IMG/VR virus record: IMGVR_UViG_3300034683_000142
Span: 1 to 64,000 of that record
Source: a virus
Direction: 5' to 3' (one strand)
Length of the DNA stretch: 64,000 nt
Positions within the stretch are counted from its first letter, which is position 1, and the number at the start of each line of letters is the position of its first letter. Shown here one piece after another: positions 1 through 64,000 of the stretch. The position numbers and the translations under genes were made by a program. The notes beneath the pieces are model-generated. The model searched no databases, was not told the DNA's origin, and saw only the letters and a program-made list of their open reading frames with translations.

Positions 1-2
1 CT

Positions 3-476
3 GCATTAACTCTAAAATTTGATTCAGGAACTACAGAAGGAACTAATTTATATACTTATAATGGTAGTACAGCTAAAACAATTGATATAAAAGCTGGAAC
101 AAATGTTACTCTTACTAAAGCAGCTGGGGTTATAACAATAAATTCACAAGATACAACTTATTCATTTTATGATTTACTCTTTAAGAATGCTACTGATACT
201 ACAGTAATGACCTATAAACCAGCTACTTCTCCAAGTAAAACAATCAAACAAGGTAGTAATATTACTATGTCTGTTGTTGGAGATGTTCTTACTCTTGGAG
301 CTATAGATACTTGAAGAGATGTTAAATTAAGGACTCCTGGAGCATCTTCTGCTACTAGTATAGGTAATGAAATATTAACTTTTGGAGAAGAATTCAATTG
401 GGACGCTACAAATAAAGAAGTAAAGTTAGGATGAACTGAAGTAGCAGCTAATGGTACAGTTACCTATACTTTTTAA
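3..476 (+). CDS. C-terminal part of a tail-fibre-like virion protein (5' end outside window)
   Basis: An open frame runs from the window edge to TAA at 474-476 and gives about 157 residues, so only the C-terminus is visible. The protein is rich in Thr, Gly, Asn and Ala in short beta-strand-like stretches, as in phage fibre shafts. Two in-frame TGA codons (312-314 and 432-434) are read as Trp beside one TGG. The next gene, also fibre-like, starts 13 nt after the stop, which supports a virion-surface role. I recognise no specific family; the fibre call rests on composition and neighbourhood. Confidence 0.6.
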
Positions 477-489
477 TAATTTATAACAT

Positions 490-2415
490 ATGGCTTATAA
501 GACAAAATTTCTTAATTATGCTACACAAACTAGATTTGACACAGACTTAGCCAATGGATTAATTGATAGTAAATCTATAGTATTTATTCAAGATACTAAA
601 AGAATCTGAACTCATAATACTTTCTTTGACACTTTATGAAATTATATAGGAGGCAAACCAGCAACTTTTGCTCCATCACCACACACGTTGGATAGTCATT
701 CTAATGTTACCATTACTTCAAATACTGCTGGAGAAATACTTAAATGAGATGGTAGTAAATGGATTAATAATACATTAGCTGAAGCTGGCATTGCAGCTAC
801 TAGTCATACTCATCCTTATTTACCATTAAGTGGTGGTACATTAACAGGTAATGTAATTATCAATACAGACTCAAAATTACATTGGGAAAGAAATACAGAT
901 TATGTATCTATCTCATTTAAAAATACATCAGATTCTGATACTGATTCTTATATGTCATTTTATGCTGGGGACAATGGAAATGAGTATTTTAAATTTAGTA
1001 GCTACAGTGGAGCAACTCCTACAACTTTATTAGATCTTAAAAGAGGTACTTCTACTTTATATACAGATTTAAATGTTACTGGTAGTGTTACAGCTCCAAC
1101 ATTTATAGGTAATTTATCTGGAAATGCTTCTACTGCTACCAAACTCCAAACAGTACGAACATTATGGGGACAGCCTTTTGATGGTACAGGTAATGTATTT
1201 GGAGATTTAGCTAATGTTAGTAATATAACGGCAAGTGGAAATATAAAACTTAATTATTCGTCATTAATACCAAAAGCTATTGAGTTTAATGCAGACTATA
1301 ATGGAACTAATTGGGGAGCAAGAATAGTCGCAGATTATTATGGCACTAGGTATCATCCGAGTGTTTATCATGGAATGTCATTTATTAGCGGCAGAAATTA
1401 TTTTGATAATTTTAGGTGGTTTAAAGCTGATTTTTCTGAAATAATGACATTGTTCAAAACAGGGAATTTAGTTTTAGGAAAAGGTACTAATCCTACTGAT
1501 GATGGGTATAAGCTTGATGTATTCGGCCCAAGCAGATTCACAGGTAATGTAGTTTTATCAGATACTCTTAATGTAACTCTCTCAAAAGAAGTTGGTGGTC
1601 AGTTAGCTAATTTCGGGGTAAATTATGCCCAAGCCGGAGGTAGAAATGCAAGTGTTGATGGCGGTTTTTTTAGGATAGACACGCGCCCTGAGCAAAATCT
1701 ATTTGATGTTATTTATCAAAAAGGCGGAGTTCCAGGAGAAATTATTTTAATGGGGGTAAGTAAAGGTGGCAACTTATATGTTTCTGGTACAGGCAGGTTT
1801 ACAGGTGAAGTAACAGCACCAACTTTTATAGGAGCTTTAAGTGGTAATGCTTCATCGGCAACAAAGTTACAAACTGCAAGAACAATAGCAGGAGTTTCAT
1901 TTGACGGTACAGCTAACATAGCTATTCCATTTGCTAATCTTTCAAGCAAACCGACCACTTTAGCAGGCTATGGCATTACGGATGCGGCAAGTTTAAATCA
2001 TACTCACGCTTATCTTCCATTATCTGGAGGAAGTTTAACTTCTACGATGAAAAATGTAACTACTGGAGTATTTGGTAGTCCACACTTGGCATTAAAAGCA
2101 TCTAATACCTTAGACAATAATGGATTTGTTGGTATGACTTTTGCAACTTCAACCAGTCCTAACTATGGATATTCTTTAGGAGCTTTAAGAAGTACAAATG
2201 GTGGTGGAGATTTAGTTATTAGAAGGCATAATAATGATATTATAGGTACTGAAGTTGCAAGATTAAGTTCTATAGGAGAATTACAACTTAGTGGACATAC
2301 TGTATATCACACAGGTAATTTTAATCCATCTAACAAAGTTGATGTATCAACTTATAATTTAGATATGGGTAATATTGCTGCTTTATTAGATGATATTAAT
2401 GGAACTATTATATAA
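490..2415 (+). CDS. Tail fibre protein with duplicated shaft module
   Basis: The 641-residue protein probably forms a tail fibre for host recognition. The N-terminus (MAYKTKFLNYATQTRF) resembles fibre attachment domains. Two copies of an HTH-x-YLPLSGG-x-L motif lie near residues 115 and 505, and the C-terminal part has VYHTGNFNPS, a phrase common in phage tail fibres. A 33-residue module beginning VTAPTFIG occurs twice (nt 1087-1185 and 1810-1908). TGA codons encode Trp three times in the first 90 residues, while the rest uses only TGG. The stretch between the two modules is visibly richer in G+C than its flanks, suggesting a swapped-in cassette. The start is the first ATG after the previous stop. 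Confidence 0.8.
1087..1185 (+). repeat. Copy 1 of a 33-codon repeated fibre module
   Basis: This encodes 33 residues beginning VTAPTFIGNLSGNAS and ending FDG. Copy 2 at 1810-1908 has the same length and differs at a few residues. Many synonymous codon differences separate the copies, so they are old or separately acquired. Confidence 0.8.
1810..1908 (+). repeat. Copy 2 of a 33-codon repeated fibre module
   Basis: This encodes 33 residues beginning VTAPTFIGALSGNAS and ending FDG, matching copy 1 at 1087-1185. Together the copies bracket a segment of different base composition inside the fibre gene. Confidence 0.8.
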
Positions 2416-2430
2416 GATTAAAATTAATTT

Positions 2431-3384
2431 ATGGGTACAATAATTGATAAATTACAATGATTATGAAGTGTTAAAGTAGCAATATCTGATATTCTTCATA
2501 CCAAGTTAGGTAATATTAATAAAACAACTACATATACAGAGAATAGTAATTTTCAAGACTTACTTAATCAATTTAGTAACTGAGATTTTAGGAGAAGAAG
2601 GTTAGTTCCAGTTATGACACAATATTTACAATATAGCTATGGTACTGCTAATGGGGTTACTGGTTACTATAATGACTTTTGGTTTGACTATACTGACTAT
2701 GACTGAGCTAATGATATAGTACCAATAACACATTGTGCTTTGGGTGGATTTGATGCTGAAAATATGCTTACTAGATCTGAAACAGGAGTAGTCATGGGGA
2801 AAGTGGTTTCTCCTTATGGTGGAGCCACTGTAGCTAATTTACCTTTTTGTATGGGATGTGGTAGTACTGCCAATATGAGTAATCAAAATACTTGAATGAA
2901 CTATAATCCTTTATATGCAGGTATATCTTATTACTATTCTACAACTAATATGAAAATATTATTAGCTGACGATTACACAAAAAATGATGGTGTTTTTATA
3001 TTAGGAAACATTGCATTAGTAGATCCATTGATGTTTGGTAGCAGTATAAGTGATTTAGCTTTAGTATGTATATCTTATAGATTAATAAATCCTTCTTATA
3101 CATCTAGTTCTACTAATACCACTAACTGGATAGGTATTGATGTGAGTGTGACTAGAAATAATACTGGAAATTATACTTTAACTTGAAATGTAGGGTATAA
3201 TAACTATAACTATATATGGCCATTATTTACTGGAGTCCAGACCACTAGTGGTGGACCTGCATATGTAACAGTTAAAGATATAACTATAAATGCATCTACA
3301 ACTGTAGTTAAAGTTTTAACTGGAGACGATCCAGATATTAGTGATAGAGCATTTAATGCTATTTTATTTGGGAGAAAATCATAA
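2431..3384 (+). CDS. Unknown virion-surface-like protein, 317 aa
   Basis: The 317-residue protein is rich in Tyr, Asn, Thr and Gly, with six TGA-encoded Trp residues. The N-terminus (MGTIIDKLQW) resembles that of the next gene (MGSISAKLSW): both start with a short helix followed by Trp and basic residues, so the two may share a virion attachment segment. A central stretch with CMGCGS and further Cys is seen, but I recognise no domain. The stop TAA overlaps the next ATG. Position between a fibre gene and an endolysin suggests a fibre or adhesin component; the exact role is unknown. Confidence 0.7.
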
Positions 3385-3914
3385 TGGGATCTATAAGTGC
3401 AAAATTAAGCTGATTAATAGCTAGAAAGAAATGAATAGTGGACTGAATCAATTCTAAAACTAATTACAATAATACTACTGGTGCCTCTAAGCCTTTTACT
3501 GGGACTTATGCTTCAGTACCATTTTATAATATTACTAATAATTTAGTTTGTTTCTTTCCAAATGGTTATCCAGAAGTAGTTGCCTATGTTCATTATGAAA
3601 ATGGGGTTCTTAATACAAGTTATAATGTAGGACATTATATAAGACCAGGAGTAAGTGTTTCATGTAGTAGGGCAGATACTGGTAAGTACAATTTTAGTAT
3701 AACACATCCATCTGACTTAGTTGGTTATGAATACCAAATATTTGCTTATGGTGGGCATGTTGATTCAAATTTTAATAACCCTTGTTATGCTACATGTAGT
3801 CCTACTAATTATACAACATCAGGTACTCATACATTTCTTATATTTACATCAGATGATGATACTAGAAATAACGGGTCTTTTACTATTCTTGTATTAGCAT
3901 GTAAATCTATATAA
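3384..3914 (+). CDS. Unknown virion-surface-like protein, 176 aa
   Basis: This 176-residue protein starts at an ATG that shares bases with the previous TAA, indicating translational coupling. The N-terminus (MGSISAKLSWLIARKKW) is helical and basic and contains three TGA-encoded Trp codons within 20 residues; with TGA as stop the gene would be invisible. The remainder is beta-rich with a periodic pattern of Tyr, Asn and Thr, ending in a hydrophobic strand (FTILVLACKSI). It resembles a small adhesin or fibre-tip protein and shares its N-terminal style with the gene before it. I recognise no named family. Confidence 0.7.
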
Positions 3915-3918
3915 TATT

Positions 3919-4479
3919 ATGAAAATGGATAAAGTAAAATTTTATAATTGTATTAGAAGTACAATATTTGGAAAATTATTACAAAATCAAGTTGATAGTA
4001 TAGAAGCTATACTTAATGAATGTAATAATATGGATGAAAGAAAAATAGCTTATATACTAGGAACTGTTTACCATGAGACTGCTAGAACTATGTTACCCAT
4101 AGAAGAGTATGGTAGAGGTAAAGGTCATTTATATGGTAAAAAAATTAAACACAATGGAGAGATATATTCTTATCCAGATAAATTATATTATGGTAGGGGT
4201 TTTGTACAGCTAACTTGATATGAAAATTATGAAAAATTTGGAGAGTTGTTAAATATACCTTTATTAGAAAACCCAGAACTAGCTTTAGATACAAATGTAT
4301 CTGCAAAAATACTTGTAATAGGTATGGAAAAAGGGTTATTTACTGGAAAAAAGTTAGATAACTACTTTAATGAGGAAAAAACAGATTGAAGAAATGCTAG
4401 AAGAATAATAAATGGACTAGACAAAGCAGATACTATAGCAAACTATGCTAAAAAATTTTATAATTGTTTAAGTGAATAA
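3919..4479 (+). CDS. GH19-like endolysin (chitinase/lysozyme fold)
   Basis: The 186-residue protein probably cleaves peptidoglycan during lysis. It matches the glycoside hydrolase 19 pattern: YHET at residues 51-54 with E53 as a candidate general acid, E62/E63 in a following loop, then YGRGFVQLTW at 91-100, the family's G-R-G-x-x-Q-L-T-W signature. The Trp of that signature is TGA (4216-4218), as is a second Trp before RNARRIINGLD near the C-terminus. No signal peptide is visible, so export would rely on a holin; a holin-like gene lies 0.7 kb downstream. Length is at the short end for GH19 phage lysins. The GH19-like fold is the best reading; substrate preference is inferred. Confidence 0.85.
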
Positions 4480-4489
4480 TATTTTATAT

Positions 4490-4654
4490 ATGTATAATTT
4501 TGGTAAAAGATTGTTTAAGGATATTAGAAATAATAAAATAATATCCTCAAAATCTAAAATTCTGGCATTTACTGAGTTTTATGATTATTACAGAACTAGA
4601 GGAGAAGAACCTCCTACTATGGAAGAGATAGAAGAAGTAGAAGAAAATAAATAA
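4490..4654 (+). CDS. Small hypothetical protein, 54 aa
   Basis: A 54-residue protein with a basic N-terminal half (MYNFGKRLFKDIRNNK) and a very acidic C-terminus (TMEEIEEVEENK). The ATG at 4490 is chosen; an in-frame GTG at 4472 inside the endolysin's last codons would add six residues. It sits between the endolysin and other small genes in a tightly packed run. No family is recognised. Confidence 0.6.
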   Translation: MYNFGKRLFKDIRNNKIISSKSKILAFTEFYDYYRTRGEEPPTMEEIEEVEENK

Positions 4655-4661
4655 TGTGATT

Positions 4662-4949
4662 ATGAATATAAGAATAAATACAGAAGATAAAACTATTATA
4701 GTATATAATGGAACTATTGGAGAAATAATTAAGTTTCTAAAACATTCAGTAGATGATTGGGAAGAATATACAATTGAAGACAAAGAACCTAAACTCTATG
4801 TTTCTCCATATCCTTCAACTTATCCCTATTATACCTATGGAGGTATAAATCAATCAGATTTAAAAGTTACAAGTTCAGATAACAATTTTAAAAGTGATGG
4901 CAGCGGAGCAGCTGTTGGATCTTTAAATGGAGTCAGTCTTAAATATTAA
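4662..4949 (+). CDS. Small hypothetical protein, 95 aa
   Basis: This 95-residue protein begins MNIRINTEDKTIIVYNG, with beta strands followed by a short acidic helix, then a Pro/Tyr-rich stretch (YVSPYPSTYPYYTYGG) and a Gly/Ser-rich tail. A GTG two codons upstream is a possible alternative start. The Pro/Tyr segment looks flexible. It lies in the lysis and accessory cluster and ends 5 nt before the next gene. No family recognised. Confidence 0.6.
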   Translation: MNIRINTEDKTIIVYNGTIGEIIKFLKHSVDDWEEYTIEDKEPKLYVSPYPSTYPYYTYGGINQSDLKVTSSDNNFKSDGSGAAVGSLNGVSLKY

Positions 4950-4954
4950 AAACT

Positions 4955-5218
4955 ATGTCATTGAGAAAATTTACAAGAGTTAATGGATCAATAGAAGTAA
5001 ATTCTATAGTACTAAATTTAGATTTTGAAGTAGTAAATAATGTTCCAGGAATTATATCATTTAATTTTAGCAATAATGGTACTTATGTTTCTGGGTCATA
5101 TTCTACAAAACTAGACTATTATTCTGTTAATGGTGAAATACTGCCATCAGAAATTATGTCAGAAGTAGTAACTGCATTAGAAAATGTAAGAACTAACTAT
5201 GAGGACTACCTTGAATAG
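4955..5218 (+). CDS. Small hypothetical protein, 87 aa
   Basis: The 87-residue protein is mostly beta strands (SIEVNSIVLNLDFEV, GIISFNFSNNGTYVSGSY) with a C-terminal helix. It ends in TAG, one of the few TAG stops here, which shows that TAG remains a stop codon in this phage. Its last 20 nt overlap the start of the holin-like gene. No family recognised. Confidence 0.6.
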   Translation: MSLRKFTRVNGSIEVNSIVLNLDFEVVNNVPGIISFNFSNNGTYVSGSYSTKLDYYSVNGEILPSEIMSEVVTALENVRTNYEDYLE

Positions 5219-5462
5219 AACATTTTTATACCTTAAAGCAAGATGGCAAGCAGAGACTCCAAAAATAGCAGTATATATTCAGTGATTTAGTGGATTAATA
5301 GCTGCTATAATTTATGCTTTAAGTGTGTTTTGAACATCTTTACCAGTAGAATGAAAAGAAAACGTCCCAGATACAATAACAAATAACATAGTGTATATTG
5401 GAGGTATAGCAGTTATATTACCTATTATACTACAATTCTTAGAAAAGAAAAATAAAAATTAA
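5199..5462 (+). CDS. Holin-like small membrane protein
   Basis: This 87-residue gene becomes visible only when its three TGA codons are read as Trp. The start at ATG 5199 overlaps the previous gene. Residues roughly 20-45 (IAVYIQWFSGLIAAIIYALSVFW) and 60-80 (NNIVYIGGIAVILPIILQFL) form two hydrophobic helices, followed by a charged tail (EKKNKN). Size, two-helix topology, charged C-terminus and position downstream of the endolysin fit a holin that lets the lysin cross the inner membrane. The function is inferred from topology and context; no sequence family is recognised. The TAA stop overlaps the next ATG. Confidence 0.65.
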
Positions 5463-5911
5463 TGATTATGACTTTAAATGAAGCTTTAGTAAGACAAAAT
5501 TTCTTTAGTAAAATAGTTCTAAAGAATGGTAATGAAGAGTTACCTAAAGATTTGAAAGTAAAAGTAATGGCAATGAGAATAGAGTTGAATAAACTTAGAA
5601 ATCAATTTGAACAGGACTCTCAAGAAGCTATTAGGGAACTAAAACCAGAGGGTTTTGATGAATTGTATTTAAAACCAGATAAAACTGAAGAAGAGCAAAA
5701 ACTATTAGATGAAATGACTAAAAAACTTACAGATGAACATAATGCCTTTATTTTAGAGGAAGGTAAAAAACCTGTGTCTTTTGATAAAAAACTCACGCAA
5801 GAAGAATTTAATGAGCTTATTAACACAAATTCTAATAGTGTGGAGATAAATGGAACTCAACTGAGTGCAGAGGATTTCTTAGAAATTATATATAGTCTTT
5901 TCGTTGATTAA
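5462..5911 (+). CDS. Hypothetical protein, 149 aa
   Basis: The 149-residue protein is helical and acidic, with a strongly charged central part (residues about 40-110) of coiled-coil character and a C-terminal hydrophobic stretch (AEDFLEIIYSLFV). It contains no Trp, so recoding is not tested here. It is translationally coupled to the holin-like gene and ends 12 nt before the large phosphoesterase-domain gene. No family recognised. Confidence 0.65.
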   Translation: MIMTLNEALVRQNFFSKIVLKNGNEELPKDLKVKVMAMRIELNKLRNQFEQDSQEAIRELKPEGFDELYLKPDKTEEEQKLLDEMTKKLTDEHNAFILEEGKKPVSFDKKLTQEEFNELINTNSNSVEINGTQLSAEDFLEIIYSLFVD

Positions 5912-5923
5912 AAAATCTTTATA

Positions 5924-8900
5924 ATGGGAGAATTTATAGAATTGATTGGGCAATTAAAGCCTAAAAATAATGGTAATTTTCCTATCGCTGATACTACTGA
6001 TTTAATTGGAGGGTATATTCAATTAGACTATGTAGCACAGTTAAATGAATACCTAAATACTGGAAAAGTAAGACAAGGTATGTTAGCTTATGTTACAGAG
6101 ACTAATAGAATATACCAATATCAGCAAGGAATATGAATCCCATGATCTGGTGGATCTGGTGGAGATGGAGGATTATCCATTATTAAAGTAGATAATCTCT
6201 CAGATTTAAATAATACAGCATTAAAAGTAACTGGACAATTAGTATATGTAGAAGAAGTAAAAGATTTAAGACTATATAATGGTGTAGAATGAGTATCTTT
6301 TAGTAAAATATATATACAACCTACACCTCCAGAAGACAAGGGAGGTATTTGAATAGATACTTCTGATGAAAAAACATATACAAGCTCTAATGGAATAATT
6401 TTAAATTTATTGCAAATACTATCTATTTTAGAAGAAAGAGTTAGAAGAATAGATTGAGCATTAGGTAATCAATTAGACTTTGGAGATTTTTCAAATAATC
6501 ATTATCAAGAATATGAAGATTATGAAAATCCTATAGAACCTTCTTATGGTACAGATACAGAAGAGGATTTTTGAAGACTTTCTGATAATTTACTAAGTGT
6601 AGTAGAAGAATTAGAACCTACACAATATAAATCTATAACTCCAACAGGTAAGCATTTAAGTATAAAAGGAGGAACTTATGCTGATATGATAAAGTATAAG
6701 GATAACTTTTTACCAAATGAACTACTATGGTGTGAGGATAGAAAACAACTATGAATAAAAGATAAAAGGACAAATAATTTAGTAATAATTGGTTCTGTTG
6801 GTGGAACAACCCCAGAACCTGATGACGATACTATGGAGCAAATACTAACGCAAGTTGTAGGTACTGGAACCAATACAGAAACAAAAATTATTGGAATAGA
6901 ATTTGGAGATATGGCCAATCTAGAAAACACTTATAGATTAAGTGTAAAGAATGGTAAACTAGATTTATATGATTATAGACTAGATAAAAACACTCTTGCT
7001 GGTAATGCCCAAGTAGTATCTAGTGGTGAATACTATACTAAACCATATTTTCCAATTCTTAGTGACTTTACAGGAAATACTAATTCTCCGATGATTTATA
7101 TAAATTCTTTATATGCTGGTGGGGATAGTACTTCTAAAGATTATAACCCTTGTTCACATAACTTTATTGAGTTATGTAATTTAACAAATATTGATTTAAA
7201 TTTAAAAGGGTTATACTTACACTATACAGAAAAGAATTCAGGACAGTGGGTATCATTGCCACTAAAAGGAGTAATAAAATCTAAAAGTACTTTTTTAATT
7301 AGAGGTGCTCAATGTTCTGTTATAGATATTAACACTACTTATATAAAAGTAAATACATTTGATATAGAGTGAACAAAAGATTTAACCTATAATCCAGATG
7401 TATTAGCAACTACAAATCCAGAATATAATATCTGGGATGAAAACAATTTAATAAGATTTTCTAACAGCTGTTCATTTTATATAAGTGGAGAGCCTTCTGA
7501 AAACTATTTTGCTACTAACATACTATCTGACACAGCTCCATGAAGTACAGTAGGAGTAAAAAAATGGTATGTAGATTTAGTAGGTATAGGTTCTTATAAT
7601 GGAACAGCAATGCCTAATGAAGGAGCACCTATTCCTGCTGTAGGTAAGAATAATTTATATGTTAGATACCATACTATGGATTTTATATCTCAAGCTATAA
7701 AAGCTACAACAGCAAGAAAAAATTCTTCTGAATGAACTTATATAGACATGAGTGTAGATAATCCAAAATTAAATAAATCTGTATATATACCTAAGGCATC
7801 ATATGAATCAAAAGATGTATTTTATAACAAAACAAAATTAACTGATGGAGCACCAAATATAATAACTTGTTCTTTTGGACAAAATGCTCATACTACAAGA
7901 TGTTTTAATTGAATATCTAAAGGATATTATAATGAATATATATGGTTTGCAGATTCAGAAGGTAATTATATAGAAGAAAATAAATTTGAGTCATTTAAAG
8001 CAGGTGATAATAGACCATCTACTAAGAATTGAAATGATCCAATATATGATAGAATAAGAATTATTGCTACAGATGGTACTGCATTTACAGTACATAAATT
8101 TATAAAAGATTGAGCAGAAGTTTCTGAACCTACAGTTATTAAATACAAAGTAGGTAGAGATAATGCTTGGTCTGAAGAAAGATCATTTACATTAAGAAAT
8201 CGTAATGATGTTATTAACTCAGGATTTAATTTTCTACATGTAACAGATCAACAAGGATTTAATCCAGAAGAATTAGAAACTTGGAGAGTATGTGCAGAAT
8301 TTATTGATAATGATAGAGTTAATAATGATTATGATTGAGTAATGAATACAGGAGATGAAACTCAAAATGGTAATAGAATTGGAGAATGGATAGATTATTT
8401 TAAAGGTGGAGAAGTTATATTTAAAGATAAAGAACAAATGTATGTTGTAGGTAATAATGACCTTTCACCAGAAGATTTTACTATATTAGGAGATGGTGGT
8501 GATTTAAGTAAAATAAATCCTTATAATGTATTATTATTCTTTACATTTGAACATCCTTATGAAATACCTAGAAGCTCTACAGGAGTATATATTCCAAGTG
8601 TATATAGTTTTATATATGGAGATACTTATTTCTTAGCTATGAACTCTGAAATATCTTCATTAACTAATGATTTAGTATTTGAAGTACCTTCTAGTGAAAA
8701 TGTATATACAGATGATATTAAACCTTGAGTAGAGAGGGATATGCAGCATTTTGTAGATGATAGTATAAAATGAAGAGTAGCATTTAATCATGAATCTCCG
8801 TTTACTATTATAACAGCAGAAACTATAATGTCTTATGTACATGCTGGAGAGGGAGGAGCACTAGTAAAAGATTTAACTTCTGAAAGAGGTGGATCTAGAG

Positions 8901-9550
8901 CTAATACTGTAGGAAATTATTGATTTTCTGAATTTTTACAAAATAATGAATTTAATATGTGTTTATGTGGTCACAAACATACTTATGCTAATTCTAAATA
9001 CTTAAGAGATGATAGCACTCTTACTATGGAACCTATAGTTTATGATCCTACATATAACCCAGAAACTGGTACATATCCAGATTGGTATAATGCTTTGCCA
9101 GAAAGAGAAAAAATGTGTGTAAGATTAAGTAATGATACAACACAACATTATGTAAGATATGTAATGTGTCAAGCTACTGGTTATAAATTAACTTCAAATA
9201 AAGAGTTACCTGCTAAAAATATACCTTGATTATTAGAATATTATCCTGTTACTGCACAAGTTGAAAATCCAACAACAAATACTGCTAGTGTAACACCTAA
9301 TGCTGCACAAAAATTTCCTCATTATATAATATGGAATATAGGAAAAGGTACAGAAACAGAAACTACAACAATAGTACCAGAACGTGATAGAATAATGGGA
9401 AAACCTTATAAAATAGTTTTATCTGCTAGTCCTACTACTCTTTGAGCATATCATTATAATAATCCAATACATTATACACAATTAACTAAAGTTCCAGCAA
9501 ATGGATCAGTTAATCCTACTAGAAATATAATTATTGAAAAATTACAATAA
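5924..9550 (+). CDS. Large virion protein with lamin-tail and calcineurin-like phosphoesterase domains
   Basis: One 1208-residue frame crosses about 19 TGA codons. The N-terminal 70 residues look like an attachment segment, followed by a Gly/Ser linker near residue 75. Residues about 395-460 match a lamin-tail-like beta sandwich: FIEL at 414-417 followed by the pattern L-x-G-x-x-L and W-V-S-LPL. Residues about 765-1060 match a calcineurin-like metallophosphoesterase: HVTDQQG with D775, NTGDE with D811, GNND at 843-846, FNH with H956, and CGHKH with H1017/H1019. Two metal-ligand positions differ from consensus (DxQ instead of DxH, GNND instead of GNHD), so activity is uncertain. Its place between lysis genes and a giant adhesin suggests a surface or tail enzyme acting on host phosphate esters, nucleic acid or glycans. 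Confidence 0.85.
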
Positions 9551-12500
9551 TGAAAATAAAGCATTATGATTTTGATTTACAGAAATGAGTTATTGATGGA
9601 GCATCTAATTCAAGCGATTTAGAACTTTCTAATCCAGCCTACTTAGATGACGAAGGTAACTCAATTTCTGTAGATCAGGGATTTACAAAAGTAGCAAATA
9701 AACTAAAAGAAATAGAAGATAACTTAGCCTGGATCTATATAAACGGTGCACATGGAGGTACTGGAGGCGGTGGTGGCACTGGTGAGGGTAATATAACTAT
9801 ACAAGTATTTGAAGGCACTACTATATACACATCAACTAGCACGGCTAATTTTAGTATTCTAATCAACAATGGCACCGTGTCTAGGGCATTTACAATAGTA
9901 ATTAAAGATGTAAGTACAGGAAGAGTATTAACTACTTTAAAAAAGTATTCTCTTACAAGAATTCCTATACAACTCACAGATCTAACTGGGAATGTTGATT
10001 TAGAAATATCAGCGTATGACTCTGCTTATAACTATGCAATTCCAACATATGTATCTATAGTATATGGAGCAATAAGCTTATCTTTACAAACTACTCCAGC
10101 AAAAACAATAATAAGAGGAGCAACTTCTGAAGTTCCTGCTAATTTTACAATTAGAAACAATATATTAGGTGCAACATCATCTTTTGTTTTTAAAGTAAAC
10201 AGTTTAGTAATAGATACTCAAACTAATATAAATGTATCTCCTAAATCTATATTATATAATATAAGAGATATACTATTTAATGGTGAATTATTTCCATCTG
10301 TATATGCTGGACAAAAGTTTTATTTTGAAGCTTATGCTTCAACTATACTAAATGGTGTAGAGATACAGTCTAATACTATAACATTTGATGTTACAGCAGT
10401 AGAGGCAGATAGTTTAATAATAGTAGTTAATGGTATTTCTGAAGAAGATTCTAGTTATAGTAGTATAACACAGTATAGTCAGGGATCTCAATTAAGCTTT
10501 ACTTATTATCTAAGCTATGCTCCAATAAAATATACTACTTTTAATGTAAATTATAGTATATATCTAATGTCTAATGGTGTTAAGTTATCAGATACACCAA
10601 TAGATTCTGGATTAATACCAAATGTTAATAAAGGAATAAATTCTGTATTCTCAATAAGCACTATAAATTTGCCTATAAATGCAGAGTCAGAATATTTGAT
10701 GATAGAATTATTTGCATCATCTACTTCAGATCCTGGAGATGTATCTGCACAATATACTAAAAGAGTATATGCCGTTATTTCCGAAGCTGTAAAATTAGAT
10801 ATGTATGCAAATAATGATATACATACTTTATTGGCTTATTATTCTAGAGTAACTGGTTTTCCAGCTGCAAGTGAAACTGAATGAAATTATGCTCTTAGTC
10901 ATACTGGCAGGTTTCCATATGATGATATATTTTTCAATCAATTTCCAGATGGAGTTAACTTATACCTACACAAAACTAATGGAACTTCTACAGGATTTAT
11001 AAACAATACTGATAGAATAAATAATATACCAGGAATAGTATTAAGTGGTGGTTCTTATGCTAATATAGCAGTAGCTAATCAGATGTTTCCTAATTATACT
11101 ATAGGAGAGTTTGGATTCTTTCAACCAAAAGGTTTTAACATATCTTTTACTTATAAAGCTGATTCTACCAATGGTGTAATAATGAGTATTGGTAGATATA
11201 AAAATGATTTACTAGATTCTGGTATAGAAGTTACATCAGAAGATGTAACTGTAAAAATAGGTACAGCTGATACATTAAATGTAAAATTACCTCAACAAGA
11301 ATTACTTACTATAGATATTGATGTATCCTTATTAGGAAATGTTGGTTGGTATTTCAAAATATATGTAAATGGAGTTTTATCAGCAGTTTCTAGAGTAGAT
11401 CAATCTGCAATTGACTGGACTTTTAATCAAGATTTGTATTTTGGGTGTAGAAATAATAATGGAGTATTAAGTAGGTTTTCTAATGTAACAATATACGATA
11501 TTAAACTTTATACATCTTCACAAACTGAATATGCTATTGTACAAAATTATATATCAGCTACAGAGCAGGCTTCTTTAAATCGTGGTGTTGTAGATGAATC
11601 TTTGGATGCAGAATTAAGATCAAAGAACTTATTTGATTCTGAAGGTAATTGTTTATTATGGGATAAAGCTAATAATTCATTCTATAGCGGAGACCAGTTA
11701 TATAATACATTAAGTGCACAAATGGATGTAAATACTCCATATCCTATTGTATTAATAAGAGAAACTAGTAGCTCCTATACAGAATTTAAAGCTTACTCTA
11801 CAGCTATTTTCTCAGCAGAACAGAAAGAAGAAATTATGAGTAAAACTTTTCCATGTGAAATAACTTTTAAGAATAAGTTAGGAGAAGTTTTAATAAGCAC
11901 TCCAAATGGTGTATCAGCAAATAATGGAGTAAGGATTGGATTGCAAGGTACTTCTTCATTATCTTATAATGCAAAGAACTTTGAGCTATATATGGGTAAT
12001 AAAGATGAGACTGGTAAATTACAACTATTTCAACCTATACAAGAGTGGCTTCCAGAAAATGAATTTACTCTGAAAGCTGATGTTATGGATTCAGCACATG
12101 TCAATAACGTAGTTATAGGTAAGATAATAAATGGCGAAGTTACTAATGAAGCTGGCATACCTATAAAACCATTAAGTGCTACCCCACCGATGTTACTACC
12201 AGATTCTGTTTTTGCATCAACTGAGAAGGCACAAGAAATTAAAAGCAAAATAAAGCATACTTCCGATGGTTTTCCTTGTCTAGTATTTATAAATTTTGCA
12301 CCAGACAGAATTACAGGAATGAGAGAGACCAGGTTTATGGGTATATATAACTTCAATTTAGGGAGATATGCCAATTATAATTTAGGTCTAAAAGTACTTA
12401 CTGATTACACACCTGTAACTCCTGGAGGAGCTCCAACTATTATAGAAGATTATTCTGATTTACAAACATATTGGAACACTACACCAGCTAATGGTACTTT

Positions 12501-15500
12501 CTCTATGGAAGTAAATCAAAATAATTCTGCACAAGGAGCATTTCAGCAAGATGATATGGAGATAATTAGGTTTATGGTAGATGCTATATATTCTAGTCAA
12601 GATACTAATATAGCATATGATGCATTAAAAACTTTATATACCCAGTTAGCTAATATGGCTTTGAGCCAGACTCCTAAATATACTATGGATGATGCTGGCC
12701 AAACTCCAACTAAATTAATTCCAGGAGAGTATTATAACTATAATGCTGCTTATTATAATTTTGCTGCTCTAGACCAACATTTAAATTGAAATAATGCTAC
12801 TTCTTATTTTATAATAACACTACTTTTTGGGATGGTGGATTCTATGTGTAAAAACTTAACTTTAAGAAGTTGAGGTGGTAATACATGATATACAGCATTC
12901 TATGATATGGATACAGCATTTGGTTTAAATAATGCTGGTCAAGATATAGTAGAGTATTGAGCACATTTACACAGATGGTATAATATACAAGCTGGTGACA
13001 CTGGAATAACTACATTTACTCTAGAAAAAAATTATACTAATGATAACCCAGATGGTGTGAAACAATACTTTTCTTGTAACTGAAATAGGATGTGGGAAGT
13101 ATTAGAAAACTTACCATTGAGAGACAGTGGTGGATTATCAGAAGAAAGAATGACTTTAGAAAGAGCTTATGCCAATTTAAGACTAAATCTATTTTCAGAT
13201 CCAGAAGCTTTCATAAATAAATATTATAAAAGTTATACTGACCAAACAGGTGCAATATTATTTAATTATGATTATAAAGTTAAATATTTAAAAATAGCAC
13301 AAAGTTATAACGAAATAGATGGTTTTGTTGACACTACAGATTTTTCTCAATTGAAGTTTTTACATGGTAACAGAGTTATACATGTTAAAGACTGATTTAA
13401 GAAAAGAGTTTTATTTTTAGATGGAGTTTATGGAGTTACAAATAACCAGTCTAATATAGATCCTTCTGTAAATAGTCCTGCAAATCAAATGTGGAGTAAT
13501 AATAAAGCTGCTGGTGTTGGAGAACAGATATTATTTGATATAACAATGTCATCTAATTCTAAAATCTTATATAGGTGAGCATATGACAAAACTTCTGGAA
13601 GTTTTTGGTTAGATAATAAAGATATTCCAGCAGTTGTACCTACTCCTGGTGGTGAGACTATTATCTATATGTATGCAAATAAATACATAACTAAATTTGA
13701 TAATTTTAAAGACTATCCATGAACTTTACTAGTTAATATTGATTTGCCTTTGTTAAAAGAGTTAGATTTAAGTAATTTAAGGAATATACCAGCTAATAAC
13801 TTTTTATTTCCTAAAGTATATGATCCAAATACTGATACTGGGCTTAAGAGTATAGAAAAACTAATATTATCTAATGTGACTTTAACTGACGCATCTTCTT
13901 ATACTTTAGATGTTAGAGATTGTAAAAATTTAAGTTACTTAGACATATCAAACTCAAATATAACTTCAGTTTTATTAAGTGATTCAGCATCTTTAAGATA
14001 CTATAATCTTTCTAATACAGCAATTAGAACTTTAAATATAAGTAATCAAGCATTTTTAGAGTCTCTTATATTATCAGGCTGCAATGACCTAGAGGAAATA
14101 GTTATAAATAACTGCAACTCTTTAACTAATCTAGTACTTCCTTTAAATGTTAAGAGGCTTACTATTACTAACTGTGAATTTTTAGACGAGTTAAGAGTAA
14201 CTTATACTTCTATTAATAATTCTATATCTAACCTGGAATTAATAAATGTAGATAACTGTCCTAATTTAAGATTATTTGATATAAGTGGGCAGAATAACCA
14301 AACTCTTAAAGTGAATCTAATAGGTGCATGAAATCTAGAAGACTTAAAATTAAGTGGAGTAAGAACTTTAGATATATTATTGCCATCATTGTTTATAGAT
14401 GGAGAGCCTTATTTCAATACTCTTAAATCACTAGATATTAGTAATACATCTATTTCTAACTTTATCTATAATGACAATCCAAAAGATGAGCTAGGTAACT
14501 TTATAAGAAATAGCTATTTAGATTTAAGCAATTTTCCAAATTTAGATTCTATAAAAGCTTATAATAATACTTCTATTAGAGAGATTAGATGTAAGAATGA
14601 TATAAACAATCCTATTAATTTAGAGACACAATCATTTATAAATTGCAGTTCATTAAACAGAATTAAAGGTAACTTTAATATAATAGGAATGGAAGTATTT
14701 AAGAACTGTAGTAGCTTAAAATTAAATGATGAGTCTGTTTATGCTAATACTCTTCCAGATCAGTTCTTAGAAGGAAACGATGTAACAAATATATCTATAA
14801 ATTCTAGTATATTAAGAAGTGTATTTGAAAATTGTAGCTCTTTAAGTTATAATGATTTTAAAAGGATAGCTGTTAAACTAAATAATAATGTTACATCTAC
14901 TGAATCATTGTTTAAAGGATGTTCTGGAATAACAGGAGAAATATGAAGAGATTTCTTTTCTAATTGTAGAAATATAGATAATATTAAAGATATGTTTTCT
15001 GGTTCTGGTATATCAGGAACTATAGTTTCCAGAGCTGATAATTATTCAGATAGTGATGAAAGTACTTGAGGATTGTTTGATTATCTTCCAAATTTAAGAA
15101 ATCTAGAAGGATCTTTTGAAAGTTCTTTTATAGAGTGAATAGATAATAACCTATTCAAATCAAAAAATGGAACATATTATCCTTTTGTTAATATAGATAA
15201 TATGTTTAGGTATTGTGGAAGACTAAAAACTTGTTCAGATACTAGACAAGTAACTAAAACATACGGTAGGTTAAATTCTAAAACATTCTTTACAGACTTA
15301 AGAAATTTAGTTTCTGTATATCCAAAAGATGTATTTAGAGGATGTTCTGGTGTAGATATGGATATTATAAATGATGGTAATATAACTTATTTATTCCATA
15401 TATTAACAAACTCTTCTTATAATGTATTAACCGATTCTTTATATGCTGGAATTAACTTATTTGGAGAAATTAAATCTAATGTGTTTGGTGGAATAAGTAA

Positions 15501-17346
15501 TACCTTTTCTGATGGAGATACTACTTATTATATACCTAAATTTACATCTATTCAGTATCCATTTTCGAGTTCTGGAAGTAATATATCCATAGATATTAGT
15601 CAGATGGGGCAAATATTCAGAAATATAAACACCACACTACTTCAAGCAATTGGTGTATTTTCTGGATTAAAAACAATTGGCTCTAGAAAAATACCTGATG
15701 ACATTTTTCAAGGATGTATAAATCTTAATAGTATAGAATCTTTATTTGCAAATAGTGATATAGATAATGATGGAGAAATATATGAATTTCCTAACCAAGT
15801 AATATTTAGAGATACAGTTTCTCTAAAAAGTATTAAAAACTTATTTAATAATACTAATAAAATAAGAATTAAGTTACTGGGGGAAGGATTTAAAAATTGT
15901 ATTCTAGAAGATGTTTCTGGTGCTTTTGCTTCTAGTGGAGTATTTGGAATTATTCCATATAGACTATTCTTTATGACTGATGGAACTTCTATAAGAAGAA
16001 CTATAAAACATATGGAAGGTATATTTAATAATTGTTGATTATTGGGATATACTGCTGATAGACAAATTAGTACAGATACATTATTAGAAACTATAACATA
16101 TCCAGATGGTAATACTGTATCTATTTATACAAATTGAGCTAATAATATAGTATCAGTTCCTGGAACTAAAGTAGATTATAAATTAGATGTAACTAATATG
16201 TCTAAATCTTATAATTTTGATAGAGATGAAAGACAGACTATTCCTAATCCAAATTATATAGCTGATCCAGCAAATAGACCTCCAGATTATGATCCAAGTA
16301 CTCCGGAAACTATTCCTAATCCAGAATATAATCCAGGAGAACAAGCATTCGATATTTGGTATTTAGATGGATATGGATGGGATGGAGCTACATCTACAGA
16401 ACAGTCTGAGTTGGATGCACAAAAAGCTAGATTACAGAGATACTTTATATATGATCAATATCAAGCACAGTCTATTCAAGATAATGCTATTACTGACTGA
16501 TATACAGAAAGCCATCAAAACTACATGATTCCAACAGATTTGTTTAGATATTGTCATAAAGAAGCTACACTGTCAGGAGTATTAAGTAGCTTATCTTGGT
16601 ATGAGCGTATAGTTGTTGTTGATCCAGCTACTGGTAAAGGTTCTATACGAACTACAAATAATATACAAGGATTAAGAGGTAGAATACCAGTAAGATTGTT
16701 TAAGTCTTTAGTAGATAATACAGAATTTAATTCTGTATTTAGTAATACTAAATTTGATGCATTCTATGGCTTAAGAGGTACAAATACTAATAATTTAACT
16801 AGAGGTATTGCATATCCACCTGATTTATTACAAAATAATGTAGAGCTAACAGATGTTCCTAATTTATTTAGTAATACAGTTATACCTATAGGAGTAGATA
16901 TTAATTCTGACTTATTTAAAAACAATATAAAGTTAAAGAATATAAGTTCAGTTTGGTCTAATTGTACATTTGATAAGAGGCCTTATAATGCAGAATCATT
17001 TTCTCCAGACCAAGTCTATTATCCACAGATTGATTTTGTAAATATATTCAAATATAATATTAAAATAACTAATGCTTCTAATTTATTTGCAGTAACAGAC
17101 ATAGTAAGAGATAATAAAGGATTGCTAATGATTACACCAGATTTATTAAGAACAGCATTAAATATAAATAATATTAGTGGTATGTTTTATTACAATATAA
17201 ATATGTATGGAGCAGTACCATTGTTCCAATCTACTATATATACAGCTTTAAATTCAGTGTATGGATACTTAACTGGAGTTAATAAATCTAACATAACTAA
17301 TGCTGATCAATTAGAACCTAGACTTATTCCTTCTGGATGAGATTAA
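9550..17346 (+). CDS. Giant adhesin-like virion protein: LamG-like, CotH-like and leucine-rich/BspA-like repeats
   Basis: A single frame of 2598 residues crosses about 18 TGA codons. Residues 69-81 form a Gly-rich linker, and about 85-445 are Ig-like beta repeats. Residues about 512-665 resemble a concanavalin/LamG fold (WYFKIYVNGVL, RFSNVTIYDIKLY). Residues about 690-1250 resemble the CotH kinase family: LQGTSSLSYNAKNF near 797, TLKADVMDSAHVNN near 840 and FYDMDTAFG near 1117. From about 1399 come leucine-rich repeats (LKELDLSNL, LSYLDISNS), then BspA/DUF285-like repeats with NCSSL and MF-x-G-C motifs up to the end. The ATG overlaps the previous TAA. A TGA two codons before the final TAA may be a former stop. 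Surface adhesion or modification of a host protein is inferred. Confidence 0.85.
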
Positions 17347-17556
17347 TTATTAGTTTATACAATAATATAACTTAAATATTACATATTTTATTTAACTATT
17401 TTTACATACTATACGTATATTAGTGTCTAGTTTTTATATATAAAATTTTTATACTTTTATACAATTGTTAGTAAAAAAAAATATTAATTTTGCAAAAATG
17501 AATGTTAATGTAAATGGTAAAAAATTAAGATTCTTAAAACCCTAATAAACACAATA
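17347..17556 (+). promoter_or_regulatory. Promoter-bearing intergenic region ahead of the head genes
   Basis: This is the longest gene-free stretch in the window. TAATTTTG at 17485-17492 matches the Bacteroidetes sigma -7 element TAnnTTTG. A TTG at 17465-17467, 17 nt upstream, may be the -33 element. Transcription would begin near 17498-17502, just before or within a 15-codon open frame (17498-17545, MNVNVNGKKLRFLKP) that could be a leader peptide or chance. The upstream half is AT-rich with no convincing terminator hairpin. Confidence 0.6.
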
Positions 17557-18309
17557 ATGCCATTATTAACAATTGAAATTGATCTATCTTCTTTATTTGA
17601 TATTAATATAATTGTATTTACTACTCTAGCTTTTGTATTTAGTGTTGTAGTAACAATATTTTTAGTACTTGGATTAAGACCTATAACAACTAGAGCTAGA
17701 AAGGCTAATGACTTAGAACCAGAAAAATTAAGTCTTACTTATCTTAGGCTTATTATGTATGTATTTGCTGAATCTATAGCATTTGTAGCTGATATGTTTT
17801 TGGTAATATTTTCTGGAAGCTATAAAGTACCATGATTCACAATAGTAGTATTTTTAACTATATTAGTCTATAAATTAGTATTTGTATTACTTAAAGATTA
17901 TAGAGATTTAGGATTTGATACAAAAGGAGTAACAAAATCTGTATCTACAGCTATAAAACTAATTGAAAGAAAAGATATAGATGTAATACTTGATGCAATA
18001 GATGAATATGATAAAGAGGAGTCTAAAAACAAAAAAATGACTAAATCATCAAAAACAAAAAGGAATAATACTCCAATGATATTGATATTATTATTTATAT
18101 TATCATGTATGGGACTAGCAATATATAGCCAATCGTATATGATTCATAATATAGAGTATCAATCCGAACAATATCTAGGAGATAAAATTACAGATATAAA
18201 GAGTTCCAATAAAATTGTAGGATCTGGTTTTAGTATAAATAGCCAAGATACTATAATTTTAAGGTATCCTAACACTGATAAGAAAATTATACTAGTACCA
18301 GATAAATAA
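17557..18309 (+). CDS. Integral membrane protein, 250 aa, four predicted helices
   Basis: The 250-residue gene joins two shorter open stretches through one TGA-encoded Trp (17833-17835). Hydrophobic helices lie at about residues 16-40, 62-86, 93-111 and 170-190. A charged loop with a Lys-rich stretch (about 145-168) precedes the last helix, and the C-terminal 55 residues are soluble and beta-like. It is the first gene after the putative promoter and lies directly upstream of the scaffold and capsid genes. A membrane-associated assembly or host-takeover role is possible; no family is recognised. Confidence 0.7.
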
Positions 18310-18336
18310 TAAAATTAATAAAATAGGAGAATGTAA

Positions 18337-19305
18337 ATGGATGAGTTTGAAAATGTTATAGAGTCTGATGATTTTTTAGAAGACTCTACACAACCACAAG
18401 AAAATGTAGTAGAAGAAGATAATGGTATAGAAAGTATCTTTAATGACGATTATGAGGATAATCCTTCTTCACAGTCTATCATTGACAAATTTTTACAATC
18501 TAAAGGAATTGTAGATTCTAAAATTAAGGTCATAGATGAAGATAGTAAAGAAGTTGAAGTAAAATTCTCTGATTTGTCAGAAGAAGAACAACTGGATATA
18601 CTGAATTCTTTAACTACACAAGATAGTCCACAAGTAGATGATTCTGAATTAGCTTTTTTAAATGAACTAAAAAAGAATAATTTAACTATTCAACAGTTTT
18701 TAGATCTTTATAAAGAGTCAGTAATATCTGAAGCTGGACTTCAACCTGAGCCATCATATACAGTAGATCAATATGATGATAAGGAACTATTTTTACTAGA
18801 TCTCAAAAATAAATATGATTTAACAGATGAAGAACTCCAAATAGAACTTGAAAAGGAACTTCAAAATGAGGAACTTTTTAATAAGAAAGTTGCAAAATTA
18901 AGAAGCGAGTATAAAGAATTGGAGGAACAATACAATGCTAGTCAAAAGGCTGAATTTGAAAAACAACAGCAACAGCAGTATAATCAATTTGTGGATCAAA
19001 TGACTGATATTGCTGTAAAAACTACAGGATTTCATGGCTTGGAACTAGAAGATGAAGATAAAAATAATACACTTTCATATCTGCTTGATTTAGATGAAAA
19101 TGGAATGAGTCAATTCTATAAAGATCTAAATAACCCAGAGAAAATATACGAAGTAGCTTGGTATTTAAAATATGGTAAAGATGCCTTCAAAGCAGTTGAA
19201 GATGCATACGAAGCCGAGATAGCAAAGCTAAAATCGAAAGTAGATAAGCCACGTGTTGTTAGGCACCAGAACAACGAAAATGACGTATTTAATAATTTAT
19301 TTTAA
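18337..19305 (+). CDS. Putative capsid scaffolding protein
   Basis: The 322-residue protein is very acidic at the N-terminus and helical throughout, with a coiled-coil and Gln-rich run (about residues 190-222) and a basic C-terminal tail (SKVDKPRVVRHQNNEN). This is the usual make-up of phage scaffolds, whose basic tail contacts the capsid protein. It ends 9 nt before the major capsid gene. It has a clear Shine-Dalgarno AGGAGA at 18325-18330, six bases before the ATG, which is uncommon in Bacteroidales and may mark high expression. Its Trp is TGG. The assignment rests on composition and position, not on a recognised family. Confidence 0.7.
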   Translation: MDEFENVIESDDFLEDSTQPQENVVEEDNGIESIFNDDYEDNPSSQSIIDKFLQSKGIVDSKIKVIDEDSKEVEVKFSDLSEEEQLDILNSLTTQDSPQVDDSELAFLNELKKNNLTIQQFLDLYKESVISEAGLQPEPSYTVDQYDDKELFLLDLKNKYDLTDEELQIELEKELQNEELFNKKVAKLRSEYKELEEQYNASQKAEFEKQQQQQYNQFVDQMTDIAVKTTGFHGLELEDEDKNNTLSYLLDLDENGMSQFYKDLNNPEKIYEVAWYLKYGKDAFKAVEDAYEAEIAKLKSKVDKPRVVRHQNNENDVFNNLF

Positions 19306-19314
19306 TAAAAAACT

Positions 19315-20733
19315 ATGATAGTTGCAAGCTATGTAAATCTGAAGCCTGAATTGGCACACAGTAGAACGTATGAAGACTTCTATAAGTTACTGGGAACTAC
19401 TCCTCAAATGATGGGAGTAATGGCAAGGATGAACATGAATAACACCGCCACATTCCTTACAGAAGGCTTGATGAATGTCTATTACAATCAAAAAACAGTT
19501 AATAAATTTCAACCTATTAATTCATTGATGGTTGAATGGGAGATAGAAGTTGGTTTCTTAAAAAGAGTTGCTTTTGCTGCACCTCCTACAGGAGATGGTG
19601 CTGGCGGCTCAGATATAACAATGTACTTTACTGAAAGGTATTATGAACGATATGATACCTTTATAATTGAAAAATCAGGACAACAGTGTGTTGTTAAGAC
19701 TGTTCCCCAAAGAAAAGCAGATAATTTCTGGGAATATGTTGTACAGTTGATTGACTCGGATTACGAGGCAATTCTTGATGCAAACTCTTGTCAAGTAGGA
19801 GATACTACAAGATTCTTATCGAATGTAGTACCTGAATACCACTCTGAAGGCTACGTAAAGGCACAGAGTAATGTTGAAAAACATAGAACCTGGATTAAAG
19901 AGTCTCGTGTTGATATCAGCATGTCTTCTAGATATGATGCATTTGAAGAGCAGTTTATAAAAATCTCTAATGGTGAAACAGGCGGAGAACTTAAACAAAA
20001 ACTCTATAAACTGAATAAAGCAGAAAGAGATTTGTTAGATTCTTGGTATAATGCTAAAAATCAAGGTCTATTGTGGGATAAATCTACAATGGATGCAAAT
20101 GGTAAGTGTACAGTACATGACCATGAAGGTCGTCCACTGATACAAGGTGATGGACTTATTCCTCAATACCAAAGATTTGCTAGTAAAATGAAATACACTA
20201 GACTTGAAATCTCTGTTATTGATAAAATGATGGAACAAATGGTTGACAAATGTGAAAATCCTGTTGGAAATCACTTTATGTTTGCCGTTAATAAAGTTTT
20301 GTGGAACCAAATTAATACAGCTTTGAGAGATTGGCTGAAATTGTGGAACTCTACACCTACAATGATATACTCTAAAGCAGCAGGAATGCCTATAAAGATT
20401 GATAATCCTATAAAAGTAGGGGCTACTTTCATGTCTTATGAAGTTGCTGGTAATGTAGTTACCTTTGTAGTAGATAATGCACTTTCTAAATATTATCCTA
20501 CTAAGGGGTTTGGCTTGTGTATGGATCTTACTCCTGACATGTCAACTGGTAATCCAGCTGTTGGTGCCTTCACTCTTAAAGGTAAAGAATTTATCTCTAA
20601 CAAACTAACTGGAGTTGGTTTCCAAAATGGAGAAGTAGCTACTCCTGTAGCAGGTGGTAAATTAATAGTATCTGGTTATTATGGTATAGCAGCTTTTGCA
20701 CCATATAAATCATTTATACTTAGCCAAAATTAA
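19315..20733 (+). CDS. Major capsid protein, crAss-like
   Basis: The 472-residue protein is the crAss-type major capsid protein (HK97 fold expected from the family). I recognise the N-terminal LAHSRTYEDFYKLLGTTPQM region, the MTEGLMN-like segment, and the central stretch around YHSEGYVKAQSNVEKHRTWIKES that typifies these capsids. All eight Trp codons are TGG and no TGA is present, unlike most neighbours. Codon use is also less extreme in A+T, as expected for the most highly made protein. It follows the putative scaffold and is followed at once by a terminator-like hairpin that overlaps its stop codon. Confidence 0.9.
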   Translation: MIVASYVNLKPELAHSRTYEDFYKLLGTTPQMMGVMARMNMNNTATFLTEGLMNVYYNQKTVNKFQPINSLMVEWEIEVGFLKRVAFAAPPTGDGAGGSDITMYFTERYYERYDTFIIEKSGQQCVVKTVPQRKADNFWEYVVQLIDSDYEAILDANSCQVGDTTRFLSNVVPEYHSEGYVKAQSNVEKHRTWIKESRVDISMSSRYDAFEEQFIKISNGETGGELKQKLYKLNKAERDLLDSWYNAKNQGLLWDKSTMDANGKCTVHDHEGRPLIQGDGLIPQYQRFASKMKYTRLEISVIDKMMEQMVDKCENPVGNHFMFAVNKVLWNQINTALRDWLKLWNSTPTMIYSKAAGMPIKIDNPIKVGATFMSYEVAGNVVTFVVDNALSKYYPTKGFGLCMDLTPDMSTGNPAVGAFTLKGKEFISNKLTGVGFQNGEVATPVAGGKLIVSGYYGIAAFAPYKSFILSQN

Positions 20734-20766
20734 AAGAATTGGGGAGTTTAATCTCCTCATTCTTTT
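20732..20766 (+). terminator. Terminator-like hairpin after the capsid gene
   Basis: AAAAGAATTGGGGAG (20732-20746) pairs with CTCCTCATTCTTTT (20753-20766) with one bulge and a 6-nt loop. The run of T after the stem is short and part of the stem, so termination may be partial, lowering expression of genes beyond the capsid. Confidence 0.65.
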
Positions 20767-20819
20767 AGATACTAATAACCTATAGATAACAATAACTTAT
20801 ATATAATAAACAATGAGCA

Positions 20820-21716
20820 ATGATTAATGCTATAATATTACGTAGCGTATTCGGGAAGGTGGGCCAAAAATACTTTATCCAACCTTGTCCAAATCCTAGA
20901 ACTGGTAGGTTTGCAGAATGTGTAAAGAACATAGATGCAAATGGAGATATGATATTATCTGAAAGTGAAAAAGAAGACCAAAAGAACAAACTAATACATT
21001 ATATTCCAATTAATGAAATATTTGTAATAGAAGATGGTTTTAAATTGGATCTTACAGATGTGGTAGATAGATGTATTTGGGAAGCAATTCAATATTCCGA
21101 TATAATTGCAAAAGATAGAGACGAAAGAGACGAAAATGGTATTCTAGTAATAGATGGAGATCAACAGAAATATGGTACAGCAGAGCTGTATGTAGAAAGA
21201 CCTGGAGAAGTAACTAAAGCTAGGGTAACCAAAAAACAACTAATCTTCAAAGCAGAGCAGTATATCTATAATGATTCAGAATCCGATAGAATCAAAAAAT
21301 GTCAAGTACTTGGTAGGGATTTAAGAAATGCTTATCCAGCAGACGTTTTAGATTATATGATTAGTGTTGCAGAAAAAGATCCACAAAAAATCATAAATAT
21401 GTATGAAGATGATGGCTGGAAAATGCACTTATTTATATTGGATGCAATAGAAAAAGGTGTTATTAGAAGGTCAGATGGTATATATAGATATGATGATAAA
21501 ATGTTAGGTGGGTCTATAGAAGCAGTTATTACATTATTAAAAGATGTAAGGTATAAAGCTATTCTAGATTCTATAAAGAGAGAAACATATATAGATTACT
21601 TACCTAAATCTGAAATAGAAAATATAGAAAAACACCAAACAGATGGAATACCTCATTTTGATGAGAGTAGAGAAGAAGGTAAAGCAACTTCAACCGCTTC
21701 TAAGAAAAAGAGTTAA
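20820..21716 (+). CDS. crAss-like head-associated protein, 298 aa
   Basis: The 298-residue protein begins MINAIILRSVFGKVGQKYF; an N-terminal beta domain (about 1-110) is followed by a helical, charged domain (about 145-265) and a Lys/Ser-rich tail. Both Trp residues are TGG. It occupies the slot directly after the capsid gene, where crAss-like genomes carry conserved head proteins, so a head-completion or capsid-internal role is likely. The ATG at 20820 is used; a competing upstream ATG at 20813 gives only four codons. Confidence 0.7.
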   Translation: MINAIILRSVFGKVGQKYFIQPCPNPRTGRFAECVKNIDANGDMILSESEKEDQKNKLIHYIPINEIFVIEDGFKLDLTDVVDRCIWEAIQYSDIIAKDRDERDENGILVIDGDQQKYGTAELYVERPGEVTKARVTKKQLIFKAEQYIYNDSESDRIKKCQVLGRDLRNAYPADVLDYMISVAEKDPQKIINMYEDDGWKMHLFILDAIEKGVIRRSDGIYRYDDKMLGGSIEAVITLLKDVRYKAILDSIKRETYIDYLPKSEIENIEKHQTDGIPHFDESREEGKATSTASKKKS

Positions 21717-21732
21717 CTAAATTGTATAACCA

Positions 21733-21755
21733 TTAATTAGGTAATACCTAATTAA
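21733..21755 (+). repeat. Perfect 11-bp inverted repeat between head genes
   Basis: TTAATTAGGTA and TACCTAATTAA flank a single A. As RNA it can form a 9-bp hairpin with a 5-nt loop but has no following T run. As DNA it could be an operator for a dimeric repressor. It lies just upstream of a gene with no ATG. Confidence 0.6.
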
Positions 21756-21810
21756 ATAAAAACTTAAGGATATCACATCAAAACAAGCGTTTGAGTATGC
21801 TTTAGTAGAA

Positions 21811-22653
21811 TTGAACAAAGTCCAGGCTCCTAGCTTACTCTTAGAAGATTATAATTACTTTATTAACAAAGCTATTAATCAGTATGTAAATAAAGTATAT
21901 AACTTGTACGACATCAACCAACAAAAATCAGATGATGTAAGAGTACTTAAATCAACAGCAATACTAGTTCCTACTGTGCAAACAGTATATAGTACACTAA
22001 ATGAAGAATCTAGATTACTGTACAAAACATATGAAGTAGTTCTTCCAGATGATTATTTACACATTTTAAACTGTGTAGTTGAATATGATGTTTTAAAAGA
22101 TTATAAATGCTACAATAAGGGTAGTAAATGAGCCACAGGAGCTAAACGGCTGACAGCCGATATGTTTTCTCAGATAATAAATAATTACTACATGCGTCCA
22201 TCTTATAAGAATCCGTATTTTTATATTAATAATATAACTACGGATACAACTTATCAGACAGCAGATAACCAAACTCCTATTACTTATTCTGAAAATTTAA
22301 ATGCTGGAGTTCCAGAAAATGTAGAAAAAGTTTCTGGAGTTAGGTACGGTAATAAGAATCAAGTAAGATTGGAAATAAGATATGGCAAAGATGATGCAAT
22401 TTTTAAACTTGCATTGGTGTATGTAGATTATTTAAAAGCTCCGCAATTCGTTAGGCTTACTCAAGAACAAGTCGATCAAGTGGAGGATACCTCCCAAGTT
22501 CTTGAATTTCCAGATTATGTTTGTCAGGAAATTGTGAATGAACTAGTTATGTTATTATTAGAGAATGCCAGTGATCCCAGATTACAAACTAACATCCCTA
22601 TTAGTAAATCTATAGCTAATCCTGTACAGGAACAACAACAGAATAATAGATAA
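21811..22653 (+). CDS. crAss-like head/connector protein without an ATG start
   Basis: From TTG 21811 the protein is 280 residues. The frame stays open up to a TAA at 21757-21759, and the extra upstream codons read LKDITSKQAFEYALVE, which looks like genuine protein and matches my memory of the N-terminus of related crAss proteins. No ATG or GTG exists in this stretch, so initiation is at TTG or at a non-standard codon near AAGGA (21766-21770). One TGA (22129-22131) is read as Trp. The protein is alpha/beta with a long helical N-terminus (YFINKAINQYVNKVYNLYD) and a Gln-rich end. A connector or ring role is inferred from position. Confidence 0.65.
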
Positions 22654-22685
22654 ATTTTTATTTTTTGAAAATAAATAAATAAATT

Positions 22686-23606
22686 ATGTTTCAATACACA
22701 AAAACAACGATTATAAATGGGCAATACGCAGTAGATGCTCAAGGTAATCCCCTATTAGATAGTGCTGGTCTTCCAGTAAAAAAAGTACAAAAAGCTTCTG
22801 ATGATTCATCTATTACTGTAATAGGGTCGGGAACTTTTCTTAAAGATAATATAAAAAGTATTTATAAACGACCTTACGAAGCAGGTGTAAAAGAAGAAGC
22901 TACACTAACAGTTAGTTTGAGTGGTGTAACTGCTGGAGATATTTTAAGGCTTACAGTTAAAGTTAAATTGGATGGGACTACTCAGTCTGACTATGCTAAC
23001 TTTACTTATGACTTTAGACAACCAATTACAGTAGATATTGCCTCTTCTGGCACAGCTACTACTGATGCTGCTGAATTTGTTAAAGTTTTCAACAAACTTA
23101 AAGCAGAATATGGTAGGTCATTATTTACAACTTCTGCAACTGCTGAAACTATAACTTTTAAAGCTAAAACTAATGATCAAAGGTTTGAGTCTATAGTATT
23201 AGAAAAAGTTGGTGCAGTTCCTTTGAATACTTTAACTCCAGAAATTAAACAACTTGCAGTAGGTAGCGTATCAGTTCCTGGAAAGAATGGATTTGGAGAT
23301 GATGCATGGATGTTAAAATCTGTAGTTATTCCTACTCTTGAAAATACCAGAGTATTTGGAATACTTAAAGATGAAAAACCTGTTCTAGGTGGTAACTATT
23401 CTCAATATACTCTCAAATATGAAGTAATGTCTGATGAGTATGACATATGGAATGGTAACAAAGTGTCAGTTACAAACCATGTATTCTGGGTAGCAGCTGA
23501 TCAGGTAACTAATTTTGAAAATACAGTTCTTGCTGTACACTCCCCTATTAAATCAATAGGAGAAGGTGGTGTAGTAACAGATGTAGAATTGGTTGTAGGG
23601 CCCTAA
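22686..23606 (+). CDS. Putative auxiliary capsid or tail protein, 306 aa
   Basis: The 306-residue protein is beta-rich with a Thr/Ala/Gly-rich middle (about residues 75-175), the pattern of capsid decoration or tail-tube proteins. All three Trp codons are TGG. It lies inside the head-protein block and is followed by the strongest terminator in the window, suggesting that it ends a highly expressed transcript with the capsid genes. I recognise no named family; a virion structural role is inferred. Confidence 0.7.
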   Translation: MFQYTKTTIINGQYAVDAQGNPLLDSAGLPVKKVQKASDDSSITVIGSGTFLKDNIKSIYKRPYEAGVKEEATLTVSLSGVTAGDILRLTVKVKLDGTTQSDYANFTYDFRQPITVDIASSGTATTDAAEFVKVFNKLKAEYGRSLFTTSATAETITFKAKTNDQRFESIVLEKVGAVPLNTLTPEIKQLAVGSVSVPGKNGFGDDAWMLKSVVIPTLENTRVFGILKDEKPVLGGNYSQYTLKYEVMSDEYDIWNGNKVSVTNHVFWVAADQVTNFENTVLAVHSPIKSIGEGGVVTDVELVVGP

Positions 23607-23632
23607 ATTATAGTTATAAATTAAAAACCTTT

Positions 23633-23664
23633 AAAAGGCGGCGGAACAAACTGCCGCCTTTTTT
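23633..23664 (+). terminator. Strong Rho-independent terminator
   Basis: AAAAGGCGGC (23633-23642) pairs perfectly with GCCGCCTTTT (23653-23662), with a 10-nt loop and a T tract. The GC-rich stem stands out sharply from the AT-rich surroundings. It ends the head-gene transcript and separates it from the connector and tail genes. Confidence 0.9.
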
Positions 23665-23675
23665 ATTTAAAATAT

Positions 23676-24344
23676 ATGATAACAAAACTAGCATCTGCTA
23701 TATATAATGATGTAATAGCTGGATTATCTGGATATACTTCTACTCCAACTATATCTCTTCCACAATTGGAAGATGAGATTGTGGAAGAAAGGTTACAGGT
23801 AATTAAAGAGTATATGTATAGAAATATGATACCCAGAGAAGATTTATACATGGCGATTAATTGTATAGAAGTAGATTGTAAGTCTCTGGATAGATGTCCT
23901 TGTAATAGAGCTACTTATTCAAAACCGATAGCACATTTTGAAATACCACAAATAATTAACGGAATTCCAGATGGTGCTATAGAATATATTGGATCAGTGG
24001 ACAGAATGGTACAATTTAAAGTATATACTTCTACAGCTTTCTTATATCATAAGTATTTAAGGAGAAATTCTAATAAACCATATGTTTATATAGAACCCAC
24101 CCCAAACGAAAATAATAAGTATGATGGGTGGATATTCAATGCTCCATTAATAGAAGTTATTTCAGTTGTGGGAATTTTTAAAGATCCAAGACAAGTAGCT
24201 GAGTATGATTGTTGTAAAGATGATGAAATAGAGAACTATACATTTATATCTACTGAAGTTAAGAAAAGATTAACTGAGAAGAAAATCAGATATTATAGGG
24301 CTCTTCTTCAACCACCACAACCAAATAATCAAGAACCACATTAA
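23676..24344 (+). CDS. crAss-like connector (ring) protein candidate, 222 aa
   Basis: The 222-residue protein has a helical N-terminus, a Cys-containing segment (CIEVDCKSLDRCPC, about residues 65-78) and an alpha/beta core with YVYIEPTPNENNKYDGWIF. The four closely spaced Cys could bind a metal. Its single Trp is TGG. It opens the run of connector and tail genes after the strong terminator. The type of protein and its place fit one of the head-to-tail ring proteins of crAss-like phages, but I cannot name which. Confidence 0.65.
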   Translation: MITKLASAIYNDVIAGLSGYTSTPTISLPQLEDEIVEERLQVIKEYMYRNMIPREDLYMAINCIEVDCKSLDRCPCNRATYSKPIAHFEIPQIINGIPDGAIEYIGSVDRMVQFKVYTSTAFLYHKYLRRNSNKPYVYIEPTPNENNKYDGWIFNAPLIEVISVVGIFKDPRQVAEYDCCKDDEIENYTFISTEVKKRLTEKKIRYYRALLQPPQPNNQEPH

Positions 24345-24355
24345 TATAATAAATA

Positions 24356-25066
24356 ATGCACGAATTTAAATATCCATTTAATACTGCATATGTTCAAGCA
24401 AGAGAACTATATGGGGTAGAACTAAATCCAGATGAATTTGAAAATATAGGTATAGTTGCTTGAGATAGAATTGGAAATAAACAGACAGCTCTATATAAAA
24501 TTGTTTTAGAACCTGAAAAGGTAAATGAAGGAGTCTGGGCTGTAGATTTGCCATGTAATGCTGATATTATAGAAGCTGTTACTGCTGAGTTTGAAGATTG
24601 GGAAAAAACTTCTAACAAGGCTTTAACATATCAAAATAGTAATGGTTGGATAGAGCAATATATCGAAAGAGGTAAAGTAAATACTAATGCTCTATATCAA
24701 TCTGGAAGATTTATTAAGTATAGGAGAGAACAAAATACTTTATACTTTGATGTTCCTTATAAAAAAGTATATATCCTATATAAAGGATTTATAGCTGATG
24801 AAGAAGGATTACCATACTTAACAGGAAAAGAAGTAGATGCAATAGCTGCATTCTGTGCATATATAAATGATCTAAAAGGAGCTAGAATAAGTAGAGATGC
24901 AAACTCTATGCAGTTAGCTAGTTATATGGAGCAAGAATGGAAAAGATTGTGTACTAGAGCAAGAGTTCCAGACTATCTGAACCAGAATGAAATGGATGAA
25001 ATACTAAATGTATCTACTTCATGAGATAGAAAGAGATTTGGGAAAAGTTTTAAGCCTATACGCTAA
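24356..25066 (+). CDS. crAss-like connector/tail protein, 236 aa
   Basis: Reading two TGA codons as Trp (24461-24463 and 25022-25024) gives 236 residues. The core (about residues 60-220) is alpha/beta with GVWAVDLPCNADIIEAVTAEF and a helical end with YMEQEWKRLCTRARVPDYL. The second TGA sits where a standard-code stop would leave 222 residues; reading through adds DRKRFGKSFKPIR, a basic tail. The next gene starts at 25008, inside this one, so the tail overlaps it by 59 nt. Either a basic extension or a relic stop is possible. Structural role inferred from context. Confidence 0.7.
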
Positions 25067-26147
25067 TATGAGGTGACTATTCAATCATGGAATATCTGCA
25101 TCAGAATTATATTCTGGAGACATGTCTGATATCTGTGATAAAGATTATAGATGATTTATAAATAACTTTTCATACAGGGAAGATAACCTAGAAAGTTATT
25201 TTGGAAGTATATTTATGTATTCTATAGATATAATAATATCCTATGTTATAGAAAATAAAGTAAGATTTGTTGGGCCAAAAAATCTATTCTATATAGATTT
25301 TGAGATCTTTCAGGATGAAGAATTTAAAAGACATAGGCAATTAGGTAGAATGCAAGATATAGATTTAATAGAAGCAGATTTTACAGGATATCAGTTAACA
25401 TACTTTTATAGATATTCAAATAAAGATTCAAGATATAGAAAAACTAATTTTTATATTGGATCTAAACACAGAGAGAAGTTCTTGAATAAGGTAAATTCAG
25501 GAGAAAAAATGTATTCTGTTAAGGATGTAAAACTTGAGTACTTTTTACCACAAATATATAAAAAATTTCCAAAGTTATCAAAAAAGGAAATAAAAAAGAT
25601 ATTAATGAGAGGGTATTTTAGAATGTATTATGCAATAAAACAAAGGTGTTATATTACTCTTAGGTCTAAAATGTATAATATATCATTCTTTGTTGGAACA
25701 TTCTATAAAAGTCCAGAAAGACAGATAACTGAGTACTCATTTAGAATGAGGAAGAAGCTTATCAAGATAGCTAAATGAAAAAAGACTGAATATGATAATA
25801 GTTTTTATATAGCCATATCAAAAAGCAGAATGGCAGATTGAGTAGCTTTAAATAATAAAAATGATAGGGCTGGTTGAATATGATTAGAATTTAAAGATGT
25901 TATTGCTAGCAAACAATTAGAGTCTGCTCTATATAATTCTGTTTATTCTTATATATTTAGAATAAAAGTTAAAAAGAAGTATACTAAAAGATGAGTTTTT
26001 AGAATAGAAGATAAGAAGTATAGAGATCCTGCTTTTATAGGTATAGCAATTAACTATAAATTACAACCAGCAACTATACATTGAAAAGAATTAATAAAAG
26101 GATATAATGAAGAAGGAAGCAGTGAATTTGTTCAATCAAGGTCTTAA
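25008..26147 (+). CDS. Connector/tail protein, 379 aa, rich in Tyr, Arg and Lys
   Basis: Eight TGA codons are read as Trp. ATG 25008 is preferred to ATG 25068 because the extra residues (MYLLHEIERDLGKVLSLYAN) form a sensible amphipathic helix continuous with the rest. The protein is basic, very rich in Tyr and aromatic residues, and alternates helices with strands. It overlaps the previous gene by 59 nt and the next by 41 nt, consistent with tight co-translation. No family is recognised; a head-tail joining or nucleic-acid-contacting role would fit the charge and position. Confidence 0.7.
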
Positions 26148-28323
26148 TATGGACCTTAATACCATAGTTGTTCCTAATAATATACTAACTGATAATCTAA
26201 ATGGCACTTTCTTAACATATAATGGAGATGAGCTCTCATTACAAAATGATGCTGGGAATACTAGAATACCAATAAAGGATACTATAGAATCTGTTAAGTT
26301 AAGTGAGGGTTTTTATCCACTAGGAATGAAAGAATATGGTGGAGTATTATATATAGTATCAGCTAAAAAAGGTGTAGATCAAGATGGATTACCAAAACCA
26401 GAACTAGATGAAATAGAGATAGGTAGTTATCCTAGCCCAGAATTAGCTAGTTATACTACTTTTCATGGGCAATTGGATACAACTTTAATTTATCCAAATC
26501 AAACAAATACAAATATATTTTATAAATCTCTGGTTATAAATAGAGACTATTTTAAAACTGGAAGATACATATCATTTATATGTAAGGATAACCCAGCTCC
26601 AGACATGAGTAATGTATGAACTTATTGAGACCATAAAGGTTTGTATATTATAAAATTATATCTACAACTTGATAATGGATTAATAGACTTAACAGATGAT
26701 ATATGAGATGCATTTATTGAATATAAACAAGAAAATCCATCTGATACTTCTTTACATTGGTTATTAAGTAAAGATTTTATATATTTCTGCCCATATAGTT
26801 ATAAAGGAAGATTAGTTGTTGAAGTAGTAATTAGTGAACCAGTTTTTGAACCAATAAAATACTATGATTTTATAGTAGGTAATGGTATATATACATTTAA
26901 GTTAGATATACGTGTAGAAAATACAGAGGCTTTACAAATTATAGGTTATAATATAGACATAAAAACTGACGTTGAGAAGTTTGATGGAGACTTGGATACT
27001 ACCGTTAAAACTTATAGACTTACAATCCCTCAGTCTGGCATAATCAGTATATCTGAAAATGTAGATTCTAAAAACAGAATGATGCATTATACTATCACAC
27101 CAATATTTAAATATATTAATACAAATGAAGAGTTGGATTGAAGTTCTTTTCCAGATGAATTTAAATCTAAATATACAATTGCGAATTATGTATTATTAAA
27201 TGAAAAATATAACAATGTAGGATTTAATGCACAAGAAAGTGAGTGTATTCCATCTGAAGGAAAAAGAGCTATAAAAGCAGTAGCTTTAATAGGAGAAAGT
27301 GGATATATAAATACTAACTTAGAACAAGAATTATTAAATAATCTTCCATATGTATTTTGTAGATGAGATTATACACCTCCTCAAGATACATACAATGTTT
27401 TGGGTACTTATGAAGTATCTGACAGAGGATTACCTATAAGTATTGACACTAATGATGAACTTTTTTCAGATACTTTCATAAGAGATAGTATAACAAATAA
27501 ATTACAAACATTTCCAGTATTGGTGTCTGATCCATTCTGTTCACAGTCTGTTATAAAACTAGAATTCAGCGCTCCACTAGAAATGGAGTCATCTAAAAAA
27601 ATTAAGAATGGTTCTTTAACTATATATCAGGATAATGCTGCAACTATGCTTCCATATGAATCTACTGATGGAAAAACTTTTAAAGTATATATAGATTCTA
27701 CAAAAAGTGTAGATATAAATTTTTCTCATCCTAGCTTTAACAATGTAAGATTTACAATACTTAAAGAAAATTTAAATTTTACAGATTCGTATAAAATAGG
27801 ATTAATTCTGGAACTTGTTCCTACATATGTAGATGAAGATGTAACAATGATTACAGAACTTATGTTTAGAACTCCTGATTTAGAGCCAGTTATAGATGAA
27901 CTTGGAGATTATATAGATAGTTTATTTGATTCTAATTTACCTAATAGAGTACAAATAGTAAAAACTGATCCACAAGCTACATTTGAAATATCTGAAAATA
28001 GAATGTATTTTGTTAAAGAATCTGGTTTTTCACATTTTGATATGATAATTACTGGAACTGATTTAGTAGTATATGGAAGAACTTCAATAAGATATGGATA
28101 TAAAATAATAAATGCACAACCAGTATTGGAAGGTGAGTATAGAAATATTAGGCCACAATCAAACATAAGCTATGTTAAATTGGGAAGTAATGATTTAGGA
28201 TATATATTATTTAGAGAATCTTCACAGTTTAATCCAATAAGACTTAGTGGTACATATATCAATTCTAGAACCTCTGATACGACATATAATGCTTCTGGTA
28301 GAAGGTCTTCTGGAACTAGGTAA
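26107..28323 (+). CDS. crAss-like tail protein (muzzle/stem type), 738 aa
   Basis: The 738-residue protein contains five TGA-encoded Trp. Its N-terminus has NQGLNMDLN, then NILTDNLNGTFLTYNGDE, then GFYPLGMKEYGGVLYIVS and IGSYPSPE near residues 60-120; I recognise this order as a conserved crAss-like tail protein signature. The remainder is beta-rich. It is followed 27 nt later by another large tail gene. In crAss-like particles such proteins line or cap the short tail; the precise position in the tail is inferred. Confidence 0.75.
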
Positions 28324-28350
28324 TAGTACTTATAAAATAATGAAAAAATA

Positions 28351-31300
28351 ATGAGTTTACCAAATATAGTAATAGACTTTAGTAACCTTATTCAGGGTAA
28401 CCCTGAAGAAGGTAAACTAATATACAAGTATAATCCATTCTTTAATTTAAAAGTAAAGAATCCAACTACTTACAGGGATCTAACTAGTTTAAGAATTAAT
28501 GCTATTAAGGCTGGACTAAGTACTAAAGCTCCGATAGATATAGATATAGAAGAGTCATATGATGGTTCTGCTAACCTAATACTAAATGATAGAGTTAACC
28601 CACTTAAAATAGTTAATTCTAGATTCTATCTTATTGATTCTCTTAATTATAAAATAGGAGATAGAAAAGGTAACTTAGATACTAATATATATACTGAGGA
28701 CAACTTTAAGGTAGAAGCTAGTTTAGTAAAATCTGTAAATAGTTTAGTTAATATAGAGTTTGTAGGCATCTTTGAAGGTGGAAGAATGCCTGTTGGTAAT
28801 TATACTTTCTATATAAAATTAGCAGATTCAGATGGTAATGAATCAGATTTTATAGCAGAAAGTGGAAAAGTAGTATGTCATATAGGAAATGTTAATCAGC
28901 CTAAATATATAAGAGGTGGTCAACTAAATGAAGACAGTGGTAAGTCAATCAAACTAAATGTAAATAATGTAGATATGGCTTACACCTATGTAAATATCTA
29001 CTATACTAAAACTACTGGAACTAGTTCTGAAGATATAACTAGCGCATACAGAATAGTAGATAAATATAAAATTATGGGGTTAAATACTCCAATAACAATT
29101 ACTGGCTACGAACAGCATGAGAGTATATCTATTGATGATATTAATATAAGATATGCTGAGTTTGATTCAGCAAAAACTCTTGAGAATTGTCAAAATATCT
29201 CATTTGCTGGAAACATTACTAAAAAATATGATTTATATCAATATTTAGCAAATCTTAGTTTATTTATAACTCCAGAAATAGTTAATGAAGAAACTATAGG
29301 TAATTTAAACCATAATTATGAAGAAACAGTAAGCTATACTAAAGGATATGAATATTATAATGTAAATAATATATATTATAGATTAGGATACTGGGATCAA
29401 GAAATATATAGATTTGGTATAGTATATATATTAAATGATTATACATTATCCCCAGTCTTTAGTATTAGGGGAACTAAAGAACTAAGTACTACTTATGTAT
29501 GAAGTGATATAAAATTATCAAAAAATATAAGAGGTAATATTATAGAAACTGAAGAAGATAATATAATAGAAGGTACTAATGGTTTAGATAATAATAAAGG
29601 TATATTTAAAATAGTAAATGATGGTAATCCTGTATTTTCTAACAATGGTATTAGGCCTATAGGTATAAGATTTAAATTCCATTCTGATGTTATCACAAAT
29701 AAATTAGAAGGATTACCTGCATTTACCTTAGGATTCTTTATAGTAAGACAAAAAAGAATTCCTACTATACTAGCCCAAGCTGTTGGTATATCAACTACAA
29801 TAAACGGAAGACTGCCAGTTATTAAAGTTGATTCTGATTATATAATAGAATCATTTTTAACTAAAGATGTAAGAGGAAAACCATTTCTTGGAAGTTCTAT
29901 ATTTAAAGTGCCACAAGATAAAATAGTAAATAATGCACTATTATGTCCAGAAGCTGACTTAAGAACTGAAATATATAACACATATTTTAATTCAGCAGAA
30001 TATACTCTTATAGAAAGTAAATATCAACCTCATGAAGATCCCATAAAAGGCAGATCATTTATAAAGAGTAGCTCAGACAATTCTCATTATTACTTAGGAG
30101 AATTAGAAAGAATAAACGTAAATAATTTCATGATTAATACTGGACTCTTATTAGTGGAGCCAGAAATAGATCTAACAAGAGGAAATAAGTATAATTTCTC
30201 TAGTAAAGCAGGAGATGCTATAGCAGCATATAAAGCAGAAGATGTGTTTTATGGAGACTACTCTAATCCATTAACTCCTATAGATGACTTAAACTTCTTT
30301 AACAATTCTAATTCTAAAATTAGAGGTATATTTAATACTTATATAGGTACAGATTATAGTAATATTAAACAAGCTACATATTATAATATATATCAAAAAG
30401 GTTACAACTTTGATTTGTACTGAAAAGACTATTTTAAACTTAGAGCACATGATTCTAGTCCATTTTTTCCTGTAAGTGATAAAATATCATGAACTAGAAT
30501 AGTTAATAATAAGACTGATGTATTCTATAGAGGAGACTGTTATATAAATACTTATACTCATAGAATGAATTGAAATTTTAAAGATCCAGAATTGCCTACA
30601 AATAATAGAATTGTAGATAGATATACATGATATAAAAATTGAAGAGTGGTACAAAAAGCTTCAGTATCCGTAGATTATGAAGGTAATAGAGACCAAAAAC
30701 TAAGTTATTATAAATTATTGCCTGTATTTACTTATAAAGATGATATATCTATTGAGTCTTTAATATATAAAGATGCTGCAATTGAGCCTCTTAAAGGTAT
30801 AATAGATCCAGAAGATAAAAGCTTTAAAAAGTATTCAGAATTAAATGGAATATTTGGGTATGATAAACTAAATAGACCAGATATAAATGCTGTAGGACTA
30901 GGAAACTGGGTAACATTTAAAGTATGTAGTAATGTAAACTTGGCCATGAGAGACATTGATTCTAGCAGACCAGAAGAAGAAGCTGTATTTCATATGAAAA
31001 GGTCTTTCTTTCCATTACAAAGTATAGATAAAAACATAAAACTTCCAGAGTCTAGAGTATTAAATAGTGGTATTAGTAAAACTACTGGTGATAGATACTA
31101 TTATGAACTTGGCGACATACCCTTTATAAAAGACACATTTTCAACTAGGATATATTATTCTAATGTATTACAACAAGCTATATTTGTAAATGGTAATAGA
31201 GTATTCTTATCTAAAAATTATCAAGACTACTCTATGGAGTACGGAGCTCTAGTTAAATTAGTAGAATGGTATGGCACTTTAGTAGCTGTGATGGAACATG

Positions 31301-32124
31301 GTATATTAATGATACCAGTTAACGAAAGGGCTATGATGACTAATGAATCTGGAGAGAATGTTTATATTAATACTGATAACGTACTTCCTAAAAATCCAGT
31401 AGTAATTTCTAATACATTTGGATCTTTATGACCAGATTCAGTAGTTAAAACTTCTAGATTTATCTATGGAATAGATACAGTTGCTAAAAAAATATGAAGA
31501 ACTAATGGAGAAACTATAGAGTTAATTTCTGATTTAAAGATTCAAAAATTCTTAAATGATAATATAAACTTAAGAGAATCTGATAGAGATAATACAATCT
31601 ATGTACACTCTATAAAGACTCACTATAATGCTTTTAAACATGATGTGTTATTTGTATTTAAATATGGTACAAAGAAATGACATTTATGTTGAAATGAGAT
31701 ACTAGAAAAGTGAGTAACTAGGTACTCATGATTTCCAGAGTTTTCAGAAAATATTAACAATATTTTTTATACATTTGCAAATACAAATGTTCATACAGCA
31801 GCTGGTAATTATTTATATAAACATGGTTTTGCAGGAACTTTTAATGAAAAAGGAAATATAGAACCAACTAAGTGATATGAAGAACAGCATCCATTTGAAT
31901 TTGAATTTGTAGTTGCTGATTCTGAAGGAGTTCAAAAAATATTTGATAACCTAAAAATAATATCAAATAAGGTAGAACCAAATTCACTTATTTTTGAAGT
32001 AACTGGAGATGGATTTGAATGAAATGAACAAAAGAAAGATATAATATCACTTAATAATATGGATTCTGAAGATGAGGAAGAATTACTTACAGGTTTTGGT
32101 TCTCCATTTACAACTATATTCTAA
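28351..32124 (+). CDS. Large crAss-like tail protein, 1257 aa
   Basis: One frame of 1257 residues crosses about 14 TGA codons, eight of them in the last 230 residues. The N-terminal third is beta-rich and includes VGNYTFYIKLADSDGNESDF and VVCHIGNVNQPKYIRGGQL, a signature seen in large crAss-like tail proteins. Residues about 850-1030 are richer in charged helices, with a conserved-looking YGTLVAVMEHGILMIPVNE stretch. The acidic C-terminus ends FGSPFTTIF. It probably builds the tail barrel or needle with the 738-residue protein upstream. Named role uncertain. Confidence 0.75.
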
Positions 32125-32145
32125 TAATTATAAATTATTTAACAA

Positions 32146-35100
32146 ATGCCAATAGACAATTTAACCTCTCTAACTCCGAATAAACAAAATCATCCAGAGG
32201 TAATTCCTCCTAATGATCCAGTATATTATCTTTCAGCGGCTGAATATAATAAGTTATTAAGTACTTTACAAACATTAATAGATGATTATAATCTAAATGT
32301 GTCAGCTTTAGGAGAAGGTATTTCTTTACCATTAATAACATCTGGAGACTCTTTAACTGAGCCAACTGATTCTAATATATTCTCTGCTGCTAGAGTACTA
32401 CAAGAAATAAGAGATGTATTACTAGGATATGATGACTATTATCTGTCTAAAAGAATGCCTGACACAGCTGAAGGTAAAATAAGATTTAATAAAGGAATTC
32501 AATTAGGCGATTATCAGAGTGGTTTCAGAGGAGGAATAATAAATGAGAATGCAGATGCAGAACTGCAATCTCTAACACTTAGAGACTGATTACAAGTTCC
32601 AGAACTAAGATTCAACAGAATTGAAGTTTACATGGGAGATAAGTGAAGATCACCAGGAGGTGGTATAATAGAATCTGTTGATATCCAAAATCAAATTATT
32701 ACTCTTAAACTAGAACCAGGAGAATATGGAGCAGTTGCAGTAGGAGACCTATGTATGGGTATATTTCACTCTGTAATAGACTCAAATAATGCAACTTCTG
32801 ATTTAGATGATAGTAGAAACAATAGAGCTATAAAAGGATTTGCTACTTCCTACTTTAAAGTAGAAGAGCTTCTTAATCCTTCTGAAAATAATAGTAGATT
32901 TAGATATAGTTTAAGACCTATATCTGAAAGATACTCTAGACAGATTCAACCAGAACCTTTTATGCATTTTGCTGCATTTGGTAATACTATTGATACTAGC
33001 AGACAAAGTTCTGCTTATGAAACCAGAACTTATCAAAGATTCTTAATAAATATGAATGATTGGGAATCTACACAATTTAATGTAGCAGCCCAATTTGGAG
33101 ATCTATCTAATCTTAATGCTTTAGGACTAACTGGTTTAACAGGATACTCTGTATATTTAAATAATGTATATTTTACAGGAACTATTCAGCAAATGAAAGC
33201 TCCTAAAATACAGTATGGTACTTGGTGAACTTGAAATGGTACTGAATGGGTAGATAGTGGTGTTCCAGCAGTTATTCAACCACAAGATGGTATATATGCA
33301 ATTTTAATTAATGACAGTTTAGCAATAGGTAGAACTGATACAAATTTTCTACATACTTGGGCAGAATTACATGTATATGAAGGAAATACTGAGTTAGTTT
33401 ATAATAAAGTCGGAGCTACAACAAGAGGTACTTATACAGTTTCTGTAGTTCCAACAAATGTTACAGTTGGAGACCTAGTACAAACTACCTTAAACGGAAA
33501 AACTTTCCTTAAAACTACTCCTATAACTGGAATAAATGCAGAAGTAAATTCTGGCAATATATTGTTCAATATAACAGGAATCAGGCTTGATGGTACTACT
33601 TTTAGTTTTTCTAAGAACCAAACATTTGTAAAAGTAGATTCTGGTGTAGATGGAGAAAGTAGTGAATACGTATTTACAAGAACTACTACTGATGCTGCTC
33701 CTTTAAAGCCTGATAGTCAAAATACAGATGGGTATATCCCTAATGGCTGAACAGCTGATCCAGTTGGCCCAGATTCAGAATATAAATTTGAATGAGTTTG
33801 TAAAAGACAGAAAGTAAATAGTATTTGGTCTGCCTGGTCTAACCCAGCGCATTGATCTATGTATGCAGCTGATGGCATAAATGGAAAAGATGGCAAATCT
33901 ATTGAGTACATATATACCAGAAATAATAATGACGAATTTGGAACTGATAGTAACATACCACCAACTTCTCAAACAGATGATTATGTTCCACCTGGTTGGA
34001 CTGATGAACCACAAGGGGTAAATTCTGATGCAATTTATGAATGAGTAAGTCAGAGAACAAAAAGTGGAGGTATTGGAGGAGTGGGTGGTACATGAAGTCC
34101 ATTTTCTAGACCTGCTTTATGAGCTAAATTCTCCTTCGATGGATTACCAGGAACAAAAGGTAATGATGCTATTAATGTAATATTGTCTAATGAAACCCAT
34201 ATATTTCCGGCAATAAATGGCGCTGCTATAAATGGCTCAACTTCTGCTAGTGTATTAGCTTATAAAGGAACTACACAAGTTACTCCAACATCAATAACAG
34301 TTGGAACTATGCCTACAGGAATGACTGCTTCAGTAAATAATAGTGTAATAACATTTTCTGTAACAACTAGTATGATATCTAGTAGTGGTATGGTTCCTAT
34401 AACAATTGTAGTAGAAGGTCAATCAATAATAAAACAATTTAGTTACTCTTTATCTTCAAATGGAAAAACTATTTCTCTAACAGGAAGTACTCAAGTAATA
34501 AAAGTAACTGCTTCTGGTAGAGAACCTAATACTAACTTTAATATAATAGGTACTCCAGTAAATACTACTATTACAGAATGGACTTATAGTACTAATGGAG
34601 GAAATTTTTCAACTACTGTACCAGCAGGATTAAGTAGGTCTGGTAATACAGTTACTGTAAATCCTTTAAATGTTACAGCTAGCACTATTTCTATAAAAGC
34701 TTCTGATGGAGAAATTTCGGATGTATTTACTATTGCATTAGTGTATGATGGAGCACAGGGCCCTCCTGGAACTGGAGTACCGATAGTATATAGGGGTAAC
34801 TACTCAGATAGTGCAATATATTATGGTAGTACTACTAGACTAGATATAGTTAAGTTTCAAGAAGTATATTATAGAACTACTGATACAGCAGGACAATTTA
34901 CTGGTATTCAACCAGTACCTGGACAAGATACAGATCATTGACTTAGGTTTGGAGAATCATTTGAAGCAATAGCTACAGGATTAATATTGGCAGAGAAAGC
35001 TAATATAGCTGGTTTTGCTTTTGTAGATCAAACAATGATTTCTCAAAATGGGATAGATGCTAATGGTAATGCAGTTAGTTTGGGATCTGATAACACTCCA

Positions 35101-35781
35101 CCGTCTGGATATATACCTAATTTATTAATAGATGGTGTAAATGGAGTAATATCTGCAAGTGCTAATAAAGTAAGATTTAATGCTGATGGTTCAGGTTATT
35201 TAGCTAATAATAAAATACATTGAGAAGCAGATGGTTCTGGATATATAGCAAATAATGGAATACATTGAGATACTGCTGGTAATTTAACAGTAAATGGACA
35301 ATTATTTACAGGTACTCCAGTTGGGGGTATTTATCCAAATGAAATAAGATCTGATGGTAGTGGACGTTTAGCAAATGGAAATATTTCATGGGGTACAAGT
35401 GGAGATGTAGCTATTAGGGGGTTATTTGAAAGTACGGCAAATGGAGATAGAATAATTATTTCTCCTAGTGAAAAAAAATTTAAGATGATTAACTCAAATA
35501 ATAGAGTTGTTGTCGATATGGCATTTTATAATGACCCTGATGATGGTTCATCTGCTAATTTTTTATTATATAATTATGATATAAATGGAAATAAAATTGG
35601 TCAAACTCAAATGTTTGGGGGCAGATTAATTCTTAGCGGCGTTTCATCATTTTTTGATATTGCATTTTTAGATGGACAATTGCAATGGATAATTGATGTT
35701 GGCAATTTACCTTCATCTTCAAGTGGATTATATTATGGGCAGATATATAGAAACGGAAGTACACTATGTGTAAAAATTTAA
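32146..35781 (+). CDS. Tail fibre or receptor-binding protein, 1211 aa
   Basis: The 1211-residue gene crosses 13 TGA codons. N-terminal residues 1-60 look like an attachment domain (YYLSAAEYNKLLSTLQTLIDD). The middle contains collagen-like bits (NGKDGKS, GPPGTG) and carbohydrate-module-like beta repeats. The C-terminus has tandem DGSGYIANN-x-IHW and GSGRLANGNISW units typical of fibre shafts, then a compact tip (about residues 1090-1211). In the tip region from nt 35300 on, only TGG is used and base composition is less AT-rich, hinting at a swapped receptor-binding tip. It closes the tail module. Host recognition is inferred. Confidence 0.8.
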
Positions 35782-35792
35782 ACATAAAAAAT

Positions 35793-36058
35793 ATGAAAAC
35801 AGCAGATTTATCAAAATTACAGATTGAGATGATTGATGGGTCGATTATGTAATATAACTTGTCAAAAGAATTGGTGGAAGTCATATTTAAACGATGCAAA
35901 GTTTGGCAGAACATTCGTTTTGTTTAGGCCTATACAAGAATCTGATTGTTGAGTTGACAGACGAAAACAAGGCTATTATTGAAAAATATGTCGGCCAATA
36001 TTTTAAAGCATTTATACAAATTGCGGTTAACAAATTATTGAGCAATGAAAATAATTAG
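35793..36058 (+). pseudogene. Broken small gene downstream of the tail fibre
   Basis: Two pieces in different frames look like one former protein of about 85 residues. The first (from ATG 35793) reads MKTADLSKLQIEMIDGSIM, meets TAA at 35850-35852 and continues YNLSKELVEVIFK. The second (ATG 35894 to TAG 36056-36058) reads MQSLAEHSFCLGLYKNLIVE and continues as an amphipathic helix. One nonsense change plus one frameshift would explain both. Base composition is closer to host-like than the rest. The second piece (54 codons) could still be translated by itself. The family is unnamed to me; small genes of this type can follow fibre genes. Confidence 0.5.
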
Positions 36059-36362
36059 AAACAACATCATCCCATTTCAAGGATTTAAAGCAATAAATCT
36101 TTTTGGTATATTGTTTGTCAGAAAGAATGCTTATATAGATAAATATACTCTTAATCATGAAGAAATTCATACATATCAAATGAAAGAATTACTTTATATA
36201 TTCTTTTATATTTGGTATGTTATAGAATGAATAATTAAGTTATTTAAATATTCAAGCAAAGCATATAGAAATATAAGTTTTGAAAGAGAAGCTTATGATA
36301 ATGATAGAGATTTGAATTATTTAAAAACTAGAAAGAGGTTTTCTTTCATTAGATATTTATAA
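36045..36362 (+). CDS. Small membrane-associated HExxH protein
   Basis: The 105-residue protein carries HEEIH at residues 38-42, the zinc-binding HExxH motif of metallopeptidases, immediately followed by a hydrophobic helix (about 49-67, LLYIFFYIWYVIEWIIKLF) that includes one TGA-encoded Trp, then YRNISFEREAY, whose Glu could be a third ligand. Similar short HExxH proteins with an adjacent helix occur in Bacteroidales and their phages. A role in processing virion proteins or host envelope proteins is possible but unproven. The ATG lies inside the end of the preceding remnant. Confidence 0.7.
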
Positions 36363-36363
36363 A

Positions 36364-36843
36364 ATGACAATACAAGAAAATTACTTAGCATATTTACAAA
36401 CTGCTAATGCTCCTCTAAAAATTCCATATATAGAATGTGTTAAAGAGTTAACTGAGAAAATTCCAGTAACTTATGACACTACCTCTAGCTCTAATGTATT
36501 ATTATCAAATGTTACTCCTACTTGAGAGCTACTAAGGGATATTAATGTTAAGATGCTTAGTAAAACAAAAGAAATAGTAGTACAAATGTATCAAAGAGCA
36601 TTACCAATTAAAAAATTCGGAAGGTTAAGAGGTAATATGGAATATTTAGAGGATGCTTGGGATATACAGATACAACCTATAGTTATTAAATATGCTTATT
36701 TAAAAAACAATGCACTTACTTTATCTGAAGCTAGGCAAGCTAAAATACGTGATAAGTATCTTAAAGTAAGAGTAAGATATGATGGAACTAAGTACGTTAT
36801 AGTGAATGCAATAAAAACATATTATACTGTATCATATGCCTAA
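36364..36843 (+). CDS. Hypothetical protein, 159 aa
   Basis: The 159-residue protein contains one TGA Trp (36523-36525). The N-terminal half is helical; the C-terminal half is basic (KKFGRLRGNMEYLEDAWD, then KIRDKYLKVRVRYDGTKYVIVN) and beta-like. It overlaps the next gene by 8 nt and heads the cargo-protein run. No family recognised. Confidence 0.65.
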
Positions 36844-38092
36844 TATTATAAATAACGGATATATAAATCCGTACTATCAATCTTATTTACCTCCTACTAG
36901 ATTTGATAATCCGTCTGCTTTAATAGAGGATAACAATAAAAAATGAATGTCTAATATACTAAAAATGCCAAAAGATTTATTTGGTAATACAGTATCTAAT
37001 AATTTATTTGGACAAAGTGTATCAACTGTTCCAGCTAATAATAATAATCTTACTTCTGGATTAACTTCTTATTTAGCTGGACAAGCTGCTAGCCAAGTTA
37101 CTAAAAATCCTAGTATATTATCAGATTTAGGTAAATTTCTAGGAGGTAACTTTAGTAAGTTGCTTGGACAAGGAGGAACTGATGTTGTAAAAAATTTAAC
37201 CAATTTCTCAACATTTAGTCCAAATGGGTTAATTAGTGTAGGAGGTAGTTTAGCTGGAATTGGTTTGGAAGCATTAGGAGTAAATAAAGCTAATTCAAAT
37301 AATCTTAGTGGTTTTGATAAAGTATTAGGATTTGCTTCAAAGTTACCAATACCAAATCCTGTAGTATCAGGTGTACTAACTGGAGCTAATTTAATAAATC
37401 AGTATGCTGGAAAAACTTCTAAGAAACAAGGTACTGCTGATATGGGAAGTATATTAGGATATGGACAAGCTGATGTAAATCAAAATGCAAATACTAAATA
37501 TACTTTATCTGATACTGTAAAAGGATGATTTGGAAAAAGTAAAAGAGAAAAAACTAATGATTTAACTAAGTATTATGATGCTTCTAATATATTAAAATCA
37601 ATTCCTGGATATGATTATTTACAAAATATGAGAGCTGCTAATAACTCAGTATCTCATATAAGTCAAAGGAATTTACAGCAACTTTATGGAGGAGTTTCTA
37701 CTAATATGTTAGTTGCTAGAAAAGGCACAAAGTTACATCTTAGAAGAATAATTGATAAAGCATCTCCTCATAATGTTATACCAGACGGAGCTTTTCACTC
37801 TAGAAAAAATAATTTGCCAGAAGAAATATCTGAACAAGTAACTTCTAAAGGTATCCCTGTAATAACAGAAGAAGATGGTGGTAAAATAAAGCAACATGCT
37901 GAAATAGAAAGGAATGAGATTATATTTCATAAAGGAGCTACTGATAAAATAGAACATTTTCTATCTTTATATAATAAAGCAGAAGACCAAAAAGAGAAAG
38001 ATAGAATAGCTACTGAATGTGGTAAGTATATAGCACATGAAATATTGTTAAATACTAAAGATAATACTGGTTTAATTGATAACATTAAATAA
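36836..38092 (+). CDS. crAss-like capsid cargo protein, 418 aa
   Basis: The 418-residue protein includes two TGA Trp codons. The N-terminal two thirds are low-complexity, rich in Gly, Asn, Leu and Ser, with hydrophobic patches. The C-terminal third is a conserved crAss-type domain: LVARKGTKLHLRR, VIPDGAFHSRKNNLP, KGIPVITEEDGGKIKQHAEIE and NEIIFHKGATDKIEH. This domain recurs near the virion RNA polymerase in crAss-like genomes, which supports a role as a protein packaged in the head or ejected with the DNA. The exact role is unknown. Confidence 0.75.
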
Positions 38093-38093
38093 T

Positions 38094-38312
38094 ATGGATT
38101 ATTTAGCAAGTTATAAAGCAGAAGAATATAAAAGAAAATATAAAAAAGGTGGTAAAATTCACATAAAGCCAGAAAATAAAGGTAAGTTTACTGATTATTG
38201 TGGTGGGAAGGTTACTGCTGAATGTATAGCTAGAGGCAAAAGAAGTCCTGATCCTAAGATTAGAAAAAGAGCCACTTTTGCTCAAAATGCTAGAAAATGG
38301 AATCATAAATAA
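38094..38312 (+). CDS. Small basic crAss-like conserved protein, 72 aa
   Basis: The 72-residue protein is highly basic (pI surely above 9). It has the stretch KKGGKIHIKPENKGKFTDYCG, then a Cys and TAECIARGKRSPDPKIRKRATFAQNARKW; I recognise this pattern from crAss-like cargo clusters. The charge suggests DNA or RNA contact inside the capsid. The ATG at 38094 overlaps the previous stop region. Confidence 0.75.
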   Translation: MDYLASYKAEEYKRKYKKGGKIHIKPENKGKFTDYCGGKVTAECIARGKRSPDPKIRKRATFAQNARKWNHK

Positions 38313-38321
38313 TAAAAAATA

Positions 38322-39491
38322 ATGGAACAAACTAATACTGTTAAAGCATCCTTATTCGACTTATTAGATAATTATAGAAAAAAGATTTTTAAAGAAAATC
38401 CTGAAGAGAGTCCTAAAGAAGAAAATACAATATTACGTAGTAATATATCTGGGCCAGAAGAATATGAGAAAGCTTGACAAGAGTATTTAAAAATTAATCC
38501 AGAAGCATCTCAGTATAAAGACATTCTTACTAGGATAGCTAAAAAAGAAAGTAGTTTTAGAAATATACAGAATACTGCTGGTGCTCCTGCATATGGGTAT
38601 TTTCAGTTATGAGAGACTAATCTTGGTGGATTAAAACCACAAGAAGTTCTAGCTAATCCAGTAAAACAAATAGATTTAGCAGTAAATTTATTACAAAACA
38701 ATAGAAAATCTCTAACTAAAGAAGATTTAGAAAAGCTATCTGAATTTGGTTATACTCCAGAAGGAGCAGATTTTGCTATGTGGCTTGGTGGTTATGGAGG
38801 ATTAAAGAAATATCTCTATAAGGGTATAGACAGTTCTGATTCTAAGTATTATGGTGGAAAAGGAGGATCTTCTGTAGGTAAATACATAAGAATGGCTAAA
38901 AAAGGAGGTCAGTTTAGAGATATTGAGCTTATTGAATTAGCAGGAAAAGAATACTATGTAGAAATAGTAGAAGATGAGGAAGATAAAGTTATTGGATTAT
39001 CAAATAGAGATTCTTTACCAGAAGATGAAGGAATGCTATTTATAATAAATGATGATGAAAAAGATAGTAATGGAAGAGTATTGTTTACTATGGAAGACAC
39101 TAAGATACCGCTAGATATTATCTTTTTAGATAATGATCTTAGAGTAACTCAAGTTTCTAAAGGAAAGCCTATGTCACCTAAACCAATATATGGAAAGGGA
39201 GACTATGTATTAGAAGTAAATAGTGGATCTGGAGCTAAAATAGGGGATGATTTAGAATTTATTTCTGATTTAGAAGTAAATAAAAAAATGATAGTTTTAG
39301 ATCCAGAGGGTAAACCACAAATGATATTAGATGGCGGTGAGAGAATAATGAGTATTGATAATACTAAGGTATTGATAAAGTTTGCTAAAAAAGCAACTTC
39401 TTCAAATAATGATAATGATTATAAGTCTCTTGGAAAAAGAGTATTTAAGTTTATAGAGATACAAGATAACACTCCAGCAGAGTATGTGTAA
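38322..39491 (+). CDS. Lysozyme-like transglycosylase fused to DUF192 domain
   Basis: The 389-residue protein has two recognisable parts. Residues about 60-150 form a lytic-transglycosylase-like (SLT) domain with catalytic Glu candidate E76 in AKKESSF and YGYFQLW at 91-97, whose Trp is TGA. Residues about 200-315 match DUF192: GLSNRDSLPEDEGMLFII, FTMEDTKIPLDIIFLDND and YVLEVNSGSGAKIGDDL. The DUF192 role is unknown. Placed in the cargo cluster, the enzyme probably opens the peptidoglycan during genome entry rather than at lysis. A fusion of these domains is unusual. Confidence 0.8.
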
Positions 39492-39512
39492 ATTAATTAA
39501 TTAAAACTAAAA

Positions 39513-39752
39513 ATGAGAGTAAAATTACAACAGGGTGGCCAAATGCCACAGGATGCTCCTCAGGGTGCTCCACAGGAACAACAAGCTTCTCCAGAAGAAC
39601 AGATAGCTATGATGGCTCAGGAAATAGTAAGACAATTAGGCCCTGATGGTGCTGCATTGTTAGCTCAAGCTATTATGTCTATTTTACAACAGGCACCACA
39701 GCAAGCTCCTGCTTATGCAAGGAAGGGTGGAAAATTAGTAAGAATTGGGTAG
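39513..39752 (+). CDS. Small Gln/Ala/Pro-rich cargo-cluster protein, 79 aa
   Basis: The 79-residue protein begins MRVKLQQGGQ, has a Gln/Pro/Ala-rich low-complexity N-terminus, a central amphipathic helix (IAMMAQEIVRQLGPDGAALL) and a basic end (YARKGGKLVRIG). It ends in TAG. Both ends carry the Gly-Gly motif found across the cargo genes. A terminator follows directly. No enzyme domain is visible. Confidence 0.7.
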   Translation: MRVKLQQGGQMPQDAPQGAPQEQQASPEEQIAMMAQEIVRQLGPDGAALLAQAIMSILQQAPQQAPAYARKGGKLVRIG

Positions 39753-39760
39753 CTAACTAA

Positions 39761-39796
39761 TAAAGAGAAGGCTATATTAGTCTTCTCTTTATTTTT
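39761..39796 (+). terminator. Rho-independent terminator inside the cargo cluster
   Basis: TAAAGAGAAG (39761-39770) pairs perfectly with CTTCTCTTTA (39782-39791), loop of 11 nt, followed by TTTTT. The stem is only moderately GC-rich, so it may be partial and set the ratio of upstream to downstream cargo proteins. Confidence 0.8.
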
Positions 39797-39810
39797 AATT
39801 TATTAATAAA

Positions 39811-42800
39811 ATGGGATTAGTAAAAAAATATGATAATGGAGGTAGTTTTGCAGATTATGTTAAAGAAAGGCTTGCTAAAGGGGACTTACCTTTAACTAAT
39901 AAATCTTATCCGATAATTAATCAGAGACTACAAAGCTTTGATGGAAGCACTGTTTCTGGTAATGTTAAAAAGAATTGGGCAGGTCAAATAGTTGCTAATA
40001 CTCCAGAAGAAGCTGATGCTTTTCTTGCGAATTTATATCAAGATTACAAAAAAATTACCTCTAACGTATCCCCAATAACTCCTAAAGAAGGATGAGGGCC
40101 AGTAGAAAGATCTATAGGTGATTTAGCTACATATGTAGCTAATAAAGACTTTGGTGGAAATACAGAATACGCAGCTCAAGAAATAGCAAAAATGAAAGAT
40201 AACAATCAAGTTAAAAGGTATGTTGCAAAACATGCTAAAGACTTGCTTAGTGATTATATAAATAAAGCTGCACAAAATCCATCTGACAATTGAAGAGACT
40301 TAGACAAAGTTAAAAATATATACTCTAATATAGCTAATATTGATTATAATAATCTAACAGACGATGATTGGGATAAATTAAAAGCATGGACTAATCAATT
40401 AGATTGGCAAACAGGTAGATTTCTTATACCAGATACAGAATTAGCTAGAAGAGAGGAAGAAACTAAAGCTAAAGAAGAAGCTGAAAAAATAAATAATATA
40501 TCTAATACTTTAAAAGATATAGGTATTACAGATGAAAATGTACAAAATTACTTGTATCAATCTGGATATACTAAACCAGCTGATAATTTAAATCCTTACC
40601 TAAGTAATTATCTTAAAAGTAAAAATTATACTGCATTAACAAATGGACAAGGATATAAGATAATAGGTAATAATAATTTAGTAACTAATGAATCTGGATT
40701 ACTTACAACTGATGTTTTATCTCCAGACTATGGAAAAACTTTTTCTATAGTAAATGGTGACCTAATAATACACGAAAAAGGTGTAAGACCAGAGAATTTT
40801 AAATTACCAGAATTTCCTGATGAAGGAGATGTATCTAAACAGCTAATATTTAAACAAGATATACCTGAGTTTAGTTCACAAGAAGGATGGATAGCTTATG
40901 GAGATTCTGGTAGTTCACTAAAAGGTGAAACTGCTAGAGATGAATTTGGTAGAAGAGATTTTCTAAAAAATATAATTTTTATCAATAAAGATAAAAAACA
41001 ACTGATTAGGGCTATTAGACAAGATGATGGTACTTATAAAACTCCAACTGGAGTTATTAAAATACCAGAAATTGAACGATTTGGTTCAACAATAAGATTT
41101 GAACCAAGATCTGAAGATGTATTATGGAATAATCCTACATTACCACTTAAAAATATACCGTTACGTGTGCTACCAAAATATAACAAACCAGGATATCTTG
41201 AAAAAGTATTAAAGGACTTATCTGAAATAGAGCAAGCTTTAGATAATAGCATTAATAAAGAAAATGATGCAGATATAAATCAAAAGAAATTAAAAGAAAT
41301 TGCTCAAGCTTTAAAGTATTATGGAGTATATGGCAATCCTGAACAAAAGAGAATTGCTGATCAAAATTCTGCAAAACTTAGTAAAATAGCTGCAATTACA
41401 AATCCAGAAGGCAAAAAATTATTTTCTTTATACAAGAAAGGTGGAATACTAAAAGCACAAAATGGAGATACTCTAGAAAATATAGTAAAAACTAATAGAC
41501 AGTATGCTATAAATACACAGCCTACTACTAATAAAGCTGCAACACAGCCACTTGTTATTAAAGGAGTAAAAGATACTTCAAGAGCAATAAAGAATGCTGA
41601 TGCTTTAGATATTGTATCATTAGCTGGATCTACAGCATCCTTTATTCCTGGACTTGGGGTAATAGGTGGACTAGTCTCAACTGGTGCTGATGCTATAAAA
41701 GGATATAAAGAAGGATGGGATAGACAAGATACTATGAATTTATTTGGTAATCTAGGATTTACTTTATTAGCTGGATTAGGCTTTGGTGCAGCAAAAGCTG
41801 GAAAAGTAGCTAAGCAAGCTAAAACTGTTTATAAAGGAGCAAAAAGTTTAGACCAAGCAGAAGACTTAGTAAAAATGGCTAAAAATCTAGGAGGTGCAGA
41901 TGAAGTTGTTAAGTCAGCTGAAAATCTTACAAAGGTTGGAAAAAATCTAGGAGAAGATGTTAAACTAAGTAAGTTTATAAACAGTAATAAAGCATTTAAA
42001 GATACAAAGAAAGTAGAAAAACTAAATGATGCTCTTAAATCTGCTGGATATTCTGAAGCTAGAAATTCAGAGGAATTGTGACAAGTATTAGGTAGAGATT
42101 TAGATAATGTAGCTGATTTAGCAAAGTTAAAACAAAGTACAATTGTTAATGAAACTAGAGAAGCTATAGAAGGTGCTAAAAAGGCAGGAAACTTTGTAAT
42201 AAACAAAAGCTCTGGTGTAGCAAAAACAATTCTTCCATTATATACAGGGTATGCTGGAATTACAGGTGCTGGAAATTTGGTATCTAATGTAAGAGAAGAT
42301 GGTTTAGCTGGTGTAGGAAATACTTCAATAGATGATATTAGAAGTATGATACAGTTAGGAGGTTTATCAAGAATAGGTTATAAAAACAGACAATATTCTA
42401 CTTCTAGAAATTTAAATACTCATGTAGTAGGTGGAACTACTCCTGAAACTACTATAAAAGTAGATGGTAAATCATTTAAAGTAGAAGGTGATGTAAGACA
42501 AAAAGGACTAAATAAAGGAATAAATGTTTTAGGCAAGAAAACTGTTTTTGCTGGTAAATCACAAGAAGCTAAAAAAGAATTTCTAGAAAAGGTAAAGAAA
42601 AATTTATCCGATAAAGATAAGGAAGCTTTAGAAAAAATACTCAATAAAGAATCTATAGGTAAGATAGAATTTGAATTTTCTCCAAGTACAGGAGGCACTG
42701 TTGTACTAAATGATGCTCCTACATCTCTTAAATATAAAGATGTTAAGTCTTATAATATAGCTAAGAAGCAATTAGAAGGAGGATATAGTCAATATGGTAC

Positions 42801-44058
42801 TATTGGAAGGCTGCTTAATAAAAAAGTTCCTAAGAAAGATATAGGCGGTTTATTGAGTATTTTAGGAGACAGTAAAAAACAATATAAATTATCTTATGAT
42901 AATCCATTATCTAATAAATCTTGGTATAAAGGGTTAAATAGTAATACAAATACATTTGAGAATATGTATTCTAGAATAAATTTACCAAAAACTTTATCAG
43001 ATACTAGGAATAATACAAGTACTAATACATTTGAACAATTTACTCCAGTTCCATATACTAAAAAACCATATAAAGATTTAGGATTGTTCTTTAACACTTT
43101 ACAATATGGGCTTACCAATTTATATAATGATAAGTCAACAAATTTACAAGTAAGAGCAGCTACTGAAATTCCTAAGTTAAGTACTATGGATTATACTTAT
43201 TTAAAAACAAGTACTCCATATAGTAATTATGCTTCTAAGCAAGCAGCAGAAATGAGGGGATATGGTAACAGGTTAGGAACTTCTATAGCTGATATAGATA
43301 AAGCAAATGCTTATAGGTTACAAGCTAATAAACAAGCATCAGATACCGAACTTCAAGGCAAGTATAGAGATATAGATATGAATACTAAAATAACTAGTCA
43401 GCAAGCTGATTTAAATAGTAGGGTAAATACTTATAATACAGATATTATGAATAAAATATCTGCGCTTGGTTCTCAGGCTAGAAGTAATGTATATAAACTA
43501 TATGCTAATAATGCTGCTGTAAAAAATGCTAATATTCAAAATTTATTAAGATATTTAACATATAGTTCAGCTGAAAGACCTTATAAAGAGGCTTCATGGA
43601 ATTATATGCAAGAAACTCTTAATCCTAATATTATGAATGCTTATAACTATGAGCAGAAGTTGAATGGAGAGATATTAGATGACTTTAAAAAGGAGTATGA
43701 TGAGTATTATGGTAAATTAGAAAAAACATCTCCAGAATATCTTAATAGACCTAAGTTTGAAGACTCTCCTGGGGGTAGAAAATATAAAGAAGTAAAAGAT
43801 GCTCATCAAAACTTAATAAATTCTTTAAATACTAATTTACTTACTTTACAAAGAGGAGTAGCAGCAGTATCTCCATATGGTATGGCAACAACTCCATACT
43901 ATGCAAGAGGTGGCACTTTAAATCTTGGTGAAAGAATTGTATTAGAGAATGTTAAAACTTCTAATAGAAAAGCTCTAAAACGTGAAGAAATGTTTTATAG
44001 GCAACTTTTAAATAATAATAAGTTAGTACAAGCAGCCTTAATAAAAGTGTTTAAATAA
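39811..44058 (+). CDS. Large putative cargo/ejection protein, 1415 aa
   Basis: One frame of 1415 residues includes three TGA Trp codons (40093-40095, 40291-40293, 42079-42081). Residues about 605-690 include a Gly/Ala-rich hydrophobic region (FIPGLGVIGGLVSTGAD, then GLGFGAAKAGKVAK) of the sort found in proteins that insert in membranes during DNA ejection. The remainder is helical and charged. Gly-Gly motifs appear at the N-terminus (YDNGG), near 545 (LYKKGGILKAQNGD) and near 1365 (YARGGTLNLGERI). It is translationally coupled to the next gene by TAATG overlap. The role as ejected cargo is inferred. Confidence 0.75.
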
Positions 44059-45956
44059 TGAAGTATAAAAAATTACAACAAGGGGGATTACTTGTGTATC
44101 AACCCACAATTGTCCCATCATCTAGTATGCCAGCAGCTCAAAGTGGAGCTGTTGGCTCTACTGGTAATAAGAGTAGTATATTAGATGATGATATAGTAAA
44201 ACAATTATCTGGGGTAGAAGGATTAACTAATGATACTAATGCCTTAATCTCCCAATTAGCACAACTAGAATCATCTTCAAATCCTTTCTTAAGTAGGCAA
44301 AATAGAACAAAAGCATTAGCTATTATAGGAAGAATTAATGAGCTTAAACAAAATAAGTTTATGTGAGAAAAATCTTATAATACGGCTAAAGAATCTAAGG
44401 GCTTAAATGAAGTTGCTGTTGGAGATCTTGGAGAAATGTATGTAAAGGATAGTGAAGGAAATATAAAAGCAATTACTCCAGAAGAATATAAGAAGAATAC
44501 AGATAGATATAGAGCTATGTCAGTAGCAGAATTGCTTGAAGAAAGAAATTCTAACCCAAATCTTACTGGAAAAAATGAAATATTTAATATAGCTAATAAT
44601 TCTATTGGTATGGAAGAAATATCTAAATATGCCAATAGCATAGTAGCTGCTTTAGGTAAAGAAACAATAAAAGCTGCAAAAATATATGATAGAGACAGTT
44701 TAGCATCTGCTTTAGATCAGTCTGGAAAAGATATTCAATTAACAGGAAGAAAAGCTACAAATGAAGAATTACAGGGATTAGCTATACTAGAGTCTATGAA
44801 AGATAGTCCCTCTAATTATAATAAAGTTATTACCGAATCTAGTACAGAAAGAAATCATGTTTTAAAAGCAGCAAAATATATATGATCTACATTAAATAAT
44901 AGTGCTCAAAAGAAATTATCTGTTCAAGCAGCTTTAAACAATACTGATCCAACTAACTTATTAGTTGATTTAATAGTATTTGGAAGTGATGTTTCTAAGG
45001 ATACTGATATTGTTCCTATAAAAGGAGGTGCTGGTTCAGGGTCTGGTTCTGGTGAAAGTTTAACTCATGCTACTCGTTTATCACCATTTGAAATGTTTAT
45101 AAGAGGTACTTTAAGTTCTGGAGCTACTATGAAATTTAACGATCCAGAATTTGCAGCTAAATATGAAGGACTGCTATTTGGACAAATGCCTTTAGTAACA
45201 CCTAAAGGTGATCCTATTGGCCCAACAATTTTAGAAAATGTTCTTAAAAATGGAGAATATGAAAAGTATGTAGATAGAAATAATATATACTTTGGTAATA
45301 ATAAAGTAAACATATGAAATACTAAAGAAATAGCTTTAGACGGTGGTTCCGAAGTAGCTCATGTTTTGTTACCAGTAGATAATAGTGGTAAACCAACCCA
45401 AGAATCACTAGAATCGTTTAGAAATGTTATGGATATCTACAACAAAAATAAAGATACTATGTCACCAGTAGAGATACAAAAACTATTCAATCAACATAGA
45501 TTTGATGTAACTGTGGATACAAATAAAAATGTAAAAGCTAGAATGATTGGAGGAAATGTGAAACCATTCTTGATAACATGAGGATATACGACTGCCGCAG
45601 TTGATGACTTAGTAACCAACAATTTAAACTATAATAATGGAGGTCTTAGAAAAATTGAAAGTTCTGAAAAAGATGGTATTTGGCCTATATTAAAACAAGC
45701 CTGGACTGTAAAAGAAGGTAATAAAGTTAAAGTTAAAGATCCAAAAAGTTTTATGAAACAAGACCATGTATATAAAGGAATAATATTTATGCCACTTGTA
45801 CAGAGTGCCGATGCAATAGCCTCAAGTTATGCTGGGCATGGGCCACTTAAACCAGCTTATACAGAAGAAGATGTTATGTATCATGTTCAAAATAAATCAG
45901 GAACAAATTTTGTTCCATCAACAATAGAAGATATGGAGGATTCGTATGAATGATAA
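44058..45956 (+). CDS. Putative capsid cargo protein, 632 aa
   Basis: The 632-residue protein starts MKYKKLQQGGLLVYQPT, similar to the start of the 79-residue gene. Several TGA codons encode Trp. The sequence is helical with charged low-complexity parts and a Gly/Ser loop near residue 330 (GGAGSGSGSGES). The frame ends with TGA immediately followed by TAA (45951-45956), so nearly the same product forms under either genetic code. The next gene starts at 45946, inside its end. It belongs with the proteins preceding the virion RNA polymerase in crAss-like genomes. Confidence 0.75.
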
Positions 45957-48900
45957 TTTGCCTAAAATAGAGACTAAGTCTGGAATAGTAAATGATATGT
46001 TTTTAGCTACTATTAAAAATCCTAATGCTACTACATATGATTTTTTAAATAATAATGTAAATCCTCTAAATACAAGGTTATTAGATAGAGACGCATATAG
46101 GGATAAATCTGTAATAAAAGCACAGTTTACTAGACCAGATGGTAAATTTGATGAAGCAGCTTTTAATGCAGCTTATAATAAAGCTTTATTTAATTATAAT
46201 CAGATATCTAATGAAGAAGCTATAAAGAATCTGGACGATGTTAAATATAATCCATTTAGTGTAACTAGGCCAAAAGAAGCTAAAGTTTGGGATGTAAAAA
46301 TTGAATTTTCTGAAGACATAAATCCATTTAAACAGTTATATAGTAGAGATTGGGTAAACTCAGTTACAGACAATCCTTTAAGTCCAACAGAAATAGCTCA
46401 ATCTGGAAAGATATTAGATACCAGAACTGGTGAATGGCTAGATTCTGCTAATAAGAAAAATATATTTGATAAATTTTTTGGTGAAACTTTAGTATATGCC
46501 CAATGGGATGAAGATGGTGTACATACTGATCCTATAACTGGAAATACTGTAAATCATAAAAAAGGTGATTGAAAATTTGATCCAGATGGAAACTTATATC
46601 TAGAAACTCTTGGAGATAGAGAAGTGTATGGAAAACAAGTTGTTAGTCCTACTGATATTTTAACAACTGATGGAAGTGTATTTAATAAATTTGATTTTCT
46701 GGATTCAGATGGAAGAACTAAATCTGTAGGAAAAGTAGCTGCTAAAGCTGTTGCAGAAGTAGCTCCTTTACTTATACCAGGACTAAATACTTGGTATGCT
46801 GGGACAAGAGCAGCTGTTAGTCTAGCTTCTGTACTTCCTACCTTTTATAAATCTTTAGAAGGATTATTAATCGGTGATGAAGAAAGCATATTTACAGATC
46901 CAGTTACCAAAGCTGAAGGATGGTTGGCTAAATTTAATCAAAGTAGTAAATCTGAAGAAGCTTCTAGAAGTTTCTGAAATCTAGAGCAAATGTCTGATAT
47001 GGTAACTAGTGTATTCTCTCAGATTTATGAACAGAGAGCTATGGCTAGTCTATCTAGATTATTAATGAAGCCTGACAAACTTTTAGATAAAAGAACTGCT
47101 GAATTACAAAATCTTATGTCTAAAAAAGCTTATGAAGCATCTACAAAATATGGTATTGATGCTAAAGAAGCTATAAGAAATGCAGTACAAGATTTACCTG
47201 AATTACAGGAATTATATAGAAAGCAATCCCAGTTTGCAAAGGCTTTAAGTCTTGGATATATGGCATTAACCTCAACAGGTAATGTGTATGGGCAAGCTAT
47301 AGATTCTGGATATGATAGAAGAACTGCTGGATTTGCATCTTTATTAACAGCTGCTGGTCAATATGGTATTATGATGAATAATAGAATGGGTGATTGGTTC
47401 TTGGATAAGACTACAGGCTATTCTATTGGAGTAAATAATGCTTTAATGAATAAAGCTATAAAACCATATCTTGAACAGACAGATGATATACTTAAAAATT
47501 CAGGATTAAGTATAGCAGCAAAGAGAACTAAACTTGCAGAGCTATCTACTAAATTCAAAAGGAATTTAGACAATATGTTTACTGGCCCTTCAGTACTAGG
47601 AGAAGCAATGTTTAGAAATGCTATGATTGAAGGTGCAGAAGAGGTTACTGAGCAAATGGTTCAGGATGCTACTCAAGGTATAATAGATGTTATGGGTTAT
47701 CTAGGATTGACTAAAGAAAGAGGAAATTTAAGGATAGCTGAAAAATATACTAGTGGAGAATTCTTACAAGAATACCTAGCTAACTTCATTGGAGGTGTTT
47801 TAGGTGGAGGATTGTTTGAATTGGAGAGATTTAAAATTAATCCTTGATTATCCAATGATAATAAATCTGTAAGTAATGAAACTAAAAAAGAATTAATTGA
47901 ACTTATAGCTGGAGGTCATAAGGAAGAACTTAAAGATATGATTAGAAAAGAAAGTAAAAAACTTACTAATGATTTCTTATCATACGTTACAGAGGATGGT
48001 GAATTTAAACCAAAAGAGAGTGTATCTCAAGCTGATGCCGTAGCTAACCTAGTTATAGGTATGGTTGATCAGTTAGATACTGTTTTAAATTCTGAAGGAT
48101 TAAATCTTACCGATGAACAAATAATTGATAAAGCTATACGTACTAAAGTTATATTAGACAGATTTGAAGAGCTTAAATCAGATGATAAACCATTTGGTAT
48201 AGAAGCTTTAGTTCTTGACGATCTAAAGAATACAATGGTTAAAATAGCTCCACTAAAAGCAGAAATAATGAATCTTGAGAAAGATCCAGAAAATAATAAG
48301 GAGCAAATAAAACTTAAGAGAGAAGAACTTAAAGGATATTCTAGTAGAGTTAATGACATATTGGAAGGTAAGCTAGGCATGGAGTATTTTAACCAATTGC
48401 TTATGTTACTTGATAAACCTATAATATCTAAATATGGATCTTTCGATAGAGACACATATACAAAAGCAGTTTATAAGAAAAGTTATGATGAATTACCAGA
48501 AACTGGCATAGTAACTAAAGAATCAGTTAATAAAGAATGACAAGATTATATAGACTCAACTGATATTAAGAGTAAGTTAAAAACTGCTACAAATGCTTTC
48601 TTAAATAATGAAAAACTAATAAATCCAATAATAGCTCAATATCATGATACTGGATATTCTGTAGAAAGGAGTAAAGTATATAAAGATGTAATTGATTTAG
48701 CTAAAACAGCTTATCTATTTCATAACTCTAATCCCCAAGAAAAGCAAAAATGATTTACTCATTTTATAGATGTGATGAATAATCTAGAATCAAGAGGAAC
48801 TACTAAAGTAGGAGCATGGGATGTCTATAAAACTAGTATATTTGATGAATTTCTTAATAACTCAATGATAAAAAGAGTTGATTATGGTATAGATAATGAG

Positions 48901-51900
48901 GGTAATATAATTAAAAATACTTCTGATATAGATGATAAATACTTATCAGAAGTAGATGAAAATGGCGTATCTAATAGAGAAAATGCTGAAAATATAATAA
49001 ATGAAATTGTTGCTAGACAACCGTCTCAAGCTCTAGATACTAGATTTTTAATAGATACTTATAATAGCATAATTGATAATAGGAATGCTGATATTATAAA
49101 TACTATTAATAGATTAGAAAGCAAAGAAAATAAAACTGAAGAAGATTATCAAGTTATAGATTCATTAAAAAAATCTATATTTAGTGTAGGTTTAACTTAT
49201 GCTGAAAATCCTGCTGCTTACGAAGAGGAAAAAGAAAAAGCTAAAAATAAAATCATAACAGAAGTAGAATCCAGATTTCCAGAATTATTTACAGAAAATG
49301 AACCTAATGAATCTAAATTATCTAAAGTAGATTCTATATTAGAAAATTATACTGTATTAAAACAAAACAGTGCTTTATATGAAAAAACTGTAGATGATAT
49401 AATAAAAGATGAAGTTGGAGAAGTAAAAGAAAATTTTGATGATTATAGTAGAAGTGATTTAATAAATATCTTTAACAGATTAAAAAATATTGGTATTCTA
49501 GACCAAATAAGTCTCAAATATAGTGATATAAATGAAGAACTAGAAAAAATAGAATCTGGTGAGTATGATAAAGATACTTTAAAAAATATTTTAAGTATTA
49601 CTAATGAACATATTTTGGAATCTAAAGCTATTCTAGGTAATCCTAAATATGAAGATTTGCTTAATAAGTTATCAAATATAAATGAAGAATTATCAAAAAA
49701 TCTTAATTTATATACTCCAGATATTATGAAATTACAGAATGTAGCTTTTAGTACTATAATAAGAGCACTAGATTCTGGAATTTTAGATAGAGAGTTGTTT
49801 AATGAAGCTAAGAATATAGTGAATAATGATTTACTTGTAGCTAAAAATAAACTCTTTAAAAATGGTGATAATTTAAGTAATGAGGATTTCATAAATATTA
49901 TTAACAGCATTGATACTATAGTAGATAGAATAAGTTCTTTATCTCCAGATGTATTCTTTAGTGATGAATCTTTAGGTGATTATGAACCTTATGAGGGTTT
50001 GTATCTTATGACTTTAGCTGATTTGTTACAGACATATGATGCATTTTATTCTGGAGATTTCTCATCTATTCCTGATTTCTTCAAAGAAGAAGGTAGATAT
50101 ATGGATGAGGAAGATTTTAACTACTATTCTGAAAAGTTTAAAAATGAATTCGGAGAAGATTGGCCATTATTAAGAAAAGTATTAGAGAATTTTGATGACC
50201 CAGATGCGTATGCTTCTTCTGTTATTTTAAACATTAGTTCAGGTTTAAATAAGAATTCTGTAGGTAATGCTATAAATAACTATGAAATACTGTCCAAATA
50301 CGAAAAGAATACTAATAATTTTATTTCTAATCCTTTATATGATTTTTTAAGAAAATATTTTATATCTTTGGATTCTGGTAAAAAACCATTAACTATTTTA
50401 GATATACTTCAAAGAGAAGAAACTTCTTATAATGCAGCTTCTGGTGCTTCTAATTTTATATCTGATGATATAAGAGAACAAGATGTTAGACAAGCTATAC
50501 AGATGCTTGAGTTATTAAAAGTAAATATAATGGCTGCTAGCCAATCAGATGTTAATGGAGAGTTGCTAGGATTTATAACTTTAAGAAAAAAATATGCCGA
50601 AAAATCTGGAATAAAAGATGATGTTCTTGATTTAAGAACTATATCATCTGATGAAGGACAGTCTATGATTAATGATATAGATCGTCTTATAATAAGATTA
50701 GATTTTATATCTGGATTAGCCACTTTTAATAGGAAGAGAACTGCTGTAGAACAGGAAGAAATAGGTAGAAAAATGGATAATGTTCTACTAAGTACTTGGG
50801 ATACTATTATAAAAAGTGAGATAGGTAATGAATTCATACCTTTAGAAGCTATACAAAATGCTTTAAGTTCAAATAAAAAATCAAGTGCTAAGTTATTAGA
50901 TATAGAAGATGCTGTATATGAGCATAATAAAAATAGAAAAATAGATGCTTTTAGAGTTTTAATAAGAAATTTTGAAGGAGCTGTAGTTGGAGAAAGGTCT
51001 AATATAACCAAAGATATGACTTCAGCAGATGTAGTTCAAATGGATTTAATAAACTATTTAGCTACTACTTTAGCAGTTAAATCTTCTAGCTATTGAACAA
51101 GAAGAAGGAAGAATCTTGAAAGAGAGGGTAAAGCACCGTTTTATATGCAGGAGTTAGTTGCAAAAGAAACTTATGCTTCTATAGTTAATCCAGATCTATT
51201 TGCAGAAACCTTTAATGTAAAGAAAAATGCTTTAAAAGATGATACTAGTTCAATTACTATAGTATTAGGGTCTGCTGGTTCTGGAAAAACTACAGCTATT
51301 ATGGGTTCTGTTATAAATGATATAAAAGATTCTAATCCAAAATCAACAATATGGTTAAGTGCTCCCAGTCAACTACAAACTGATAATCTTACTAAAGCAA
51401 TAATTGATGTAACAGGCAACGAAGGATTGTATTATACTAGCTTTAATAAGAAACAATTATTTTCACAGTTTGGAAGTGAGGTAGAAAAGTTATATGATAG
51501 AATTCAAGATAGTATAAGAAATCTTGACAGTGTTAAGACTTATACTTGGGAACAACATCAAAAAGGTGAAGATAGGTCTGAACTATTTAGCATAGTAAAT
51601 GATGCTTTATTTTTTAATATCCCAGAAGATATATATGATAAAATAGACTTAAGTAAAGCTCCAAATTTATTAATAATAGATGAGGTAACTCACTTTTCTA
51701 ATCCAGAATTACAACTGTTACATGCTATATCTCAAGTTTCTAAAAAGAGTAATAGCAATTTTATGAAAGTTGTTGGTCTTGGAGATCAAAATCAGCTAGG
51801 TTATAAAGTTAAACATTTAAATCAATATATAAATTTCAATATAGAAGGAATAAATGCAATATTTACTCCTGTACTATTAACATCTGTAAGAGCTAGTAAT

Positions 51901-54900
51901 GATCAACAAAGAGTAAATAATGATTTACTTCTTAATTTGGCATCTAAAGCAGACAATATAACTTCTGATATTGCAGATGTAGCAACTGCTAATGCTATGG
52001 TTAGGTCTATGCTTAGTGATGTAAATGTAGTAACTGGACTTAAATACTATTTAGATAATAATTCTTTTAAAGGTACTTATATAGCTCATTCTTATAGAGA
52101 TTTAAATCCTCTTTCTGTTATTGCAAGAGAGTATAAGAATGGCAAAAAGAATAATAAAACTGTTACAATTGGAGTTATAACTTCTACTGGGGATATTGAT
52201 GAAGAGTTATTAAGTAGTTTGGATAAAGTCGGGCTTTCTAAGGATGACATTACAATATTTAGTGCTAATAATGTTCAAGGTAGTGAAGTTGACTACATGA
52301 TTTTTGGTACAGAAGATATATTGAAATATGATAAGCTTAAAGAAAATCTAAGAGCATTATATACTTTTGCATCTAGAAGTAGGTCTGCTAGTATTATAAT
52401 AGATCCAGATAATAAATTAAATGATGTATTAAGTATTACGAATGCAGATAAATCTTTATATTATATAGATTATGATCCATTAACCCCTACTTTAATAGAA
52501 GATCTTAAAAAGAAAAGATTGCAGGATTTAGATGAGTTGTTAAAAAATATTGATAGTCAGTTAGAAGATTTTAAATGGATATCAGGAATTACTACAACAA
52601 CCCCTAGTACAGATATTGATTTTGGTGCAGTTGCTAATCCAAATTTATATTTAGATACTCCAGAGGATAACAAAAGTCTTAAAATAATGAGTGGGAAAAT
52701 TAAAGCTAATGACTTTAAAATAATGCTTCATTCATTTTATAATAGTCCTGGAGCTAAATTATCTATAGAAGATGGGAAACCCTCAAAAATAACTGTAGAT
52801 AAAGAAATGCCTAATTTTGACTTAAATGGATTAAAGAATGTAACTTCTAAAGATAAAGCAAAAAATATAGTAAATCAATGAGTATCTCTTAAGTATAATA
52901 TATTAAATAAAAGACCAATAAAATCTACCGACTATAAGGATTACTTAAGTCATATATTTGCGGGAAACTTTAATAACCCTACTAATATAAATGTAGAATA
53001 TATGACTGTAGTCCAAAGATATAATGAAGAATATCATGACCCTTATGCTAAATATGAAGGAGATTCTAGTTTATATTTAAAGAACACTGATTTATTCATA
53101 AATTTAGTAGCAAAAATATCTATAGGTGATAAGAGCCATTTTATAACTTTGGCAAATTTTCCTACTAAAGATACTTTACTTTCAGAAGGTTTAAAACAAG
53201 TCGATGGGGATGTTTCTACATTAGAATCTAAAATAAATGATTTTTATGATAAGCTAGAACATGACATACCATTAGATTTTAAAGGATTTAAAAAACTTAA
53301 TAATATAGATATTAGCAGTTTTCAACCAATTACTAGTACTAGATTAGTAACCAAAGATTTAGATAATAAATCTATCTACACATTAGATACTTTATCTGAT
53401 AAAATACCAGGATTAAAATATAGTACTATAAAAATATTTCCTGGAAATATAGATGATTTCAAAAATTATGTAAATAAGTACACCTTTGGAGAAAAAAGAT
53501 CTGATGAAGAATTAGGAAAACTATTTAATATATTAAAAAACAAGCCACATATAATAATATCCTTTGATTCTGATTTAAATGGTTCTAATGAAAATAGTCA
53601 GGCTAAGTTAATGCCGATAGGATCCAAATCAAGAAAGTTAAATGAGCTTATTGATGAAATACTTAATCTAAAGAAAGATGCTAATATAGAATTAACTCAA
53701 TTTTATAAAAATACTAGTAATGGTGTTTATACTCCAAGTAAGGAATTAAATGCTAAATTTGAGACAGTTTTAAATCCTTCTCAAATACTAGATATGTTAA
53801 TAAAGTGAGTGCAAACTGATATTGATATAAATGGGGATAATATTAAATTAATAGACTTATTATCTAGAGAGATTAATTTTGAGAATACTAATGATATTTA
53901 TCAAGGTAATAAATCTATATTAGATCTTATAAATAATTTCAAAGAATCTACTGTTACTGGAGAAAAACTAAAAGATGTTATAAAAATAGTAAAAGATACC
54001 ATAAATAATAATCCAAAAGCTGAAGCTAAAGAAATAAAGGATTCTGTTATCAAACAGATTAGAAAAGGTTATACTGGGTGACATTGGAACTTCTATAATT
54101 TATTTGCTTATGCTGATATAATAGATCAATCTTTTAAAAAGAAGATTTTTGAAATGGTAAAATCTGGCTATCTTATAGATAGAGATATAGATTTTGAGTC
54201 TGAAGGATTAAAAGAACTTAAGGGTAATATTGAAAAACTATTTTATCCTATAAAAAATTGAGGATTTTACTATAATGTTCCTATAAGTTTAGATAAAAAT
54301 TCTAATATTGTAGCTAATGAATATATAAGTGGAGAACATGGGTTTAGTCCTAAATATTTTTCTGATAAATTCTTTATAACATCTACTCCAGAAGGGCCAA
54401 GACTTTTATTAGATTTTAATTCTGTAATAAATAGTAATCCTACTATTGTGGATGAAAATAAAGCTGAACCAGTGCCAGATATAGTAAAAGAAGTTACAAG
54501 AAACACAGAAAAAGAACCTATTTTGGATTTAATTAAAGAACAAACTCTAAATACACCGAGAAATCCTATTTCAAGTACTAACAGTGATTCTACAGTATAT
54601 AATAATACTATAGATATATCTAGTATAGAAATCAAAGATGTTAATGGAAATATTATAAAACCATTTACTGACTTTAATGTAGATATATTACCAGGTCTCT
54701 TAGATGGTGCTAATATGTTAAATAGAAAGGATGAAGCTATTAGTAAAATTAATGATGCTATAAATACTTTAGTTACTACTATATCAACAGGTTCAAATAT
54801 ACTTGGGGTTCCTAAAACTGGGTATGAAGCTATTAGAGACTTTTTAATATCATTAGCAGAGTTTGGAGATGGTTATGTAGAAGACGGTGATTTACCAACT

Positions 54901-55032
54901 TCAATAGATATTATTAAAGCTTTTTATGGAGAAATTTCTAAATTACCTAAAGAAGTTAAAGAAAAAATAAAGAATTCTAATTTTAGAAATTCTTTAAATA
55001 AATTAATAAAAAATATTAATCAATGTAAATAA
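45946..55032 (+). CDS. Giant crAss-like cargo protein with embedded SF1 helicase domain, 3028 aa
   Basis: One frame of 3028 residues crosses ten TGA codons. The N-terminal part (about 1-350) is a conserved crAss-type cargo region: VTRPKEAKVWDVKIEF, FKQLYSRDWVNSVTDNPLS and WDEDGVHTDPITG. A Gly/Ala hydrophobic stretch follows. Residues about 1750-2190 form a superfamily 1 helicase: Walker A GSAGSGKT at 1775-1782, Walker B LLIIDE near 1910, motif III-like GLGDQNQLGY near 1945, QGSEVDY near 2110 and a C-terminal TFASRSR near 2140. The remaining 800 residues are helical and unrecognised. It is coupled to the RNA polymerase gene by TAATG overlap. Packaging and helicase help during early transcription are inferred. 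Confidence 0.85.
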
Positions 55033-58000
55033 TGCATACTTGTAGTAATAAAATTCAGAAACGCATTATCGAGGCTATGGATAACTACCTCCTTGATGCT
55101 GATAATCCTACATTTTTAGATTTAGAAGAGTATATAGCAGAAGAACTTGGAAGAGATACTTTTAGTTTTAAGGAAGTATCCGATAATGCTCCAATAATTA
55201 CAAAATTAAAGGACATATTTGGTGAAGATATAGACTTGTCATCTGACGAGTCTATATCTCACTATTCTAATATATTAAAGGATGTAAAATCGTACTCTAT
55301 AGATGATTTGTTTCATGGTATTCCAGCTGCTAAAGTAGAGTTTGATAGCTATGTTAAAAGAGTTGTAATAGGAGAAGGTGTATTAGGTAAAAACAATGAT
55401 GATACCTATGCAGTAAATGATGAACAGTTAAATAATAATTTTACTAGAATAAAAAGTGATTTATTTAACAAAATTCAAGATTTTCTAATCAGTAAAAATT
55501 TATATCATGGGGATATTCTGCCTTTATATAATGAAGAAGGAGTAGCAAATTATGATAGTTATGTAAATATAATGACTATTATTAATGATTATTTTTTCAA
55601 TAATCCAGAAATACCTATTATAAAATCATATACTAATAAGAAAATACCTAATCTATCAGTAAGTGATGCTAATAAGCCTATATTAGAAGCATACTATAAC
55701 ATGATTTTACTTTCTAATTTTGATACTGTTATAAGTACAAAATTTAAGAATTTCTTTAAAGTAAATTTAAATAAATTTAATCTATTAGATTCTGGGTTTG
55801 GAGAAAATTTGAAATACTATTTAAAATTTGATCCAATAACTACTCCATATTGAAGAAACGATAATCACCAATCTGATAGCTCTGAAGAAAGAACTGATGA
55901 ATTTACAAGAAATATTGTAAGTATCATACCTTTGTATAATAAGTATGGTGTTAAAACTGACGAGTATCTTGAGGTAAATGATCTTTATTTAATAGCTGCT
56001 AAAGTATCTGAATTTGAATTACGAGAAGGCAATAGGCTAAAGAATCAAAATACCAGCTTTGACTATTTTAATAGTAATCCTATAGAAAAACTCAAATGGT
56101 ACATAGAAAATATTAACAAAGCTATAAGTAGGGAATCAGATTCAATACAAGAATTAAATAGATATTTTGATTCTATATATGATAAGATATTATCTATTGA
56201 TAAATTTATAAATGAATCTGAATATAATATAGCTAAAAAAGAGGTTAATTCTGGAAATTCTATATTAGGTTATATAGCACAAGTAATTAATAACAATTAT
56301 GGAACTTCATATGCATCTTATGATATTAAAGGAAAATATAATGTACAAGAAATGTATAACCAAGATTTTAACTCAACTAGGGTTCAAAGTACTGTATTTT
56401 CTACGTTAAAGATGCACTATGCAGATAAGGATTTTTATAATATATCGGATGACTTTGAAGAACTTTTTCCTAATAGAATAGATACAGTTGATAACATATT
56501 ACATGCTGTAGAATCTGGTGAAATAGACTACAATAAATTAAATAAATATATAACTTCTAAAACAGGTATAGCAATGTCTAAACAATCTTTAATTAATACT
56601 ATTAAAGATGTTTCAGTACATAATAAAAATGGCAATCCTGTTAACGGTATAGAATTTAAAAGTATGCTTAAAGAATTAATGTTAAATCTTAAAGCTGATT
56701 TTAGTTCTGATACATTTAGAGAAGCTGTAGCATTATCTAACGATAAATCTGTTAGGTTAGATTCAACTGTTGGTAAGTATTTATCAAATACAGTAAAAAA
56801 TCCATTATTTATAGCTCTAAAAAATTCTTTCATAGATAAGTTTACTGTAAAAGTAGTAATGAATGCTAATACAGCAAATGGTGATACAATACCTTCTTTT
56901 AAAATAGGAAATCTTACATACAAGGACACACAGTTATTTGACTTAAGAAGACAATATGAAAGAGAAAATCCAAATGGATTTTTTAAAAGTTTGTTATTGA
57001 AAGACAGTCCAGCTATTCTTGGAACTTTGACTAAACTAGAAGTAGTTAGAAAAGGAAGAGCCAAAGACTATTCTAAACTTACTCCAGAAGAACAATTTAT
57101 ATCCGATTTTAATTATGACTTTTTAAAGAGTTTAAATTATTTTGGAAGATTTTCTGTAATATTAGGAAACTATTCTGATAAACCAACAATACTAGCCAAA
57201 ATTATAAATGGAGATTTTAAGTTAACAGAAAATGGCAAGCCAATTGTCAGGGAGTCTATTGATACTATATTAGAAACTGTAAGAGTACAGTCTTTTTCTT
57301 ATTATTCTGATTTATTAGATAGTATATTTTTAGATTATAAAAATATATTTGATATATTAGGTATTAAAAATAATATAGATTTAAATTGGAAAAATAATAA
57401 TAAATTAGAAGACAATGTAAAAAACATAAATGATATTCTTAAAGTTAATAGTATATCAAGTATAAATGATAGGCTCGCTGATATATCCCCAGATAAGAGA
57501 CCAAATTTGTTAATGCAAGAACTTCACTATTCTAAATATTCTAATGGAACTTTTTTAAATAATCTTATCTTAGATAATTACCTAATATTTTCAGATAGTT
57601 CTAAAGATGGGTTGTTTTATAATATGTTTGTTCCTAGAACTGAAAGTTCTTTCATAACTAAATTTTCTAAGTTTTCTAATCCAGATTCTTTACATATAGA
57701 CAAGAATGAAATTGATAGTTATTTAAATTTATTAAGTATAAATAGAGAAGACTTTAAGTCAAAGAACGGTAGTAAATCTACTTATGAATATGATTCTTTA
57801 CTTATAAATAATAAATTAAATCCATTTGTAAAGAAATGGCTTTGATTAAATTCTTTATTTAGAAATGAGTATTTATATATAGGAGTAAAAGGAGAGTATA
57901 TGCATCCTCATAAGAGCAATATACTTTTTAGATTTGGAAGTGATGATAAAAACTATTGGGATAATTACTTTTTAGAAATGTCTAAAAGGATGATTCCATT

Positions 58001-61000
58001 AGGTAAAAGAAATGTTACTTATACTGCTTCTATAGAATCACCTATTAGAAATTCTAAAAGAGGTGTTCCAGATAAGATTAATGTTGCTGCAATAGAGGAT
58101 TATAAATCTAATATATATACAACTTCTGGGTATAAAAAAATTGGAGCAGATTCACATGATGGCTCTTCTTTCTTAGATTATGTATATAGTAAAATGGTTG
58201 ATGAATCTTTTCCTGGAAAAGGTTATTCTGGAACTAAAAAACAGTTTGCTACCTTTGTAACCCCATATGGTGTCACAATTAAAAAAGATGCAGAATCAGT
58301 TATAACTAATGCTAAAATACTAGCATCTGGAGATTCTGACATTAATCTTCTTCATATTAAATATAAGATGCTAAACATTCCTATAGGAGATGCTGTAAGA
58401 TTAACATATAATTCTGGGAGTTTAGCTAATTATTATATAATAAGAAATGGTGTTAGACTTAGAGTAAATTCTATAAAGATAAACAATGATGATGGTGGTA
58501 ATTATATAAGTATAAACTATTCTAAAGGAATAGAAAAGGATGGCCAAATTATATATACTGGCTCTATAGACACTAAAGAATATATAGATACTTTATATGA
58601 TATATGAAATCATATAGGTGCACAATACTCAATAGATGTAAATGGAAACTTTAACGAAGAATCTAATGAAAGGTTATATGATATAGTTATAAATACTAAC
58701 AATGGTATTTTAAAAACTAAAATGATTCATATACTTTCTAATGTATCTGCATTAAAAGCAGGAGCTGCTGGAGTTAATAGTGTTTCTAGATGAAAGAGTT
58801 GGGATTCGTTATTATATTCTACTTATAATAGTAGATTTATGGGGCCTCAGTTGGATGCTTCTCATGAAGCTGATCAATCTGAAATTAGGGAAGTATCTCA
58901 AGTTATTTCAGCTTTATCACAAGGAGGTTTTACAGCTGATATAGCTGATGAAGCCTATAGAGATATAGCTAATGTCATAGCTAAGTCTATGGATAAGTAC
59001 TTAAAACATATGAAAGTAGATAATGTTGATAAGAATGCATTATATAATATGTTAAGTGCAAAATTCATTAGAAGCATACAAAAATCTGATAGAGAGGAAA
59101 TAACTAAAGACCTTATAAATATTTTATTAGATAATGGAGTACCTGTACCATTTAGTAATCAAAATTTTTATAATTTATATGTAAGAGAAATAATAACAAC
59201 TCTAAATAATGACTTTATATCTAGAAATTATCCTGGAATAGGTGGAGTGTTGATACCATCTCATGGTATGATACAACTCTACGATGTATTAGATGGAAAC
59301 AAATGGATAACTGTTACTCAAGAAGATATTGTTAAAGAAGCTTTATCAGTTCTTAGAAATAATGAAAAAGTACCTGTAAACAGTATTAAATTATATGACA
59401 CAGTAGTAATAGGTGGAATAGAGTTATCAATTGATACAGAGCAAAGATTAAGATGGTTGAAAGATAACTATAGTGATAGACTTGTTGAAAAAGTACCTGA
59501 ATGAAATAATGAAGATTTTGTAAACGAATATATAGTTAATAAATTAAAAGATATTTTAGTAAATTCTGAAGACATAGAATTAGGTGATACTATAAGAATA
59601 GATGGAGAAGCTATTACATTAGATACTCCAGCTAAATATTATTCTTTTAAAGAAAGTGGGCCATCTACTGTATATAGAGTTTTATCTAAACCTAGAGACT
59701 TAAAACCAACTTTACATACTTTTAAAGAAATAGTATATGATCCACAAACTAATTCAGAAATTACTATACACAAAAATACTTTTGATATTCAACCTTTAGC
59801 TTTATTATATAAATATACAGAAAATATATTAAATGATAAGGACAAAATTATTATCAATAATATAAAAAATTATATTGGCAATGAGAATATAGTTAAGTTT
59901 TTAAGAGCTTGGTATCAGAGAGATCTTCAATTATTAGATCACGGTTTAATAATGAAAGAACTTAAAGAAACAGATAATGTATCAGAATATTTTAAGAATG
60001 ACAATGTATTAGAGGATATATTACAAGATGTATTATCTTATTATCAAAATAATGCAAATAAAATAGTTGATTTAAGATTTAAGCCTGCTGAAATAATGAT
60101 GCCAGACATCTATAAATCTACTTTTAATAGAGACGATAATGATAGTTTGTATAGGATAAAAAAAGAGGGGCCTAAATACTTTAAAAATAAATTTGATATA
60201 TTATATGACTATGATAATACAGAAGCTGATATAAAAATTGTAACTAGTGATGTTAGTAATCCTGTTTATATAAGACTTGTAACTAAATTAACTGGTGTAA
60301 ATAATGTAAATATAAAAAGAAATCCAGATGTTGATTATGAGTTATACTCTAGATATAATGAGGTTGGTGATAGGTTATACGATTTAGTAGATTATAAAAA
60401 CATTAGAGCATTCTCTGAGGGAGGAAAAGAAATAATAGAAATTAAAGTTGGATATACTGATAAGAATGGTAAAAATATTCTTAAGAGAAATGCATTTGCT
60501 AATGTAGAAAGACTGATAAAATCTTTTACAGATATAAGAGCTATTGTCCCACTAAATAATGGAAATATTAGTTCAGCTTATTATAGTAATATAGTAAGTA
60601 AAGAGGAAATGTTAGATATATCTGAACAAGAAATAAAAAATGTAAAAAATGATGATTCTTTAGATCCTGTAAATGTATATTCTAATATATCAAACATATT
60701 TTCTAAATATAACGATATTAATCTAGTTGGAATAGATACCTCAAATAAAAATTGATTTTCTAGTAATAAAGAATTAATTTTAAATAGATTAGCTAATTCT
60801 ATATATGCTTCTTGGGAAAAATCTCATGATGTAGTAGCTTCTCGTATTCCTTCTCAATCTATGCAATCATTTATGCCTATGCGTAATGTTGGATATATAA
60901 AAGGTAATACAAATGATGTATATGTGAGTGTACACCAGATATTTCTACAAGGTTCTGACTTTGATGTGGATAAGGCTTATATATTAGGACATGGATTCTT

Positions 61001-64000
61001 GAATAATGGTAGAACTGATTTATGAACTAATCTAAGTTCATATTCTACAGTAGATCAGTTAAATGCATTAATGCAACTTCCTATGCCTAGTGGAAAGATT
61101 ATAAATATTATTGAAGGTAATGGAGACCCAAATTTAGAAATTCTATATAATCAAATAGCAAATAGTTTAGCTAATGTATCATATGAATATGAATTACCAA
61201 CTGAAACTATTCTATTATTTAATAAATTTATAAGAGCTTTACCAACTACTAATCTAGATGTATTACCTATAAATATAAGTCAAGAAAATCCTAATTTATC
61301 TTTTAATGAGTTTGAGAGATTGTTAAATAAGCATACTACATATACTGATTATAGTACAAGTCCATATAGTGTTAAGAATTCTATTGTTCAAAAAATAAAT
61401 AAAGTTATTTCTTCTGCTAGTAATCAAATTAATGCTAATACACCTGTTGATGTACAACCATTACATGATGCTATCAGAAATGTTCAAAATAAAAGAAATG
61501 GACAAACTCAACCTAAAAACGTAAGTAGTTCTAATAATATAAATAGTTCTAATAATAATGAAATAGGTAATCCTAATATAGTTTTTCGCACGTCTTCATT
61601 CAGTGATTATAAAGACAGAACTTATGAAAATGCTTCAGCAGATGCAACTATAGCATTAGCTACAGATTTTAATAGTTTTGGTGAATTAGCTACTAAAGTA
61701 GCTGTTTTAGGACAAAATAAAAAATATATACCTATTGATGCTAACAACTTAAATGTAACGCCAGAAAGAGTTGATAAGATAGTTAATGAACTAAATAACC
61801 TATCTAATCCTACTCCTATTTTAAATTATTCTAAATTAGAAGAAAAGTTACAACTATCTACAAAAGAAAAACCAATTATTGTTTATGTTGATGGTAGTGA
61901 TATTAAAGGAACTGGTGCTATTGGATTTGGAGTAAATACCACTTATGATAATAAAGAGTATTCTATATCTGGCTCATTTGATACAAATAACTTATCAAGT
62001 TTAGAAAAAGATTTAGGTATTAAATTAAAAAATAAGCCTTCCAATGCTGTAATGGAGTTTTATGGATCTTTAGTAGCATTGAGAAATACTCCAGAAAATG
62101 AATATATTGTTATTAGACAAGATTTAGAAGGTGTACAGCTTTGAATTTTATCAGGATTAATGGAGAGATTTTCTAATCAAAATCTAGATACAAAAAGCAA
62201 GTATGATTCTTGGTATAAATCTTTAACTGAAGAACAAAAGCAAGATTACTATAATAAAGTACAAAATATAATAGGTCTAGATAAAAATTTAATTTCTAAA
62301 TTTGATTGGGACGGTAGAAAAGGATTTTATGCTGAAGATATGACTGTTAGAGCAATTCAGCAAAAGATAATAGATATTATATTAAACAGAAAAGGAAAAG
62401 TAAAATATCAATGAGTTAGGGGACATTCTGGTGAAGCTGGTAATGAAAAAGTAGATGCTATTGCAAAAGAAAGACGTAACTATAATACATATAAAGATTT
62501 ATTTAATAAATCCGCAGGTAAAGAAAAAAATACTGAAAATAATTTTAATTCTGATTTATCTAGTTTAGAGAAGAATGCTAAAAAAGAGATATCTCTTAAT
62601 ATAGCAGGCAATGGTATTTATACTATGAAAGGTAAATATACTCAAGACCAAGTTGATGAATTTACCTATAAATTATTAAAAGCTATTATTGAGTCTCCTA
62701 ATCTTAAATTAAAAATTAATTCTATTAGATCTGGTGGTCAAACTGGATTTGATGAAGCTGGTGCTAAAGCTGGTATAAAATTAGGAATACCTGTTACTGT
62801 CTTAGCTCCCAAAGGTTGGAAATTTAGAGATATAAATGGAAAAGATATTTCTGATGAAAAGAAGTTTAAAGAAAGGTTTAATAATGTATTAAACAAAAAT
62901 AAACAGATAAGTAATCCTATTCTAAGTAAAGAACAAAAAGAAACAGTAAAGACTCCAACTATACAACATATTGCTGATCATGATAGTGACTTAGGAAAAG
63001 ATAAAAAAGGGTATGAGCAATTTAGAATATATGAAAGGATTGATAATCAGGATGGATATAGTTTAGCTTATGGTAAACCTATTAAAATTAAAGGATTTGA
63101 AGAATTTGATTTTTATTTAGCAGAAAATCAAGAAGGAAGACCATGAACTACATATGAAAAAAGAACAGGTAGAATTACAAGTCGTGGAAATACTCAAAAA
63201 GAAGCAATTGAGAGTCTTCAAACTGGATTAAACTCTGTTGGATTGGATAATATGAGGAATATTATATCAAGTCAAAGGTCAGTTTATGAAGAAAATCAGG
63301 TAGAAGAATTTAATACAGAAGAAGTAGAAAATATATCAGATGAAGATAATTTAAATTCTCATGATATGTTATCTTATTATCAACAACAGTATGATGCTTC
63401 CGTAGGTAAAGATAACACTGGTATAGCTGCTAATGGAGTAAAAGGATTGTTTGCTTTAACTGCTTATTATAATAATTTCTTTTTAAATACTTGGGGAAAT
63501 AAAGATCTTACTGATACAGAACTTAGACGTAGTAGTAAACTATTTAAGAAGGATATTAAATTCAAGGATGATTTTGGAAATGATGTAAGGATATTTATAG
63601 GAAGCTTGCCTGATGTACTTATAAATAGAAAACAAGAAGAATCTTTAAAAAGAGTTTTAGGAGATAATTATAGTAGATTATTTCCAAATAGTGCTGTATA
63701 TATGAGTGCATTTGTATCAGCTGCAACAGACAATGCAAAAGAGCTTATTATGGCAAAGGTTAATGCTTCACCAAAATTAGCAGGAATGCACGCTTATATG
63801 ATAGCATTAGGATTTACTCCAGATCAAATTACTGAGTTTATGACTTCTAAAACAGCTTCAAAAATTGTTTTGAGATCTACAGATAATATATATGATGATG
63901 GTATTAGTAATTCTGTTACTAGGGTTATAAAGGAACTAAAAGCTGATCCTACCGTAAATAAAAGTCAGTTATTAGCGTTTGAACAATTATACCTAGATTC
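55032..64000 (+). CDS. crAss-like virion RNA polymerase polyprotein with RNase H and SLOG-like domains (partial)
   Basis: At least 2989 residues are visible; the gene runs off the window. Residues about 1020-1100 have the crAss polymerase segment with GADSHDGSSF and GKGYSGTKKQF. The metal-binding DxDxD is QGSDFDVDKAY with D1976, D1978 and D1980. Such polymerases are two-barrel, single-chain enzymes packaged in the virion to transcribe early genes. Residues about 2280-2485 form an RNase HI domain with D2287, E2342, D2364 and D2475 (RGHSGEAGNEKVDAIAKE). Residues about 2550-2620 resemble SLOG/YpsA-type nucleotide-binding folds (SGGQTGFDEAG, then LGIPVTVLAPKG). Ten TGA codons are crossed, one encoding the conserved Trp before the RGHSG motif. 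Confidence 0.88.

What the first reader, a model, noticed from the sequence alone, without database searches (positions are those of the whole stretch)
9550..17346. A 2598-residue surface protein joining LamG-like, CotH-like and leucine-rich repeats
CotH-family proteins are kinase-fold enzymes known from spore coats and some bacterial effectors. Here a CotH-like region sits between a lectin-like fold and long BspA-like repeats common in Bacteroidetes surface proteins. The phage may have borrowed host adhesion repeats and may phosphorylate a surface target.
Basis: partly seen in the sequence, partly recalled or inferred. Interest (0 to 1): 0.7.

Follow-up and report, generated by a model that had tools for sequence, protein, structure and literature searches.

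The report
Phage tail-type kinase–phosphatase gene pair
A gut phage of the crAss-like order carries a giant protein, probably a tail fibre, that joins a lectin-like fold, an intact-looking CotH-type kinase and leucine-rich repeats; its gene always travels with a neighbouring phosphatase gene in unrelated phages, which suggests that these phages use a matched phosphate-adding and phosphate-removing pair during infection.

Summary
Window 9550-17346 is one 2598-aa ORF if TGA is read as Trp (18 TGA; the relatives support Trp). It is a crassvirus late gene. LamG-like, CotH and LRR/BspA-like regions occur in that order. CotH membership is supported by profile-profile comparison (98%, E 8e-13), by Pfam in relatives (Bacillus phage G gp353, 60 bits) and by catalytic residues invariant in 62-63 of 63 homologues: D1097, N1102, D1119 (= CotH D228, N233, D251), plus K809/K842.

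The gene directly upstream (5924-9550) encodes a purple-acid-phosphatase-fold metallophosphoesterase with a lamin-tail domain; its motifs are also invariant (53/53). Separate searches with each protein hit exactly the same 33 of 50,697 phage records (crAss-like, Bacteroides DAC/SJC, Lak, Bacillus phage G). In IMG/VR 49 of 52 pairs lie within -32 to +103 nt. Bacterial genomes almost lack the family. Against a 99%-identical relative, the phosphatase domain and a tail-fibre gene are the swapped alleles.

The CotH-LRR protein is already annotated in crAss002 and similar phages. I found no published description of the obligate pairing. Substrates, virion location and activity are untested; 'phosphorylates a host surface target' is speculation.

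The parts
9550..17346 (+). 2598-aa CotH/LRR protein (TGA read as Trp)
   Evidence: Open frame under code 4 with 18 TGA codons; full-length homologues in many phages
9550..9789 (+). Conserved N-terminal segment ending in a W-[IL]-Y-x-x-G-G-rich motif; proposed docking part (inference)
   Evidence: Seen in the paired CotH proteins with intact N-termini; absent from the five CotH proteins without a phosphatase partner (L041, L057, L060, L063, L067)
11131..11511 (+). LamG / concanavalin A-like beta-sandwich, residues about 528-654
   Evidence: AlphaFold2 model strands; Laminin_G_3 in relatives; LamG-type Foldseek matches
11845..13452 (+). CotH kinase-fold domain, residues 766-1301
   Evidence: Profile extent, hhalign to bacterial CotH, Pfam CotH in relatives
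12838..12912 (+). Catalytic segment D1097-x4-N1102 ... W1113 ... D1119-M-D1121
   Evidence: D1097 63/63, N1102 63/63, D1119 and D1121 62/62 with one gap; position 1113 aromatic in 53/62
13720..14649 (+). Leucine-rich repeat region, residues 1391-1700
   Evidence: Pfam LRR matches 1426-1684; LRR_EndoS above cut-off in gp353
14635..17067 (+). BspA-type LRR-like repeats, residues 1696-2506
   Evidence: 11 motif copies against 0.45 expected; LRR_5 match in gp353
5924..9550 (+). Partner: 1208-aa metallophosphoesterase (purple-acid-phosphatase fold) with a lamin tail domain
   Evidence: Metallophos 24.2 bits over cut-off 21.5; Metallophos and LTD in 11 of 11 homologues; Foldseek to purple acid phosphatases, E 1e-15
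7085..7312 (+). Lamin tail domain of the partner, residues 388-463
   Evidence: lamin Ig-fold structures among Foldseek matches, prob 0.97-0.99
8228..8986 (+). Phosphoesterase catalytic domain, residues 769-1021 (DQQ, GD, GNND, H, GHKH)
   Evidence: Motif residues invariant in 53/53
7501..9500 (+). Allelic-replacement block: phosphatase residues about 527-1190
   Evidence: 67-86% nucleotide identity to IMGVR 3300033999_000053 against 95-100% on both sides; dN/dS about 0.24

Best explanation
The gene encodes a giant tail-fibre-type protein of a crassvirus that is one half of a conserved two-enzyme module. Shown: LamG, CotH and LRR regions in order; intact CotH active-site residues; an upstream partner gene for a purple-acid-phosphatase-fold metallophosphoesterase with intact metal-binding residues; co-inheritance and usually immediate adjacency in unrelated phages. 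Inferred: both proteins are tail appendages. The CotH domain works in the infected cell, where ATP is present, and phosphorylates Ser/Thr of fibre or other late proteins, much as Bacillus CotH phosphorylates the outer coat it is built into. The LamG and LRR parts bind the host surface. The phosphatase removes phosphate, either from the kinase's own products at assembly or adsorption, or from phosphate groups of the host envelope, which would fit its swapped allele.
For: CotH family: profile-profile 98.1%, E 7.6e-13; gp353 at 60.3 bits. Active site: K809, K842, D1097, N1102 in 63/63; D1119, D1121 in 62/62. The D1097-N1102 spacing of 5 matches PKA D166-N171, and the W1113-D1119 spacing of 6 matches CotH W245-D251 (residues from PMC7821199 and PMC12189002). 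Phosphatase: fold, motifs 53/53. Pair: same 33 of 50,697 phage records from two separate tblastn searches; 49 of 52 IMG/VR pairs within -32 to +103 nt, and the outlier L034 also has a phosphatase about 7 kb upstream. Phage-specific: 3 MAG contigs in 84,980 species. Tail context: tail-fibre gene 490-2415 upstream, GH19 lysozyme-like gene and crassvirus capsid gene nearby; homologues noted by their annotators as receptor-binding or internalin-like. The LRR half is the fastest-changing part in most close pairs; the phosphatase domain and tail fibre are the replaced alleles in the closest relative.
Against: No virion proteomics located: the crAss002 paper does not mention these proteins. crAss001, whose structure is solved, lacks both proteins in the matches found. 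No CotB/CotG-like serine-rich substrate is encoded in the phage. No kinase activity, substrate or ATP source has been shown. Some phage CotH proteins have no such phosphatase.
Confidence: 0.45

Rival explanations
1. Receptor-modifying module: the phosphatase acts at the cell surface and strips or cleaves phosphates of capsule or lipopolysaccharide during adsorption, while the CotH protein is mainly a receptor-binding fibre whose kinase acts only in the cell.
For: The phosphatase domain and a tail fibre are exactly the alleles that differ between two otherwise nearly identical phages; purple acid phosphatases are typically secreted enzymes (own knowledge); the lysis and tail-fibre gene neighbourhood.
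Against: dN/dS in the swapped block is about 0.24, purifying; other close pairs vary more in the LRR than in the phosphatase; does not explain why a kinase is always paired with it.
Confidence: 0.25
2. The CotH domain is used only as a folded adhesion or scaffold part and no longer transfers phosphate, as claimed for some fungal CotH invasins (own knowledge).
For: No activity shown; an extracellular location would leave it without ATP; the window protein alone is below the Pfam CotH cut-off.
Against: Lys, Asp, Asn and the second Asp pair are invariant in 62-63 of 63 homologues while mean column identity over the region is 24%.
Confidence: 0.15
3. Host-takeover enzymes: the pair changes phosphorylation of host proteins in the infected cell and is not part of the virion.
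For: ATP is available there; phages such as T7 encode host-directed kinases (own knowledge; also stated in PMC8008677).
Against: Lectin and LRR parts, N-terminal Gly-rich segment, size, late-gene position and tail-gene neighbourhood point to a structural role.
Confidence: 0.1
4. The adjacency is ordinary tail-module synteny without an enzymatic link between the two proteins.
For: Tail genes often stay together; some CotH phage proteins exist without it.
Against: The pair is kept across crAss-like, Lak, Bacteroides DAC/SJC phages and Bacillus phage G; the two record sets are identical, 33 of 33.
Confidence: 0.15

Closest known systems
Bacteroides phage crAss002 gp20 ('transferase/internalin-J') and gp19 ('phosphatase'); internalin-like proteins of crAss phages cr52_1, cr107_1, cr109_1
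   Same: Same length, same domain order, same adjacent phosphatase
   Different: 25-28% identity over the CotH-LRR protein; standard code or TAG recoding instead of TGA=Trp
Bacillus phage G gp353 and gp352
   Same: LamG, CotH, LRR and BspA LRR all recognised by Pfam in one protein; metallophosphoesterase directly upstream
   Different: Shorter (2055 aa), infects a Bacillota host, unrelated phage lineage
Bacillus CotH spore-coat kinase
   Same: D228, N233, D251 equivalents and the aromatic position of Trp245
   Different: Large inserts in the domain, fused to lectin and LRR parts, phage-borne, paired with a phosphatase; no phosphatase is known to be expressed late in the Bacillus mother cell (PMC7821199)
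CotH domains fused to hypervariable C-type lectin in phages (Benler 2021, PMC8008677)
   Same: CotH domain on a phage binding protein
   Different: LRR instead of hypervariable C-type lectin; paired with a phosphatase
Plant purple acid phosphatases (partner gene)
   Same: Fold and all metal-ligand positions except the tyrosine
   Different: The Tyr ligand position is Gln in 52 of 53; N-terminal lamin tail domain

Membership tests
CotH kinase family (PF08757) | Sequence-profile similarity to CotH | tested here: met
   Window protein alone 19.7-21.1 bits, under the 23.8 cut-off; homologue gp353 60.3 bits; profile-profile 98.1%, E 7.6e-13
CotH kinase family (PF08757) | Catalytic Asp and Asn (CotH D228/N233) and metal-binding Asp (D251) | tested here: met
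   D1097 and N1102 63/63, D1119 62/62; literature residues
CotH kinase family (PF08757) | Aromatic adenine sandwich (Tyr142/Trp245) | tested here: inconclusive
   Trp245 position is aromatic in 53/62; the Tyr142 equivalent was not placed
CotH kinase family (PF08757) | Fold match to a solved CotH structure | tested here: inconclusive
   The 50 PDB matches shown are lectin-like folds only; viral library matches include 'Spore coat protein H kinase fold' proteins
CotH kinase family (PF08757) | Protein Ser phosphorylation | not testable with these tools
   Needs an assay
Purple acid phosphatase (partner gene) | Metallophosphoesterase fold and motifs | tested here: met
Purple acid phosphatase (partner gene) | Tyrosine metal ligand that gives the purple colour | tested here: not met
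   Gln814 at that position in 52 of 53
BspA-type LRR (PF13306) | Repeated F-x-N-C-x-x-L units | tested here: met
   11 copies against 0.45 expected; Pfam LRR_5 itself only in gp353, below cut-off
Crassvirales | Crassvirus major capsid protein and tail ring proteins | tested here: met
   PF23898 46.5 bits over cut-off 27; PF24228 22.5 bits, below cut-off
Virion tail fibre | Presence in the virion | not testable with these tools
   Only gene neighbourhood and domain content

The most novel reading that the evidence does not exclude
A phage tail carries a matched protein kinase and phosphatase. The kinase charges fibre or receptor-binding proteins with phosphate inside the dying cell, and the partner phosphatase discharges them on contact with the next host, as a switch or timer for adsorption. 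The pair is shared by crAss-like, Lak, Bacteroides and Bacillus giant phages.
Probability: 0.15. Interest if true: 0.9.

Novelty: new variant of a known kind. Interest (0 to 1): 0.6.

Why it matters
crAss-like phages are among the commonest viruses of the human gut, and how their large tail appendages work is mostly unknown. A catalytically intact kinase that in this family almost never occurs without its neighbouring phosphatase, across unrelated phages, predicts that virions, or proteins being built into virions, are phosphorylated and dephosphorylated on purpose. That would be a new layer of control in phage assembly or adsorption. It can be tested at once with cultured phages: crAss002 on Bacteroides xylanisolvens, the DAC and SJC phages on B. 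thetaiotaomicron, and Bacillus phage G.

Tried and rejected
phmmer and hmmsearch of the CotH region against PDB sequences gave no CotH structure. Foldseek of the LamG+CotH model against PDB listed clostridial neurotoxin binding domains and related lectin folds: TM-score about 0.16 and rmsd 16-19 A, a generic concanavalin-like resemblance and not evidence of a toxin.

The idea that the crAss002 phosphatase begins with a widespread tail-fibre head-binding motif was recalled from memory and not borne out: only 4 records match. The N-terminal 340 aa of the window phosphatase match only other members of the family. No similarity of either protein to crAss001 gp21-gp26 or gp31. No CotB/CotG-like serine-rich substrate in the 98.9-kb record. 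Literature searches for the pair (crAss-like with phosphatase and internalin; metallophosphoesterase with CotH and phage) returned no paper; the library holds open-licence papers only.

Recent capture of host adhesin repeats is rejected because of the wide phage distribution and near absence from bacterial genomes. Chance adjacency is rejected.
Full report
WHAT IS THERE. The window is the first 64 kb of a 98,884-bp virus record. It encodes a crassvirus major capsid protein at 19315-20733 (PF23898, 46.5 bits) and a weak tail ring 1 match at 24356-25066. The late genes read TGA as Trp: 18 TGA in the gene of interest and 19 in the gene before it, and none of the genes checked ends in TGA. Under code 4 the frame 9550-17346 is a single 2598-aa ORF whose ATG overlaps the stop codon of the upstream gene. 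At its TGA positions the relatives most often have Trp, and a relative with the standard code, L002, has the gene uninterrupted. The ORF is real.

DOMAINS. AlphaFold2 on 44 aligned homologues gave a confident model of residues 455-1316 (pLDDT 84, pTM 0.86): a lectin-like beta-sandwich (about 528-654), then a mixed alpha/beta region that holds the CotH motifs. In the viral structure library its best matches are the cr52_1 internalin-like protein (TM 0.79), Bacillus phage G gp353 (0.60) and proteins named 'Spore coat protein H kinase fold'. PDB Foldseek returned only lectin folds among the rows shown, so no direct fold match to a solved CotH was seen. By sequence the window protein alone is just below the Pfam CotH cut-off, but 10 of 44 relatives match. 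Gp353 matches CotH at 60.3 bits together with Laminin_G_3, LRR_EndoS and LRR_5 in the same order. A profile of the phage domains (58 rows kept) against 12 bacterial CotH domains aligns over 312 columns with probability 98.1% and E 7.6e-13. The C-terminal half has Pfam LRR matches and 11 BspA-type units against 0.45 expected.

ACTIVE SITE. In Bacillus CotH, Asp228 and Asp251 are needed for activity (PMC7821199), and residues equivalent to PKA D166, N171 and D184 are kept, with Tyr142 and Trp245 stacking on the adenine (PMC12189002). Here D1097, N1102, W1113 and D1119 have the matching order and spacing. D1097 and N1102 are invariant in 63 of 63 homologues, D1119 and D1121 in 62 of 62, K809 and K842 in 63 of 63, and position 1113 is aromatic in 53 of 62. 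Mean column identity over the aligned region is 24%. Such conservation is what selection for catalysis would leave; it does not show which group is transferred.

THE PARTNER. The upstream gene, 5924-9550, encodes 1208 aa with Metallophos (over cut-off) and lamin tail domain matches; both occur in 11 of 11 homologues. The model (pLDDT 88.5) matches purple acid phosphatases at E 1e-15. The motifs D775, G810-D811, G843-N-N-D846, H956 and H1017-x-H1019 are invariant in 53 of 53, G1016 in 52. The tyrosine ligand that defines purple enzymes is Gln in 52 of 53, so it is PAP-like and not a purple acid phosphatase in the strict sense.

THE PAIR. tblastn of each protein on its own against 50,697 phage records returned the same 33 records: crAss-like phages, Bacteroides DAC and SJC phages, Prevotella Lak phages, Bacillus phage G and a Bohxovirus. 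In the members examined the phosphatase is the next gene upstream. Two IMG/VR scans with the two domain alignments gave 60 distinct contigs (61 rows, one contig entered twice). Fifty-two carry both genes by profile on the same strand; in 49 the gap is -32 to +103 nt and in three a 1.6-kb insertion lies between. One more contig (L050/L097) has the phosphatase and was itself fetched by its CotH match. L034 has the phosphatase about 7 kb upstream, and L032 is cut at the contig end. Five contigs have CotH without the phosphatase (L041, L057, L060, L063, L067). These are divergent (105-144 bits) and lack the N-terminal W-[IL]-Y-x-x-G-G-rich segment found in the paired proteins. Other phage CotH proteins without the partner exist, for example in Bacteroides phage p00 and Klebsiella prophages. 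In 84,980 bacterial and archaeal species only three MAG contigs matched. The alignments used for the IMG/VR scans came from paired loci, so that count is not fully independent; the 33-of-33 result is from single sequences.

VARIATION. Contig IMGVR 3300033999_000053 is 95-100% identical to the window from about 4.5 to 23.5 kb, except 7501-9500, where identity falls to 67-86%: phosphatase residues about 527-1190. The tail-fibre gene 490-2415 is the other strongly diverged place. The swapped block is under purifying selection (dN/dS about 0.24) and keeps the catalytic motifs. In most other close pairs the LRR half of the CotH protein varies most while the CotH domain is stable. This fits recognition parts changing around conserved enzymes, with the phosphatase allele also exchanged in this lineage.

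MECHANISM. Shown: domain order, intact active-site residues of both enzymes, co-inheritance, adjacency. Inferred: tail location (gene neighbourhood, lectin and LRR content, size), kinase action in the infected cell because ATP is there, substrates among late proteins by analogy with CotH in spore coats, and phosphate removal by the partner either from those products or from the host envelope. No CotB/CotG-like substrate gene was found. crAss001, whose tail is solved (PMC10172136), was not matched by either protein, so its structure does not decide.

NOVELTY. CotH kinases in phages are already noted as unstudied (PMC8008677), and members of this protein family carry the notes 'internalin-like, receptor-binding' or 'CotH kinase'. 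The obligate pairing with a PAP-like phosphatase across lineages was not found in any paper I could search.

Noticed in passing
whole record; window 1-64000, L005, L006: TGA=Trp is concentrated in late plus-strand genes; 35 early minus-strand genes use 59 TGG and 12 TGA, and the capsid gene block 18337-24344 is almost free of TGA. No gene checked ends in TGA.
   Followed up: partly
whole record; window, L005, L006: ARAGORN finds no tRNA gene in the 98.9-kb record, so the source of the TGA-reading tRNA is unexplained.
   Followed up: no
loci L002-L115: Homologues of this one gene pair use three codes: standard, TAG recoded and TGA recoded (32, 17 and 11 contig rows), and close relatives differ.
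   Followed up: no
window 490-2415: Tail-fibre gene diverged from an otherwise nearly identical relative.
   Followed up: no
L013 (Bohxovirus PV686213), L009 (cr7_1): The CotH frame of L013 holds three TAA and one TAG, so no single-stop reassignment opens it; the cr7_1 phosphatase is split into two annotated ORFs.
   Followed up: no
L020, L021, L022: A 1.6-kb insertion separates the phosphatase and CotH genes in three related contigs.
   Followed up: no
contig of L038, L051, L091: Two CotH-LRR genes in one contig, the second directly after the phosphatase gene.
   Followed up: no
L041 2638-5922: A protein with a PARP catalytic domain lies near an unpaired phage CotH gene.
   Followed up: no
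L128: A CotH domain in an Erysipelotrichaceae MAG carries the phage-like motifs QGTSSMKYPKKN and KANWIDISHSRN, a possible bridge between phage and bacterial CotH.
   Followed up: no

Follow-up and report, generated by a model that had tools for sequence, protein, structure and literature searches.

The gene of the major capsid protein (MCP) and that of a 306-aa protein strongly avoid the reassigned stop codon in both zeta clades of crAss-like phages that we compared, one TGA-coded and one TAG-coded, and the gene of a 298-aa conserved head-region protein does so less strongly. This avoidance very probably reflects selection at the level of translation, acting against the reassigned codon in those virion proteins that are produced in the greatest amounts.

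The DNA analysed, hereafter the window, comprises the opening 64 kb of a virus record of 98,884 bases (GC 29%). The virus is a zeta-like crAss phage (Crassvirales), as indicated by the family matches of its MCP (PF23898 Crass_capsid, E 2e-12) and its muzzle protein (Table 1), both above cut-off; the ring genes are syntenic, with weak family matches. The window corresponds to the late region of this phage, and its plus-strand late genes carry 136 TGA and 110 TGG in frame, while the minus-strand genes, which lie beyond the window, use TGA far less (12 of 66 Trp codons). TGA is read as Trp, since TGA and TGG replace each other at the same positions in Trp columns conserved across relatives. No tRNA gene, and no suppressor with a UCA anticodon, was found in the 98,884-base record, which is a fragment. 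Relatives of 172-213 kb possess tRNA arrays, and a UCA-anticodon tRNA is encoded by the TGA-coded relatives G002, G003 and G012, though none was found in the record of TGA-coded relative G001. The terminase, for which no match was obtained in the window record or in nine related records, and the portal, which was not recognised among the proteins scanned, were consequently not scored.

Table 1. Genes of the TGA-poor block and flanking genes used for contrast (window coordinates)
Feature	Position	Strand	TGG/TGA	Remarks
Putative scaffold, 322 aa, acidic	18337..19305	+	1/0	Directly upstream of MCP
MCP	19315..20733	+	8/0	PF23898
298-aa conserved head-region protein	20820..21716	+	2/0
280-aa protein	21811..22653	+		Sixth gene of the block; holds its only TGA
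Sole in-frame TGA of the block	22129..22131	+		In the 280-aa gene; column is W (TGG) in some relatives, V/I/L in others
306-aa protein, predicted auxiliary capsid (shell) protein of the crAss001 gp36 type	22686..23606	+	3/0	Predicted-structure match
222-aa protein, Ring-2-like	23676..24344	+	1/0	PF25702 E 7e-4, below cut-off; TGA-rich in relatives
236-aa protein, Ring-1-like (flank)	24356..25066	+	4/2	PF24228 E 9e-5, below cut-off
379-aa protein (flank)	25008..26147	+	0/8
Muzzle protein (flank)	28351..32124	+	3/14	PF25731 crAss_MUZ E 1e-24

Within the window, the depletion of TGA in the block exceeds chance. A sequence-only reading had described the putative scaffold, MCP, 298-aa, 306-aa and 222-aa genes as using TGG exclusively, and our count agrees (15 TGG, no TGA); the one TGA that it had located in the block is likewise there, but within a sixth gene, that of the 280-aa protein. 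Its further statement that TGA makes up most Trp codons of the flanking genes is true of the late genes of the window taken together (55%), but the majority is modest, and in the adjoining 236-aa gene TGG prevails. The TGG:TGA ratio is 15:1 in the six genes against 95:135 in the remaining late genes of the window (Fisher P = 3e-5; P = 3e-6 for the five named genes). As the block had been chosen after looking at the data, scan tests were run in addition: the longest run of TGG interrupted by no more than one TGA has a length of 15 (permutation P = 0.0036), and a scan in gene order gives P = 0.001. The MCP contributes over half of the signal (8 of the 15 TGG), and taken alone, with a G probability of 0.25 derived from its own A/G-ending codons, its 8 TGG without TGA correspond to P = 1.5e-5.

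The per-gene comparison across recoded relatives, which had been proposed along with these claims, was then carried out on about 75 loci gathered by two scans with the MCP. Based on their in-frame codons, these loci form two clades, one TGA-coded, with MCPs about 65% identical, and a TAG-coded sister clade (about 40-50%), in which TAG is reassigned to Gln; counts were limited to stretches with homology to genes of the window, taken from 15 TGA-coded and 42 TAG-coded dereplicated loci. The share of Trp codons written as TGA in the TGA clade was (i) 0.12 in the MCP gene (n = 103), (ii) 0.00 in the 306-aa gene, which has just 13 Trp codons with few at conserved columns, (iii) 0.20 in the 298-aa gene (n = 41), and (iv) 0.79, 0.66, 0.91, 0.79 and 0.73 in the Ring-2-like (222-aa), Ring-1-like, 379-aa, 738-aa and muzzle genes, respectively. 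Correspondingly, the TAG fraction of Gln codons in the TAG clade was 0.10 in the MCP, 0.06 in the 306-aa and 0.08 in the 298-aa gene, and 0.37-0.51 in tail genes. Two further genes take a middle position, the 280-aa gene in both zeta clades (0.25 in the TAG clade) and the putative scaffold gene in the TAG clade (0.20), the latter being low and mostly TGG in the TGA clade, where it totals 15 Trp codons. Sign tests against tail genes, which overstate independence because the relatives share ancestry, gave 11/0 (TGA clade) and 27/0 (TAG clade) for the MCP, and 8/0 and 25/0 for the 306-aa gene. At conserved Trp columns, the MCP and 298-aa genes have 102 TGG and 15 TGA, and the tail genes 25 TGG and 89 TGA. 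Avoidance is not absolute, as several MCPs of the TGA clade bear 1-3 TGA, and two TAG-coded zeta MCPs (L061 and L068) are exceptions with 7 TAG each.

These counts do not uphold an exemption of the whole block, since TGA is used in the 222-aa and 280-aa genes among 14 dereplicated relatives sharing the code; the contiguous TGA-free block is specific to this genome, and its 222-aa gene, having a single Trp codon and so offering little statistical power, may be free of TGA by chance. Base composition was considered as a cause and rejected: in the TGA clade, A/G-ending codons of the MCP are as A-rich as those of other genes, and the G fraction at other A/G-ending codons is flat across genes (0.10-0.17).

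Bacterial genes of high expression favour two-fold codons that end in C, together with CGT and GGT, and avoid ATA. The MCP carries this signature (C-ending codons, CGT and GGT, poor in ATA) and has the strongest bias to C-ending codons among the late genes scored. In the TGA clade, MCP and tail gene frequencies were.45 and.11 for TTC,.26 and.06 for ATC,.11 and.45 for ATA,.35 and.11 for AAC, and.33 and.08 for CGT. The preferences are those of bacterial translational selection, with the difference that here they extend to a reassigned stop codon, Trp showing the largest codon shift of all amino acids between MCP and tail. Depletion of the reassigned codon tracks codon adaptation: over ortholog classes, the reassigned fraction and C-ending bias have rank correlations of -0.81 and -0.72 in the two zeta clades, and over late ORFs genome-wide the correlation is -0.41 to -0.58 in four relatives (four of five genomes). 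The genome to which the window belongs shows no such trend across its late ORFs (rho 0.05, n = 15), so that there the pattern is carried by the MCP. The putative scaffold and 298-aa genes are depleted despite only mild codon bias.

The same tendency was found beyond the zeta group, in counts that rest on mechanical ORF calls. In a delta-type crAss clade, located with the cr4_1 MCP, TAG accounts for 13 of 362 Gln codons of the MCP (3.6%) against 1215 of 4644 (26%) in other, neighbouring ORFs, and it is lower in the MCP in 24 of 24 genomes, one MCP (L246) being exceptional with TAG at 6 of 17 Gln; the reassigned fraction and C-ending bias correlate at -0.56. The Lak megaphage Lak-A1 has a Gp23-type MCP; of 157 ORFs, that of the MCP is the most biased to C-ending codons, and it has TAG at 2 of 27 Gln codons (7%), against a mean of 0.30. 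A placement of reassigned codons nearer the 5' end of genes, as a cost of early termination might produce, was also looked for: no such effect was seen in five zeta genomes, TAG in the delta loci (L197-L276) is shifted slightly toward gene 5' ends (-0.04), which may come from over-extension of ORFs, and the 5' effect seen in Lak is common to a control codon.

In each of the two zeta clades, two genes among those with the strongest depletion appear to encode the two proteins of the capsid shell, one being the MCP and the other, the 306-aa protein, resembling a crAss001 capsid chain in its predicted structure. The AlphaFold2 model of the 306-aa protein (pLDDT 85.5) has a sole significant PDB match, to chain a of 7qof, the icosahedral capsid of crAss001 (333 aa, E 1e-7, TM about 0.5), which we infer from its length and from PMC10172136 to be gp36; no sequence match was found for this gp36-type assignment. 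The 298-aa protein has no significant PDB fold match and only a short, weak RecA-like one, and the 322-aa protein, without a family match, is a putative scaffold by position. The crAss001 virion (T=9) contains nine MCP and nine auxiliary capsid copies per asymmetric unit, and its rings are dodecameric (PMC10172136). These copy numbers, together with codon bias, served as our proxies for expression level. A suppressor tRNA would read each reassigned codon in competition with the host release factor, and such competition would lead to slower reading and occasional termination. The cost would scale with the number of chains produced: a virion needs MCP and shell protein in hundreds of copies, a ring about a dozen, so that TGG would persist only in the genes of greatest output. 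That the MCP remains readable in the standard code would be a by-product.

Of the two causes suggested from the sequence, one was that abundant proteins are under selection for fast or safe translation. It is backed by both zeta sub-clades, each with its own reassignment, by a third clade of crAss phages, by Lak and by the codon-bias proxy. The other was that heads could begin to form early, with recoding still incomplete. Taken as a timing function, in which head genes stay readable under the standard code and heads are made before, or without, the suppressor tRNA, it is unlikely. It agrees with the five adjacent TGA-free head genes of this genome and with the mostly TGG scaffold gene of the TGA clade. 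However, the putative scaffold and 280-aa genes of the TAG clade bear TAG at 20% and 25% of Gln codons against 6-10% in the MCP and 306-aa genes, and if the scaffold assignment is right, heads there could not precede recoding; moreover, MCPs with TGA occur in the TGA clade itself, and an MCP codon bias reaching beyond Trp would not be expected. Still less probable is that slowly evolving or newly acquired genes retain ancestral TGG for want of time, although the MCP is well conserved and TGA-free lectin-like ORFs upstream of the MCP in relative G002 look acquired. Exchange of TGG and TGA is synonymous, so protein conservation gives no protection; equally conserved Trp columns of the 379-aa gene (TGA in nearly all relatives) and of the Ring-1-like gene are TGA, and the MCP and 298-aa genes are present in both zeta sub-clades, with identities of about 65% and 40-50%. 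That one gene cluster merely happened to retain TGG is highly improbable, and disfavoured for the MCP and 306-aa protein: Trp codons are few per gene, the block was picked post hoc and the window-only scans give P = 0.001-0.004, but the MCP pattern recurs in 11 of 11 TGA-coded zeta, 27 of 27 TAG-coded zeta and 24 of 24 delta genomes.

A leading idea on phage recoding is that stop codons are reassigned to prevent premature making of structural and lysis proteins. If the MCP, the most abundant structural product, avoids the reassigned codon, recoding is not needed to gate the MCP, and the codon would behave as a burden, purged by selection from the genes of greatest output. More tentatively, use of the reassigned codon in recoded phages generally may be graded by protein output, as a translation tax and not as a switch gating structural genes, with the foremost structural gene lying outside the presumed gate. 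The purpose of phage recoding would thereby become testable through codon counts and proteomics, and for recoded phages that are uncultured, depletion of the reassigned codon would be an easily read sign, in the sequence, of proteins made in large amounts.

In Blastocrithidia (PMC12153298) and in a ciliate (PMC10553269), highly expressed genes are known to be poor in reassigned codons; there, as here, the depletion is tied to codon adaptation or expression and interpreted as a burden on translation. In those two cases the genome is nuclear and the code change permanent; here the genome is that of a phage, the exempt genes are those of virion shell proteins, and the host presumably follows the standard code and has a release factor still reading UGA. 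Our phages share their groups, reassignments (TGA to Trp, TAG to Gln) and late-gene concentration with published crAss-like and Lak recoding (PMC7886860, PMC12386605, PMC6784885, PMC9523058). In contrast to the emphasis of such reports, of which PMC6784885, PMC12386605 and PMC9523058 stress structural genes carrying reassigned codons, the most abundant structural proteins are here the exception. A single zeta MCP that lacks in-frame stops was mentioned and not followed up (PMC7886860), and among four marker proteins analysed elsewhere TAG was stated only for terminase and tape measure (PMC10607447). In 715 code-15 genomes, the MCP was recovered in 407 with the standard table and in 475 with table 15 (PMC11210395), which suggests that most code-15 MCPs are little broken by the standard code. 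In the open full-text literature, outside which many subscription papers lie, we found neither a report of such avoidance in phages nor a statement of an abundance rule for them.

Several minor observations were made in the relatives. The UCA-anticodon tRNAs of three TGA-coded relatives (L123 1500-1573, L124 1500-1573 and L125 1468-1541, all on the minus strand) sit apart from the main tRNA array, where an array is present in the data, and each adjoins a helix-turn-helix/HNH-like gene without internal TGA. CCA-anticodon tRNAs with a long variable arm occur in two TGA-coded relatives (L107 6327-6410; L110 7043-7124), and the G001 record, to which L107 belongs, also has a CUA tRNA. The tRNA arrays of two TAG-coded relatives include tmRNA genes (Rfam RF00023; L112 2035-2319, minus strand, and L114 10705-11066, plus strand). 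The TGA-free late-strand ORFs of G002 are four adjacent ones upstream of the MCP (L179 12679-18598, minus strand), three of them with a Laminin_G_3 lectin domain, and were perhaps acquired from standard-code phages.
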